52,610 nt of DNA from an uncultured bacterium (lineage in GTDB: Bacteria; Hydrogenedentota; Hydrogenedentia; Hydrogenedentales; CAILVY01). The notes beneath the pieces were generated by a model that was not told where the DNA came from, made no database searches, and saw only the letters and a program-made list of their open reading frames with translations. Location: positions 1 to 52,610 of the forward strand of contig CALEDJ010000030.1 of the NCBI GenBank assembly GCA_937951485.1, in the 5' to 3' direction. Both the position numbers and the translations under genes were made by a program. Shown here piece by piece: positions 1-52,610 of this stretch (the stretch's first letter is position 1; every line of letters begins with the position of its first letter).

Positions 1-459
1 TCAAGAATGCGAAAACACCCGGAAAACCGCACTTTTTCGGCGCACAAGTCGTCGCATTTTGCCGCATTTTCGCGCCGTTCTCCCGCTGCAATTGCGAAAA
101 ACCCCATGTTTTTGGGGGGTTCAACCCCGTGAACGGTTACCCTCCTCATTATTGTGAGGGGCAGTGAATGGTGTGATTGGCTCACGCCACAAAATTCTTG
201 TGCCTTGCGCGATTGTATCGCGCGCGGTTGTCAGGCCACAAGTATGCGGGAGCGGGCCCGTAACCGTAGCGGGACAGTTCCGGTGACTTGCGGCGACAGC
301 GGCGTTTTGAAATCCGGTGCGTTGCCGGGCCTTTCGGCGAAAGAGATCAGGAAAAGCGGCTTGCCCCCGACGAAGACAGACGGCATCATCGCCGTGCATG
401 TGGCCACCATCCGACGCGGCGCTTGCCGGATACAATTGGAGCGTGAATCAACCAACGGT
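1..459. other. No gene recognised
   Basis: I see no convincing coding sequence here. The open frames on both strands have no recognisable motif and no ribosome binding site. A short inverted repeat (AACCCC/GGGGTT) lies near positions 100-122, with a T-rich loop; it is too weak to call a terminator. The stretch lies downstream of the decayed minus-strand gene that ends at 495. Confidence 0.5.
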
Positions 460-481
460 ATATGGAACGCGCGTTCCATAT
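460..481. promoter_or_regulatory. 22-bp perfect palindrome
   Basis: The 22 bases are exactly self-complementary, with half-site ATATGGAACGC. There is no loop and no T-tract, so it looks more like a dimeric DNA-binding site than a terminator. It lies 14 bp past the stop of the decayed Gfo/Idh/MocA gene. No intact gene adjoins it, so a target cannot be named. Confidence 0.35.
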
Positions 482-494
482 GCCCTTGGCGTTT

Positions 495-819
495 TCAGAT
501 TTGCGCTGCGGCCCGATCCCGCGCGGGACGCGCGCGCAGGCTCTTGGCTTCGTTGTGGTTGATGAAACGCTCCGATTCAGGGTCCAGTTCCAGTTTTCGG
601 GCGAGCATCCACGACAAGGCCGCCGCGTGACACGCGATATGGGAATGCCGCATCACCGTGGCATTCGCGGCGGGCGCCTTGCGCGATTTGATGCAGTCGA
701 AGAAGTCGCGGGCATGCGCTTTCACGTCCAGGCCGGATTCATTTTCGTGCGGCGGCGGTCGTTGTTGCGGCGGCCATGCGGATGAACTGGCGGCGGGTGG
801 CGCCGGATTCATTTCTCAT
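495..819 (-). pseudogene. Gfo/Idh/MocA dehydrogenase relic, internally deleted
   Basis: Two pieces of one gene are joined. The first starts with ATG at 819 behind a good AAGGAGGG site and reads MRNESGATRRQFIRMAAATT, a typical Tat leader (TRRQFIRM); it stops at 739. The second, in another frame and ending at 495, has the C-terminus typical of exported Gfo/Idh/MocA oxidoreductases: HARDFFDCIKSRKAP, then an HxxxCH-like stretch and a RKLELDPESERF tail. The whole Rossmann and catalytic body, roughly 300 residues in the family, is missing, and the join near 740-750 also shifts frame. The gene follows the HzsA-like gene by 38 bp on the same strand, so it was probably co-transcribed with it. It cannot encode a working dehydrogenase. 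Confidence 0.8.
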
Positions 820-857
820 CGCGGAACCCTCCTTGAGTCAATCCGGTTTACTGGAAT

Positions 858-3800
858 TTACTGCACATCGAGCAGTGCCACAACCCGGAATCCGACATTG
901 AAAACCCGCTGATCACTATTGAAAGGCAGACGGTATGACGCCGTGGCGCGGTATGGCCGATCGCGCCATGACCCCCCCCGGACAACACGTTCCGCTTCCA
1001 AATCCCCCACATCGTTTCGCCCATCGTCTTCCCGGTAAGGATAGGGGAGATAAGCGGAACGGGTCCATTCCCACACATTGCCGTGCATGTCATGGAGTCC
1101 CCATGCGTTGGGAAGGTAATTCCCCACATCCGTCGAGACCATGGCGCCGTCGTCAAAGCGGTCACACCGGGGAATGCGGTCATCGTAGCGGTTGGGATTC
1201 TGGATGACTTCAGCGCGCTCATAGTTTTCGCGGGCCGTGCATTGGGCGAATTCCTGCAATTTCCGGTCCGCGAGATTTGCGTGGCGGCTGAAATCGCTGT
1301 CAACGGCGCCAAAGAAAAAGTCCTGATCGGAGCCCGCGCGCGCCGCCCATTCCCATTGCGCTTCGCTAGGCAGGGTGATACGCATGCCCGTGCGTTCGCT
1401 CAACCACGCGCAGAATTGCAGCGCCTCCTCCCATGATACGCGCACAACCGGCTGTTGCGGGCCGTCCAGAGAGAAGCCCTTGCGGCCAAACTGATATCCG
1501 TGCCGGGATTCGTCCCGGCTTTCATGTTGCGGATTGAAGCGCTTGTATTGGGCGTTGGTGACTTCAACGCGCCCCATCCAGAACGGACGCAACGCCACCG
1601 CTGTTGTTGGGCGTTCATCGGGATGCCCTTCATTGGAACCCATGACAAAACGGCCGCCGGGGATAAGCGTCATATCAAGTTGAACGCCTTCGCCCAGGTC
1701 AATCGAAAAAGACGTTTCGCGTTGATCGCTGGCCATGGCCGCGGCGGCGGCATGGTATTCAGCGGCTTCCGCCGCGCCGAAAGGCCAGCCTGGTATTTTC
1801 AGGGCTTCCTGGGTTTCGCCGGGGCTGGGCGCTGGCCCGACGAAGGTGTTGTCGTATGCGGGCAGTTCAGGAATGTGTTCAAGATCGACGTGCGGTCCGG
1901 CCGGCGCGAAGCGCCGGCGCAATTCGTCCGCCCTGGCGTTGACCTTCGGCGCGTGTTCCTGTTGGCATGGATGAGTCTCGGCCCAAGTGCCGTGATACGG
2001 CGCATTCAGGTCCACCCAGGTGGCCAGCCGTTCCCAGGATTCCCGGTCCAGCGCGGTATTGTAATGACCTTTGCGCAGCAATTGCCCCAGTTCGGTCGCG
2101 CTGAAATGGTAGTCGCCGGGCGCAAGCATGCGCATGTCGCTTTCGATGCCGGGCCGCCGCACGAAACGCTGCAAATCCGCATAGGCGCGGGAAAACACGC
2201 CGCCGCGATCCGGACCGACGCCGCCGCTGATTTGCGTGCTCCAGTCGTCAATCATGCGGTCTCCGCGCAGATAAGGAAACTCACGACCATAGGGCGCCGC
2301 CATGCCCTCGGGCGGCGCGTCCCCGTGGCATCCCCCGCAATAGCGGTCAAGGACCGGCTGCACCTCACGGTGAAATGCGAAGCCCCGTTCGGGCTGATGC
2401 CAGCCGGAAGAGAGGGTGGAAGGCGGGCGCAGAAAAGCAATCGCCGGCTCGCTCGGCGGCGCGGACCGCTGGGATTCATGGCAGCCCACGCACGACGCGC
2501 GTTCGCCGGGTTGCAATGTAAACCAACTGCGCATGATCTGCAATGCCTGGCCCTGTTCGTCCAGCGGCTGCACCGCCAGAGCGGTGTTTGCGGGCGCGAT
2601 GAAGTGGGCCGACCCGTCCGCCTCAACAGGCACAGTGCCCAGCACCCGCTTGATGTCCCAGGCGCTGTCTATCCCGAGCGTGCCCAGAAGCCCGCCCTGG
2701 CCGCGGCGGCCAAAGTAGTAACTGAACACGCGCAATTCTTTGACACGGCCCTTGCGGATGCCGTCCAGCCCGCCGCCTTCATAGATGTTCTGCACGTAGA
2801 CAACGCCCGTGTTTTGGGCAAGGTCAACCCGGTCCGGAACAATGGGCGGTTTGGCTTCGGCGCGCAATGGTATTGGCTCGAAGAGCGCGTAATCCGCGAT
2901 TTCGGCGATCAGGGTCATGTTGTCGAATACGTCTGCAAGGTAAATCCCCCAGAGAGCGTCCGGAGCCGGCCTCATGGAAACCAGGAAGTATTTCTCACTG
3001 AGTGGGTAGGGATGGAGAAACTGCGGCCAGACATCGTCCACCAGGCGGTCGCGCACCATAGGATTTACTGTTTTTCCGCGCCCTGGAATTTCCTGAACAA
3101 TGCCGTCAGGTTCGGATTTTCCCCGGGCGGGCTCGACAATCAGCAAGCGACCGCTGCGCTGGGTGCCGTGATGGCCGCTTGCGATTCCGACGATTTTGCC
3201 TGACAGGCCGGGCACGGGCCGCGCATAGAAAAAGGAGTTCGGAAAATACGCGCCGCTTCCCCAATAGGCGCGCTGGTCCGTCCCGTCGGGATTCATGTGA
3301 AACAGCATGCGCGTATTGGAGTGGGGGGTGTCGGAGTACTCCCAGCGATGGTAAAGCACCCGGCCATTGGGGAGCACCCTCGGCGACCAGTTATGGTCCT
3401 GATCGAAGCAAAGTTGGCGCATGGCTCCGCTGGATGGGTCAAGCAAATACAGGTTCGACACATTGTCGCTGCCATAGACGCAGGGCACGGCCACATAGGC
3501 GGCGGTGGAGCCGGTGATGATCCGTCCATCCGGCAGATAACAGGCGTCGTAGTAGTCCACATCGGGGTCTTCGTCCGGAGTAAGCCGCCGGGGCGCGCCG
3601 CCGGCAATGGCCAACTCGTAGACATGCCACCGCCAGTCTTTGTCATGGGATGAGAAGAGCAGGCGGTCTCCGTCCCAATGGAGGCTGATATCGCCGACAA
3701 ATACATCCTCCAGCGGGCGGTACAGGGTGTTCAACGCCGCCGTACTGCCTTGCCGGGCGGCGTCCATGGAAAGCAACGCAATTTCGTTGTCATAGCGGCC

Positions 3801-4271
3801 GCGCGGCAGCGAACAGTTTCCCTGCCAGTTGTGCGGCAGACCGGGAAGGTGCGCATGCCTGCGGACCACCAGTATCTGATTGAAATCAAGCAGGGGATTG
3901 GCCAACAACGCCTCGCGCCGCAACTGCATCAATTCCTCGAAGCGCGCTCGGGCGCCGGGGTCCTTCTGCTCCAAGCCATGGCGCAACGTCTCCATATCCG
4001 CCGCAAACGCATCCAGGCGCGCCAGATATTCGCCGCCTCGGGGATAGGCATCGCCAAAGGCATCGCGCATGTCCTCGATAGCGAGGCGCAGCGCTTCAAT
4101 ATCAAAGGCGTAATCAATGCGCGGCGCGCCGTTGTCCCCAAATGAGCAGCCGATTGATCCAAGCAGGGCAACCATCGTTGCCGCCCCGGTCCGGCCAGAT
4201 GAAGAAGCGCGCTTTCCGACAAAAGCATTCAATGATGAAACGATGCACGAAAAAAGGGACCTGCGCGCCAT
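858..4271 (-). CDS. HzsA-like c-type cytochrome lipoprotein with C-terminal FGE-fold domain
   Basis: This 1137-residue protein starts at an ATG behind AAAGGAG. The N-terminus is export-like and Cys42 sits in a weak lipobox (GSIGC). Residues about 130-580 form a TolB/propeller-like region of the kind found in proteins related to the hydrazine synthase alpha subunit. Two haem c motifs follow, CVGCH (594-598) and CGGCH (645-649). From about residue 880 there is a full FGE/SUMF1 fold: IPGGRFVMGS, WMGRVEVTNAQY, LPSEAQWEWAARAG, GNVWEW, VRGGSW and GFRVV. The GGSW segment lacks the paired cysteines of true formylglycine-generating enzymes, so sulfatase activation is unlikely. I infer a periplasmic redox or substrate-binding role. 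Hydrazine synthesis is not implied by this homology. Confidence 0.85.
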   Translation of the reverse strand: MARRSLFSCIVSSLNAFVGKRASSSGRTGAATMVALLGSIGCSFGDNGAPRIDYAFDIEALRLAIEDMRDAFGDAYPRGGEYLARLDAFAADMETLRHGLEQKDPGARARFEELMQLRREALLANPLLDFNQILVVRRHAHLPGLPHNWQGNCSLPRGRYDNEIALLSMDAARQGSTAALNTLYRPLEDVFVGDISLHWDGDRLLFSSHDKDWRWHVYELAIAGGAPRRLTPDEDPDVDYYDACYLPDGRIITGSTAAYVAVPCVYGSDNVSNLYLLDPSSGAMRQLCFDQDHNWSPRVLPNGRVLYHRWEYSDTPHSNTRMLFHMNPDGTDQRAYWGSGAYFPNSFFYARPVPGLSGKIVGIASGHHGTQRSGRLLIVEPARGKSEPDGIVQEIPGRGKTVNPMVRDRLVDDVWPQFLHPYPLSEKYFLVSMRPAPDALWGIYLADVFDNMTLIAEIADYALFEPIPLRAEAKPPIVPDRVDLAQNTGVVYVQNIYEGGGLDGIRKGRVKELRVFSYYFGRRGQGGLLGTLGIDSAWDIKRVLGTVPVEADGSAHFIAPANTALAVQPLDEQGQALQIMRSWFTLQPGERASCVGCHESQRSAPPSEPAIAFLRPPSTLSSGWHQPERGFAFHREVQPVLDRYCGGCHGDAPPEGMAAPYGREFPYLRGDRMIDDWSTQISGGVGPDRGGVFSRAYADLQRFVRRPGIESDMRMLAPGDYHFSATELGQLLRKGHYNTALDRESWERLATWVDLNAPYHGTWAETHPCQQEHAPKVNARADELRRRFAPAGPHVDLEHIPELPAYDNTFVGPAPSPGETQEALKIPGWPFGAAEAAEYHAAAAAMASDQRETSFSIDLGEGVQLDMTLIPGGRFVMGSNEGHPDERPTTAVALRPFWMGRVEVTNAQYKRFNPQHESRDESRHGYQFGRKGFSLDGPQQPVVRVSWEEALQFCAWLSERTGMRITLPSEAQWEWAARAGSDQDFFFGAVDSDFSRHANLADRKLQEFAQCTARENYERAEVIQNPNRYDDRIPRCDRFDDGAMVSTDVGNYLPNAWGLHDMHGNVWEWTRSAYLPYPYREDDGRNDVGDLEAERVVRGGSWRDRPYRATASYRLPFNSDQRVFNVGFRVVALLDVQ

Positions 4272-4473
4272 GAGACCACTCCTTTACGATCTTTGCATCT
4301 TTCGATATCCGGTTCATATCGTTGCGTTTATCCGCCGCGCATGTCAAGAAAATAGTTATTGATACAGGGGACATGCACCATTATCCGTTTGATGGTCCTC
4401 ATCACGGAAAAAGGTGGGCGACCGATGGTTACCCTGTCATGTAATATGTTGGGGCAGGCCCAGCGCCGCAACT

Positions 4474-4501
4474 CTTGCTATTCGTGCCATGCTGATATAC
4501 T
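4474..4501 (+). promoter_or_regulatory. Possible sigma70 promoter of the small-protein/ADH operon
   Basis: CTTGCT and TATACT are separated by 16 bp, about 60 bases upstream of the start at 4562. The -35 match is weak. The palindrome at 4519-4537 lies just downstream, as an operator would. Confidence 0.3.
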
Positions 4502-4518
4502 ATCCCCCGCGAAACGAT

Positions 4519-4537
4519 GGAACAGTATACTGTTTCC
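4519..4537 (+). promoter_or_regulatory. Palindromic operator candidate
   Basis: The core AACAGTATACTGTT (4521-4534) is a perfect 14-bp palindrome flanked by GG and TCC, so the site is nearly symmetric over 19 bp. It lies between the putative promoter and the ribosome binding site of the gene at 4562. It could bind a dimeric repressor of the dehydrogenase operon; no regulator gene is adjacent. Confidence 0.4.
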
Positions 4538-4561
4538 AGAACGCAAGGAGAGGTCGGCGCC

Positions 4562-4774
4562 ATGGGAATAGAAAATTACTTGGAATACCAGCGGCGGGAG
4601 TACTGCAAGGATATCGCGTGCCCTGTGCAGAGGCTTCTGGACCGCCAGACGCCGGGTTCGCCGGACTATGAATCGGTGCGGCAAATCTGCACAACCCGGT
4701 GTATTCACACAACCTATGAGTTCCATCATTGGCTGATTGAAAAAGGGTATCTTCTGCTCCGGCCCCGGCGCTGA
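4562..4774 (+). CDS. Small cysteine-containing protein
   Basis: The protein has 70 residues. The ATG at 4562 is preferred over the upstream ATG at 4517 because AAGGAGAGG lies 8 bases before it, and because the protein then begins MGIENYLEYQRREYC. Cysteines occur in a CPVQ segment and a CTTRC segment (CxxxC spacing), which would suit metal binding. The C-terminal part, ending in HHWLIEKGYL, looks helical. It sits 35 bp upstream of the zinc alcohol dehydrogenase on the same strand and is probably co-transcribed. I do not recognise a named family; the composition looks like a conserved real protein. Confidence 0.7.
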   Translation: MGIENYLEYQRREYCKDIACPVQRLLDRQTPGSPDYESVRQICTTRCIHTTYEFHHWLIEKGYLLLRPRR

Positions 4775-4809
4775 TCCAACAAGAAACCATCAACTGTGAG
4801 GGGAAGTCC

Positions 4810-5835
4810 ATGCGGGTAGCGGTGTACTATAGAAATACTGACGTTCGCATCGAGGAACGGCCCAGGCCGGTCATCGGTGCCGGGGAACTGCTGGTCAAGA
4901 CGATGGCCAGCGGGATATGCGGCAGCGACGTGCTGGAGTGGTACCGGATCAAGAAGGCGCCCATCGTGCTGGGCCACGAGATCGCGGGCGATATCGTGGA
5001 AGTCGGCGAGGGGGTCGGCAGGTTCCGGGTCGGCGACCGGGTATTTGTTTCCCATCACGTTCCATGCAACACCTGCTGGTACTGTCTGCACGGCAACCAT
5101 ACGGTATGCGAAACGTTGCATACGACCAATTTCGACCCGGGCGGGTTCTCGGAGTTTATCCGGATTCCGGCGATCAATGTGGACAGGGGCACGTTCCGCC
5201 TGCCGGACAATGTTTCCTATGCGGAGGGCGCTTTTGTGGAGCCGCTGGCATGCGTGCTGCGCGGCCAGCGCCTGGCGGGATTCCAACCCGGTCAGACCAT
5301 GTTGATCCTGGGCAGCGGCATTTCGGGGATTCTCCATCTGATGGCGGGCCGGGCGATGGGCGCAGGCGCCATCTTCATGACGGATACCGACGCGTATCGC
5401 ATCGAAAAGGCGAAGGCATTCGGCGCCGATGCGGCGTTCAGCGCCCGGGACGATGTGCCCGCCCGCGTGCGGGAACTGAACGGCGGACGTCTGGCGGACC
5501 TTGTTGTGGTGTGTACAGGCGCGCTTGGGGCCTTCAAACAGGCTCTGCAATCCGTGGACAGGGCGGGAACGCTGCTGTGTTTCGCCACCACGGATCCGGG
5601 AGTCGAATTGTCCATTCCCTTGAACGATTTCTGGCGGAACGGCATCCGCATCATGCCTTCGTATGCGAACAGTCCGTATGACGCCGAGTTGGCCATCCGG
5701 CTGCTTGCGGCAAAGCGCGTGCCTGTCGAGGACATGATTACCCACCGGCTCGGGCTTGAGGACACGCCCCTGGGCTTCCGGCTGATGGCGGAACCATGCG
5801 AATCGCTGAAAATCATCATCGAACCGCAACGTTAG
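4810..5835 (+). CDS. Zinc-dependent medium-chain alcohol (polyol) dehydrogenase
   Basis: This 341-residue protein belongs to the sorbitol/threonine dehydrogenase group, which oxidises a secondary alcohol with NAD(P). Catalytic zinc ligands are visible at Cys37 (GICGSD) and His56-Glu57 in the GHE signature. The four structural-zinc cysteines are at 86, 89, 92 and 100. The nucleotide-binding loop is GSGISG, near residue 167. The start follows a GAGGGGA site. The length is normal and no key residue is missing. The partner is the small Cys protein upstream. The substrate cannot be read from the sequence. Confidence 0.9.
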   Translation: MRVAVYYRNTDVRIEERPRPVIGAGELLVKTMASGICGSDVLEWYRIKKAPIVLGHEIAGDIVEVGEGVGRFRVGDRVFVSHHVPCNTCWYCLHGNHTVCETLHTTNFDPGGFSEFIRIPAINVDRGTFRLPDNVSYAEGAFVEPLACVLRGQRLAGFQPGQTMLILGSGISGILHLMAGRAMGAGAIFMTDTDAYRIEKAKAFGADAAFSARDDVPARVRELNGGRLADLVVVCTGALGAFKQALQSVDRAGTLLCFATTDPGVELSIPLNDFWRNGIRIMPSYANSPYDAELAIRLLAAKRVPVEDMITHRLGLEDTPLGFRLMAEPCESLKIIIEPQR

Positions 5836-6009
5836 CCTTCCGCTCCGTGTGCAAAGGGGTGGCGCGCAGAACAACGCATTTTGCCTGGGTCTGAAAACCC
5901 GGAAGATGCAACTGCAAGGTTTTTTTGCACCCGGGGGCGCAGATCAATCCCGTGGCACATTCAAAACCGAAGACGAAACGGAGTTGTGTCGCAACTGCCG
6001 GGTTCATGC

Positions 6010-6038
6010 TTGCACGACCGGAAGGCATTCGTTAGAGT
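6010..6038 (+). promoter_or_regulatory. Putative sigma70 promoter of the ABC exporter
   Basis: TTGCAC and TAGAGT are separated by exactly 17 bp, about 50 bases upstream of the ATPase start. This fits the end of the 250-bp gap that follows the dehydrogenase gene. Confidence 0.4.
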
Positions 6039-6088
6039 GTTCGCCGCCGCAATGACGGCGCGTTGATGACTCCTGTATTCCAACAATC

Positions 6089-6841
6089 ATGAGACCTGCG
6101 ATGATTCTCACGGAAAATCTCACAAAACGCTTCGGCAGTAACGTCGCGGTGGATGCGCTCAATCTGCAAATTGATGCGGGAACTTTTTTCTGTTTCCTGG
6201 GGCCGAACGGCGCAGGCAAAACCACGACCATCAAGATGCTTACGGGACTGCTGCATCCAGCGGCGGGCCGCGCGGTACTGGGCGGACACGACATCCAACG
6301 AGAACCGGTGGCCGCAAAGCGGCTGTTGGGCTATGTACCGGATCAGCCGTTTCTTTACGACAAACTCACCGGGCGCGAGTTTATGCACTTCGTCGCGGGA
6401 TTGTATCAATTGCCCGATGGCGCATGGCAAAAAAAGCGCGATGAACTTCTTGAAATGTTCGAGATCGCGGGGGTGGCGGACCAGTTAATCGAAGACTACA
6501 GCCACGGCATGCGCCAGAAACTCTGCTTTGCCGCGTGCTTTCTCCATGATCCGCGTATTGTCATCGTGGATGAGCCGTGGGTGGGCCTCGACCCCAAGAA
6601 CATCCGTTTCGTCAAAGACTTTCTCAAACAGAAGACGCGGGAAGAAGGACTGACGGTCTTTATGTCCACGCACACGCTGAGCATAGCGGAGGAGATCGCG
6701 GATGTGATCGGGATCATCAACGCGGGCCGTCTGCTGCATGTGGGCACGGTCGCGCGGATCAAGGCGCTGCGCGCCCACCCGGGATCACTTGAAGACGTGT
6801 TTCTGGAACTGACCCGTCCCGGCGAAGAGATGCCCGCATGA
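6089..6841 (+). CDS. ABC transporter ATP-binding protein
   Basis: This is a 250-residue ATPase of the ABC-2 exporter type. It has Walker A GPNGAGKTTT, signature region YSHGMRQKL, Walker B IVIVDEPWVGLDP and the H-loop in STHTLS. The alternative start at 6101 (MILTENLTKRFG) fits the family N-terminus equally well; neither has a clear ribosome binding site. It overlaps the permease by 4 bp (ATGA), so the two should be translationally coupled. The substrate is unknown. Confidence 0.92.
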   Translation: MRPAMILTENLTKRFGSNVAVDALNLQIDAGTFFCFLGPNGAGKTTTIKMLTGLLHPAAGRAVLGGHDIQREPVAAKRLLGYVPDQPFLYDKLTGREFMHFVAGLYQLPDGAWQKKRDELLEMFEIAGVADQLIEDYSHGMRQKLCFAACFLHDPRIVIVDEPWVGLDPKNIRFVKDFLKQKTREEGLTVFMSTHTLSIAEEIADVIGIINAGRLLHVGTVARIKALRAHPGSLEDVFLELTRPGEEMPA

Positions 6842-8532
6842 GCCAACTCTGGGCGGTGATACTTGCGAAGTGCCGCATGGCCGGACACCAGATTGCGGGC
6901 GTGCGCCATGAATCCAAACTCAAGGTGGGCGTGATTACCGTGGCCGCCATCAGTCTGTGGCTGGGCGCGTACTTCCTGTTCTCGGCGGGTTTCGGTTTCC
7001 TGATCCAGTTCGGGGGGCGCGGGGCGGGCGAGTTCAACTTCGGCGATTTGTTAATGAGCCGCATGCTGGGCATTCTGGCGCTGTCGGTTTTTATGTTGCT
7101 GATCTTCTCCAACGTGCTGGTGGCGTTCTCCACAATCTATCGCTCGCGGGAAGTGGCCTACCTGGTGCAGTCGCCTGTGCCCTTTGAGTCGCTTTTCTAT
7201 ATGCGCTTTCTGGAATCGTTGGCCTTCAGTTCCTGGTCACTGGCCTTTCTGGGGTCGCCGCTGATGCTGGCTTATGGCGTGCGCACGGAAGCGCCGTCGA
7301 TCTTTTACGCGGCGAATCTGGCCTTTTTCCTGCCGTATGTGATTATTCCGGCCTGCATTGGATGCATGATCACCATGGCGCTGGCATGGATGTTTCCGCG
7401 CCTGCGCATGCCCGTCGTGGCTGCGATTGCCCTGGCGGCATTGGCCGCCTTCTTCATGATGATCCGGTACACCATCCGGCGGACGCGCATCGCGGAGGAT
7501 GCCGTGCTGCCGGCTTTTCTCGACGCCACGTCCCGCATGCAGTCGCCGTTTCTGCCGAGTCATTGGGCTTCTCAGGGGATACTGTCGGCGGCGCAGTGGA
7601 ACGTGCGCGAATCGCTGTTCTGGCTGCTGGTGCTGTCATCCACCGCGATGATGGCGCTGTGGGTATGCGGTCGGATCGCGCACCACATCTTCTATCCCGG
7701 CTGGTCTTACCTTGCCGGACAGGACCGCAAACGCGAGAAACCGATGGGCCGGGGTATTCTGGGGCGGCTGGAGCAATGGGCGCGGCCTCTACGCGATCCG
7801 CATCGCGCGCTCGCGGTAAAGGACGTCAAACTGTTCTGGCGCGACGCGACGCAGTGGTCGCAATTCGTCATCTTTTTCGGCATCATGGCGGTGTACATCG
7901 CCAATCTTCGCAATACATCGCGCTTCTACGAACAGGAGATGTGGCGCAGCATCATCGCCAACCTGAACGTGGGGTCCGTGTCGCTGATCCTGGCCACCCT
8001 GACCAGCCGGTTCGTGTTTCCACTGGTCAGCCTCGAGGGTCGCCGCTTCTGGATCATCGGTCTGGCCCCCCTTTCCTTCAAACAACTGGTCTGGCAGAAG
8101 TTCTGGCTCAGTGTCGCCACAACTTCCGTGTTCACCGTCGGCCTGGCCATCCTCTCCGGCATCATGCTCAAACTCGACCCCATCCACTTCTGCTTGACCG
8201 TTTTCAGCGTCGCCATCACCAATTTCGGGCTGGCGGGACTGGCGGTGGGGCTGGGCGCGCTGTACCCGACCTTTACCGAAGACAACCCGGCCAGGATTGT
8301 TTCCGGCATGGGCGGCACGCTCAATCTGTTAATGAGCGTGGGCTACATCACGCTGGTGGTGGGCGCGCAGGCGGTGATCCTGCAGTGGCGCGTACTGGGA
8401 CGCTATGCCGACCCCGCCATGTTCTGGTATGCGCTGGCGGCCGTGGTGGTTTTCATTGGCCTGCTGAGCGCCGCTTGTGTCATACTGCCCATGCGTTTTG
8501 GATTGCGAAATCTCAATGACATGGAATTTTGA
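6838..8532 (+). CDS. ABC-2 type permease
   Basis: This 564-residue protein has many hydrophobic segments, for example around residues 35-60, 80-105, 155-185 and 195-215, and again in the C-terminal half. This agrees with a large ABC-2 permease working with the ATPase encoded just upstream. The start codon overlaps the ATPase stop. A cytoplasmic basic stretch in the middle (GQDRKREKPMGRG) divides the protein into two membrane halves, suggesting a tandem-permease layout. Its substrate cannot be predicted. Confidence 0.88.
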   Translation: MSQLWAVILAKCRMAGHQIAGVRHESKLKVGVITVAAISLWLGAYFLFSAGFGFLIQFGGRGAGEFNFGDLLMSRMLGILALSVFMLLIFSNVLVAFSTIYRSREVAYLVQSPVPFESLFYMRFLESLAFSSWSLAFLGSPLMLAYGVRTEAPSIFYAANLAFFLPYVIIPACIGCMITMALAWMFPRLRMPVVAAIALAALAAFFMMIRYTIRRTRIAEDAVLPAFLDATSRMQSPFLPSHWASQGILSAAQWNVRESLFWLLVLSSTAMMALWVCGRIAHHIFYPGWSYLAGQDRKREKPMGRGILGRLEQWARPLRDPHRALAVKDVKLFWRDATQWSQFVIFFGIMAVYIANLRNTSRFYEQEMWRSIIANLNVGSVSLILATLTSRFVFPLVSLEGRRFWIIGLAPLSFKQLVWQKFWLSVATTSVFTVGLAILSGIMLKLDPIHFCLTVFSVAITNFGLAGLAVGLGALYPTFTEDNPARIVSGMGGTLNLLMSVGYITLVVGAQAVILQWRVLGRYADPAMFWYALAAVVVFIGLLSAACVILPMRFGLRNLNDMEF

Positions 8533-8536
8533 CGGG

Positions 8537-8932
8537 ATGCGTGAATTTGCGGTTCGCACAAGGAAACACACCGAGTTCATCGTGATTGACGGGGAGATTC
8601 AGCGGATAGTGGACGCCTCCGGCGTAAAAGAAGGTGTGGCGCATGCGTATGTGCCGCACACCACCGCGGGCATCACGATCAACGAAAATGCCGACCCCGA
8701 TGTGGTCGCCGATATCGGGGCCGCCCTGGAACGCATGGTTCCCTGGCGGGCGGGCTATGCCCATGTTGAAGGCAATGCTGCGGCGCATGTCAAGGCATGC
8801 ATGATCGGGTCCAGCGTTTCCGTGCTTGTTCACGACGGACGTCTCGCGCTGGGCACCTGGCAATCCATCTATTTCTGTGAATTCGACGGGCCCCGCGCGC
8901 GCAAGGTCTGGGTGCAGGTCATGGGGATGTGA
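8537..8932 (+). CDS. yjbQ: YjbQ/UPF0047 family protein
   Basis: The protein has 131 residues. The ATG at 8537 is chosen because the product then starts MREFAVRTRKHTEF, the usual family beginning; an in-frame ATG at 8516 inside the permease end is possible. The signature runs VPHTTAGITINENADPDV, then HVEGNAAAH, then DGRLALGTWQ and YFCEFDGPR, with all the conserved histidines. Members are small trimeric metal-binding proteins, some with weak thiamin-phosphate synthase activity, but the physiological role is unsettled. It starts 4 bases after the permease stop, so it belongs to the same transcript. Confidence 0.92.
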   Translation: MREFAVRTRKHTEFIVIDGEIQRIVDASGVKEGVAHAYVPHTTAGITINENADPDVVADIGAALERMVPWRAGYAHVEGNAAAHVKACMIGSSVSVLVHDGRLALGTWQSIYFCEFDGPRARKVWVQVMGM

Positions 8933-8936
8933 TGCC

Positions 8937-9006
8937 GGCGCGGGCGTCCCGCCTGCATGTTGGCAGACTGAAACTGGTACTCCAGAACCTGGCGCGGGCG
9001 TCCCGC
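8937..9006. repeat. Paired GC-rich intergenic repeat
   Basis: The 16-mer GGCGCGGGCGTCCCGC occurs at 8937-8952 and again at 8991-9006 in the same orientation. Each copy contains the self-complementary core GCGGGCGTCCCGC. The pair fills most of the 88-bp gap between the convergent yjbQ and pfkB-family genes. It resembles a dispersed intergenic repeat and might act as a transcript end; there is no T-tract. Confidence 0.5.
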
Positions 9007-9020
9007 TTCAAGGTGTGTGA

Positions 9021-9923
9021 TCAAAAACTGGTCAGCGCCTTGAAAGCCGCGTAGCGCTGGGCGATCTGGTCGGCATCCACTTCAATGAGGCGGTCGGGGC
9101 CGAAGGCTTCACAGGTGAAAGACGCCAGCACGCTGCCGTAGACGACGGCGCGTTTGAGCGCGTCGAAATCCACACTTTCACAGGTCGCGAGATAGCCCAT
9201 GAATCCACCGGCGAAACTGTCGCCGGCGCCGGTCGGGTCTGCCACCGACTCAAGTGGCAGCGCCGGAATGGCGAAGACCTGATCAGCCTCCTGCCCGAAG
9301 AGCAGGCAGCCATGCTCGCCCTTCTTGATCACGACAATGCCCGGCCCCATGGCGCGAATCAGGTCCGCCGCCTGACGCAGATCATGGACGCCGGAGAGCA
9401 TGCGCGCTTCCGAATCGTTGACAAAAATCGCGTCCACCCGTTTGAGTACATCCTGGAGGTCATCCGGAGTGGTGTTGATCCAGAGGTTCATGGTGTCCAC
9501 CCCGGCGAATCGGCGCCTGCTTTGTTCAAGGACTTCGCGCTGCAAGGAGGGATGGATGTTGCCGAGGAAGAGAAACGCGGCTTCCCGGGCCGCTTGCGGC
9601 AGTTTGGGATGGAAATCCGCGAATACATTGAGTTGTGTGTCCAGCGTGTCACGTTCATTGATATCGTCGTGATAACGTCCCGTCCACCGGAAAGTCTTTC
9701 CCGGCGCGCGTTCCAGGCCGTCGGTGTTGATTTGCTTCGATTCCAGCAGGCGCACATGGCGTTCGGGAAAATCATCGCCGATGATGCCGACGAGGTGCAC
9801 GGGACAGAAATTCGCCGCGGCAAGCGAAAAATAGACGGCAGCCCCGCCGAGACCCTCAATGTTCTTCCCCGAAGGCGTTTCAACCGTATCCAATGCGACG
9901 GAGCCGACAACGGTAATGCTCAT
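9021..9923 (-). CDS. PfkB-family carbohydrate kinase
   Basis: This is a 300-residue ribokinase-like sugar or nucleoside kinase. The N-terminus has the family GG motif (GLGGAAVYFSLAAA). The C-terminus has the active-site motif DPTGAGDSFAGGF, with the catalytic Asp. FVNDSEARML is the conserved middle segment. The length is normal and the motifs are intact. It follows the NtrC-type gene by 61 bp on the same strand and may be the last gene of that operon. The substrate is not identifiable. Confidence 0.9.
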   Translation of the reverse strand: MSITVVGSVALDTVETPSGKNIEGLGGAAVYFSLAAANFCPVHLVGIIGDDFPERHVRLLESKQINTDGLERAPGKTFRWTGRYHDDINERDTLDTQLNVFADFHPKLPQAAREAAFLFLGNIHPSLQREVLEQSRRRFAGVDTMNLWINTTPDDLQDVLKRVDAIFVNDSEARMLSGVHDLRQAADLIRAMGPGIVVIKKGEHGCLLFGQEADQVFAIPALPLESVADPTGAGDSFAGGFMGYLATCESVDFDALKRAVVYGSVLASFTCEAFGPDRLIEVDADQIAQRYAAFKALTSF

Positions 9924-9984
9924 TGGCGCTTTCCTCTCGAATTGTTGCGAAGGCGGTTCCTGTTATTGTGCACCGCGGACCGTG

Positions 9985-11373
9985 TCAACTGGCCAGAGAA
10001 TGCGTCTCCTCCGGCGGGATGATGCCAAGTTGGTCCATCTTGTACTTCAATATGCGGCGCGTGGTGCCGAGGGCTTCAGCGGCGCGAGACTGTACATAGT
10101 TGCAGCGTTCCAGCGCGGTGAGGATCATGTGGCGCTCCAGGCGGCGCGTGGCCTCTTCCAGCGAGAGGCCTTCGCAGTCGTCCCATGCGCTGGTGCTTTT
10201 TTCCGGGGAGGCGCCGGGAATGATACCGTCCAGATGCTCCGGCAGGATGCGGCGCTCGGCGCCGTGGCAGACCAACAGCCGCTCCACGACATTTTCCAGT
10301 TCGCGAACATTACCGGGCCACGGATAGTTCATGAACCGGGCCATCGCGGCGGGGGCGAACTCGCCCACACGGGCATTCACCCTCGGCCCATGCATGGCGA
10401 CAAAATGCGCCGCCAGCAGCGGAATATCCTCGCGACGGGCGCGCAAGGGCGGCAATTCAATGGGAAACACATTGATTCGGTAGAACAAATCCTGACGGAA
10501 CGTGCCTTCGGCGATGGATTTCTTGAAATCACGATTGCTGGCGCAGATGAAACGCACGTCCACCTCGACCAGTTTGGCGCCGCCGACGGGATAGAAACGA
10601 CCGTCTTCCAGCACACGCAGGAGCGCCGCCTGCGCGCCCATTGGCATTTCGCCGATTTCGTCGAGGAAAAGCGTTCCCCCGTCGGCGATTTGCATTTTAC
10701 CCATTCTCGCCTCGATGGCGCCCGTGAAGGCCCCTTTTACGTGGCCAAAGAGTTCGCTCTCCACCAGACTCGGCGGAATGGCGCAGCAGGACAGCGGCAC
10801 GAAAGGAGCATCTTTCCTGCGTCCTCCGTAGTGAATGGCGCGCGCCAGCAAGTCCTTGCCCGTCCCCGTTTCGCCGAGGATCAGCACTGTGCTGTCCACC
10901 TGCATGGCCTGGCGCGCCAGCGCCAGGGCGCGCCGGATGACCGGAGATTCGCCGACGATCTGATCAAATCCGCTTGATTCCAGTTCGCGCAACGCGCCCA
11001 GTTCGCGTTTCTCACGGACTTCCGCCAGGGTCCGGTCAACCAGAGAAAGCAGGTCTTCCACGTCAAACGGCTTGATGACGAATTCGCGTGCGCCGCATTT
11101 GATTGCCTTGACGGCGGCGGCGACGGAATTGGATGCGGTGACGACAATCACCGGGGCGGATTCGCCCCGTTCCTGCATCAGCGCGAGCAGTTCCAGGCCG
11201 TGCATGTCCGGCATGGCGAGGTCAAGCAGAATCAGGTCCACATGGCGTTCATTCAAGATGCGCAGCGCGTCGCGGCCGCTGTCCGCGAGCAGCACGCGAT
11301 ACCATCCGCCAAGAATCATGCGGTAGGATTCGCGCACGCTGAATTCATCATCAATCGCCAGTATTGTCTGCAT
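9985..11373 (-). CDS. NtrC-type sigma54-dependent response regulator
   Basis: This 462-residue protein has all three NtrC parts. The receiver (1-120) has Asp8/Asp9, phospho-acceptor Asp51 in [10 protein letters not shown], and the conserved Lys in FVIKPFD. The AAA+ domain has [11 protein letters not shown] (Walker A), the sigma54-contact loop GAFTGA and [13 protein letters not shown] (Walker B). A Fis-type helix-turn-helix ends the protein ([16 protein letters not shown]). The reading frame overlaps the upstream kinase-like gene by 23 bp, so the two are coupled. It should activate -24/-12 promoters when phosphorylated; I found no clear -24/-12 site in the window. Confidence 0.95.
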
Positions 11374-13300
11374 GTTCCGCTCCTTTGGCGTTGGCCGAAG
11401 GTCCCTGTTCCACGGAAGGCAGGCGCATCGTGAAATAAGCGTTCCCCTCGGCGTTCGCCGCCAGTTTCAACTCGCCGTGATGTTCCCGCAGAATGCGCCG
11501 TGCGATGGGCAGGCCCAAGCCCATGCCCCGCTCCCGGCTGCTGTAGAAGGGGAGGAAGACCAGCGATTCGTCCTGTTCGGGGATGCCCGGGCCGGAATCG
11601 GCCACACGGATTTCCGCATGGCCGTTTTCTTTGCAGGTGGTCACGGTGATCTTGCCGCCCGAAGGTGTGGCGTCAATGGAATTCTGCACCACATTGCGCA
11701 ACGCTTCCGAAAAATATTCGGGATCGATTTCCGCCTCGGTCTGCTCCGCCCCCCACTTGGTTTCCAATGCGATGGATTTAGCGGCAAGTTCCGCCTCAAA
11801 CGATTTCAGAATATTGCGCACCGTGTCGTTTACGTTGCAGCGCCGCAGGGTGAGTTGCGGATTCCTGGAAAACTCAAACAGCGTTTCCACCACGCGGTTG
11901 ATGCGTTCTATCTCCTTTTGGACAACGTCGCTGAACGCCTCCCGAAAATCCTCGGAATCGTACTTGCGCGGCAACAGTTGCGCGAAGGTGTTGATCGCCA
12001 CCATGGGGTTCTTGATTTCCTGTGCCACCCGTGCGGACAGATACTCCCAGAAGGGGCTGTTGGCGATGTCCTCCGAAGCGGTGTACGGTTCCGCCGCTTC
12101 GGTGAAGTGCACCACCACCCCGCCGCCGCGCATGGGGGCGGCGTACAATTCCAAATCCTTCTTCACGGCCGGGTCCCGGATGATTTGCCGCCGCCGGGGT
12201 GCGTTTTCTTCCATGGCGCGCAGGGCTACGTCGGCGAAGGCGGACCCCAGTTTCTGCACGCTCCTGCCCTTCATGTCCGCCGCGCGGATTTCAAGAAGCC
12301 GTTCTGCGGCCGGGTTCATCATGCCGATGCTGCGATCCGGCAGGACAGTGACCACGCCCGCCTCGAGATGCGCAATCGTCTCATCGAGTTCGCACCGTAA
12401 TCCTGTGTCGGCCATCCGAATGGCCGCCCGTTCAAAAGCCATCGAAGTGGCGCGCGCCACCAGTGTCAGCAATTCCCTTTCTTCACGGGAATAGTCCGTC
12501 CCGCAGGCTTTTTCACCCAGCACCACGGCTCCGAAGACCCGGCCCTGGCGCAGCAACGGGGCGGCCAGACGCCCGTGAAGCACTTGCAGTTCCTTCAGCG
12601 CTTCGGGGCGGCCTTGTATGCCGTCGCGATCAATGAGGCTGGCGTGTTCGTCAAAGCAACGCATCAGGCCGACCCCATAACTGAGTTGAATCTGCTGGGT
12701 GATTGAATCCGAAAGCCCCGAACTGGCCGCCACCCGCACCGCGCCCTCCCGGTCCAGCAACACGGCGCAACGTACCGCATCAAAGATGTCTGCCGCGGAT
12801 TCCGCCAGGCTTTCGCTCAAGCGGACCGGATCGTCGCAATACATCGCGGCGCGGCTGAGCCAACGCAAGGCCATCCGGTGCTGATTCAACGCTCCCTGTT
12901 CAGGGAGGGGCGCGCCAGGCTCCTGCATGGGCGGACGAGCAATGTTTCCGCCGCGGGCGCACAGAACCTCGATCGTTTCACGCAGTTTATCGCACGAGAA
13001 CGGCTTTATCAGCAATGCGTCCGCACCGGCCCGGATCAGTCCCGCCTGGGTGACCGAATCGCCCCGGCCGGATAAAGCGACCACGGGGGTGGTCGGGGCG
13101 ATTGCCTTCACCTGCGCCAGCGCCTGAGCGCCCAGATTGGGGGCGTCATCCACCAGGATCACGTCTGCCTGGATTGAAACCAGACGCCGACCCGCGCCAT
13201 CCACCGTCGGCTCGAAGATCAGCAAATCCGACTCGGACAGTGCCGCCCGCAACGTTTCACAAAGCGCCTGATTCGAGGCTATCACCATGATCACGTTCAT
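11351..13300 (-). CDS. Receiver-GAF-PAS-kinase-like protein lacking the phospho-acceptor His
   Basis: The protein has 649 residues. Its N-terminal receiver-like domain (1-115) has Asp51/Asp52 and Lys99 but an unusual VDDAPNLG loop. A GAF domain (about 140-295) and a PAS-like segment (about 300-400) follow. The HisKA region reads LSARVAQEIKNPM, so the H-box His is Gln427 (codon CAG). The ATP-binding part looks intact: NVVQNSIDA (N-box), DSGPGIPE (G1) and GMGLGLPIARRI (G2). I infer either a pseudokinase working with the 838-residue kinase encoded upstream, or a phosphatase. It overlaps that gene by 4 bp and the NtrC gene by 23 bp. Confidence 0.9.
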   Translation of the reverse strand: MNVIMVIASNQALCETLRAALSESDLLIFEPTVDGAGRRLVSIQADVILVDDAPNLGAQALAQVKAIAPTTPVVALSGRGDSVTQAGLIRAGADALLIKPFSCDKLRETIEVLCARGGNIARPPMQEPGAPLPEQGALNQHRMALRWLSRAAMYCDDPVRLSESLAESAADIFDAVRCAVLLDREGAVRVAASSGLSDSITQQIQLSYGVGLMRCFDEHASLIDRDGIQGRPEALKELQVLHGRLAAPLLRQGRVFGAVVLGEKACGTDYSREERELLTLVARATSMAFERAAIRMADTGLRCELDETIAHLEAGVVTVLPDRSIGMMNPAAERLLEIRAADMKGRSVQKLGSAFADVALRAMEENAPRRRQIIRDPAVKKDLELYAAPMRGGGVVVHFTEAAEPYTASEDIANSPFWEYLSARVAQEIKNPMVAINTFAQLLPRKYDSEDFREAFSDVVQKEIERINRVVETLFEFSRNPQLTLRRCNVNDTVRNILKSFEAELAAKSIALETKWGAEQTEAEIDPEYFSEALRNVVQNSIDATPSGGKITVTTCKENGHAEIRVADSGPGIPEQDESLVFLPFYSSRERGMGLGLPIARRILREHHGELKLAANAEGNAYFTMRLPSVEQGPSANAKGAEHADNTGD

Positions 13301-15813
13301 GTGCTGACCCTTTCAACGGCCTCTGTATGCGGCATCAGGGGAAGGGTGACCGTAACGGTCGTCCCCACATTTACCACGCTGCTCACGTCAATTTCTCCGC
13401 CATGTTCCATCACGATGCCATGAACGACGGACAGGCCGAGGCCGCTCCCGTCCGTCTTGGTCGTGAAGAAAGGCATGAACAGTTGATCCATGTCTTCGGC
13501 GCGAATGCCGCAGCCCGTATCCGCCACGACGACGCGCACACAGGGCGCATCAAAAAGCGCTGCCTTGCCTTTGCGCGCCAGATGTGTCCGCACGTAGTCC
13601 ATTCTGATGCTCAGACGTCGCTGCGCGGCGCCTTCCATCGCGGTGATGGCGTTCAACACCAGATTGAGAAAAACCTGGTGTAAATGCTGTTCATCACCAT
13701 GGACCGGGTGATAGATGTCAGGGAAATCGGTAAAGACTTCCACTTGAGCCTTCTTGATCTGGTTGTCCGTCAGGGCGAGCACCTCCTGGATGATGCGACG
13801 CAGGTCGTGCGGCGCGAATCGCACGGGCTTCGGTCGGGCAAAATCAAGCAGCCGGGAAACGATGGTGTCAATACGCTGCACTTCCGGCGGCACCACCTCG
13901 TTGAATGTCCTGCGGAAATCCGCATCTTCAAAACGGTGCGGCAGCAATTGCGTGAACGTCTTGATGGATTGCAGCGGGTTCTTGATTTCATGGGCCATGC
14001 CCGCAGCCATGATGCCGATAGCACTCAGACGCTCTGCGCGCTGCATGTTGGATTCGAGCCGCTTGATTTGCGTCATGTTGTAGATGAGCACCGTGGCGCC
14101 GCGCAGTTCGTCTTCGGGGGCGTCAAAGTAGGATGACGCCATCGCCACGGGTATGTTTTCGCCGTCGGGGCCGGTGATGACGGTTTCCACATCGCCGATG
14201 CTCCGCCGTTCTCGCAGCGTGTATCGGAGCAATTCGGCGGTCTTCGGTTCCAACGCATCCACGGTCATGCCCGGCCGGATATTTCCGAGCATCTCCTTCG
14301 CCTCTTCATTCACCGTGGTGATGACGCCCGCATTGTCCACGGCCACCACGCCGCCCCGCATGCTGCTCATGATGCGCTCCAGGTGCAGATTCACTTCTTT
14401 GAGTTTGCGGTAGAGGCGGGCGTTCTCAATGGCGGTGGCGAGCGCCGCCGCTATCGTGGCGAAAACTTCCACGTCTTCGTGAATGTAGATGTCATGGGTG
14501 TTTTTCTCACCCACCACAATCATTCCGAGCACGCCGGCGGTGGTTTTCAGCGGCGCCACCAGCCATGCGTCCATCTCCGCCAGATGCTTCGCGAGGCGCA
14601 TGCTGTCGCGGGTGGGGCGTCCGTGAACGATTTCCTCCAGCACCAGCGGCTCAGGGTGCTTTTCCAGATACCGCAGCAGAAAATCCAGATTGATGTCGCG
14701 CTTGCCGATTTCCTCCGGACGGGTCGAGTACTCCGTCATCAGCACGCCGGGTTCCTTTTCGCTTGCCAGCAATACCCGCACATTGCGCGCGCCAATCGTA
14801 TGACGGATGTCCTCGATGGTCCGCTCGAGCAGTTGGTCCAATTGGACGAAACGCGCCGCGTTGCGGCTGATGCGTTCAATGAACGCCTTGGAGTCGTAGC
14901 GCCGGTGAAGCACCACCCGGTCCAACAACAACTGCACCCGTTCCTTCAGGGGCTGAATGACCAGCACTACCACCAGCGCGGCCAAGGCAGTGGTGATCAA
15001 ATTCCCGCCACGCCCCCCCGTGCTGACAAACCAGTGCATCCCGGAGACCACCACGAGGAAGGTCGCAATAACGAATCCCGTTACGACTGCATAGACCGTC
15101 GTTCGGGAGAATATCACCCAGATGTCCAGCAGATGGTAGCGCAGCATCGAATACGCCAGACCGGCCACCATCAACATGACAAAACATGGACCGTATACCT
15201 CGAGCGTTCCCAATCGCAGCGCGGGCGCCAACACGTTGGTGGACAAAGCCAATAGAGAGACAACCAGAAAATTTGTCAGGACATGCTCTATTTGTCGCCG
15301 TTGGATGCCGATGGACTGGCGAACCTTCCGGATCAGATTTGAGAGCGAGAATACCAGCGCAACTCCCGCAACCACGCCGTACCCGAAAAAAATGGGACCA
15401 TAGCGCACCAGGGGGGGATGGTCGGCAAAAAGTTCTACATGATCAATGTACCAGGGCGAAAAAGCCCCAAGGGAGAGAAACACGGCGCCGCCGTACAAAA
15501 AGCGCAAGACCCAGCGATTGCCTTCAAAACGCTGATAAGGGAAAATGACGATGAAATGGTAGAACACCGCCGGCAGGAAACTGGCCACCACGAAAGTCAT
15601 TCTTATCCAGAAGGACGCCATGAGGGGGGAGTGACTGTGAATAACGGCCAGCACCCCAAGCGCCCAGAGCGACAGATTCGCTGTCAACAGGGCGAAACGA
15701 CGATGCGTCCGACGCCACGGATTGCTGAAAAACACCGCGCCTCCCAGCAATGCGCTGGACAGCGCCGACAACAGGATCAGCGTCGTGGCCAATAGGGGAT
15801 TGGGCTGCATCAT
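13297..15813 (-). CDS. Membrane sensor histidine kinase (7TM-GAF-PAS-HisKA)
   Basis: The protein has 838 residues. Eight or so hydrophobic segments lie within residues 5-290. A GAF domain (about 310-465) and a PAS domain (about 475-585) follow, then HisKA with phospho-acceptor His608 (GMAHEIKNPLQSIKTF), then an HATPase with NLVLNAI, DTGCGI and GSGLGLSVVHGI. All catalytic boxes are present. The start codon shares a base with the upstream ketosynthase stop (TAATG), so expression is coupled to it. It is the natural phospho-donor for the NtrC regulator two genes downstream. The layout recalls PrsK of exosortase systems, but no exosortase is seen here. Confidence 0.93.
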   Translation of the reverse strand: MMQPNPLLATTLILLSALSSALLGGAVFFSNPWRRTHRRFALLTANLSLWALGVLAVIHSHSPLMASFWIRMTFVVASFLPAVFYHFIVIFPYQRFEGNRWVLRFLYGGAVFLSLGAFSPWYIDHVELFADHPPLVRYGPIFFGYGVVAGVALVFSLSNLIRKVRQSIGIQRRQIEHVLTNFLVVSLLALSTNVLAPALRLGTLEVYGPCFVMLMVAGLAYSMLRYHLLDIWVIFSRTTVYAVVTGFVIATFLVVVSGMHWFVSTGGRGGNLITTALAALVVVLVIQPLKERVQLLLDRVVLHRRYDSKAFIERISRNAARFVQLDQLLERTIEDIRHTIGARNVRVLLASEKEPGVLMTEYSTRPEEIGKRDINLDFLLRYLEKHPEPLVLEEIVHGRPTRDSMRLAKHLAEMDAWLVAPLKTTAGVLGMIVVGEKNTHDIYIHEDVEVFATIAAALATAIENARLYRKLKEVNLHLERIMSSMRGGVVAVDNAGVITTVNEEAKEMLGNIRPGMTVDALEPKTAELLRYTLRERRSIGDVETVITGPDGENIPVAMASSYFDAPEDELRGATVLIYNMTQIKRLESNMQRAERLSAIGIMAAGMAHEIKNPLQSIKTFTQLLPHRFEDADFRRTFNEVVPPEVQRIDTIVSRLLDFARPKPVRFAPHDLRRIIQEVLALTDNQIKKAQVEVFTDFPDIYHPVHGDEQHLHQVFLNLVLNAITAMEGAAQRRLSIRMDYVRTHLARKGKAALFDAPCVRVVVADTGCGIRAEDMDQLFMPFFTTKTDGSGLGLSVVHGIVMEHGGEIDVSSVVNVGTTVTVTLPLMPHTEAVERVST

Positions 15814-17057
15814 TATGCCACTCTCTTCAGTACCGTCGCGCTGTGGGTGCCGCCGAAACTGACCGCCACCACCAGCGCGGCGTGAATATCGTTTTTTCTG
15901 GCCTGTTTGGGCACGAAGTCCAAATCACATTCCGGATCGGGATCATCCAGGTTGATGGTGGGCGGCACCACGCCTTCGTGCAGCGCCATTGTCGCGGCCG
16001 TCACGCCAAAAAGACCGCCCGCCGCATAGGATTGACCGATCATGGATTTCACCGCCGATACCGGGGCGCGATAGGCATGAGCGCCAAGCACGCGCTTGAA
16101 AGCGTTTGTTTCACAGCGGTCATAAGTTTCCAGCGAAACCCCGTGCGCCTGAATATGATCAATGTCCTGCGGGAGCGTACCCGCCTCAGACAGGGACGCC
16201 TGAATCGCCCGCGCCAGCGCCGTCCCTTCCTTCTCCAGGATCAGGGGATTGCCGCCTTCCGATGCTGAACCATTCCCGGACACCTCCGCAAGAATCCGCG
16301 CGCCGCGCGCGCGGGCGTAATCGGCGCGCTCAAGCACCATCATGCACGCGCCTTCGCTCAGCACGATGCCGTCGCGATGACGGTCGAACGGCCGCATCGC
16401 TTTTTCCGGTTCATCATTGCGTTTGGACAGGATTCCCAGCGAGCAGGCCGTCACAAAAGACGCCAGGAATATCGGCGACTCCGTCGCGCCCACCACCGCG
16501 GCGTCCGCCCGGCCCATCCTGATCTGGTTGCACCCCCAGGCCAGCACATCCAAACCCGTTGCGCAGCCGCTGGCGATCGTGATGGCCGGGCCTTGTATGC
16601 CGATGTCAATCCCCACATGAACCGTGGCCGAATGGCCGGAAAACGCCGATGAGGCGAATTTGCTCACTTTCTTGAAGCCGCCGGATTTGTACGCTTCCAC
16701 GTAACCTTCCCATGCCTCGTCGGGGTTGCCCACACTGGTGCCGACTGCGACTGCGATGCGTTCCGGCCGGTATCCCGCCGTCGGCAGTTCGGCATCCTGA
16801 ACCGCCAAACGCGAGGCGGCCACGGCTTGATGCACATGCCGGTGCCAATGCTTCACGATGCTCTTTTTCATGAAGTCTTCCGGGCGGAAATCGCGAAGTT
16901 CCCCTGCAATCTGACAGGGCAATGCAGATACATCAAAGCGCTCTACCCGGCCAATGCCCGAACGTCCCGCTTTGATCGCATCCCAGAATGCCTCACGCCC
17001 CATGCCATTGCACGCCATCGCCCCGATTCCCGTAATGACCACCGGTTCCCACTGCAT
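15813..17057 (-). CDS. FabF-like beta-ketoacyl synthase with altered active site
   Basis: This 414-residue thiolase-fold protein aligns with FabF along its length. The nucleophile is Cys165 (ASGCATG), the first His is His305 (QAHGVSLE) and the Lys is Lys337. The second catalytic His, normally in a GHxxGAAG motif (H340 in E. coli FabF), is Gln342 here (KSMIGQSYAAGG, codon CAA). Asn-containing GNGSASEGG replaces the usual acyl-pocket loop. Family knowledge says loss of this His strongly lowers decarboxylative condensation. It lies first in a TAATG-coupled chain with two sensor proteins and not with fatty-acid genes. It may be a specialised condensing enzyme or an acyl sensor; the latter is my inference. 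Confidence 0.9.
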   Translation of the reverse strand: MQWEPVVITGIGAMACNGMGREAFWDAIKAGRSGIGRVERFDVSALPCQIAGELRDFRPEDFMKKSIVKHWHRHVHQAVAASRLAVQDAELPTAGYRPERIAVAVGTSVGNPDEAWEGYVEAYKSGGFKKVSKFASSAFSGHSATVHVGIDIGIQGPAITIASGCATGLDVLAWGCNQIRMGRADAAVVGATESPIFLASFVTACSLGILSKRNDEPEKAMRPFDRHRDGIVLSEGACMMVLERADYARARGARILAEVSGNGSASEGGNPLILEKEGTALARAIQASLSEAGTLPQDIDHIQAHGVSLETYDRCETNAFKRVLGAHAYRAPVSAVKSMIGQSYAAGGLFGVTAATMALHEGVVPPTINLDDPDPECDLDFVPKQARKNDIHAALVVAVSFGGTHSATVLKRVA

Positions 17058-17063
17058 ATCGCT

Positions 17064-17201
17064 CTACTTCCATCGCTGCTGTCCGGTCCTGGCGTCGCCC
17101 CAGATGCGCGCAAGGAACCCGGCAATCACCGAAATCCAACTCCAGCCATGCGTCCAATGCGTCAGCGCCTTGGATATCGAACTGCTCAAAGTCGGATTCA
17201 T
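17064..17201 (-). CDS. Possible 45-residue hydrophobic peptide
   Basis: A 45-codon frame begins MNPTLSSSISKALTHW and contains the aromatic, hydrophobic stretch WSWISVIAGFLARIW, then a basic end. It stops 6 bases before the ketosynthase ATG. GGAGG lies 11 bases before its ATG, slightly far. An overlapping two-codon frame (ATG GTA TGA) lies closer to that site. It might be a small membrane peptide or a leader. No homologue is known to me and the frame could be chance. Confidence 0.35.
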   Translation of the reverse strand: MNPTLSSSISKALTHWTHGWSWISVIAGFLARIWGDARTGQQRWK

Positions 17202-17261
17202 ACCATCACTGACCTCCAGGTAAAAGCCTCGTCAGCCGCACGCACCGCGGCTGCATGGTTC

Positions 17262-18962
17262 TCAGTTGCCGACCGCCGCCAATGTCGAAGCGAAGCGGCG
17301 AAAAGCCGCCGATTCCAGCGCAATGCCCGCGCGCTCATTGAACGTGGTCGTCATTTTCGCCAGGGCCGAAGCGTCCAGTGTCGCCAATACCTCGCGCAGT
17401 CGGCGATAAAACGTCTCCTCATCGCCTTCGTACCCGGACACCCGGGCCATCAGAAATTCCTGCGCCGTGCCGCCCGGGCAAATACCGAGTTCGATGATGT
17501 CATGCAGCAAATCCGCATGTTCCATCGTCATCCGGCCCCGGCTCCAGCCCGTCATGCGGTAGGGCAACACGGGAATGGGGTCCGCCAAAGACACATAGGG
17601 AGCATCCTGCCCAATCGCCCACAACGGGAAATAATCATGATTGATTCGATACCCGAATTCGGGCGCGCGGTGCATCCAGACCGAATCCGGCTTCAGCCTG
17701 GGCGGGGCAAAACGGACCGCGCCCGGACGGCTGCGAATCAGCAGGCGCAGTGTTTCCGCGCGTGTATGATAATCGTCCATCGGGCATGGAAAGGTGCAGC
17801 GAAGCGTCACAAAGATGCCCGCCTTGCGATAAGCGCAGACCACCCGCTCGATCTCCGATACGCTGAAGTTGCGGCCGTAGAAATCCTCCAATAACCGCTG
17901 ACTTCCAGTGTCAACGGAAAAACATATGCTCCGGCATCCGGAGGATGCCAGGGCTGAAGCCGCCGCCTCCTCCGCATGGCGAATCGCCCCGTAAAGGCTG
18001 TATTGCATCCGCCAGCGCTGGGCGCCAACTTCCTTCGCCAGGCCGATCAATTGCCCCCCCGGCGTTTCGCTGCCGCGTATGTGAAACGTAAACACGCCGA
18101 ATTGCCTTGTCAACAACGCTGCTTCGGCGCACGCCGCTGCAGGCGATTTCATCCGAAGCGATCCCCCGCCATGTCCTGGACGTCGGTCGCCATGCGCCAC
18201 GTGCAACGCCCCGCGCGTCTGATCCACGGTGAAGAGCAGAAACTTTCCATCCCCATGCACTGCTGGATACGTGGAAGCGTCATAGCAGGGCATGGGAAGC
18301 GTGTCCAGCGATATGCCGTTATGACCCGCGCCCCGACGGGGACGACCCGCATCCAGATATAACAAGCCGGGAACTGAAGCCCATTTTGATTCTTGTCTTA
18401 TCTGTGACGCCCATTCCGGCACAACAATCTCTTCATCCCCTTCGATGGCTGCGTCAAACACGCCGGACACCCCAAGAAGGATCGCTCCATAGTCCCGCGC
18501 GTGACGCCCTGCCACCGCTGTGCGGACAGCCGGTTGTTGCTCCCGAACTTCCCGGCATACTGATAGTGCTTCTCGGAAATCCAGTTCATCATCGGCCAGA
18601 AATACCATGAAATCCACCGCCCCGGCGCTCAGCAGTTCCGATATCATTTCACGCCGACGCCGGCGAATCGATTCCTGAACAAGGCCCTCCAGAGCGGCGC
18701 CAAACGGCCTGCGGGTAACGCCGTCGCCCATGGCCATCCGCACACCGGCCCCCCCGCCCCTTTCCCCTTGTCTGACCGCCGCCCCCAGCCCTCCGGAAAC
18801 AAAACGCCGCACCGCCCACACCGTCCCGTAATCCACCACATGCGTTTCGTGGCCGGCCGACTGCAAGGCCCCCGCCATTGCCGCCAATTCTCGGCGAGGT
18901 AATAATGACTCCGTTTTCAACGGCATCCCCGGTAAATAGGCCAACACGCTGCGGGTCTTCAT
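17262..18962 (-). CDS. B12-binding/radical-SAM-like protein without cluster cysteines
   Basis: The protein has 566 residues. The ATG at 18962 is chosen because GGAAGGTGA precedes it; the frame stays open to 19043. The N-terminal part (1-190) looks like a cobalamin-binding Rossmann domain without a DxHxxG motif. A radical-SAM-type barrel follows, with recognisable linker and strand motifs (SVDTGSQRLLEDFYGR). Where B12-radical-SAM enzymes have TSRGCxxxCxxC, this protein reads QTRGALHVAHGD. The three cysteine positions are therefore Ala252, Ala256 and Asp259, and no 4Fe-4S cluster can bind there. Radical chemistry is very unlikely. It heads the operon that includes the FabF-like and kinase genes. 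Confidence 0.82.
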   Translation of the reverse strand: MKTRSVLAYLPGMPLKTESLLPRRELAAMAGALQSAGHETHVVDYGTVWAVRRFVSGGLGAAVRQGERGGGAGVRMAMGDGVTRRPFGAALEGLVQESIRRRRREMISELLSAGAVDFMVFLADDELDFREALSVCREVREQQPAVRTAVAGRHARDYGAILLGVSGVFDAAIEGDEEIVVPEWASQIRQESKWASVPGLLYLDAGRPRRGAGHNGISLDTLPMPCYDASTYPAVHGDGKFLLFTVDQTRGALHVAHGDRRPGHGGGSLRMKSPAAACAEAALLTRQFGVFTFHIRGSETPGGQLIGLAKEVGAQRWRMQYSLYGAIRHAEEAAASALASSGCRSICFSVDTGSQRLLEDFYGRNFSVSEIERVVCAYRKAGIFVTLRCTFPCPMDDYHTRAETLRLLIRSRPGAVRFAPPRLKPDSVWMHRAPEFGYRINHDYFPLWAIGQDAPYVSLADPIPVLPYRMTGWSRGRMTMEHADLLHDIIELGICPGGTAQEFLMARVSGYEGDEETFYRRLREVLATLDASALAKMTTTFNERAGIALESAAFRRFASTLAAVGN

Positions 18963-19060
18963 GCGGTCACCTTCCGATTCGGTCTCCATACCGCGTTGCC
19001 ATGGAAGCACTACAACCTGTGGTAAAACCCAAAGGCAACACATACTACATATCGGTGTTT

Positions 19061-19089
19061 ATCCTATCATGAAGTTCATTTTTGCGCAA
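19061..19089 (-). promoter_or_regulatory. Putative sigma70 promoter of the regulatory operon
   Basis: On the minus strand TTGCGC (19089-19084) and TAGGAT (19066-19061) are 17 bp apart. Transcription would begin near 19054, leaving a leader of about 90 bases before the ATG at 18962. The surroundings are AT-rich. Confidence 0.4.
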
Positions 19090-19338
19090 GTAAAAAATTC
19101 TATACTCCCGAATCCCTATATGTCCGTTCTGCCATAAATTCATAAGTAATTGAAATACAATAATTTACACATGAATGGCGCAATTTGTTTTTTCAATATA
19201 TTGTATCGTTGATGATCACATTTCCTGTATATTGTGTGTCGGGACATGCACGTTTTTGTGCATCAAGCGATGCATCAGGATTCGGGTCAAAGAATCGCGC
19301 GCGTATATCTGCATGAAAAAAGCGCGGCGCCGATCATT

Positions 19339-19393
19339 CCCCTGAAAGGAGGGGCGCACGGGCCTTGGAGGGGGGGAACTCCGACCCGTGCGC
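19339..19393. other. Tandem strong stem-loops, possible structured RNA
   Basis: CCCCT/AGGGG (19339-19343, 19350-19354) is followed at once by GCGCACGGG/CCCGTGCGC (19354-19362, 19385-19393). Inside the latter is a nested GGAG/CTCC helix. This GC-rich block stands out from the AT-rich spacer. I could not match it to a known riboswitch or to 6S RNA. Strand and transcription are unknown. Confidence 0.4.
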
Positions 19394-19492
19394 GGGGGAG
19401 GAAATGTTCAGGGTAGTGTGTAGGGCTACCTGAGTGTGTGCATACATACAAACGCAAGGAAGATGCACTGGGATGACACAAGCGGAGCACAC

Positions 19493-19586
19493 GCATTTGC
19501 GAAATGGTCTGTTTCCGCGCTTAGGATCGCGAAGAATCCGGGATTTTTGGTGGGGCTGATCTTCGGAAAGCCCATTTCGCAAATGC
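19493..19586. repeat. 15-bp perfect inverted repeat with nested helix
   Basis: GCATTTGCGAAATGG (19493-19507) and its exact complement (19572-19586) enclose 64 bases. Within them TTTCCG (19512-19517) pairs with CGGAAA (19564-19569). A partial third copy, TTCGCAAAATGC, follows near 19618. It could be a small RNA, a miniature mobile element, or a large operator region between the divergent operons. Confidence 0.5.
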
Positions 19587-19717
19587 CTTGAGCGAAAACA
19601 TTTTCGATACAGAAAAATTCGCAAAATGCAATAAATGCAGTCCAAGACAACAAATTCTTTTTTCGAAAGCCGGCGTGTATCTGTCTCAAAATAAATGTGT
19701 TACCAAAGCCCGATGTG

Positions 19718-19746
19718 TTGCGTCTTCCAGATGCCTGTGTTATACT
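19718..19746 (+). promoter_or_regulatory. Putative sigma70 promoter of the flagellar operon
   Basis: TTGCGT and TATACT are separated by exactly 17 bp. Transcription would start near 19753, about 45 bases before the fliM ATG. This is the best sigma70 match that I found in the window. Confidence 0.6.
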
Positions 19747-19797
19747 CGCGCCGGCACTGAAATCATTCAATTTCCTCTGGATTGAGAAACGACCACA

Positions 19798-20781
19798 ATG
19801 GCGGATATTCTGAGCCAAGAAGAAGTGGATTTGCTGCTGAGCGCCGTCTCGGAGGGGGATATTACCGCGGCAGAAGAAGAGGCGGAGGCAGCCAGCGAAC
19901 TTCAGTTGGTCACCTATGATTTTCGCCGACCCGAGCGCGTTTCAAAGGAACAACTCAAAGGCCTTCAGAGCCTTTTCGAGGCGTTCGCGCGTGAAGTCAG
20001 CATTCTGTTTCCCCCCTTTCTGCGCACCGTGGTCCGGGTGGATTTGATCTCCATTGACCAACTCACCTATGACGAGTTCATCCTCTCCGTCACCCGGCCC
20101 ACCTCATTGTCCATCATCGATATGGCTCCCCTCGAAGGCACAGCGGTGCTGGAACTCAGTCCTTCGATGGTGTTCCCCATCGTGGACCGCGTACTCGGTG
20201 GAAAGGGAGCGCCACTGGCGGAAACGCGTGAACTGACGGAGATCGAAGACCGTATCATCCAGCGCATCGTGATGATGATGCTGGACAGTCTGAAGCGTTC
20301 CTGGGAACAACTGATCGAATTCAACTTGAGCGTGGTCCAGCAGGAAAATGATCCCTTGATTGTGCAGATTGTGGCCGGCAGTGAAATGGTTGTGTTGGTC
20401 GGCTACGAAATTCACATCGGTGAAACGGTGGGCGCCATGAATTTCTGCATTCCGCTGATGGTGTTGAATCCCATTCTTGACCAGATTTCCCAGCAGGCGC
20501 ATTTCTCCCGCAAGATGACCCCGGAAATGGCGAAACTGGCGCGGGCGGTGATAACGAAGACCATGGTAAAGGCAAGGCTCCCTATTGATGCCATTCTGGG
20601 GCACACGCATATCAGCCTGGAGCAGATTGCCCACTTGCAGACGGGTGACGTGGTTCTCCTGGACAGTTCTCCCCATGATCCGATCACATTGGAAGTCGGC
20701 GGCGTGCCGTGTTTCAAAGCGATTCGCGGAAGACGCGGCGAACAGAGCGCCGTGCAGATCATCTCGTTCACCCAGGATTAG
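19798..20781 (+). CDS. fliM: Flagellar motor switch protein FliM
   Basis: The protein has 327 residues, the usual FliM length. The N-terminal CheY-binding motif is DILSQEEVDLLLSAVSEGD. The CheC-like middle domain (about 45-230) includes the conserved LSPSMVFPIVDRVLGG. The C-terminal SpoA domain (about 250-325) includes LQTGDVVLLD. FliM forms the middle of the C-ring and controls rotation direction. It is the first gene of the block and fliN/fliY follows 11 bp later. Confidence 0.96.
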   Translation: MADILSQEEVDLLLSAVSEGDITAAEEEAEAASELQLVTYDFRRPERVSKEQLKGLQSLFEAFAREVSILFPPFLRTVVRVDLISIDQLTYDEFILSVTRPTSLSIIDMAPLEGTAVLELSPSMVFPIVDRVLGGKGAPLAETRELTEIEDRIIQRIVMMMLDSLKRSWEQLIEFNLSVVQQENDPLIVQIVAGSEMVVLVGYEIHIGETVGAMNFCIPLMVLNPILDQISQQAHFSRKMTPEMAKLARAVITKTMVKARLPIDAILGHTHISLEQIAHLQTGDVVLLDSSPHDPITLEVGGVPCFKAIRGRRGEQSAVQIISFTQD

Positions 20782-20792
20782 AGGATTTCGGA

Positions 20793-21731
20793 ATGAAAGC
20801 AGACGCGGCCAGGATCATTGTGCAAGGCTTCTTGAAGGGCGTGTTCGATGTTTTTGACGCGATGCTCTCGCGGCATTTCGAACACAAGACCGTCGAGATT
20901 GTGGAAATTACATTAGCCCAGATGGAAGAACTGATCGGCAGATGTCCGGCGGTTTTTCAAGGGCGCGTCAAAAGCGGCGAAGGGGCGGCTCTCTTGTTGT
21001 TTTCTGAAGCCGACGCCGTGCGGATCGCCGGCATAATGCAGGGAAAAGAATCCGAACTGCCGACTTTGGATAATGCCACCCTGACAATCTTGCAGGAACT
21101 TGCCGGGGCCGCCCTGGGCGGGGCTGTCACCAACCTGAGAGAACTCGTGGGAAAAAGCGCGGAACCTTTGAACAACGTACACGCCGCTGTTTTCGATGCT
21201 TCCGGCGCCACAGCGCTCATGGATTTGGTCGGCCCAAAACCCACAGCGGCGCTTTTCAGTTTCGACGCCGGAGAAGATTTTTCCGGCGAAGGCGCTTTGG
21301 TTTACAGTGCATCCTTGGAACAATGGGTTCCTGAAAGCGTGCTTAAGGGGGGGGTTCCCGAGGCCAGGAAGGCGAGCACGTTGACGCCGGACGAAGTGTC
21401 TGATATTTTGCGCGGTTTTACAGGGCCAGGGGAGACGCCGTTCGCGGGCGCCCCCGGGGCAGTGGAACAACCCCGCAATCTGGACATGGTGTTGGATATC
21501 CGGCTGGAAGCCACGGCCCGTCTGGGCCGCGTGGAAATGCCCATCGCCGAGATTCTCAATCTGGGGCCGGGTTCCATCATCGAGGTCGGCCATCTCGTGG
21601 ACGAACCGGTGGAACTGCTCATCAACGGCAAACTCATCGCGCGCGGCGATGTGGTCGTGGTGGATGAAAAATTCGGGCTGCGCATCACGGAAATCATCAG
21701 CACGCGGGCCAGGATCGAAAGCCTTCATTGA
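20793..21731 (+). CDS. fliN: Flagellar motor switch protein FliN/FliY
   Basis: The ATG at 20793, behind GAGG, gives 312 residues, longer than plain FliN (about 130). The N-terminal 170 residues look like a CheC-type domain, as in FliY. The helix LQELAGAALGGAV lacks the Asn of the CheC phosphatase motif, so CheY-P hydrolysis is doubtful. A linker rich in Pro and Gly precedes the C-terminal SpoA domain (about 230-310) with VEMPIAEILNLGPGSIIEV, which builds the lower C-ring. It overlaps the sigma factor gene by 4 bp. Confidence 0.9.
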   Translation: MKADAARIIVQGFLKGVFDVFDAMLSRHFEHKTVEIVEITLAQMEELIGRCPAVFQGRVKSGEGAALLLFSEADAVRIAGIMQGKESELPTLDNATLTILQELAGAALGGAVTNLRELVGKSAEPLNNVHAAVFDASGATALMDLVGPKPTAALFSFDAGEDFSGEGALVYSASLEQWVPESVLKGGVPEARKASTLTPDEVSDILRGFTGPGETPFAGAPGAVEQPRNLDMVLDIRLEATARLGRVEMPIAEILNLGPGSIIEVGHLVDEPVELLINGKLIARGDVVVVDEKFGLRITEIISTRARIESLH

Positions 21732-22489
21732 AAGAGCACGACGAGAAAGAACTCTGGATTCGCCACAAAGAATACGGCGAGGAAAGCGCGCGGGAAGCGT
21801 TAATCCTGCGCCACATGCGAACCGTCAAATATATCGCGGGCCGCATGGCCATCCATGTCCCTCCCAGCGTCGAAATCAATGATTTGATCGGCTGGGGCAT
21901 TATGGGGCTGATGGATGCCATCGATAAGTATGACCACAGGCAGGACGTCAAATTCGCCACCTATGCCTCCATCCGCATTCGCGGCGCCATCATAGACCAA
22001 ATCCGGTCGTTGGACTGGGCGCCCCGTTCCCTGCGCAGCATGGCGCGCAAGATTGGCGCCGCCAGGGAAAAGATCCGGCATGAAAAGGGGGCCGAAGCCA
22101 CGGTCAGCGAAATCGCCGAAACCCTCGGCGCATCCGAGGAACAGATAGACGACGCCATCCAGCAACTGCAGACCGCCCAGATACTTTCGCTGGATGATTT
22201 TCTTCCGTCAGAGGATGAGGGCCAGGAAGGCCGCAAGCAGAGCATCGTCATCAATGCCTCGGCGCCGCACCCCGGCCGCCTTGCCGAACAATCCGAACGG
22301 GTGGAACGCCTGGTCCAGGCTATTCTCCAGTTGCCCGATCAGCAGCAAAAAGTGTTAAACTTGTATTACTACGAAGAATTGACGCTCAAGGAAATCGGGG
22401 CTGTCTTGGACGTGTCGGAATCGCGCGTCTGCCAGATTCACGGCGCGGCCATGAAACGCCTGCGCAAGGTCATGCAAGAGGAAGACTGA
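21728..22489 (+). CDS. fliA: Flagellar sigma factor FliA (sigma28)
   Basis: The protein has 253 residues. The start is TTG, overlapping the fliN stop (TTGA), and no better ATG precedes region 1.2. Sigma70 region 2 (LIGWGIMGLMDAIDKYD, KFATYASIRIRGAIIDQIR), region 3 and region 4 (LTLKEIGAVLDVSESRVCQIH) are all present. The WAPRSLR segment is typical of the FliA/WhiG group. It would direct late flagellar promoters. The placement after fliN resembles Firmicutes-type fla/che operons more than enterobacterial ones. Confidence 0.95.
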   Translation: MKEHDEKELWIRHKEYGEESAREALILRHMRTVKYIAGRMAIHVPPSVEINDLIGWGIMGLMDAIDKYDHRQDVKFATYASIRIRGAIIDQIRSLDWAPRSLRSMARKIGAAREKIRHEKGAEATVSEIAETLGASEEQIDDAIQQLQTAQILSLDDFLPSEDEGQEGRKQSIVINASAPHPGRLAEQSERVERLVQAILQLPDQQQKVLNLYYYEELTLKEIGAVLDVSESRVCQIHGAAMKRLRKVMQEED

Positions 22490-22806
22490 TGCCTCAACCC
22501 ATTGACCCCAATACGGAACTGGCGCGCATCAGCGCCGCGGAACGCATTCAGCAGATTGCCGACCGCGCCTCATTGGCCGCGCAGACGCGCCACGCCGCGG
22601 ACGCAAGCCGGCAACAGATTGATACCGAAACACAGGTTGCGCAGGCCCGACAGAAAAGTGAAGAGGTGGACGAAGAACTCAGGCGGAGGAATCCTTTTGC
22701 GGGGCGAAAAAAACGCAAATCCGGCAAGGGCCATGAAGAGGAACATCCGGAGCATGCCGCCCCTTTGGATGATGCGGAAGGCCGGCATCTGGACGTGACG
22801 ATCTAG
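22489..22806 (+). CDS. Small charged protein of the flagellar operon
   Basis: This 105-residue protein has a start that shares one base with the fliA stop (TGATG). It is hydrophilic and probably helical. The first half is Ala/Gln-rich (ERIQQIADRASLAAQ), then there is a basic patch (GRKKRKSGKGHEEE) and an acidic end. There is no signal peptide or membrane segment. I do not recognise a family. The tight coupling to fliA suggests an assembly or regulatory accessory. Confidence 0.75.
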   Translation: MPQPIDPNTELARISAAERIQQIADRASLAAQTRHAADASRQQIDTETQVAQARQKSEEVDEELRRRNPFAGRKKRKSGKGHEEEHPEHAAPLDDAEGRHLDVTI

Positions 22807-22861
22807 ACGCATTGAGGGGAGAACAACGGTTCGTCGGCCCACGCCGACATAAGGCGGGAAA

Positions 22862-23770
22862 ATGGCGTTTCAAAGCGTGGTGATGCTGAGCCTGCTCAGT
22901 GTGGCGGGATGCGCCCTGGCAGCCTTCCTGCTGCTCGTCTTCTTTTATCACCGCAATGAGAGACGCCAAAAGGAACTGCTGAAACAAACCCGCCTCGACA
23001 TTGCAGACATGGCCATCCTGTTTCAGACCATGCGCGACATCATCAGCCAGCAAAAGGCCCTGGCCAAGCAGTTCAACCAGACCATTGAACAGAAAATCGC
23101 CGGCGTTAAAACGGTCTTGGCGCAAAGCATCGAAAAGAATGAGCGCCTCTACGAGCAACAGCAGGCGCTGATCGGGCAAATCCAGGAGGCCCAGGCGCAG
23201 ATCGAAAGCCTCCAACGGCAAGCGGCCTATCTCGATGAGACGGTGGCGCGCCTCAAACAATCCGCGCCGGCGGGTGTTCAAGAGGAAACGCCTCCGTCTC
23301 CCGCACAGGAGCAGGCCCCGGAAACAGAACCCGCCTCGCCTGTCGTTCCGGTATCTTCGCAATTCCCGCCCCCCGTGCAAACCCACAATGCCGCATTGGA
23401 AGCGACCCTGGATGAATGGCAAAACCTGGAACGGGAGGCGGTATCCTCGGAGACAGATGAGGAAGCCCCCCCGGAACCTGTCCCTGAACGGATCGATCAT
23501 CCCCAGGCGGCACGCGAAGCATTTCGCGCACTGCTGGATATGGAAACGCCGTCCGAAGCCCCTCATCCGGAACTACATGCGCCCGAGCACCGGCAAACGC
23601 CCGAAGCCTCTCCCGATGGCAATGGCGGCAAGACCATGGTCGCGCTGCAAAAGCGCATCCTGGAATACAGCGAAGCGGGCATGAGTATTGCCGACATCTC
23701 CCGGGAACTTGGCATTGGCAAGGGCGAAGTCCGCCTGATGCTCAACCTCGCCAGACAACGCCGCGCATAG
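22862..23770 (+). CDS. SwrB-like membrane protein with coiled coil and C-terminal HTH
   Basis: The protein has 302 residues. A single membrane segment lies at about 7-28 (VMLSLLSVAGCALAAFLLLV), then a long coiled coil (about 35-135) and a Pro/Glu-rich linker. The C-terminus (about 260-300) is a short helix-turn-helix-like segment, YSEAGMSIADISRELGIGKG. This layout matches SwrB and related DUF6115 proteins, and swrB also follows the sigma gene in Bacillus. SwrB promotes flagellar export gate activation. Family assignment rests on layout and position; direct similarity is low. Confidence 0.65.
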   Translation: MAFQSVVMLSLLSVAGCALAAFLLLVFFYHRNERRQKELLKQTRLDIADMAILFQTMRDIISQQKALAKQFNQTIEQKIAGVKTVLAQSIEKNERLYEQQQALIGQIQEAQAQIESLQRQAAYLDETVARLKQSAPAGVQEETPPSPAQEQAPETEPASPVVPVSSQFPPPVQTHNAALEATLDEWQNLEREAVSSETDEEAPPEPVPERIDHPQAAREAFRALLDMETPSEAPHPELHAPEHRQTPEASPDGNGGKTMVALQKRILEYSEAGMSIADISRELGIGKGEVRLMLNLARQRRA

Positions 23771-23972
23771 AAGCGCAATTACAGATTCACGGACTTCCGG
23801 GTTTGTCGAAAACATACGATGCATCTCCTCTTCGTTTCTGCTGATATCGAGACCAATCCCATCCAGCGTATCATCGAATCCGCACATGTGGAGTGGAAAT
23901 TCCGGGGTGGCGCAAGGCATTATCACAAAGGCATGCGTTTTTCGCGGCGCGTGTCATGAGGAGAGGAAATGC

Positions 23973-24130
23973 ATGATTATCAGAGAGGATTTGCCGGCGC
24001 GCCGAGCAGAAATATTGGCTGTGGCGCGTCGCTACGGCGCTCATAACGTCCGCATGTTCGGTTCCGTGGCGCGCGGTGAACATCGCGAAGATTCTGACCC
24101 TGCGTCGAAAAGGAGGCGATTCCGTTATGA
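23973..24130 (+). pseudogene. MntA nucleotidyltransferase antitoxin relic
   Basis: The gene starts at 23973 behind GGAGAGG with MIIREDLPARRAEILA and the MNT motif GSVARGEHREDSD. The family should then show DxD and a further 60 or so residues. Instead the sequence jumps, in another frame, to VEKEAIPL and a stop at 24128-24130, which is the usual MntA C-terminus. The TGA overlaps the ATG of the HepT relic, the classic ATGA arrangement. The deletion removes the catalytic DxD, so the antitoxin (an AMP-transferase acting on HepT) cannot work. Confidence 0.8.
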
Positions 24131-24516
24131 GAGGCGACCGTCTTCGACTCTTGGATATTTTCGCAGCGTGCGAAACGATTCAGAGGTGCATGCCGGTATC
24201 GGGAACTGAATTTGATGCCATACACGGCGTCATATGTTTTTGCACATAATTCGCGCGGATTTTTCAGCAAACCATGCCGCTGTAAGGAGAATCATGCGCT
24301 GTTTTCAATGACGCTGTGTATAACACGCTGCTTCGTAGCCATATTTTACTTCCTGTTCGAATCATTGGTGAGGCCGTTGCGAATCTATCTCAGTCTTTGC
24401 GTAATGAGCATTCCGAAACACCATGGAAAGCAATAACGAAAATGAGAAACACAATTGCGCATGAGAACTGGCTTTATACGGAAACGGGATGTGCCTCATG
24501 TTGGCCGACGGCATAG
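24127..24516 (+). pseudogene. HepT toxin (HEPN) relic
   Basis: In one frame, MRGDRLRLLDIFAACETIQR is a typical HepT N-terminus, and RIIGEAVANLSQSLR...PWKAITKMRNTIAHENW is the C-terminal HEPN part, with the RxxxxH RNase motif RNTIAH. Between them are two in-frame stops (24247-24249 and one near 24286) and extra unrelated residues. The C-terminus is also short. It is a dead partner of the MntA relic. The pair splits the flagellar gene block and its end overlaps the start of the FliK-like gene. Confidence 0.8.
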
Positions 24517-25706
24517 AGCCGAACGGGATAATGATTACGGGAGCGCTGCGCGCCGATGCGGGGCTTCGCCCCGGCGGGGTGTTCTCCGTCCACGTGCAGG
24601 GCGCGCCGGGCAATACTTTCGTTCAACTCGGCGCGGTGCGCATTCCGCTGGCCGATTACCCGCAGATGACGCCGGGCATAATGGTGCGGGCGGAGGTGCT
24701 CGGAACGGGGGACGCTCTAGAGATACGCATAAGCCCACAGGTGCAATCCCCGCAGCAGTCGCCCGGAATCCCATCCGCAGCGCCGCCCGCACAGGGTCTG
24801 GTCGCGGAAGTGCTGGCCGCGATGAATGCCTTGAACGCCGCTGAATTCGTGCCGAGGCTGATCCCCGCGCACCTGCCCCAAAGCGCCGAAGCGTTGCGGC
24901 ATCTGTTCAGCCTTTTTCTCTCCCGCGACGCCGTGGGAAACAGCCTGGACAGGCTTTCGGTTCTGCTGTCGCAAGCCGCGACGGCCGGCGCGATTCCCAG
25001 GGACATGGCGGGGTATTTCGCCGCATTGGCGGTGCAGGTCCGCACTACGGAGGCGGAGGGCTTTCAGAAACTGCTCGAACGGTTGGCGGGCGAACGCGGG
25101 GTCGAGGCGCGCATCTCCGCAATTCTGAAGGGCGCGCCGGACCGCGATAAGGCGCTTGCCGCCCTGGGGCAAACACTGATGAATCAAGTGGCGCGCCTGC
25201 GCGGGATGCAGCCGCTGCAGGCGTGGCTGCGCAGCACGGGCCGCATGCGGGAATTTGACCAAGGTGTTGAGCGTGTGATGGAACGGCTTTCCGGGGCGGC
25301 GCTGCAACAAGTCCACGGCGTGGACCAGCCCTATGTGTTCATTGACGCGCCGCTCGCGCCCGCATCGGGATTCCAGCGCGCGCAAATCCATATCTTCGGC
25401 GAAGGCGGCGGCAAAGGCCGCGCCTTCGACACCCATAACACCGCCATCGTACTGGACCTTGCCATGAGCCGCCTCGGCGATCTCTGGGTTGCCGTGCAGT
25501 TCCGTGACGATCACTGTCGTTGCGAAGTACGCGCCGCCGCCGAGGCCGTGGCTTTGATTGACGCACATCGCGATGAACTCAAAGAGGCGCTGGTGCGGGC
25601 CGGATTCGCGTCGGCGCAGGTCAGCGCAGCGCCCTGGGACGGCGACCGGATTCGCGAGACCGCCGCGCTCCTGCGGCGATTTGCCGGGATTGACGTAAAC
25701 GCATGA
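24489..25706 (+). CDS. FliK-like hook-length control protein
   Basis: This 405-residue protein has the features of the YlqG/FliK type: a Pro/Gln-rich segment near 95-115, a helical middle, and a C-terminal globular part with strands like LWVAVQFRDDHCRCEVRA, corresponding to the FliK C-terminal domain. The next gene encodes an FlhB C-terminal-like protein with a 4-bp overlap, the same order as ylqG-ylqH. The start is uncertain (24489 or 24498); no ribosome binding site is visible and the upstream DNA is toxin relic, so the original 5' end may have been altered. Confidence 0.7.
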   Translation: MCLMLADGIEPNGIMITGALRADAGLRPGGVFSVHVQGAPGNTFVQLGAVRIPLADYPQMTPGIMVRAEVLGTGDALEIRISPQVQSPQQSPGIPSAAPPAQGLVAEVLAAMNALNAAEFVPRLIPAHLPQSAEALRHLFSLFLSRDAVGNSLDRLSVLLSQAATAGAIPRDMAGYFAALAVQVRTTEAEGFQKLLERLAGERGVEARISAILKGAPDRDKALAALGQTLMNQVARLRGMQPLQAWLRSTGRMREFDQGVERVMERLSGAALQQVHGVDQPYVFIDAPLAPASGFQRAQIHIFGEGGGKGRAFDTHNTAIVLDLAMSRLGDLWVAVQFRDDHCRCEVRAAAEAVALIDAHRDELKEALVRAGFASAQVSAAPWDGDRIRETAALLRRFAGIDVNA

Positions 25707-25984
25707 ATGAAAAGAATCCACCGAAAAAAGCCGTCGCGTTGCGATACGATGCCGACCGGGACGGAGCGCCCAGGGTGGTGGCCAAAGGCCAGCGACTCAT
25801 TGCAGAGAAGATCATCGCGCTGGCCAAGGAACACCATATTCATGTTCATGAGGACCCGGACCTCGTCGCGGTGCTCGCCACGCTCGACATTTATTCGGAA
25901 ATCCCGGAAAGCCTGTACCGCGCCGTGGCGGAGATTCTTGCCTTCATTTACCGTCTCAATCGCGACTTTCCCGGGAAGCGGTAA
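25703..25984 (+). CDS. FlhB C-terminal-like protein (YlqH type)
   Basis: This 93-residue soluble protein resembles the cytoplasmic domain of FlhB/EscU. KAVALRYDADRDGAPRVVAKG is the segment around the export switch, and ALAKEHHIHVHEDPDLVAVLATLDI is the conserved second half. The NPTH autocleavage site is absent, as in stand-alone YlqH/FhlX proteins, which can substitute for FlhB-C. It overlaps the FliK-like gene by 4 bp and ends the flagellar block. Confidence 0.88.
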   Translation: MNEKNPPKKAVALRYDADRDGAPRVVAKGQRLIAEKIIALAKEHHIHVHEDPDLVAVLATLDIYSEIPESLYRAVAEILAFIYRLNRDFPGKR

Positions 25985-26271
25985 ACGCTCCCAGGGGGTT
26001 CCGTGGAAGCGAAGGTTGGCGCTTGCCATGATTGGACATCCGGACGGCTTTCATGCCAGAATAGGCTCCGCTGTTTGAACGATTTCCTCCAGCAAAGTGA
26101 TTTTCCGCATCGGATTTTCGGCAGGATGGGGGGAAGCAGCATAAATCGCGATTGAGGACACAGAAAACGGCCTCGGGCGCAACGCGGAACAAGCGCGTGC
26201 CTGTATCGCATTCCTCGACAAGGCAGGGTTCGTGGAGCAATTGTTCACCATATTTGTTGTGGACTAACAAA

Positions 26272-29160
26272 ATGCCGCAGGATACAAATGAAAACGGCCA
26301 ACCATCCATGGCCGCAATGCTCAAGCAGCCCCTGCCTGCGCCAATCACGGAAGCCTTGTCACAGCGGGGAATTGCGGAAAGCGATCTGCTGATCGCCACC
26401 GACACCGATCTGGATATCGTCGGCGAGTATGCGCAGTGCTGGGTCCTGGTCACCAGAGACGAAGTGCTGGTGTATCACGTTGACCCTGAAGACAACGCCG
26501 TCATTTTGCACAAAGAGATGGCGATCAAGGATATCGAGAAGGTCCGCACCGACACCCGTGTAGGTTCGGGGTTTTTGGAAGTCAAAGCGGGCGATGTATA
26601 TGAGGAATTGGCCCGTTTCTCCAACACCCATGCCGAAAAATTCGCCAAGGTGGTGGCGCAAATCCGCACGTTGGTCGGCGGGCGGCCCGTTTCCATCAAG
26701 GAAGAGGAATTGGAGCGGGCGGAGGCGGCGCTCAAGGCGTTCAAAGACTCCCCGCATGTTCGCGTGCGCCGTGGCACGGTGTTCTTCCGTTTCCTGGGAT
26801 ATACCAAACCCTACTGGCCTTACACGCTGCTGGCGATGATCCTGGTGGTGCTGACCATTGTATTCATGCTGGTGCCCCAGCAGTTGGTGAAAGTGCTGAT
26901 TGACCAGGTATTCCTCCAGAAACCCGAGATGCCCTCCTGGTTCGCGCATATGGCCGGCCTTTTCGGATTGGAAACCCCGCAGGAGTGGCTGCTCATGCTG
27001 GTGGGGCTGCTGGCGGCGAGCACCCTGCTGGGTTCGGTGGTCGGCATCTTCCGCGAATCGCTCGCGGTCTGGATCAACAACCGGCTCGGTTTCGATTTGC
27101 GGCGCGAGGTCTTCCGGAAACTTCAGGACCTCGCCATCCGCTATCACGAAATGCAGCCCGTGGGCCAGTTGATGACCCGCTGCTCGCAAGACGTCGAGAC
27201 GTTGCAGGCGTTTATCCACCAGATCACATCGGGTTTCGGATTCCAGTTGCTGCTGGTCGTCGGCGTCGCCGTGGTGATGTTCAGCATGAACTGGTATCTG
27301 GCGCTGATCGCCTGCGTGCCCGCGCCGTTTGTGATGGCTTCCACGGTCTTCTTCACCCGCTGGGTCACACCCAAATGGCGCAAATACTGGACGCGCAGGT
27401 CCGATCTGAATACCGGGCTGCATTCCGTGCTCTCAGGTATCCGTGTGGTCAAGGCCTTCGCCCAGGAAAAGCGCGAAGAGAACCGTTTCGGGCGGATCAG
27501 CGGCAAGTTCCGCGACATCGGCCTGAATGTCGGCTACGCAAATTCCTGGTTCTACCCTTCGATGGGTTTCGTGTTCCAGTTGGGCGGCTATTTCATCTGG
27601 ATCATCGGCGGCGTGCAAATTCTGAATCAGGCCTCATCCCTGACGGTGGGTGAACTGATTGCCTTCCTTGGGTATTTGGGCATGTTCTATGCCCCGCTCA
27701 ACTCGCTGACGCAGATGTCCAACTGGTTCACCCAATTCACCACCCAGGCGCACCGTGTCTTTGAAGTGCTTGACCAGGAGCCGGAAGTCACGGAAGATGA
27801 GGAGGCCCTCGAAGTGGAAATTCAGGGCCAAATCGCATTCAAGAATGTCACTTTCGGCTATGACCCCCATATCCCCGTTCTCAAAGACGTCAGTTTCACG
27901 GTGAATCCCGGCGAAATGCTGGGTGTGGTCGGACACAGCGGCAGCGGCAAATCCACCACGGCAAGCCTCATCATGCGCTTCTATGACATTTCTGAGGGGG
28001 AAATTCTCATTGACAATATCCCCATTCAAAAAATCAGAAAGCATTGCCTGCGCCGTCAGATCGGCCTGGTCGCCCAAGACCCTTTCCTGTTTCGGGGCAC
28101 GATCGCGGAGAACATCGCCTATGGCAACCCCGATGTTGCGCCGGAACTGCTCCTCGACGCCGCATTGCAGGCCAATGCGCATATGTTCATCACCCGCAAC
28201 CACGACGGGTATGATGCGCGACTCGGCGAGCGCGGCGCCGGATTATCCGGCGGGGAACGCCAGCGCGTCGCCATCGCCCAGGCGCTGTTGCACAATCCCC
28301 GCGTGCTGATTCTGGATGAGGCCACTTCCAGCGTGGATACGATCTCCGAGCGGGAAATCCAGAAGGCATTGGAGGCGCTCAGTCACGGCCGCACCACCAT
28401 CGCCATTGCCCACCGGCTGTCCACCTTGCGCAATTGCGACCGCATCATGGTGTTTGAGGACGGTGAAATCCGCGAGCAAGGCTCCCATGACGAACTGATG
28501 GGATTGGGCGGTATCTACCGGAAACTGGTGGATATCCAAATGGAACTCGCCGGCGCTCAGGACAATGTGGACGGTCTCCACGATTTGGATCAATTGGCCC
28601 GCGCGGAGCGCGCTGCGACGCGGCATGTACGCCATACCGAGGTGCCGCGCATCCGCTACCTGGAACCGAAGAAACTCCACTGCTACCCGCTGGATGAGGG
28701 TGGTCTGCGCGTCACCTATGCAGATGAAGTCTATGCCCATGCGCGCGCCTATCGTTGCTTCCCCGTATCACGTCCCAATGAATTCATCGCGTTGTGGACA
28801 GGCGACACCGCTCTCGAGCACCGCGAAATCGGCGTCATCCGGCGACTCAAGGAAATCGGGGCCAGTTCCCGCATGGCCGTCGAACATGAACTGTCCAAGC
28901 GCTACTTCATCCATTACGTCAAACAGATTTATTCGTTGAAAGAGAACAAGGAAAACATCGGCTATCTGGTCTGGCATGTAAAAACCGACAAAGGCGACAA
29001 AACCTTCATTACCCGGCGCTGGGACCGTCATACCGTCGTGGAAGGCGGCAAGAACGGACGGATCATCTTCGATATTGACGAGAATCGCTACCAGATTCTG
29101 GATTTGAACGATCTCGATCCGGCAAGCCAGGCTGCATTCTTCAGCCAAATATACTGGTAA
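26272..29160 (+). CDS. ABC exporter with N-terminal PH-like and C-terminal DUF1854 domains
   Basis: The protein has 962 residues from the ATG at 26272 (no clear ribosome site; 26308 is an alternative). An N-terminal segment of about 30-135 looks PH-like. Six membrane helices (about 165-450) and a full ABC ATPase follow: GHSGSGKSTT, LSGGERQRVAIAQALL and VLILDEATSSVD. Residues about 780-960 form a DUF1854 domain (RIRYLEPKKLHCYPLDE, RYFIHYVKQIYS). Known relatives lie near cyanophycin-metabolism genes, with DUF1854 separate or fused. No cyanophycin gene is seen here. As a half-transporter it should work as a homodimer; the substrate is unknown. Confidence 0.9.
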   Translation: MPQDTNENGQPSMAAMLKQPLPAPITEALSQRGIAESDLLIATDTDLDIVGEYAQCWVLVTRDEVLVYHVDPEDNAVILHKEMAIKDIEKVRTDTRVGSGFLEVKAGDVYEELARFSNTHAEKFAKVVAQIRTLVGGRPVSIKEEELERAEAALKAFKDSPHVRVRRGTVFFRFLGYTKPYWPYTLLAMILVVLTIVFMLVPQQLVKVLIDQVFLQKPEMPSWFAHMAGLFGLETPQEWLLMLVGLLAASTLLGSVVGIFRESLAVWINNRLGFDLRREVFRKLQDLAIRYHEMQPVGQLMTRCSQDVETLQAFIHQITSGFGFQLLLVVGVAVVMFSMNWYLALIACVPAPFVMASTVFFTRWVTPKWRKYWTRRSDLNTGLHSVLSGIRVVKAFAQEKREENRFGRISGKFRDIGLNVGYANSWFYPSMGFVFQLGGYFIWIIGGVQILNQASSLTVGELIAFLGYLGMFYAPLNSLTQMSNWFTQFTTQAHRVFEVLDQEPEVTEDEEALEVEIQGQIAFKNVTFGYDPHIPVLKDVSFTVNPGEMLGVVGHSGSGKSTTASLIMRFYDISEGEILIDNIPIQKIRKHCLRRQIGLVAQDPFLFRGTIAENIAYGNPDVAPELLLDAALQANAHMFITRNHDGYDARLGERGAGLSGGERQRVAIAQALLHNPRVLILDEATSSVDTISEREIQKALEALSHGRTTIAIAHRLSTLRNCDRIMVFEDGEIREQGSHDELMGLGGIYRKLVDIQMELAGAQDNVDGLHDLDQLARAERAATRHVRHTEVPRIRYLEPKKLHCYPLDEGGLRVTYADEVYAHARAYRCFPVSRPNEFIALWTGDTALEHREIGVIRRLKEIGASSRMAVEHELSKRYFIHYVKQIYSLKENKENIGYLVWHVKTDKGDKTFITRRWDRHTVVEGGKNGRIIFDIDENRYQILDLNDLDPASQAAFFSQIYW

Positions 29161-29189
29161 GGCGCTTTTCGGCGCCATGGGGTGAATTG

Positions 29190-30563
29190 ATGTCAGCAAA
29201 AGAACTTCTTCTCACAGCGATAAAGGGCGGGCGTACGCCACGGGCTGCATGGGTTCCTTTTGTGGGCGTGCATGCCGGAAGACTGTTGGGGATTTCCGCG
29301 AATGAATATCTCCGTTCCGCGGACCATATCGTGCAGGGACTGAAACGCGCCTTCGATCTTTACCAGCCGGACGGCCTGCCCATTGTGTTTGATCTGCAAT
29401 TGGAGGCGGAGATATTGAACTGCAAATTGGCGTGGGCGGAAGAGGTGCCGCCCTCGGTGGTATCGCACCCGCTGATGGGAGATGGCGTGATGGCCGACCT
29501 GCCGCCGTTTGACTTGAGCATGGGGCGTTTTCCCCTGGTGCGTGATGCGACGCAGCGCATGGCCAGGGAGTTCGGAGACACCATCGCGCTCTATGGCCTG
29601 ATCACCGGACCCTTCACCCTGACCTCGCACCTGCGCGGCAGCGAGTTGTTTCTGGACATGCTCACCGGGCCGGAACGACTCCATGAGATTCTTGGGTTTT
29701 CCATGGAAATCGGCAGGCGCTGCGCCGAGTTTTATCTGGACAACGGTTGCGATGTTGTCGCCGTGGTGGACCCCATGACCAGTCAGATTTCCCCGGAGCA
29801 TTTCAGCGTCTTTGTGTCGCCCTATCTCAACGAACTGTTTGGTTTTATCCGGCGCAAAGGGGGATTTTCCTCGCTCTTTGTCTGCGGCGACGCCACGCGC
29901 AACCTGGAGGTCATGTGCCGCACCGCCTGCGACAATCTCTCCGTAGATGAGAACATTCCGCTGGAATTGCTGTGCAATCTGGCCAGGAAACACGGAAAAT
30001 CGGCAGGCGGCAATCTGAAATTGACGACCGTGCTGCTCTTGGGCCGTGAAGCCGACGCCATGCTCGATGCCATCCGATGCATTGACATCGGCGGCAACGA
30101 AGGTTTCATCCTTGCCCCCGGTTGCGATCTGCCCTATGGCACGCCGGAGCGGAACCTTCAGGCTGTCGCGCGCATGGTGCATGACGACTATCAGCGCCAG
30201 GTCGCGCGCACCACGGCAACGCTCACCGATATGGGGCCGTTCGATGACATTGTCATCCCGGATTTCACCCAGGAGAAGGCGGTCATCCTCGACGTCATCA
30301 CGCTGGATTCCGCAGGATGCGCGCCGTGCCTCTATATGCTCGATGCGGCCATCCGCGCCGCCGAGCGCGCGAACGCGCCAACCGAAGTGCGCGAACATAA
30401 AATCAAGAGCCGTGAAGGCATCGGCTACATGACGCGCATGGGCGTCAGGAACATTCCAACCGTCTGCATTGACGGCGAGGTGAAATTCATCTCGCAGATT
30501 CCCGATTCGGCGACCTTTGTCCGGGCGATTGAAGAGATTGCCCGGAAGAATGGCAAAGCATGA
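29190..30563 (+). CDS. UroD-type corrinoid methyltransferase with thioredoxin-like tail
   Basis: The protein has 457 residues, from the ATG at 29190 behind GGGGTGA; TTG at 29187 is less likely. Residues 1-345 are the MtaA/CmuA/uroporphyrinogen decarboxylase barrel. In MtaA-type enzymes zinc is held by HxC and a later Cys. Here the site reads LFVCGDATRN (Cys232, with Phe at the His position), and Cys312 is in LAPGCDLPYGTP. Residues 365-457 form a thioredoxin-like fold with the CxxC pair Cys377/Cys380 (GCAPC) and the cis-Pro segment NIPTVCID. The stop overlaps the COG0523 GTPase start. It probably moves methyl groups on a corrinoid; the substrate is unknown. Confidence 0.85.
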   Translation: MSAKELLLTAIKGGRTPRAAWVPFVGVHAGRLLGISANEYLRSADHIVQGLKRAFDLYQPDGLPIVFDLQLEAEILNCKLAWAEEVPPSVVSHPLMGDGVMADLPPFDLSMGRFPLVRDATQRMAREFGDTIALYGLITGPFTLTSHLRGSELFLDMLTGPERLHEILGFSMEIGRRCAEFYLDNGCDVVAVVDPMTSQISPEHFSVFVSPYLNELFGFIRRKGGFSSLFVCGDATRNLEVMCRTACDNLSVDENIPLELLCNLARKHGKSAGGNLKLTTVLLLGREADAMLDAIRCIDIGGNEGFILAPGCDLPYGTPERNLQAVARMVHDDYQRQVARTTATLTDMGPFDDIVIPDFTQEKAVILDVITLDSAGCAPCLYMLDAAIRAAERANAPTEVREHKIKSREGIGYMTRMGVRNIPTVCIDGEVKFISQIPDSATFVRAIEEIARKNGKA

Positions 30564-31477
30564 TTCCGCTTTGCCTCGTCACAGGTTTCCTGGGTAGCGG
30601 CAAGACCACATTGTTGCAGCGCATCGCGCAGCGGGAATCCCGCCGCCTCGTCTTCCTGATCAACGAATTCGGCGCGGCGGATGTGGACGGCCGCTTGCTG
30701 CAAAGCGACGTGGGCCGTCTGATCGCCCTGCCCGGCGGCAGCATTTTCTGCGCCTGCCTGGTCACTGAGTTCATCGCGGCGCTGCATTCCATCCATCAAC
30801 GCTTCCATACGCCGGAAACACCCCTCGACGGCGTGGTGATCGAAGCCAGCGGCATCGCCAATCCCAGGGTCATCGGCCGGATGCTCCGCGAGACGCAACT
30901 GGACCGCATCTACCAGGTCGCCGCCATCGCCGCCGTGGTGGACCCGCTGACCTTCCCCGTGCTCGTGCAAACGCTCCCCAACATCACCGCGCAGGTGGAA
31001 TGCAGCAATTGGGTGCTGATCAACAAGACTGACCTTGCGGATGCGGACGCCGTCGCGCAGACAGAAACGGTGGTCCGGCGCATTGCGCCGCAGGCGCGCA
31101 TACTGCGCACCGTCCATTGCGAAGCGGATTTGGATCTGTTTTCAGCGTCGTCGGGCAGAGCCCTGGATGGCGACTACGCCGAGGGTCCTGATCCCAATTT
31201 CGCCAAAGTGTGGGTGCGCGTGAAGCGCGAGGTGGATATTAATCGGCTGCTGGCCGCGCTGCGCGGATTACGGGGCCTTTATCGTGCCAAAGGCTTCGTG
31301 CGATCCGGCAGCGGAATGCACCATGTGGACATCACCTCCAACAGTGTCATTTCGCATCCCTGCACGATTGAAGGTCCAGCAGACCTCGTCATCATCGCCC
31401 GTGGCGCCGACGCCGATGCCGCCCGCGATTTGGCGGCCCACATCAAGGAAGGCAAGTTCGATCTCACGCCGCAGTAG
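30560..31477 (+). CDS. CobW/COG0523-family GTPase
   Basis: This 305-residue G3E-type P-loop GTPase is a metal or cofactor chaperone family member. Motifs are GFLGSGKTTLL (Walker A), NEFG (37-40), EASGIANP, and NKTDLADAD (base specificity). The usual CxCC metal site is CAC-Leu here (Cys64, Cys66), so one ligand is missing. The C-terminal CobW domain is present. The 4-bp overlap with the methyltransferase gene suggests that it supplies metal or cofactor to that enzyme, or reactivates it (inference). Confidence 0.88.
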   Translation: MIPLCLVTGFLGSGKTTLLQRIAQRESRRLVFLINEFGAADVDGRLLQSDVGRLIALPGGSIFCACLVTEFIAALHSIHQRFHTPETPLDGVVIEASGIANPRVIGRMLRETQLDRIYQVAAIAAVVDPLTFPVLVQTLPNITAQVECSNWVLINKTDLADADAVAQTETVVRRIAPQARILRTVHCEADLDLFSASSGRALDGDYAEGPDPNFAKVWVRVKREVDINRLLAALRGLRGLYRAKGFVRSGSGMHHVDITSNSVISHPCTIEGPADLVIIARGADADAARDLAAHIKEGKFDLTPQ

Positions 31478-31480
31478 TTC

Positions 31481-31500
31481 GGGCGCGGCGCCGCCCTTTT
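31481..31500 (+). terminator. Possible Rho-independent terminator
   Basis: GGGCG and CGCCC close a 6-base loop (CGGCGC) and are followed by TTTT, then a CATCTTT stretch, just after the COG0523 gene stop. The stem is short (5 bp). Confidence 0.4.
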
Positions 31501-31560
31501 CATCTTTCCCGTCCACCCCGTCCGATCCGTCCGACATGTCCGACACAACGCAACCCCAAA
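31501..31560. repeat. Degenerate GTCC-rich repeat
   Basis: Units of GTCC/GTCCG recur five times between about 31511 and 31541. A similar purine version (GACGGAAAAGACGGAAAGGACG, 33210-33231) lies in the spacer on the other side of the membrane-protein gene. Confidence 0.35.
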
Positions 31561-31573
31561 GCGCGGCCTTTGC

Positions 31574-33103
31574 TCATTGCACCGGCTCAATCCGATAGAC
31601 CGGCAACGCACCTTCTGTCGGGCGCACACGGTATATCGCGCCGTCTTGTTCGACGCTTTCCACGAATACCACCACTTCTGAGAAGGCCTGTTGTGTTCCG
31701 ACGCGGGTCAACGTGTAGGGATGCGGCGCGAGCGCATACGGCGAAGCGCCGCGCACCTCGATGCGCGCTTCCGTTGCGGACCATTCCAGCACACGCACCT
31801 CTAGACCAGGATCACGCACGTGGTTGATGGCCAAGACGGACATGACCTTGATTGCCGGGCCGAGGGGCGTGTTGTATCGGACCGATTCGGAAAGGCGCAC
31901 CGGCGCCCCGAGATGATACTGGAAATCCGGTGCGACTCCGAAGGTTTCGCCGGGATGGCGTATCGTTGCTGCAGCAGCCTGCGCCTGAAATGCACGGACT
32001 TGCGCCCCTGCCTGCGTCCACGCGAGATTCGACCTTGCCTGCAATACGAAAAACACCGCGCACAGCAATGTCGTTAGAAAGACAATCGGGCGATGCCATT
32101 TGGGATGGCGCTGGATTTGTCCGCAGATCGCCGCGAATGCCATGCTCATCAGCGCCATGGGGACAATCATCCCGCCGCCGCCGCTCATCTGCACCAGGTC
32201 CACGGATACGGTGGATTGCCACGCGCACCACGCGCACGCGCCCAATGCCAGCGCAAGCATCGCGGCATTGCGGCTGATGCGATAGACGCCAAGAATCATC
32301 AATACGATCCCCACGCCGGACAAGGCCGCCAACGCGGGAAACTGGTGCAACCATGCCGCTGTCTCTGGCAGCAGACCGATGGGATAAAAGACCAGCCATA
32401 GCGGCAGGAGGGACGCAGGAGTAGCGAAAAGTCCCGCGCGCCAGGCGATTCCATGCGTGCCAATGGCCGCGAAGGTGATGATCAAGAAGGGCATCAGACG
32501 AACCGGAATCCTGAACCGTGTCCCTTTTTCCGCCAATACCAATTCCGTGCATGCGACCACCGGGAAAAGGGCCTGATTCATGCGAAACGGCAGGACGGCA
32601 AGCGCGAACATGCCAAGCGCCCATGGGAATGTCCACCATCCGCGACACCGCAGATGCAGCGCGTGAAACAACAACGCCAGCAACGCCAGCCAGGCCGGAA
32701 GGAGGTCCTGCACGCCGCTGAGGTTGAGCACCGCTTCGCTTTTCAAGGGATTGGCCATCAACAGCACCGCCGACAGCGACCCCAGCCACCACAATCCCCG
32801 CACCGCCAGACGGGTATAAAAAAAGACCGTGACCATGCAGGCATAGAGCAACAGCATGTTTACCAGGAAATACCCGTAAGGCCATGCGCCGAAACGATGG
32901 AGTTCCCAGGCAAAAACCGTGCGCGCCAGCCACGGCAGCGATTCCGGCGACGCCATCGCGGCGTAGTCTCGGTCCAGCGGATGCAGTTGCGGCATCCAGG
33001 CATAGACAAGGGCGCAATAGACCAGCATCATGCTCAGAAACTGCGGAATCAGTCTCCGGCTGGATGAAAGCGGGGACGTGGATTGAGGCATATCGGTAGT
33101 CAT
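31574..33103 (-). CDS. Polytopic membrane protein of unknown function
   Basis: The protein has 509 residues. About ten hydrophobic segments span residues 20-380, followed by a soluble C-terminal domain of about 130 residues. An early motif, LDRDYAA near residue 44, resembles the first-loop acidic pair of PMT/ArnT-like (GT-C) glycosyltransferases, but this is weak. I do not assign a function. It lies convergent to the COG0523 gene and divergent from the polyprenyl synthase, a possible lipid-carrier link. Confidence 0.75.
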   Translation of the reverse strand: MTTDMPQSTSPLSSSRRLIPQFLSMMLVYCALVYAWMPQLHPLDRDYAAMASPESLPWLARTVFAWELHRFGAWPYGYFLVNMLLLYACMVTVFFYTRLAVRGLWWLGSLSAVLLMANPLKSEAVLNLSGVQDLLPAWLALLALLFHALHLRCRGWWTFPWALGMFALAVLPFRMNQALFPVVACTELVLAEKGTRFRIPVRLMPFLIITFAAIGTHGIAWRAGLFATPASLLPLWLVFYPIGLLPETAAWLHQFPALAALSGVGIVLMILGVYRISRNAAMLALALGACAWCAWQSTVSVDLVQMSGGGGMIVPMALMSMAFAAICGQIQRHPKWHRPIVFLTTLLCAVFFVLQARSNLAWTQAGAQVRAFQAQAAAATIRHPGETFGVAPDFQYHLGAPVRLSESVRYNTPLGPAIKVMSVLAINHVRDPGLEVRVLEWSATEARIEVRGASPYALAPHPYTLTRVGTQQAFSEVVVFVESVEQDGAIYRVRPTEGALPVYRIEPVQ

Positions 33104-33390
33104 GGAGGCACAGTCTAGCGAGGAACGCCGGGTGGTTCAATGGCGAACCGAAGCCTTGGTGAAGTGTTTGCGGATTCATGGACCATGTGGACAGGGGGGG
33201 ATGGAAGGGACGGAAAAGACGGAAAGGACGATGGGGACACGCAAAACGACGCAAGCCAAATCTCTGGGCTGTCTGCACAATGCATTCAATCCACGCTATC
33301 GTCTCTGTGAACTCCGTCCATTCTGTTCCATTCTGTCCACAAAGGGTCTGCTTTTTTACCCATCTTTTCCGCCTGTGATAAGATTCCGCC
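33104..33390. other. Divergent spacer with purine-rich repeats
   Basis: No coding sequence is seen. Short repeats occur: GACGGAAAAGACGGAAAGGACG near 33210 and TCCATTCTG twice near 33320. The spacer separates the membrane-protein and polyprenyl-synthase genes and should carry both promoters; no strong sigma70 match stands out. Confidence 0.45.
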
Positions 33391-34368
33391 ATGAGCGACA
33401 TTATCTCTCTGGATATCCTTTACCAGCCCATTGCAGCGGCGTTGGAAGAAGCGCGTGACACGGTCAACGCGCTCTGGCAGGATGCCCTGCGGCTTGTGCG
33501 GATGGGAGACACACCGCCGCTCAAGGTAGGCGGCAAACTGTTGCGGCCGGCGCTGTGCCTGCTTTCCGCCGGCGCATCGGGCGCGCCGGATGTCCGGCCC
33601 TATGCCCGGCTCGGAGTGGTGTTCGAGACGCTGCACACCGCCTCGCTCGCCCACGACGATGTTATTGACCATGCCGCTCTGCGCCGGGGCGCGGCATCGC
33701 TGAATGCCCGTTGGGACAACCACGCAGCGGTGCTCGGCGGTGATTACCTGGTGGCGCGCGCGGTGCAGATGCTCACGGAATATGGCTCTTGCGAGGTTAT
33801 CGCCAATGCCGTCGCCTGCGTGCGGCGCATGGCGGAAGGCGAACTTTTCTTCTTCGGGCGTGACGATTCGTCCGTACGCCCTGAGGACTGCATCATGCTG
33901 GCCGAACAAAAGACCGCCAGCCTTTTCGCCGAGGCATGCGCCGCGCCCGCGCGCCTGCTCGGAGGCGGTTACTGCGAAACCTTGCATCGCTTCGGCATCG
34001 GTTTCGGCATCGCGTTTCAGATCGTGGATGATCTGCTGGACCTGACGCAGACCTCCGAGACGTTGGGCAAGCCCGCCTGCGGCGATATCGTGGAGGGGAA
34101 ACACACCCTGCCCATCGTGCTGCTGCGGCAACGACTCGATGAGACAGGCCGCGAACGACTCAAGGCCATGTGTGGAGCAGAAATCACCGAAGATGACCGG
34201 GAATGGGTGCGAGAGCAGTTGCACAGGACACGAGCAGAGGAGACCGCGCAGGCCACCGCGAAGGAATATGTTCACAAGGCAAAGGAAGCCTTGCGCGCCC
34301 TCCCGGACTCCCCATATCGGGCATCCATGGAAGGACTGGCCGATTATATCCTGGTGCGCGTCTCATGA
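33391..34368 (+). CDS. Polyprenyl diphosphate synthase
   Basis: This 325-residue trans-prenyltransferase elongates allylic diphosphates with isopentenyl diphosphate. The first Asp-rich motif is DDVID (89-93) and the second is DDLLD, near residue 212. GGKLLRPAL and the substrate lysine/arginine sites are present. Small residues (Ala84, Ser85) before the first motif suit a medium or long product, such as a quinone side chain. The stop overlaps the next gene's ATG (ATGA). Confidence 0.92.
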   Translation: MSDIISLDILYQPIAAALEEARDTVNALWQDALRLVRMGDTPPLKVGGKLLRPALCLLSAGASGAPDVRPYARLGVVFETLHTASLAHDDVIDHAALRRGAASLNARWDNHAAVLGGDYLVARAVQMLTEYGSCEVIANAVACVRRMAEGELFFFGRDDSSVRPEDCIMLAEQKTASLFAEACAAPARLLGGGYCETLHRFGIGFGIAFQIVDDLLDLTQTSETLGKPACGDIVEGKHTLPIVLLRQRLDETGRERLKAMCGAEITEDDREWVREQLHRTRAEETAQATAKEYVHKAKEALRALPDSPYRASMEGLADYILVRVS

Positions 34369-36503
34369 CCGCTTGCCTCTTGTTCCTGACCCTGTGCGCC
34401 CAGAACCCGCCCGCCTGGCCGATGTGCGAAGTCCGTTCCGGAACAGTCGGCGGCCCCGCCATCGTGGTGGACGGAAATCCCAAAACGCCCATGTTCTTTT
34501 CTCCAAACAACCAGTTCGGGCGCGATGAGGTCCTCTTGCGGCAACTGCGACAGGCCGCAGATGCAGGCATCCCGTTCTTTACCGTGAACATGGCCCTGCC
34601 CTGGTGGTCCAGCGACGAAGAGGCGCTGGAAACGCTGGCCCGTTTCTGCGAGGCGCATCCTGACGGTCATTTCCTGCTGCGGCTGTGGCTGGGCCCCAAT
34701 CGGGAGTGGATGGAACAACACCCCGATGAATGTATCACCAAGGCCGACGGCGAACGTATCGGCTACGCCTCCTCTTCCAGTCGGGTCTGGCGCGATGAAG
34801 CCACGGCGATGCTCCGACAACGTATTCAACTCATCCTGGAGAGTCCCCATGCCCCCCGCTTTCTCGGTGTCGCCCTGCATCACCTGAACACCGCCGAATG
34901 GTTCTACCCGGAAACCGATGCCTTCATGGATTACAGTCCTGCCAATCTCCATGCATTTCGCAAATGGCTGCAAAAACAATATAAAAGAGATAAAAATCTG
35001 CAAAAATCATGGAAAATGGATGGCGTAGAACTGGGCAATGCCACTTTCCCCACTCCGGAACTCCGCACTGACGCGGCATGGGGTCCCTTTCGAAACCCCG
35101 ATCAACATCAGGCTGCCATGGACATGCAGCGCTTTCAAAGCGAGATGATGGCGGATACCATTGCCCATTTTGCGCGGGTGGTCAAGGAGGTCACTGAGGG
35201 GCGGTCGCTTACCGCTGCATTTTACGGATACACCTTCGAGTTGAACCACAACGGTCCGAGGGCGCTGGCGCATTCCGGGCATCTGGCCTTGGAAAAGATG
35301 CTGCAATGCAAGGAATTGGACATTATTCTGGCGCCATACGCCTATTTTGAGCGAAAACTGGGGGAACCGGGACATTTCCATTTGCCGGTGGATTCCGTGG
35401 CGCTGCATGGCAAACTGGCCGTGATGGAGGAAGACACCTTTACCCATCTGGCGATGGAGGTTCCCGAGGGCATTATCGCGCCGGGGTGGCAGGACCGCCC
35501 CGACACCTTGGAAGGCACGCTGGCGCTCTTCCGGCGGAACGCCGGCAATTTCCTGACGCATCGCTGCGGGTTCTGGATTTTTGACCTGCTCTCGGACGGT
35601 CGCTGGGACAGCCCGGAATTCTGGAAAAACACGCTGATCCTGCGCCGCATGGCGGCGGAACTGCGGTCCGAGGGGCCGTTTCGTCCGGAGGTAGCGTTCC
35701 TGGCGGACGAGCGCGCCGTCCATGACCTGCGCGCGGACACGCACCCCTGGCTCCTGGAATCACTGGCGCGTTGGCGTTCGGATGTGGCGCGCATCGGCGC
35801 GCCGGTCGGCTATTACCTCCAGAGCGATCTGCCCCGCCTGCCGGATTCGGTGAAGGTGGTCATTCTGGCCAACCCCTATCGCTGGGAAAAGGCGGACCAA
35901 CGCGCCGTGGACCGCCTTTGGAGGCGCGGCGGCACGGTGATCTGGACCTATGCCCCCGGCATCATGGGGCCGGACGGCCCAGACCCGGCGCGGGTCGCCG
36001 AAGTTACGGGGTTTCCCGTCTCCGTCCATTTCGATTCCTCACCCATTCGTTTTGAGGAAGTTTTTACCGGCGAAACGCGCGAACTGCCGGAAGGGTTTCA
36101 ACCGCGCTTCATCATCGGCGGTGACCAGGCGGATGTTGTGGCGCGGTACGCGGACACCGGCGCAGTTGCGGCGGCGGCCCGGCAGGCCGGGCGCGGCGTC
36201 GCCATTTACAGCGCCGTGCCGCGCCTGTCCGCCGGAACGCTGCGGACCATCTGCGAACGCGCGGGCGTTCATCTCTACCGGGACACCCCCGGCATGGTGG
36301 GCGTTGTGGGGCCCTACCTGATACTGCACACCGGATTGGATACGCCCGGCCCCGCGACCCATGCAATCCATTGGCCCAAGCCGTATTCCCGGGTTGACCG
36401 CCTTGTGCCGGATCCACTCCCCACTTTGTATCTACTGACCAGCGACGTATTCCATGGCCCCCTGTCCCCCGGGACGACCGCCATTTTCCGCTTTGAACCT
36501 TAG
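34365..36503 (+). CDS. Secreted GH42-like glycoside hydrolase
   Basis: The protein has 712 residues. The ATG at 34365 overlaps the prenyl synthase stop and gives a short signal peptide (MTACLLFLTLCA); the frame is open upstream to 34203. The N-terminal half is a GH42-like barrel. FLGVALHHLNTAEWFYP and SPANLHAFRKWLQKQY match the segment used by beta-galactosidases for the acid/base and fold, and AVMEEDTFTHL matches the region of the nucleophile strand. A trimerisation-like domain follows (about 480-630). The expected catalytic Glu in the first motif is not obvious, so activity is uncertain. Confidence 0.75.
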   Translation: MTACLLFLTLCAQNPPAWPMCEVRSGTVGGPAIVVDGNPKTPMFFSPNNQFGRDEVLLRQLRQAADAGIPFFTVNMALPWWSSDEEALETLARFCEAHPDGHFLLRLWLGPNREWMEQHPDECITKADGERIGYASSSSRVWRDEATAMLRQRIQLILESPHAPRFLGVALHHLNTAEWFYPETDAFMDYSPANLHAFRKWLQKQYKRDKNLQKSWKMDGVELGNATFPTPELRTDAAWGPFRNPDQHQAAMDMQRFQSEMMADTIAHFARVVKEVTEGRSLTAAFYGYTFELNHNGPRALAHSGHLALEKMLQCKELDIILAPYAYFERKLGEPGHFHLPVDSVALHGKLAVMEEDTFTHLAMEVPEGIIAPGWQDRPDTLEGTLALFRRNAGNFLTHRCGFWIFDLLSDGRWDSPEFWKNTLILRRMAAELRSEGPFRPEVAFLADERAVHDLRADTHPWLLESLARWRSDVARIGAPVGYYLQSDLPRLPDSVKVVILANPYRWEKADQRAVDRLWRRGGTVIWTYAPGIMGPDGPDPARVAEVTGFPVSVHFDSSPIRFEEVFTGETRELPEGFQPRFIIGGDQADVVARYADTGAVAAAARQAGRGVAIYSAVPRLSAGTLRTICERAGVHLYRDTPGMVGVVGPYLILHTGLDTPGPATHAIHWPKPYSRVDRLVPDPLPTLYLLTSDVFHGPLSPGTTAIFRFEP

Positions 36504-36604
36504 CCCAGGGTGTCAGGCTGGCGGTTGCATGGCCAATCATCGAGAAAAATGAATAATCGCCGCTTCATGTCGTCAAATTGGTAAAAGACCGGAGTGCGTC
36601 GCGC

Positions 36605-37246
36605 ATGGGAGTGTCGTTGGGAGCCGTCTTGCGGTATGATAGCGTCGCTGTGGAAGTGAACGCTTCAGACCAGGCCGGGCCTTCGGGAACGGCGGAAGAC
36701 AGGCTTCTGGCGGCCCAGGCCCGCTCAGGAGACGTATCCGCTTTCGAGGAACTGGTCCGGCGGTATCGCAACGACGTGTTTGCGTTGAGTTACCATTTTG
36801 TTCGCAACCGCGAAGAGGCGTGGGATATCTCGCAGGAGGTGTTTATCAAGGCATATCGTTCATTGAAATGGTTCCGGGGCGATGCCAGTTTCAAGACATG
36901 GCTGATGCGTATCACGGCAAACCACTGCAAGGACCATTTCAAGAAGCGCCGTCTGGATACCATGCCCTTCGAGGACGCGGTGAAGACCGAGGCGTCGGCG
37001 GCGACACCCACGCCGACGGAGCGCCTGGAGGCGGCGGAACTGGGTGCGGCGATAGAAAAAGCCGTGGACATGCTGCCCGCGAAGCATCGAACGGCGTTTA
37101 TTCTGCGCGAATACGAAGGATTGTCGTACCAGGACATGGCGAAAGTGATGCGGTGCAATCTGGGCACGGTGATGAGCCGGTTGCATCACGCACGGAAGAA
37201 ACTTCAAAATACGCTCATAGGGATGGGCGTGGTGGAGGAATCCTGA
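36605..37246 (+). CDS. ECF-type RNA polymerase sigma factor
   Basis: This 213-residue product has region 2 (FEELVRRYRNDVFALSYHFV, EAWDISQEVFIKAYRSL, FKTWLMRITANHCKDH) and region 4 (LPAKHRTAFILREYEGLSYQDMAKVM, VMSRLHHARKKL). The start is uncertain. ATG 36605 is the only in-frame ATG, but TATGAT at 36635-36640 resembles a -10 box, and GTG at 36650 would give a family-length protein (MEVNASDQ). The anti-sigma gene follows 1 base later, the usual pairing. Confidence 0.92.
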   Translation: MGVSLGAVLRYDSVAVEVNASDQAGPSGTAEDRLLAAQARSGDVSAFEELVRRYRNDVFALSYHFVRNREEAWDISQEVFIKAYRSLKWFRGDASFKTWLMRITANHCKDHFKKRRLDTMPFEDAVKTEASAATPTPTERLEAAELGAAIEKAVDMLPAKHRTAFILREYEGLSYQDMAKVMRCNLGTVMSRLHHARKKLQNTLIGMGVVEES

Positions 37247-37247
37247 T

Positions 37248-37706
37248 ATGGATGCCTGCCGATGGATGAAACAAGTGGATGCCTACGCCGACGGGGAATC
37301 GGCCGAAAAGGCCCAGGCCATTGAAGCCCATGTGGGTGCCTGCCGTATCTGCGCGGATTACCTGGCGCAATTGAACCGCATTCGGGACGGCGTCAGCGCC
37401 GTGGCGCGCCGGGAAACGATTCAGGATGCCCAGTTTCCCGCGTTCATGCGCGGCATCCGGGAAGGGATAGAATCACCCGCCCCCGCATACGGGCGTGGTG
37501 CGTTCGCCATTCTGTCGTTCGGCATGGCGGCGCTGATTGTGGCCGTGGCGGCGTTCGCCGTGCTTTCCGGCGGTCCGGCCCCGGTAAAGGCCACCGAAGT
37601 GGAATCCGTGTACACCGACCTCGAAGGCGCCACGCTCAACACCTATAACTCCGAGGATGGCGTGACCACCATCTGGGTGACTGTGGGCAAGGATGACGTA
37701 TGGTAA
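37248..37706 (+). CDS. Anti-sigma factor with zinc-finger (ZAS) domain
   Basis: The protein has 152 residues. The zinc set Cys4, His28, Cys32, Cys35 (HVGACRIC) marks a ZAS/zf-HC2 anti-sigma domain. A membrane segment lies at about 84-108 (GAFAILSFGMAALIVAVAAFAVL). The remaining 45 residues would be periplasmic. It should hold the ECF sigma factor encoded just upstream at the membrane until a signal arrives. The stop overlaps the next gene by 7 bp. Confidence 0.92.
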   Translation: MDACRWMKQVDAYADGESAEKAQAIEAHVGACRICADYLAQLNRIRDGVSAVARRETIQDAQFPAFMRGIREGIESPAPAYGRGAFAILSFGMAALIVAVAAFAVLSGGPAPVKATEVESVYTDLEGATLNTYNSEDGVTTIWVTVGKDDVW

Positions 37707-38161
37707 CAGGCATCGTCATAGCGCTGCTCGCCGCATCGGGGGCCGGGGGGACGACGGACGCAAAGGTGCTGCTTTCGGTTTGGGCGGTGCAGGCCACCAG
37801 CGAAGAGCGCGAAACCAGGCATTTTGATCCGGGGCTGGAAACGATTCGCGACGCCGTGGCCGACCTGCCTTTCGACACCTACCGGCGCGTGCGCGCCGAC
37901 CAGAAAGAGGCGGCCTGTGGCGTGGAAACCCGCTTTCCGCTCGATGCCCGCTACACGTTGTTCGTGAAGCCCGTGTCCAAAGAGGAGGATGGACGCATCC
38001 GGCTGGATATCCGGGTGGAAATGGCACCCAAGAAGGAAAGCGACAAACCGGTCAACGCCCTCAGCACGCGCATGATAGCGGCTCCCGGCAAAAAAACGCG
38101 CCTTGGCGGCTTCAAACTGGACAAGGGGGAATTACTGATTGTGCTGGCCGCAGGCAAGTGA
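37700..38161 (+). CDS. Secreted protein of the ECF module
   Basis: This 153-residue protein has a hydrophobic N-terminus (VTGIVIALLAASGAGG) likely to act as a signal peptide, then a beta-rich soluble domain ending LLIVLAAGK. No family is recognised. It overlaps the anti-sigma gene by 7 bp, so the three genes form one unit. I infer a periplasmic partner or sensor for the anti-sigma factor. Confidence 0.75.
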   Translation: MVTGIVIALLAASGAGGTTDAKVLLSVWAVQATSEERETRHFDPGLETIRDAVADLPFDTYRRVRADQKEAACGVETRFPLDARYTLFVKPVSKEEDGRIRLDIRVEMAPKKESDKPVNALSTRMIAAPGKKTRLGGFKLDKGELLIVLAAGK

Positions 38162-39061
38162 TCAGAAGGTGATCACCGCTGTCCGGTCCTGTTCCTCTCC
38201 CGCAGTCCAATGCTTGCCGGGAATCAACGAACGCGCGGCAAAACGCCCATCGCTCAATCCCAAAGTGCGCAGTTCGAGCCGGTCGTCATACACATCCACT
38301 ACGCGATATTCGACCGGATATTCCGGCATGGCCCCCGTCACGATCTGCGTAACGCCCCCCGCGCGTGCGATGTAGTGCATGTGCATGTGCCCGGAGAAAA
38401 TCGCCCGCACATCCGGAAAATCGCATAACAATTCCAGCAACAGCGGCCCGTTGTCCAGGGTTCCGCTGTCCTGAATGCCCGGAACGCGCAGTCGGTCCGG
38501 GATCGGCAGGGCAGGGTAATGCGTCGCAATGATTGCAGGAGTGCCCCGATGCCCGGCGAGATCCCGTTCCAGCCATGACAACTGCTCCGGCGGAATCGCC
38601 CAGCGCGCGCGGTCCAGCGAATCGTCCATGGTCGCCGCGACCACCGGCTCGCATTCCGGGCTGATTGCGCCGTCCGCCCAGCGCCACCAGGGGTCCAGCA
38701 CGCAGAAATGAAGATTTTTGTGCGTGAAAGAGTAATAGGTGCGCGGTTCCGGCAGCCGCGCCGCGAATGCCTCCAGAAACCACGCGCGCGCTTCCTCCGA
38801 CACAAAATCGTGGTTGCCGCCCATGGGGTAGTAGGCCAGGCCCAGCGACTCCATCGCGGCGTATGTCTCGAAAACCGCCGCGCGATCCTGTCGGCTGCAC
38901 AGGTCGCCGGTTGCGAGAATGAAATCCGCCCCCTTCGTGCGCAAATCCACCGTGAGGACCGGCATCAATTCCGGCATCATCGAGCAGAGCACCCGGTTGT
39001 TCCAGACCCCGTCCCGCTGACTCGCCAGGTGCAGATCCGTCAAATGCACAAACCGCCACAT
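38162..39061 (-). CDS. Calcineurin-like metallophosphoesterase
   Basis: This 299-residue class III phosphodiesterase-like protein shows all five metal motifs: DLH (residues 9-11), GD (ATGDLC), GNHD, H in ATHYPALP, and GHxH (FSGHMHMHY). It starts MWRFVHLTDLHLAS without a signal peptide, so it is cytoplasmic. The substrate could be a cyclic nucleotide or a phospholipid headgroup. It abuts the convergent secreted-protein gene with no gap. Confidence 0.92.
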   Translation of the reverse strand: MWRFVHLTDLHLASQRDGVWNNRVLCSMMPELMPVLTVDLRTKGADFILATGDLCSRQDRAAVFETYAAMESLGLAYYPMGGNHDFVSEEARAWFLEAFAARLPEPRTYYSFTHKNLHFCVLDPWWRWADGAISPECEPVVAATMDDSLDRARWAIPPEQLSWLERDLAGHRGTPAIIATHYPALPIPDRLRVPGIQDSGTLDNGPLLLELLCDFPDVRAIFSGHMHMHYIARAGGVTQIVTGAMPEYPVEYRVVDVYDDRLELRTLGLSDGRFAARSLIPGKHWTAGEEQDRTAVITF

Positions 39062-39327
39062 AAAGCCGCCTCGCCATCACGCATGCGCGCACACCATAGC
39101 ACAGTTCCGGGAGCATTGCCAATCACAGTCCCATCTGTTTTACCGGCGGTGTCTCGCTTATCCTTGGTATGGAGATCATGTACAACGATGAAGTGCTCCG
39201 CCATTCGGCCAGAGACTTATAGAATCCAGACTGCTCAAGGTTGTATGTCCCGTGTCAGTCCGTGTTCCTTGCATTGAACCGGATTCCCCACATACCATGA
39301 CCCGACAACAAACGGAAGGGACACACC

Positions 39328-41604
39328 ATGATTTATGCGGCGGGATTTTTGCTTGGTTTCTGGCTGGGCGCGGACCCAACAGCGGACACGGCGTTCTGGC
39401 AGGAATACCATGAAGCCTATCCGCTGCGGCACGGGGAAGGCGCGAACGATGTGCGGGCGGTGGCGGCGGATGCCGCCGGCAATGTCTATGCGGCGACGCG
39501 CGCCGGGGCCTTTGTGCTGCCGAATGGAGGCAAGGAATGGGCCGGGCCGCTCGCAGGCGGGGGCATGGGCGAAGCAGGACCTTGTTACGACCTCTGCGTG
39601 GACTCCGCCGGCACAGTGTGGATGGCGGGCTGGCGCGGACTGTATCGCGCCGCCCCCCCAAGGGGCGCGCTGTCTGAGGACGCCAACGAACACCATGTGC
39701 CCGGCATGGAATTGGCCGCCGCAATGGATACCCCTCTCCTGGTGGTGTGCGTTCACCGGGAAGGGGTCGCGGCGGCGGGACCGGGAGAAGGGCCAGGGCC
39801 GGGGCGCTGGGTGCACATAGCGCCGGGGCATCAGCATTCCGGCGCGCTTCCGGCGGGGTGCCCGAAAAGCGTGCGACGCATGTTGCCGGACGGCGATGAT
39901 GCGTTCTGGATCGCCACCGGCATGGGCCTGTGCCATTACACGCCCGACGGCGTGAAGATATATCAGAAAAGCGATGAAATTCTGTCGTCGGACGTGTATG
40001 GGCTGGCCTATGCCGCTGACGGCACGCTGTGGGTCGGCGGTTTGGGGGGGGTGACGTTGTACCGCGAGGGCCGCCGTGTCGGGCAGTTCACGCCGGCGGA
40101 CGGGTTGCCGAGCGCATTGGTTCAGGCGGTGGCCCGCGACCCGGAGGGGTGCATGTGGGTGGGCACGGACAAGGGCGTGGCGCGCTATGACGGGCGGGAG
40201 TGGTCGCTGCGGCACAGCCGCCGCTGGCTGCTCGATGACGATGTGCGCCACATCGCTTTTGACGCGGACGGCACGGCCTGGATCGCGACGGCGGGCGGCG
40301 TAAGCGCGATCAGGCGCAGGCAGATGACGCTGGCGGAAAAAGCCGGGTATTTCCATGCGGTCACCGAGGCGCGGCATGTGCGCGACCCGTATATCGTGGA
40401 GCGGTGCCGCCTCGCCGTGCCCGGCGACCTCGCGACGTGGACGCCGGAGGATGACGACAATGACGGCGGCTATACCGCGATGTACCTGGCGGCGGAATCG
40501 TTCCGCTACGCCGCAACCCAAGACCCCGATGCGCTGGACAAGGCGCGCAAAGCATTCGACACGCTGCATCTGCTGCAAACCGTCACCGGAACGCCGGGTT
40601 TCATCGCCCGTAGCGTCGTGCCGGCAGACTGGACGCACATGCACGACCCCAACCGCACCTACACGCCGCAGGAACGCGCTGACGCGCTTGCGCGCGACCC
40701 GCGTTACAAGCCGGTGGAAGAGCGGTGGCGTCCCTCGGCGGACGGCAAATGGCTCTGGAAAGGCGACACGAGCAGCGATGAAATCACCGCGCATTTCTTC
40801 GGCTGGGCGGTGTATTACGACCTGGCGGCGGATGATGCGGACAAAGAACGCATCCGCGACCTGACCCGGCGCGTCATGGACCACATCATCAACGGCGGCT
40901 TTGTGCTGCTGGATATTGACGGGAAACACACGCGGTGGGGGGTGTGGGCGCCGGAGCGTCTCAACCATGACCCCGACTGGGCACCGGAACGCGGCATCAA
41001 TTCCGCCGAAATCCTTTCGTATCTGAAGACCGCACACCATGTCACGGGCGATGAACGCTACCAGGTGATGTACCTGCACCTGATTAACACCCACGGCTAC
41101 GCCGAGAATGCGCGGCACGCCAAGACCTATGAACCCGCCTGGCGCACGCATATTGACGCGGAACTGCTGGCCTTCACCTATCCGGGCCTGCTCCGCTATG
41201 AAACGGACCCCGAACTGCTGGCCATCTACCGCGAAAGTCTCGACCACTGGTATGACGGCGTGCGCAACGAGCAAAACGCCTTCGCCGACATGATCCATGC
41301 GTGGTTGACCGGAAAGGACCCGGAACCGGCGGCGACCTTGTTCATGCTGCGCGACACGCCGCTCGACCTTATCAACTGGCGGATGGACAACAGCCGGCGC
41401 GAAGACCTGCATCTGCGGCGCGAACCCATCCTCGAAGACATGCAGACGTCTCGGTTGCTCCCGCCCAGCGAACGCGGCGTCATCCGCTGGGACAAGAACC
41501 CCTGGGCGGCGGTTCAGGGTGACGGCGGCCATTCCGAGTGGGCGCCGACCTTCTGGCTGCTCCCCTACTGGATGGCGCGGTACATGGGATTGCTTGCGGG
41601 ATAG
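39328..41604 (+). CDS. Secreted propeller protein with alpha/alpha-toroid C-terminus
   Basis: The protein has 758 residues. The start follows GGAAGGG. A short hydrophobic leader (IYAAGFLLGFWLGA) suggests export. Residues about 40-325 contain repeated two-component-regulator-propeller blades (DSAGTVWMAGWRGLY, AADGTLWVGGLGGVTLY, DPEGCMWVGTDKGVARYDG). Residues about 370-750 look helical, with a glycosidase-toroid feel (TAHFFGWAVYYDLA, AELLAFTYPGLLRYE). No catalytic residue can be named. Similar outer-membrane sensors have kinase domains; this one does not. Confidence 0.75.
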   Translation: MIYAAGFLLGFWLGADPTADTAFWQEYHEAYPLRHGEGANDVRAVAADAAGNVYAATRAGAFVLPNGGKEWAGPLAGGGMGEAGPCYDLCVDSAGTVWMAGWRGLYRAAPPRGALSEDANEHHVPGMELAAAMDTPLLVVCVHREGVAAAGPGEGPGPGRWVHIAPGHQHSGALPAGCPKSVRRMLPDGDDAFWIATGMGLCHYTPDGVKIYQKSDEILSSDVYGLAYAADGTLWVGGLGGVTLYREGRRVGQFTPADGLPSALVQAVARDPEGCMWVGTDKGVARYDGREWSLRHSRRWLLDDDVRHIAFDADGTAWIATAGGVSAIRRRQMTLAEKAGYFHAVTEARHVRDPYIVERCRLAVPGDLATWTPEDDDNDGGYTAMYLAAESFRYAATQDPDALDKARKAFDTLHLLQTVTGTPGFIARSVVPADWTHMHDPNRTYTPQERADALARDPRYKPVEERWRPSADGKWLWKGDTSSDEITAHFFGWAVYYDLAADDADKERIRDLTRRVMDHIINGGFVLLDIDGKHTRWGVWAPERLNHDPDWAPERGINSAEILSYLKTAHHVTGDERYQVMYLHLINTHGYAENARHAKTYEPAWRTHIDAELLAFTYPGLLRYETDPELLAIYRESLDHWYDGVRNEQNAFADMIHAWLTGKDPEPAATLFMLRDTPLDLINWRMDNSRREDLHLRREPILEDMQTSRLLPPSERGVIRWDKNPWAAVQGDGGHSEWAPTFWLLPYWMARYMGLLAG

Positions 41605-41710
41605 ACGAAGTCGCGTTGTTTCATGTTGTCCTCAAGATAAGGCGATGGTTTCGGGCGCATCGGTCGGGCGGCGCAGGCCCGAGCGGTTCCGGCAAAGGCA
41701 CGACGCAAAT

Positions 41711-41970
41711 ATGCCTGTTCTTCCCAATGCAAGCGGCAGGAAAAAATGCAGTGAGCGCTGCATCGTTCTGGGACTTTTTTTGGGATCATGCCTGCTGGCC
41801 TTGGGCATCGTGGAAACCGGCCTGCGTATTCGAAGCGCTCTGAGACCGGTGTATTTGGGACCCACCATTGATCCGGACGCGCATCGCGGCTGGCGAACAC
41901 GGCCCAATTATCAGTTTACGGACCAAGCCTTGGACTGCGAGGGTAATTCCTACGCACTATCGCTCGGAAG
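41711..41970 (+). pseudogene. Truncated N-terminus of an SGNH/GDSL-type protein
   Basis: The frame starts MPVLPNASGRKKC and has a membrane anchor (CIVLGLFLGSCLLALGIVE), then RIRSALRP, DAHRGWRTRPNYQF and DCEGNSYALSLG. These resemble the beginning of membrane-anchored SGNH hydrolases (GWR-x-RPN and D-x-x-G-N-x-Y). The catalytic GDS block and everything after are absent. The frame runs on to 42148, but past about 41960 it is antisense to the GH36-like relic. It is therefore a fragment cut at a rearrangement point. Confidence 0.6.
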
Positions 41971-42176
41971 GTGCGCCGGACCAGACCGTTGGACAGCGCA
42001 ATCCCTAGGCCGTCCGGGGTGCGATATGCCGCAGCCGTGCGGTCTATCGAGTACACGAGCCAGTCACGCCCCGCAACCGCCTCCGATTCGGGAAGCAGCG
42101 GCAATTCCTCCAACGTGGCGGAGACGGCCATCGCATGAAGACCGGTGAGCACCGTCAGCAGAATGCATCCCTTCAT
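41955..42176 (-). pseudogene. Truncated N-terminus of a GH36-like alpha-galactosidase
   Basis: The ATG at 42176 overlaps the flavoprotein gene stop (ATGA). A signal peptide (MKGCILLTVLTGLHAMAVSA) is followed by GRDWLVYSIDRTAAAYRTPD and ALSNGLVRRTFR, typical of the start of planctomycete-type melibiases. Homology ends at about 41960, and the frame stops at 41916. The (beta/alpha)8 catalytic body is missing. It faces the SGNH fragment head-on. Confidence 0.6.
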
Positions 42177-42796
42177 CTCGCATTTCCCCGTTTTTGTTGG
42201 GCTTTTGCGACAAGTTTTCCGCCCAGCAGGCGGGCTTTCTTTCGCGCGCGGTCACTCAGACGCGGGCGTTGCCGCATTGCGGCAAGGCCCATGAACAGCA
42301 CACCCACTGGATAAAAGCCGAGGAGTCCGGCGGTTTCCTTGAGCGAACGGACGATGCGCGTGCTCAGACGCGAGATGAACGCGGGCGCTGCGGAAGAGGT
42401 GATCAGTACGGCGGGCTTGTCTTTGCGGGGATTGCGTATCTTGGGCGCTGGCTTGCCCCAGGGCCAATAGGCGGTGCAGAGCAGTCGTTCCATGAACCGC
42501 TTGGTCACCGCCGTGACACTCCCGAAGTTCATCGGCGATGCTAACACCAGCGCGTCCGCCGCGTCCAGCGCCGCCAAAAGCGCCTGCATGTCATCTTCGA
42601 TGACGCATTCGCCGCGCTGCGGTCCTTCCGCCTGCGTGCAGGTTCTGCAATTCCGGCAGAATTCGATGTGCGCGTCAATCAAATGGATTATTTCCGTTTC
42701 AGCGCCGGCATCCCGCGCGGCGGCCAATACTTCGTCCACGGCGGCATCCGTCATGCCCCCCTTGCGATAACCGCCGACAATGGCAATGATTTTCAT
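42173..42796 (-). CDS. NADPH-dependent FMN reductase-like flavoprotein
   Basis: This 207-residue flavodoxin-fold protein has the loop GGYRKGGMTDAAVDEVL binding FMN phosphate, the cysteine pair FCRNCRTC common in this iron-sulfur-flavoprotein-like subgroup, and LASPMNFGSVTAVTKRFMER as the conserved middle. The C-terminal 30 residues are basic. It follows the sialidase gene by 18 bp and overlaps the GH36 relic by 4 bp, so it is in the same minus-strand operon. Confidence 0.88.
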   Translation of the reverse strand: MKIIAIVGGYRKGGMTDAAVDEVLAAARDAGAETEIIHLIDAHIEFCRNCRTCTQAEGPQRGECVIEDDMQALLAALDAADALVLASPMNFGSVTAVTKRFMERLLCTAYWPWGKPAPKIRNPRKDKPAVLITSSAAPAFISRLSTRIVRSLKETAGLLGFYPVGVLFMGLAAMRQRPRLSDRARKKARLLGGKLVAKAQQKRGNAR

Positions 42797-42814
42797 GGAA
42801 TGTCTTGAGCGCCT

Positions 42815-43987
42815 CTACCGGTTCGTCTTAAGAATCGTTCCGGCGATGTGGCGGGTGCCATCGGCCTGGTTGAAGTAATAGACCACGAGGTAGCGGCCGT
42901 CGGCCATGGCGCAGACCCAAGGATAGCCCAGATCCCCATTGCCTCCATCGTCCCGAAGGATAATTTCCTCGCTCTCCGATATATTCTCCGCTTCCGCGTC
43001 CAGCACGCGGGCGCGAATGCCGTAGGGTTCGTGACGGTAACCGTAGACCAGCAGGATGCGCCCGTCGGGGAGGGCCGTCGCGCAGTGGGGATGCCCCTTG
43101 AATCCCGCGTCTTCCCAGGGCTGAAACGACTTTCCACCGTCAGTGGAACGCGCAACGGTGGTGTGATCGTCGAAATCCGCCGTGCGCATGAACGCAATCA
43201 ATGCGCCCTTGGGCGTCTCATAGAGGGCCGTTTCGTTGAACGTGACTTTCTCGTCCCGGGCGACGGGCGTCCGATATTCCCACGTCAGGCCGCCATCCAT
43301 GGATGCCATCAGATGCACTTCGGTCAGGCGCGGTTGCAGGCGCGACTGCGTCGCCACCGCCCAATACAGCGTGCCGTCGCGGCTTTCGACCATCGGCCCG
43401 CGATTGTAGGCCGGGCACGGCTCCTTGAACACCGTAAGCGTGACATTGCCCGAAACCGGCGGCGGCTTGATCGGACCCTGCCAGGAATTGCCGCCGTCCA
43501 TGGACCGCATCAGGTAGCCGCCCATAAACACGAAATCGTCGTGACGCAACGTGTCGGGAACCTTCGACGCGGCATCGCCGCGCAGCAGCGCCCAACCGTA
43601 ACTGCTGCAAACGATGGTGCCGTCGCGCAGTTGGGTCATGCAGGGGTCCTGAGACCCGCCGAAGGGGTGCGCCAGAATCAGTTCCGGTTCAGTGGTCCAG
43701 GTGGCCGCGTTGTCCCGCGACCGCACCAGCACAAGGTAACTGTTGGGGTCCGTGTGGCTCGAACCGGGTTCCCCCAGATAGCGGCGCTCCGGCGCGCGCC
43801 GAAACGCAACCAGCAATTCGCCGTCCGGGCGGCAGACCACCGACGGGAACGCGCTGTAGAACCGTTCATCGCTGTAGATGACAATGTCCGTTTCCTTTTC
43901 CAGCGCCGCCGCCGGCGCCGCGCCCTGAACTACCTGCGCGCCCGGCACGAGCAGCATACTGATGATAACCGCGTTCCGTAATGACAT
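42815..43987 (-). CDS. Secreted sialidase-family (BNR repeat) protein
   Basis: This 390-residue protein starts behind AAAGGAG and has a signal peptide (SLRNAVIISMLLVPGAQVVQG). Asp-boxes SMDGGNSW, SMDGGLTW and STDGGKSF mark a six-bladed propeller. An arginine in VAFRRAPERR and a Glu/Tyr region (YGYRHEP) are in plausible places for the active site. Members cleave sialic acids or other terminal sugars. The operon continues into the flavoprotein and the broken GH36 gene. Confidence 0.85.
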   Translation of the reverse strand: MSLRNAVIISMLLVPGAQVVQGAAPAAALEKETDIVIYSDERFYSAFPSVVCRPDGELLVAFRRAPERRYLGEPGSSHTDPNSYLVLVRSRDNAATWTTEPELILAHPFGGSQDPCMTQLRDGTIVCSSYGWALLRGDAASKVPDTLRHDDFVFMGGYLMRSMDGGNSWQGPIKPPPVSGNVTLTVFKEPCPAYNRGPMVESRDGTLYWAVATQSRLQPRLTEVHLMASMDGGLTWEYRTPVARDEKVTFNETALYETPKGALIAFMRTADFDDHTTVARSTDGGKSFQPWEDAGFKGHPHCATALPDGRILLVYGYRHEPYGIRARVLDAEAENISESEEIILRDDGGNGDLGYPWVCAMADGRYLVVYYFNQADGTRHIAGTILKTNR

Positions 43988-44176
43988 ATCCGCATCTCCT
44001 TTCGCTTGCTGGGCTATTCTTCAGAAGCGAGTATAGCAAACCACCGATGATGTCCGCCGACGCGCGTGGGAAGGCGAAGCAACACATTGATTTCCCGAAA
44101 AAAAGACTTCACGGGACGAAGAGAACCCCACCGGAACCTCCACGTCCTACTGACCAGTCCGCTTTCTTTGCGTGGA

Positions 44177-46966
44177 TCAGCGTCCCAGCACCAGCAGTCC
44201 GGCATAGCCCAGGGGGGCATAGGCGGCGTCCGCGCCGAAGCGGATGCGCTGGGGGTTGTTCATCACGGGATGCAATTCCGCCAGGGCGGGTGCGCCGTCG
44301 AAGGTATAGCGCGCCACCGCGCCGCCGTTTATGACGACATAGGCGCTGTCACCCGCGGCGTCAATCAGGTACGCCCAGGCATCGGTCACCGGCGCGCGCG
44401 CGCTGATGGCGAGCGCACCGGAATCGGCGACGGTGATGCTGCCGAGCACATAGTGGTCGTTATACGCGTCGAAGTAGATGCGCGCGCCGCGGGCCTTCAG
44501 CACGCCGGTGTCGCCGGGCAGTTCCAGAGATGCCAGCGGCGTGACCGCCGCACCGCCGTCCCACGAGACGCTCTGGAGCAGTCGGCGCGTGATCCAATTC
44601 CACACAGGCCCTTCGTATTGCTGGTCTTGGAGGACCAGCACCTGCGTGGCGGGGTCATACTGCAGAAACACGCCGGGCACATTGACAGCCGGTCCCATCC
44701 GCGGGACGCCGGGATCGAGGGCGTGCAAGTACCAGGCGCATAACTGGCGCCCAACGAGATCGCTTCCGGCGTTTTCCTTGGTGCTGATGTAAATCCTGTC
44801 ATTAGCCGTGTTGATCGCTTCGACCCACGCATAGCCCAGGCCGATGGTGCGCACCCAAGCGCCGGCGTCGAGGTCCACGACCGCCAGGCCCTGCTGCGGC
44901 GCAACGGGGCCGTATTGCACATCGTAATTGGCGGCCGAGCAGCGGAGCACCAGCGCATTTCCGCAAAGGAAGGTCGTGTCCTCGGCGGGCCACCAGAACC
45001 ACGGCATGCCGATGGCAATTCGCTTGCCGTCGGAACCGGGCACCCAACCGGGGCTTTCCGCCGCGCCGTCGTCTGTGCCGGCGCGCACGGGGAGAATGTC
45101 GTAGTACCAGTACCAACCCCAATAGGGTTGGACCTTCACGGGAATGTCGGCGGCGACTTCCGGGGTTGTTGGGTCGGCGCAGTCAACGATCACGACGCGG
45201 TAATAGCCGCCTTCGTCGTCATCCCAGCCCGTGGCGACCAGCGCCACCTTCGCGCCGTAGGCGTGGGTGGCGACGCAGTTGTCAAGGTCCACCCTGGTTT
45301 GTCCGATCGGCGCGCCGGCGGCGTCCACGGTGCGCACAAGGAGAACGCGATTATCGCTCGAGGGAATGATTTCCGCGCCGAGATTCGGAGCGAGTTCGTG
45401 GAAATCCATCACGTTTTCGGCAAGCGTCAGCCGGTGTGTGACGACGGGCGCGACCAGGTTTGAGGCGTCAATCGTGGCCAATTGCTCCGAGGTTACGGCG
45501 AAGACCATGCCGCCGTACTCCAGTGACCTCAGGGTCTGCCCCTGTAAATCCACATAGCCCTCCAGCGTCAGGCCGTCGCGGTCCCAGGTCAGGAACTGCA
45601 ACCGTTCATAACCGCCCGCCTCCGACCAGCCGCTGAACGGCACAATGATGAGGTCATCCAGGATGGTGAACGCCTTGACGTCGCCGTAGGCCGTGGTCCA
45701 CGACCACTGATCGCCGAAACTCTCGCGGTCCAGCAAAGCGGGGGCCTCCGGGTCGGCCACGTCGAAAAGGCTCACGCACACCTGCCGCCCGGCGGTATCG
45801 TCCACGCCGAGCGCGATGAGCCGGTCGCCGCGCGGCTCGATATGCGTGGACCATCCCGGCACTTTCAGAATGCCCGTGACCGCCGGCGCGGCGGGGTCGC
45901 TGAAATCCACCACAAACAGCGGGTCAACCATCAGGAAGGTGACGATATAGCCCAGCGGTCCGTCAAACCTCGTGGCGAAAAGGGTTTCCCCCTGTGCGTT
46001 TTCCAGGGAAGTTTCGCCGAGCACGGCCAGCGCATCGGGATTACTCAAATCCACCGTGGTGATATAGACGGGACGGTCAATCCATGACGTATTGGACACG
46101 ACGCGCAGCACGCCGTTCCAGGCGTCCATCTTGAAGCGGTCGCCGACATAGCCGCGCACCGTCACCGCGCCGCGCGTCTGGATGGCCCCGGCGGGGTCGC
46201 TGATGTCAATGTAGGTGATGGCGGTGCTGTCGGTGTGCCAGTCCGGCGCGGCGACGAAAAGCGCAAAGGGGGTCGCCTGGATAACCGTGCCATATCCTTC
46301 GAGGCTGAGTTCATCCACGACCCGAATGTTTTGCGGGTCGTAGAGGTCAATGCTGGTCACCCATGATTCCGATCTTTGTTGTTTGCTCCAGACCGCCACG
46401 GAATCCATCCAATACCACTGGTAGCGGGCGCTGACGGCGTAGAGCACATCGCCCACGATTCGGCTGTCAACGAAATCGCCCTCAAGACGGAAGGACCCCG
46501 TCACTTCCGCCTGCGCCGGCTCCGACACGTCCACCACATAGACCCGCGACCCGATGTCCACGCGGACCAGCGTGTCCTCCACATGGTAGTCCGCTGCGTA
46601 CCCCACCAGCACATAGGCACGCTCGCCGATCAGATAGAGGTCACGCGGAAAGCCCAGCGTGGGAACCTGGGCCAGGATTTCCTCCGATTCCAGGTCAACA
46701 ATCGTCAGGCCCCGGTATTGGTTCAGGATGTACAGGAGCGACCCGTCGCGCCGGATGACATCCGGCTCGATTACCTCCCGCGTTTCATTGCGGCCCGCGC
46801 CGTCCTCCGGCGCGCCCGAGAGCAGCGCGCCGTCGAACAAGGTGTTTCGGGAGGCGCCGTCGGCGCTGGTGAATTGATGGGGTTTTACGGGCCTGCACCA
46901 CGGGCAACCCGCAAGCAGCGACACAACCATCACACACGCCACTGAGCAAAGCACCATGCGACACAT
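44177..46966 (-). CDS. Large beta-propeller lipoprotein
   Basis: The protein has 929 residues. The ATG at 46966, behind GGAGGG, gives a clean lipoprotein signal with lipobox LLAGC; the frame is open upstream to 47098. Blade-like repeats recur throughout (YIDISDPAGA, TVDLSNPDAL, VVDFSDPAAP, LFDVADPEAP), as in the beta-propeller family with DxSxP/DP turns. The sequence WGWYWYYD and the paired FWWPAE segment are unusually aromatic. There is no enzyme motif. It is probably an outer-membrane or periplasmic binding protein. Confidence 0.85.
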   Translation of the reverse strand: MCRMVLCSVACVMVVSLLAGCPWCRPVKPHQFTSADGASRNTLFDGALLSGAPEDGAGRNETREVIEPDVIRRDGSLLYILNQYRGLTIVDLESEEILAQVPTLGFPRDLYLIGERAYVLVGYAADYHVEDTLVRVDIGSRVYVVDVSEPAQAEVTGSFRLEGDFVDSRIVGDVLYAVSARYQWYWMDSVAVWSKQQRSESWVTSIDLYDPQNIRVVDELSLEGYGTVIQATPFALFVAAPDWHTDSTAITYIDISDPAGAIQTRGAVTVRGYVGDRFKMDAWNGVLRVVSNTSWIDRPVYITTVDLSNPDALAVLGETSLENAQGETLFATRFDGPLGYIVTFLMVDPLFVVDFSDPAAPAVTGILKVPGWSTHIEPRGDRLIALGVDDTAGRQVCVSLFDVADPEAPALLDRESFGDQWSWTTAYGDVKAFTILDDLIIVPFSGWSEAGGYERLQFLTWDRDGLTLEGYVDLQGQTLRSLEYGGMVFAVTSEQLATIDASNLVAPVVTHRLTLAENVMDFHELAPNLGAEIIPSSDNRVLLVRTVDAAGAPIGQTRVDLDNCVATHAYGAKVALVATGWDDDEGGYYRVVIVDCADPTTPEVAADIPVKVQPYWGWYWYYDILPVRAGTDDGAAESPGWVPGSDGKRIAIGMPWFWWPAEDTTFLCGNALVLRCSAANYDVQYGPVAPQQGLAVVDLDAGAWVRTIGLGYAWVEAINTANDRIYISTKENAGSDLVGRQLCAWYLHALDPGVPRMGPAVNVPGVFLQYDPATQVLVLQDQQYEGPVWNWITRRLLQSVSWDGGAAVTPLASLELPGDTGVLKARGARIYFDAYNDHYVLGSITVADSGALAISARAPVTDAWAYLIDAAGDSAYVVINGGAVARYTFDGAPALAELHPVMNNPQRIRFGADAAYAPLGYAGLLVLGR

Positions 46967-47267
46967 GACCACATCCCTCCTTGTTGATTTTCGGCGTTTC
47001 CCGCGGGATTGCGTATCCGCCCGTATACTATACCATCGCCCTGCGGCGGCGTTACGGAAGCACGAACTCTCCCGCCGCACGGCGACAGACTTCTTCACGT
47101 AGATTCCATTATAGCACAGAAGGATACGAAACGGCTGGAGTTATGATAGAATTCAGCATTTTCTTGACCGAACACGAATGGACACAGGGTCCATGTTGCA
47201 CCCGCTGCGCCGCCGGGCTATCATGACGCGCACTTCACGGCAGCAATCGGCATAGGAGCAGGCTTTG
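46967..47267. other. Divergent spacer
   Basis: No gene is seen in this spacer. It separates the lipoprotein and MTA phosphorylase genes and has a minus-strand TATAAT at 47108-47113 and a plus-strand TTATGATAGAATTC stretch near 47146. No operator-like palindrome was found. Confidence 0.45.
47108..47113 (-). promoter_or_regulatory. Possible -10 box of the lipoprotein gene
   Basis: A perfect TATAAT lies on the minus strand about 140 bases upstream of the lipoprotein ATG. The -35 region at 16-18 bp is a poor match, so this is tentative. Confidence 0.3.
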
Positions 47268-48023
47268 ATGGCGAAGATTGGCATTATCGGCGGGTCGGGA
47301 CTGGATAATCCGCAGTGGATGAAGGAGTCGAAGGAAACCATGATGGCGACGCCTTATGGCGATCCGTCATCGCCGGTGACGGAAGGGCGCATCGGGGGGG
47401 TTGCAGTGGCGATGCTGGCGCGGCACGGGCGCGGCCACACGATTCCGCCATCGCAGGTGAATTACCGCGCGAATGTCGCGGCGCTGAAGGATTTGGGCTG
47501 CACGCACATTCTGGCCACGACCGCCTGCGGTTCGCTGCGCGAGGAAATCAAGCGCGGCGATCTGGTCATTCTCGATCAGTTCATTGATTTCACGAAACAG
47601 CGCAAGGCGACCTTCCATGAATCATTCGGCGGCGGCCAGGAAAATGTGCAGCATGCGGTCATGGCCGACCCCTTCGACGCATCGCTGCGGGAGGTCTTGA
47701 TCGCGGCGGGCCGCCGTCTCGGGCTGCCGGTCCACGAACGCGGCACGGTCATCACCATCGAGGGGCCGCGCTTCTCGACGCGGGCGGAGTCGCGCATGTT
47801 CCGCATGTGGGGGGCGGACGTGATCAATATGTCCGTGGCCACGGAGGCGGCGCTGGCCAACGAAATCGGCGTGCCCTATGCAGCGGTGGCGATGTCCACC
47901 GACTACGACTGCTGGAAAGAAGACGAGGCCCCGGTGACGGCGGAGGAGATTTTCAGCGTCTTCCGCCAGAACGTGGAGAACATTCGGGCGTTGATGCTGG
48001 AGGCGATTCCGCATATTACGTAG
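47268..48023 (+). CDS. mtnP: S-methyl-5'-thioadenosine phosphorylase
   Basis: The protein has 251 residues from the ATG at 47268; a TTG precedes it directly. This type II nucleoside phosphorylase starts MAKIGIIGGSGL. The phosphate-binding segment is ARHGRGHTIPPSQVNYRAN, then TTACGSLREEI, IEGPRFSTRAESR and NMSVATEAALA. The base-recognition segment STDYDCW contains the Asp pair of the adenine-type enzymes, which favours MTA over guanosine. It salvages MTA from polyamine or homoserine-lactone synthesis. No other methionine-salvage gene is nearby. Confidence 0.92.
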   Translation: MAKIGIIGGSGLDNPQWMKESKETMMATPYGDPSSPVTEGRIGGVAVAMLARHGRGHTIPPSQVNYRANVAALKDLGCTHILATTACGSLREEIKRGDLVILDQFIDFTKQRKATFHESFGGGQENVQHAVMADPFDASLREVLIAAGRRLGLPVHERGTVITIEGPRFSTRAESRMFRMWGADVINMSVATEAALANEIGVPYAAVAMSTDYDCWKEDEAPVTAEEIFSVFRQNVENIRALMLEAIPHIT

Positions 48024-48189
48024 CGCCGCCAGGGAATTGTGCGTTTGTATTGTCCGTCATAATGCGCCATTATTCTTACGACAGCCCTTGCTGATCTGTA
48101 TCCGGCCGCGGGGCTGCAAAAAGGCGGCGGCGCGGGATGCGCCATGCGGCGAATTCTGCGCGGCACAACTTCCGAGGAATAAGTCCATC

Positions 48190-50754
48190 ATGAGAATGCC
48201 GAAGACCTTTTTTTTCATTCTTGTTTGCGTATTGCTGGGGATGGCGCACGCGCAGGCGGGACCGCTGGAAAATTATGTGTACCCGCCGCACCCGGCATTC
48301 ACCTATGGCCCTGCGCCTGCGAACGTGATCACGGGTCCGGGATTCACCGCGAATGTCTGGTACATGGCCTCCGGCGAGTGGCGGGACAGTTCGGAGGTGG
48401 ACCGCACGCTGTGGGAGCACTGGCTTGTCATCTATGTACCCGACACACTCACCGCCACGAAGGCCATCATGGTCGTCGCCGGCGGGACCAACAGCCCGAC
48501 CCCGCCCGGATCGGCGGATGCCACCCTCTCGCAAATGGCGGTCGCCACGCAGTCCATCGTGGCGCAAATCCGGCAAATCCCCAATCAGCGCATCCGGTTC
48601 TCCGATGAATTCGATCCCCGTTATCTGGAGAACGGCCGCACAGAAGACCAACTCATCGCCTACGCTTGGGACAAGTTCCGCATCACGGGCGACCCCGCCT
48701 GGCTGCCCCGCCTCCCGATGACGCGGGCCGTGGTGCGGGCGATGGACGTGGTGCAGGCGGAGCATCCCTTTGTGACCGGCTTCATGGTCATGGGCGCTTC
48801 CAAACGCGGATGGACGACCTGGACCACCGGCATGGTTGACCCGCGCGCCGAGGTGATCGTCCCCATCGTGATTGACATCCCCAACGTCGTGCACTCCATG
48901 CAGCATCATTGGGACGCCTACGGCTACTGGGCGCCCGCCATCGGCGACTACGTTGACATGAACATCATGGACTGGATGCACTCGGACGAATTCCGCGCCA
49001 TGTGCGCAATCATTGACCCCTACCAGAATGTTGACAAACTGACCATGCCCAAGTTCATCGTCAACTCGACGGGCGACCAGTTTTTCCTGCCGGATTCCTC
49101 GCAGTTCTATTGGGACGCCCTGAAAGGGGAAAAGCACCTGCGCTATGTGCCCAATACCGATCATGGCGTCACCAGCGCCGCCGTCACCATCCAGGACATC
49201 ATCGCCTATTACCAGTCCTATGTAAACGGGACGCCCCGGCCCCAGTTCTCCTGGAAGAAACAACCGGACGGCAGCCTGCGCGTGGAGACTGCAACGCCGC
49301 CCTCGGCGGTGAAGTTATGGCAGGCCACCAACCCCACGGCGCGCAATTTCCGCCTGGACGCCATCGGCCCCGCCTGGACCAGCAGCGATCTGTCGGAAAC
49401 AAGTCCGGGTGTCTATGTGGGGCAGGTCGTTCCTCCCGCTCAGGGCTGGACGGCTTTCCTGGTGGAACTGGAATTTCCCAGCGGCGGCCTCTACCCGTTC
49501 CATTTCACGACGGAGGTGAGCGTCGTTCCGGACACCCTCCCGTTTCGGTCCGTCGGCGGAACCGGCACGATCGAAACGGTCGGTTCGGGAACCGACGCCA
49601 TTACCCTTGTGCGCCTCAGCGGCACCCGCTATGAAATGGGTTACTGGTATGGGCGGTTGCTGGCGGATCAAATCGCGGCATCGTGGGATATCATGAGGAA
49701 CATCGGGCCGCCGGACCCTGTGTTTGACGCGGCGGTGGATTCCATGTGGCGGAGCATCTATTTCGACACCGTCGCGTGGGAGAATGAATTACGTGGCATT
49801 GCCGACGGCTGCAAAGACGCGGGCCGTCCCGAAATCACCTTCCGGGTGATGCAGAAAATCCAGATGTTGCCCGACATCGGCGAACTCGGCTGCGGCCTCT
49901 ATGCGCTCTGGGGCAAGGCCACCGCCAGGGGCGACATGTACCAGTTGCGGAACCTCGACTGGTCCATGGATACCGGCTGGCAGGAATACCCGCTGGTGGC
50001 CATTTATGAGCCGACCGATGGCGGACACCGGCATGCGGTCATCGGATTTGTTGGCCTGATCGGCGCGGGGGGCGGCGGCATGAACGAGTTCGGCCTCGCG
50101 GTCAGCGAGATTATGGGGCACTTTTGCGACCCCGAATCGCTGGAGGGCGTGCCGTTCCCGACGCTTCTGCGCGATGTGCTGATGTTCGACGCCACCCTCG
50201 ATGCGGCGCTGGCCCGCATGAGCGCGGCAACGCGCACCAACCAATACTATTATTGTATTGGGGACCCTGGTGCGCCTGACCCGAAGGCCCGCCTCCTGTT
50301 CACCAGCGGCGCGCGATTTGACCGATACGGCGACGAATCGGTCGTGGGCCATCCCTGTCAGTCGCCCAACCCGTTCCATGAACGGCTGAATGACGTCATC
50401 TATTGGAAACGGCACGACGGGGGCGGCAATCAGAACCTTTACAATGCGATCCTGGAGCGATACGGCAAGATCGGCGATGAGGAAGCGATTGAAATCGCGC
50501 GCGCCGACGGGGTCTCCGGCACGCTGTTGAGCATTGTGTACAACAACACCCGGCGAAAAGCCTTCGTCGCCTATGCGCACGGCATGGAACCCGCCCACCA
50601 CCAGGGATATGTGGAAATTCAACTCTTTGAATCGCCGATCCCTCCCGTGAAAATGCCGTCGCCGGGCTATCTGGCCCTGACCGCGCTTATCGTCGTATTT
50701 CTGGCGGCAGGCCTGGGAATGCTGATCAAACGAAGATTGACTGCGACACCATGA
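48190..50754 (+). CDS. PqaA-like alpha/beta hydrolase fused to a C45-type Ntn domain
   Basis: The protein has 854 residues. The ATG at 48190 behind GAGGAA gives a good signal peptide (FFFILVCVLLGMAHAQA). Residues 25-440 are a PhoPQ-activated pathogenicity-related (PqaA) hydrolase: nucleophile Ser204 in GASKRGW, Asp296 in NSTGDQFF, and His325 in NTDHGV. Residues about 470-815 resemble C45 acyl-transferases/penicillin acylase-type Ntn hydrolases, with GELGCGLYALWGKAT (Cys568 as nucleophile) and LRNLDWSMD. A final membrane anchor with basic tail lies at about 825-850. The fused pair would sit outside the inner membrane. Confidence 0.85.
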   Translation: MRMPKTFFFILVCVLLGMAHAQAGPLENYVYPPHPAFTYGPAPANVITGPGFTANVWYMASGEWRDSSEVDRTLWEHWLVIYVPDTLTATKAIMVVAGGTNSPTPPGSADATLSQMAVATQSIVAQIRQIPNQRIRFSDEFDPRYLENGRTEDQLIAYAWDKFRITGDPAWLPRLPMTRAVVRAMDVVQAEHPFVTGFMVMGASKRGWTTWTTGMVDPRAEVIVPIVIDIPNVVHSMQHHWDAYGYWAPAIGDYVDMNIMDWMHSDEFRAMCAIIDPYQNVDKLTMPKFIVNSTGDQFFLPDSSQFYWDALKGEKHLRYVPNTDHGVTSAAVTIQDIIAYYQSYVNGTPRPQFSWKKQPDGSLRVETATPPSAVKLWQATNPTARNFRLDAIGPAWTSSDLSETSPGVYVGQVVPPAQGWTAFLVELEFPSGGLYPFHFTTEVSVVPDTLPFRSVGGTGTIETVGSGTDAITLVRLSGTRYEMGYWYGRLLADQIAASWDIMRNIGPPDPVFDAAVDSMWRSIYFDTVAWENELRGIADGCKDAGRPEITFRVMQKIQMLPDIGELGCGLYALWGKATARGDMYQLRNLDWSMDTGWQEYPLVAIYEPTDGGHRHAVIGFVGLIGAGGGGMNEFGLAVSEIMGHFCDPESLEGVPFPTLLRDVLMFDATLDAALARMSAATRTNQYYYCIGDPGAPDPKARLLFTSGARFDRYGDESVVGHPCQSPNPFHERLNDVIYWKRHDGGGNQNLYNAILERYGKIGDEEAIEIARADGVSGTLLSIVYNNTRRKAFVAYAHGMEPAHHQGYVEIQLFESPIPPVKMPSPGYLALTALIVVFLAAGLGMLIKRRLTATP

Positions 50755-50784
50755 GAAGGTGGGAGCAGCGCCGAATGGCCGCGC

Positions 50785-52053
50785 TCAAAGTTTGATCACC
50801 CGGCGCCCCGGCGGAAGCGGAACGCCTGCGGTGGCGTTGCGGGTGTCGAAAATGAGGCGGGCTTCTCGACAGATGCGCGCGTAGTCAACGGCCCGGTGGT
50901 CGGTGACAATCACAACGAGGTCAAAATCGCCTACGCCCTGCGCGAGGTCGTAGGATTCCAGCGGGCCGCCGGGCAATTCCAGCGAAGGCACATAGGGGTC
51001 TGCGTAGGCCATGATCGCGCCACGCTGCTGGAGCAGACCGATGATGTCGAGGGCGGGCGATTCGCGCGTGTCGCTCACATCGCGTTTGTAGGCGACGCCA
51101 AGCACCAGTATCCGGCTTCCCTTGACGCTTTTCTCGACCTCGTTGAGCGCCTCGGCGATGCGCTCCACGACATATTGCGGCATGTGCGCATTGATGGCGC
51201 TTGCCAGTTCGATGAAGCGCGCGTCAAAGTCAACGGTCTTGAGTTTCCAGGACAGATACAGCGGGTCAATGGGGATGCAGTGACCGCCAAGGCCCGGCCC
51301 GGGATAGAACGGCATGAAACCGAAAGGCTTGGTCTTCGCCGCTGAAATCACCTCCCAGACATCCACTTCCAGCCGGTTGCAGATCAGCGCCAGTTCGTTC
51401 GCCAATCCGATGTTCACCGCCCGGAAGGTGTTCTCCAGCAGTTTCACCATTTCCGCCGTGCGAGCATTCGACACCGGAACAAGAGAATCCACCGCGCGTT
51501 CGTACAGTTCCACGGCCTTCCGCGTGCACGCCGGCGTGACCCCTCCGATCACCTTGGGAGTGTTGCGCACGCCATACTCACGGTTGGCCGGGTCCACCCG
51601 CTCCGGCGAATAGGCGAGGTAAAAATCCTTGCCGACTTCCAGGCCGGATTCCGCCAGGCGCGGCAACACCAGTTCCTCAGTCGTGCCGGGATAGGTCGTG
51701 CTCTCCAGCACAATCAGCATGCCGCGATGCAACCACGGCCGGATGGCATCCACCGCCGATACGATGTAGGAGATGTCCGGGTCCTGGCTCTTGCGCAACG
51801 GCGTAGGCACGCAGATGCATGCGGCGTCTATTGTCTCCAATACCGCATAGTCCGTGGTCGCCCGGAGCCTCCCGGCCTGCACCACCGCCGCCAATGCCTC
51901 ACTCGGCACATCCAGGACATAGGAATGCCCCTCATTGACCGCCGACGTTTTGGCGGCGTCCACGTCAATCCCGAACACCGTCGCGCCGGAACGGGCGAAT
52001 TCCACCGCCAGCGGCACGCCCACATACCCCAAACCAATGATTGCGATGCGAAT
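50785..52053 (-). CDS. Nucleotide-sugar dehydrogenase (UDP-GlcNAc/UDP-ManNAc type)
   Basis: The protein has 422 residues if started at ATT 52053; an ATG at 52116 would add 21 residues. The Rossmann loop is IRIAIIGLGYVGVPLA. ESTTYPGTTEELV and GLGGHCIPIDPLYLSWK (the catalytic Cys lies in the GGHC motif) mark the group making UDP-uronic acids of amino sugars for surface polysaccharides. AGGAGGG lies 7 bases before the ATT, in exactly the position for a start, and no ATG, GTG or TTG is nearby. The extra residues before it (MPQRRYTIGARRAGAPQ) do not resemble family sequence. Confidence 0.9.
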   Translation of the reverse strand: MRIAIIGLGYVGVPLAVEFARSGATVFGIDVDAAKTSAVNEGHSYVLDVPSEALAAVVQAGRLRATTDYAVLETIDAACICVPTPLRKSQDPDISYIVSAVDAIRPWLHRGMLIVLESTTYPGTTEELVLPRLAESGLEVGKDFYLAYSPERVDPANREYGVRNTPKVIGGVTPACTRKAVELYERAVDSLVPVSNARTAEMVKLLENTFRAVNIGLANELALICNRLEVDVWEVISAAKTKPFGFMPFYPGPGLGGHCIPIDPLYLSWKLKTVDFDARFIELASAINAHMPQYVVERIAEALNEVEKSVKGSRILVLGVAYKRDVSDTRESPALDIIGLLQQRGAIMAYADPYVPSLELPGGPLESYDLAQGVGDFDLVVIVTDHRAVDYARICREARLIFDTRNATAGVPLPPGRRVIKL

Positions 52054-52157
52054 GTTTATACCCTCCTGCGGCGCGCCGGCGCGCCGCGCCCCAATCGTAT
52101 ACCGGCGCTGCGGCATGGGTCAACGAGCAGCCGGGAATTCCTCAGTGCTCCCCGGTT

Positions 52158-52319
52158 TTATGCAGGCAACGCCTGTAATGCGGCGAATGCGTCCTTGAGC
52201 GAAGAGTGGTGCAATTGCAGGAAGTCGTTCCCGATCCGCGCCCGGTTCATGACCCGCTCGGCCCTGGTATTGGCGTCAGTGCCGTCAAGAACATTCCGGG
52301 CGCTGACAAAAGCCTTCGA
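52158..52319 (-). pseudogene. Possible C-terminal gene fragment
   Basis: A 53-residue open stretch without a proper start reads KAFVSARNVLDGTDANTRAE and ends LQALPA. It looks like a natural helical protein end, but I cannot place the family. An in-frame stop at 52320-52322, close to the repeat block, cuts off anything upstream. It may be the tail of a gene destroyed when the repeat array or a rearrangement formed. Confidence 0.3.
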
Positions 52320-52350
52320 TTATATCGGCTCTGCCCCTCACCCCACCCCT

Positions 52351-52610
52351 CTCCCGGAGGGAGAGGGAGCAACAGCATTGCTCACGTTTTGGGGTAACCG
52401 CTTTCTCCCGCCGGGAGCGGGAGCAACAGCGTTGCTCACGTTTTGCGGTAACCGCCCTCTCCCGCCGGGAGCGGGAGCAACAGCATTGCTCACGTTTTGC
52501 GGTAACCGCCCTCTCCCAGAGGGAGCGGGAGCAACAGCATTGCTCACGTTTTGCGGTAACCGCCCTCTCCCAGAGGGAGCGGGAGCAACAGCATTGATCA
52601 CGTTTTGCGG
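52351..52610. repeat. 54-bp tandem repeat
   Basis: The unit carries GAGCAACAGCATTGCTCACG and a CCCTCTCCC/GGGAG(A/C)GGG hairpin. Copies begin at 52367, 52421, 52475, 52529 and 52583, an exact 54-bp period, and the array runs to the window end. The first copy has the form CTCTCCCGGAGGGAGAG, a known style of intergenic repeat. The unit length is a multiple of 3, so a minus-strand frame stays open by chance. Confidence 0.9.

Follow-up and report, generated by a model that had tools for sequence, protein, structure and literature searches.

The 52.6-kb stretch of DNA analysed here (the window) comes from a contig of Candidatus Hydrogenedentota, a placement with which the organism names of its closest relatives agree, and contains a two-component operon in which enzyme folds may have been reused for regulation. 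At the level of sequence, the case consists of a conserved gene order, glutamine residues fixed at catalytic histidine positions in a histidine kinase (HK2) and a ketosynthase-like protein (KS), a second kinase (HK1) and a response regulator (RR) that are both intact, and predicted NrdR-type boxes upstream of the gene for a B12-binding/radical-SAM-like protein (the SAM-like protein). We give the model that takes HK1, HK2, KS, the SAM-like protein and NrdR jointly an even chance of being right.

All of these genes are on the minus strand, transcribed in the order SAM-like protein (17262..18962; 566 amino acids from MKTRS), KS (15813..17057; FabF-type by profile, fold and motifs, with Cys165-His305-Gln342 and with Lys337 kept), HK1 (13297..15813; 7TM-GAF-PAS-HisKA-HATPase, His608 intact), HK2 (11351..13300; receiver-like-GAF-PAS-HisKA-HATPase, with Gln427 replacing the phospho-acceptor His), RR (9985..11373; an NtrC-type sigma54 response regulator with Pfam domains Response_reg, Sigma54_activat and HTH_8, and with Asp51 and GAFTGA intact) and a PfkB-family kinase (9021..9923; Pfam PfkB). 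The two histidine kinases were assigned from Pfam matches and orthologue alignments. The PfkB gene, 3' of the regulator gene, also follows it in relatives, and in one family of loci (f7) it comes directly after the SAM-like gene; the PfkB kinase is likely an additional member of the cluster. The residues named in the original prediction (HK1 His608, RR Asp51, HK2 Gln427 and KS Gln342) were all recovered when re-derived from the sequence, as were its junctions: KS and HK1 share one base at a TAATG, HK1 and HK2 overlap by 4 bp, and HK2 and RR overlap by 23 bp. Its picture of closely joined genes holds from KS through RR but not for the SAM-like and KS genes, which are 204 bp apart in the window with no overlap; a 44-codon open reading frame between these two genes was dropped, having no counterpart in genome G002. 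The SAM-like reading frame is open to an ATG at 19043, which had been taken as the start of the gene, but the conserved start is the MKTRS at 18962. Divergent from the operon, at 19798-22489, lie the flagellar genes fliM and a FliN/FliY-like gene and a gene for a FliA-like sigma factor, neighbors that are also present at the G010 and G032 loci.

Orthologues of HK2, 41-59% identical to the window protein, occur in 36 of the 68 species of the phylum. The proposal that the five genes from the SAM-like protein to RR form a conserved unit was borne out, as the same order recurs on one strand, to the contig limits, in all 20 relatives for which loci were fetched, and the HK1 and HK2 genes adjoin in every locus compared.

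HK1 and RR together have the sequence features of a two-component system, namely a kinase with its histidine and ATP site and a receiver with its aspartate. His608 of HK1 is present in 38 of the 38 alignment rows that cover the site, and Asp8, Asp9, Asp51 and Lys101 of RR are conserved in 27 of 27. HK1 would autophosphorylate and pass the phosphate to the sigma54 regulator. In HK2, the codon at 12020..12022 (minus strand, re-derived from the sequence) is CAG, and glutamine occupies the phospho-acceptor position in all 30 sequences of the orthologue alignment, an H box that places HK2 outside the definition of an active histidine kinase. Glu428, Asn431, N540, D568 and the G boxes are invariant among these 30 sequences except for one masked residue, and Pfam finds a receiver-like domain at the N terminus. 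In HisKA proteins, an Asn or Thr at His+4 is needed for phosphatase activity (the Asn being dispensable for kinase activity), the Glu beside the His is needed only for kinase activity, and phosphatase activity is enhanced by the His, which is nonetheless dispensable (PMC3510030). HK2, with Asn431 at His+4 and conserved N and G boxes, has the sequence features of a HisKA phosphatase. Since it keeps the ATP site and the phosphatase Asn, HK2, for which autophosphorylation would be impossible, most likely dephosphorylates the regulator or holds HK1 in check, an action that would be tuned by its own receiver-like, GAF and PAS domains. These features suggest that HK2 is a non-autophosphorylating partner and probably a phosphatase. 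Retention of Glu428, which is unnecessary for phosphatase activity, argues against a pure phosphatase, and DivL, the best-studied pseudo-kinase, is described as also lacking phosphatase activity (PMC4211667).

The most credible of the alternatives, though we still consider it somewhat unlikely, is that HK2 inhibits or activates HK1 within a dimer or complex and does not act as a phosphatase on the regulator. There are precedents in RetS, which acts on GacS via three mechanisms (PMC5992135), and in DivL, which senses a phosphorylated regulator in the CckA circuit (PMC4211667), and both the constant adjacency of the two genes and the Glu428 kept in HK2 point in the same direction. However, HK2 is equally invariant in its phosphatase Asn and its ATP site, and the catalytic cores of HK1 and HK2 form separate clades in the kinase tree (built, like the KS tree below, with FastTree from alignments of moderate size), which leaves a heterodimer unassured.

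KS has the fold of FabF (TM 0.94-0.96), and its orthologues are 56-73% identical to the window copy. The codon at 16032..16034 (minus strand) is CAA and encodes Gln342, which replaces the second catalytic His and, in an alignment with T. thermophilus FabF, falls at its GH. Gln342 is found in 26 of 26 orthologues, each of which therefore carries Cys165-His305-Gln342 rather than the Cys-His-His triad of an elongating FabF, and Cys165, His305, Asp313, Glu316 and Lys337 are invariant in the same 26. The gate residues have changed in parallel (G399 to Ser in 25, D265 to Glu in 24 and N404 to His in 24 of the 26), and the score against TIGR03150, 358.9 bits, is below the 493.75 cut-off for an elongating FabF. 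The ordinary FabF of the source genome retains the His (KSMMGH). In FabF-type ketosynthases the second His is in contact with the carbonyl of the acyl group, and gating-loop residues have roles in the control of elongation (PMC7138838). With the carbonyl-holding His lost and the gating loops altered, an acyl-binding, non-elongating KS is likelier than one engaged in synthesis. An acyl group would be loaded on Cys165 and not elongated, such that KS would report the supply of acyl-ACP or acyl-CoA. Because Cys165, His305 and Lys337 are kept, KS may still be acylated, or may even be catalytic.

If KS were fully active, condensing via Cys-His-Gln, it would make an acyl signal that the 7TM region of HK1 senses. 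We consider this activity unlikely, and with it the view of the operon as one for signal synthesis plus sensing, which is just as unlikely. In its favor, Cys-His-Gln is comparable to the Cys-His-Asn of KAS III and could mimic it, the three retained residues are invariant within a FabF fold, the orthologues are strongly constrained, and there are Latescibacterota loci in which a ketosynthase with an intact CHH triad lies beside a GNAT acyltransferase and tandem kinases. But the residue replaced is the one that contacts the acyl carbonyl in FabF-type ketosynthases (PMC7138838), the loop residues that control elongation are altered too, no carrier protein gene was identified within the operon, and the Latescibacterota kinases are non-orthologous by tree. 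At one of these loci (L144; QNCW01000018.1, 5440-14585), consecutive genes encode a ketosynthase with CHH intact, a GNAT acyltransferase and tandem kinases that keep their His. We rejected L144 as an ancestral, intact version of the operon because its kinases form their own clade in the kinase tree; it appears to be a parallel arrangement at best.

The [4Fe-4S] motif of B12 radical SAM enzymes, CxxxCxxC, is absent from the SAM-like protein of the window. Its site (18186..18209, minus strand, located by alignment with relatives) reads TRG-A-LHV-A-HG-D, with A279, A283 and D286 (numbered from the ATG at 19043) at the aligned cluster positions. The AlphaFold2 model of the protein (pLDDT 86.9) has a predicted B12-binding Rossmann and partial TIM-barrel fold for which the best PDB match in Foldseek is TsrM (E 9.4e-20), and cysteine-bearing relatives match Pfam Radical_SAM and B12-binding. 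CxxxCxxC is kept in six relatives that share the gene order of the window (G014, G036, G044, G050, G054 and G056) and lost in about 27 others, in many different ways. Because these six keep the motif, loss of the cysteines is a variable trait rather than a fixed one. In the KS tree, species that have the cysteines fall within groups that lack them, a pattern that implies several independent losses: about seven would be needed if evolution proceeded by loss only, a count that gene exchange would reduce. Outside the cluster site, GSQRLLEDFYG and a C-terminal A-V-G-N are conserved. The tail (A-V-G-N, or AVAN/AAAN; 17262-17280) is conserved in SAM-like relatives even when they lack the cysteines, and is possibly a docking or degradation signal. 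In several lineages (L034, L040, L041, L042, L044, L045 and L073), the lost cysteine site (18186-18209) contains HxxH, perhaps a metal site of another kind. The ancestor of the SAM-like protein would have been a B12 radical-SAM enzyme, of which most lineages would keep the cofactor- or partner-binding fold.

SAM-like homologues are also present where KS and the kinases are absent (families f7 and f10, and G058; without the cysteines in f7 and G058), indicating a role of their own and leaving a shared pathway putative. The SAM-like gene might then be a separate, NrdR-controlled gene that lies upstream of the signalling operon and outside its pathway, a reading we find doubtful. It would fit the occurrence of the gene without KS, HK1 and HK2 in f7 and f10, the presence of NrdR-like boxes in f10 nevertheless, the 204-bp gap before KS in the window, and a cysteine state that varies while the other genes are invariant. 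Against it, the gene adjoins KS in the relatives examined, at about 140 bp or less and often at fewer than 20 bp, and in G058 it is directly followed by a gene for a copy of the regulator with 58% identity, suggesting a link to the regulator. The ligand relay of the original prediction, from the SAM-like protein and KS to the kinases, is possible but hypothetical.

Gene decay or sequencing error is a far-fetched explanation of the changes, for although the SAM-like cysteine site is degenerate differently between genomes, the same Gln in 30 of 30 HK2 and 26 of 26 KS sequences from independent assemblies, with intact frames and strong conservation, rules it out for those two proteins. Since Gln is present in every KS and HK2 orthologue while the rest of the active site is strongly constrained, the substitutions appear to have been selected, and we take the Gln replacements in HK2 and KS to be fixed traits. 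The original prediction took the three losses to reflect selection for binding or sensing, and named same-order homologues with intact motifs as the evidence that would count against it. Recurrence and selection hold for KS and HK2, among which no such homologue was found, but not for the SAM-like protein, for which the loss is variable and the six cysteine-bearing relatives are homologues of exactly this kind.

A new finding concerns the DNA shortly upstream of the SAM-like gene, where the two best NrdR-type box pairs of the window are located. The best pair (32.7 bits, spacing 31) is at 19191..19237, in the interval between the SAM-like gene and fliM, and the second-best non-overlapping pair in the 52.6 kb (19.2 bits, spacing 32) is at 19010..19057, just upstream of the SAM-like start. 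This DNA shows conservation throughout the phylum and contains a 16-bp box that recurs at intervals of 30-33 bp. The matrix used for scoring was trained only on boxes of other genes and has the symmetrised consensus ACACAATATATTGTGT, which is the NrdR box as reported by Rodionov and Gelfand 2005. NrdR boxes are 16 bp long with a gap of 15-16 bp, about three helix turns apart, and the spacing of the Hydrogenedentota box pairs agrees with this rule (PMC12051234). A tandem-box search of 67 genomes, 61 of which contain an NrdR gene, returned 43 sites, versus 3 for a reversed-pattern control. As a positive control, box pairs were found just upstream of many ribonucleotide reductase (RNR) genes. The predicted operators thus combine two 16-bp palindromic boxes, the NrdR spacing and presence at RNR genes; binding of NrdR to the box pairs is a prediction. 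The regulator of the operon was rejected as the box-binding protein because the boxes also occur in genomes without it, and because consensus and spacing are those of NrdR. No sigma54 promoter was found upstream of the operon within the window.

Box pairs also precede ftsK in five genomes (Pfam-confirmed) and are present at fliF and at genes for a nucleoside transporter, an amidase and an MshEN-type pilus ATPase, as well as at fliQ-fliR, thyX and recF (genes identified by sequence only). By their tandem NrdR-type boxes (loci L261-L340), Hydrogenedentota have a wide predicted regulon, the list of which comes from strict patterns and is hence partial. Class I/II RNR is found in 4 of 40 genomes, the usual RNR being NRDD-type; distant NRDD-type RNRs with ATP cones occur in most genomes (L369, L362-L376), often beside the NrdR gene. 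Under NrdR control, expression of the operon would follow the (d)ATP balance and in this way be linked with DNA replication.

A more ambitious reading, which we put forward as speculative and improbable, is a phylum-specific checkpoint in which a cofactor sensor derived from a B12 radical-SAM protein and a KS-derived acyl-supply sensor would feed a pair of active kinase and pseudo-kinase, with NrdR coupling expression of the pair to the deoxynucleotide pool, coordinating membrane-lipid supply, replication and motility via the sigma54 regulator. The operon itself, in which His-to-Gln changes are fixed in two unrelated catalytic folds and the iron-sulphur site has been lost repeatedly in a third, offers an unusually clean natural test of enzyme-to-regulator evolution. 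A ketosynthase acting as a two-component partner would, if true, represent a novel type of sensor for lipid supply. HK2 provides a natural His-less kinase with which to ask whether phosphatase-only partners exist, and the predicted NrdR link suggests a regulon that extends well beyond ribonucleotide reductases in an uncultured phylum.

Each component resembles a known system and departs from it. KS shares with FabF (3-oxoacyl-ACP synthase II) its fold, length, Cys165, His305 and Lys337, but differs in the Gln at the second His, the altered gate residues and the sub-cut-off score. The SAM-like protein has a predicted fold like that of the cobalamin-dependent radical SAM enzymes TsrM, TokK and CysS, to which its profile matches are weak, but it and most of its relatives lack the cluster cysteines. 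The kinase-regulator pair recalls AtoS-AtoC and NtrB-NtrC, with AtoS the best model for HK1 (281.6 bits) and AtoC the best for RR (413.7 bits), scores that are far below the respective cut-offs of 646 and 714; the operon of the window has, in addition, another kinase that lacks the His, as well as enzyme-like proteins. As in the RetS-GacS network, one kinase would modulate another, but RetS keeps its phospho-acceptor His where HK2 has Gln, and the architecture and regulator differ. DivL has Tyr at this position. HK2 differs from DivL in this residue, in having receiver-like and GAF domains, and in its gene neighbors, which specify an NtrC-type sigma54 regulator, a KS-like protein and a SAM-like protein. 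Nevertheless, DivL, of the Caulobacter CckA-CtrA cell-cycle circuit, is like HK2 a HisKA and PAS protein that has no phospho-acceptor His and works with an intact kinase (PMC4211667), and the likeness extends to the boxes of the window operon, which in relatives are common to division and flagellar genes.
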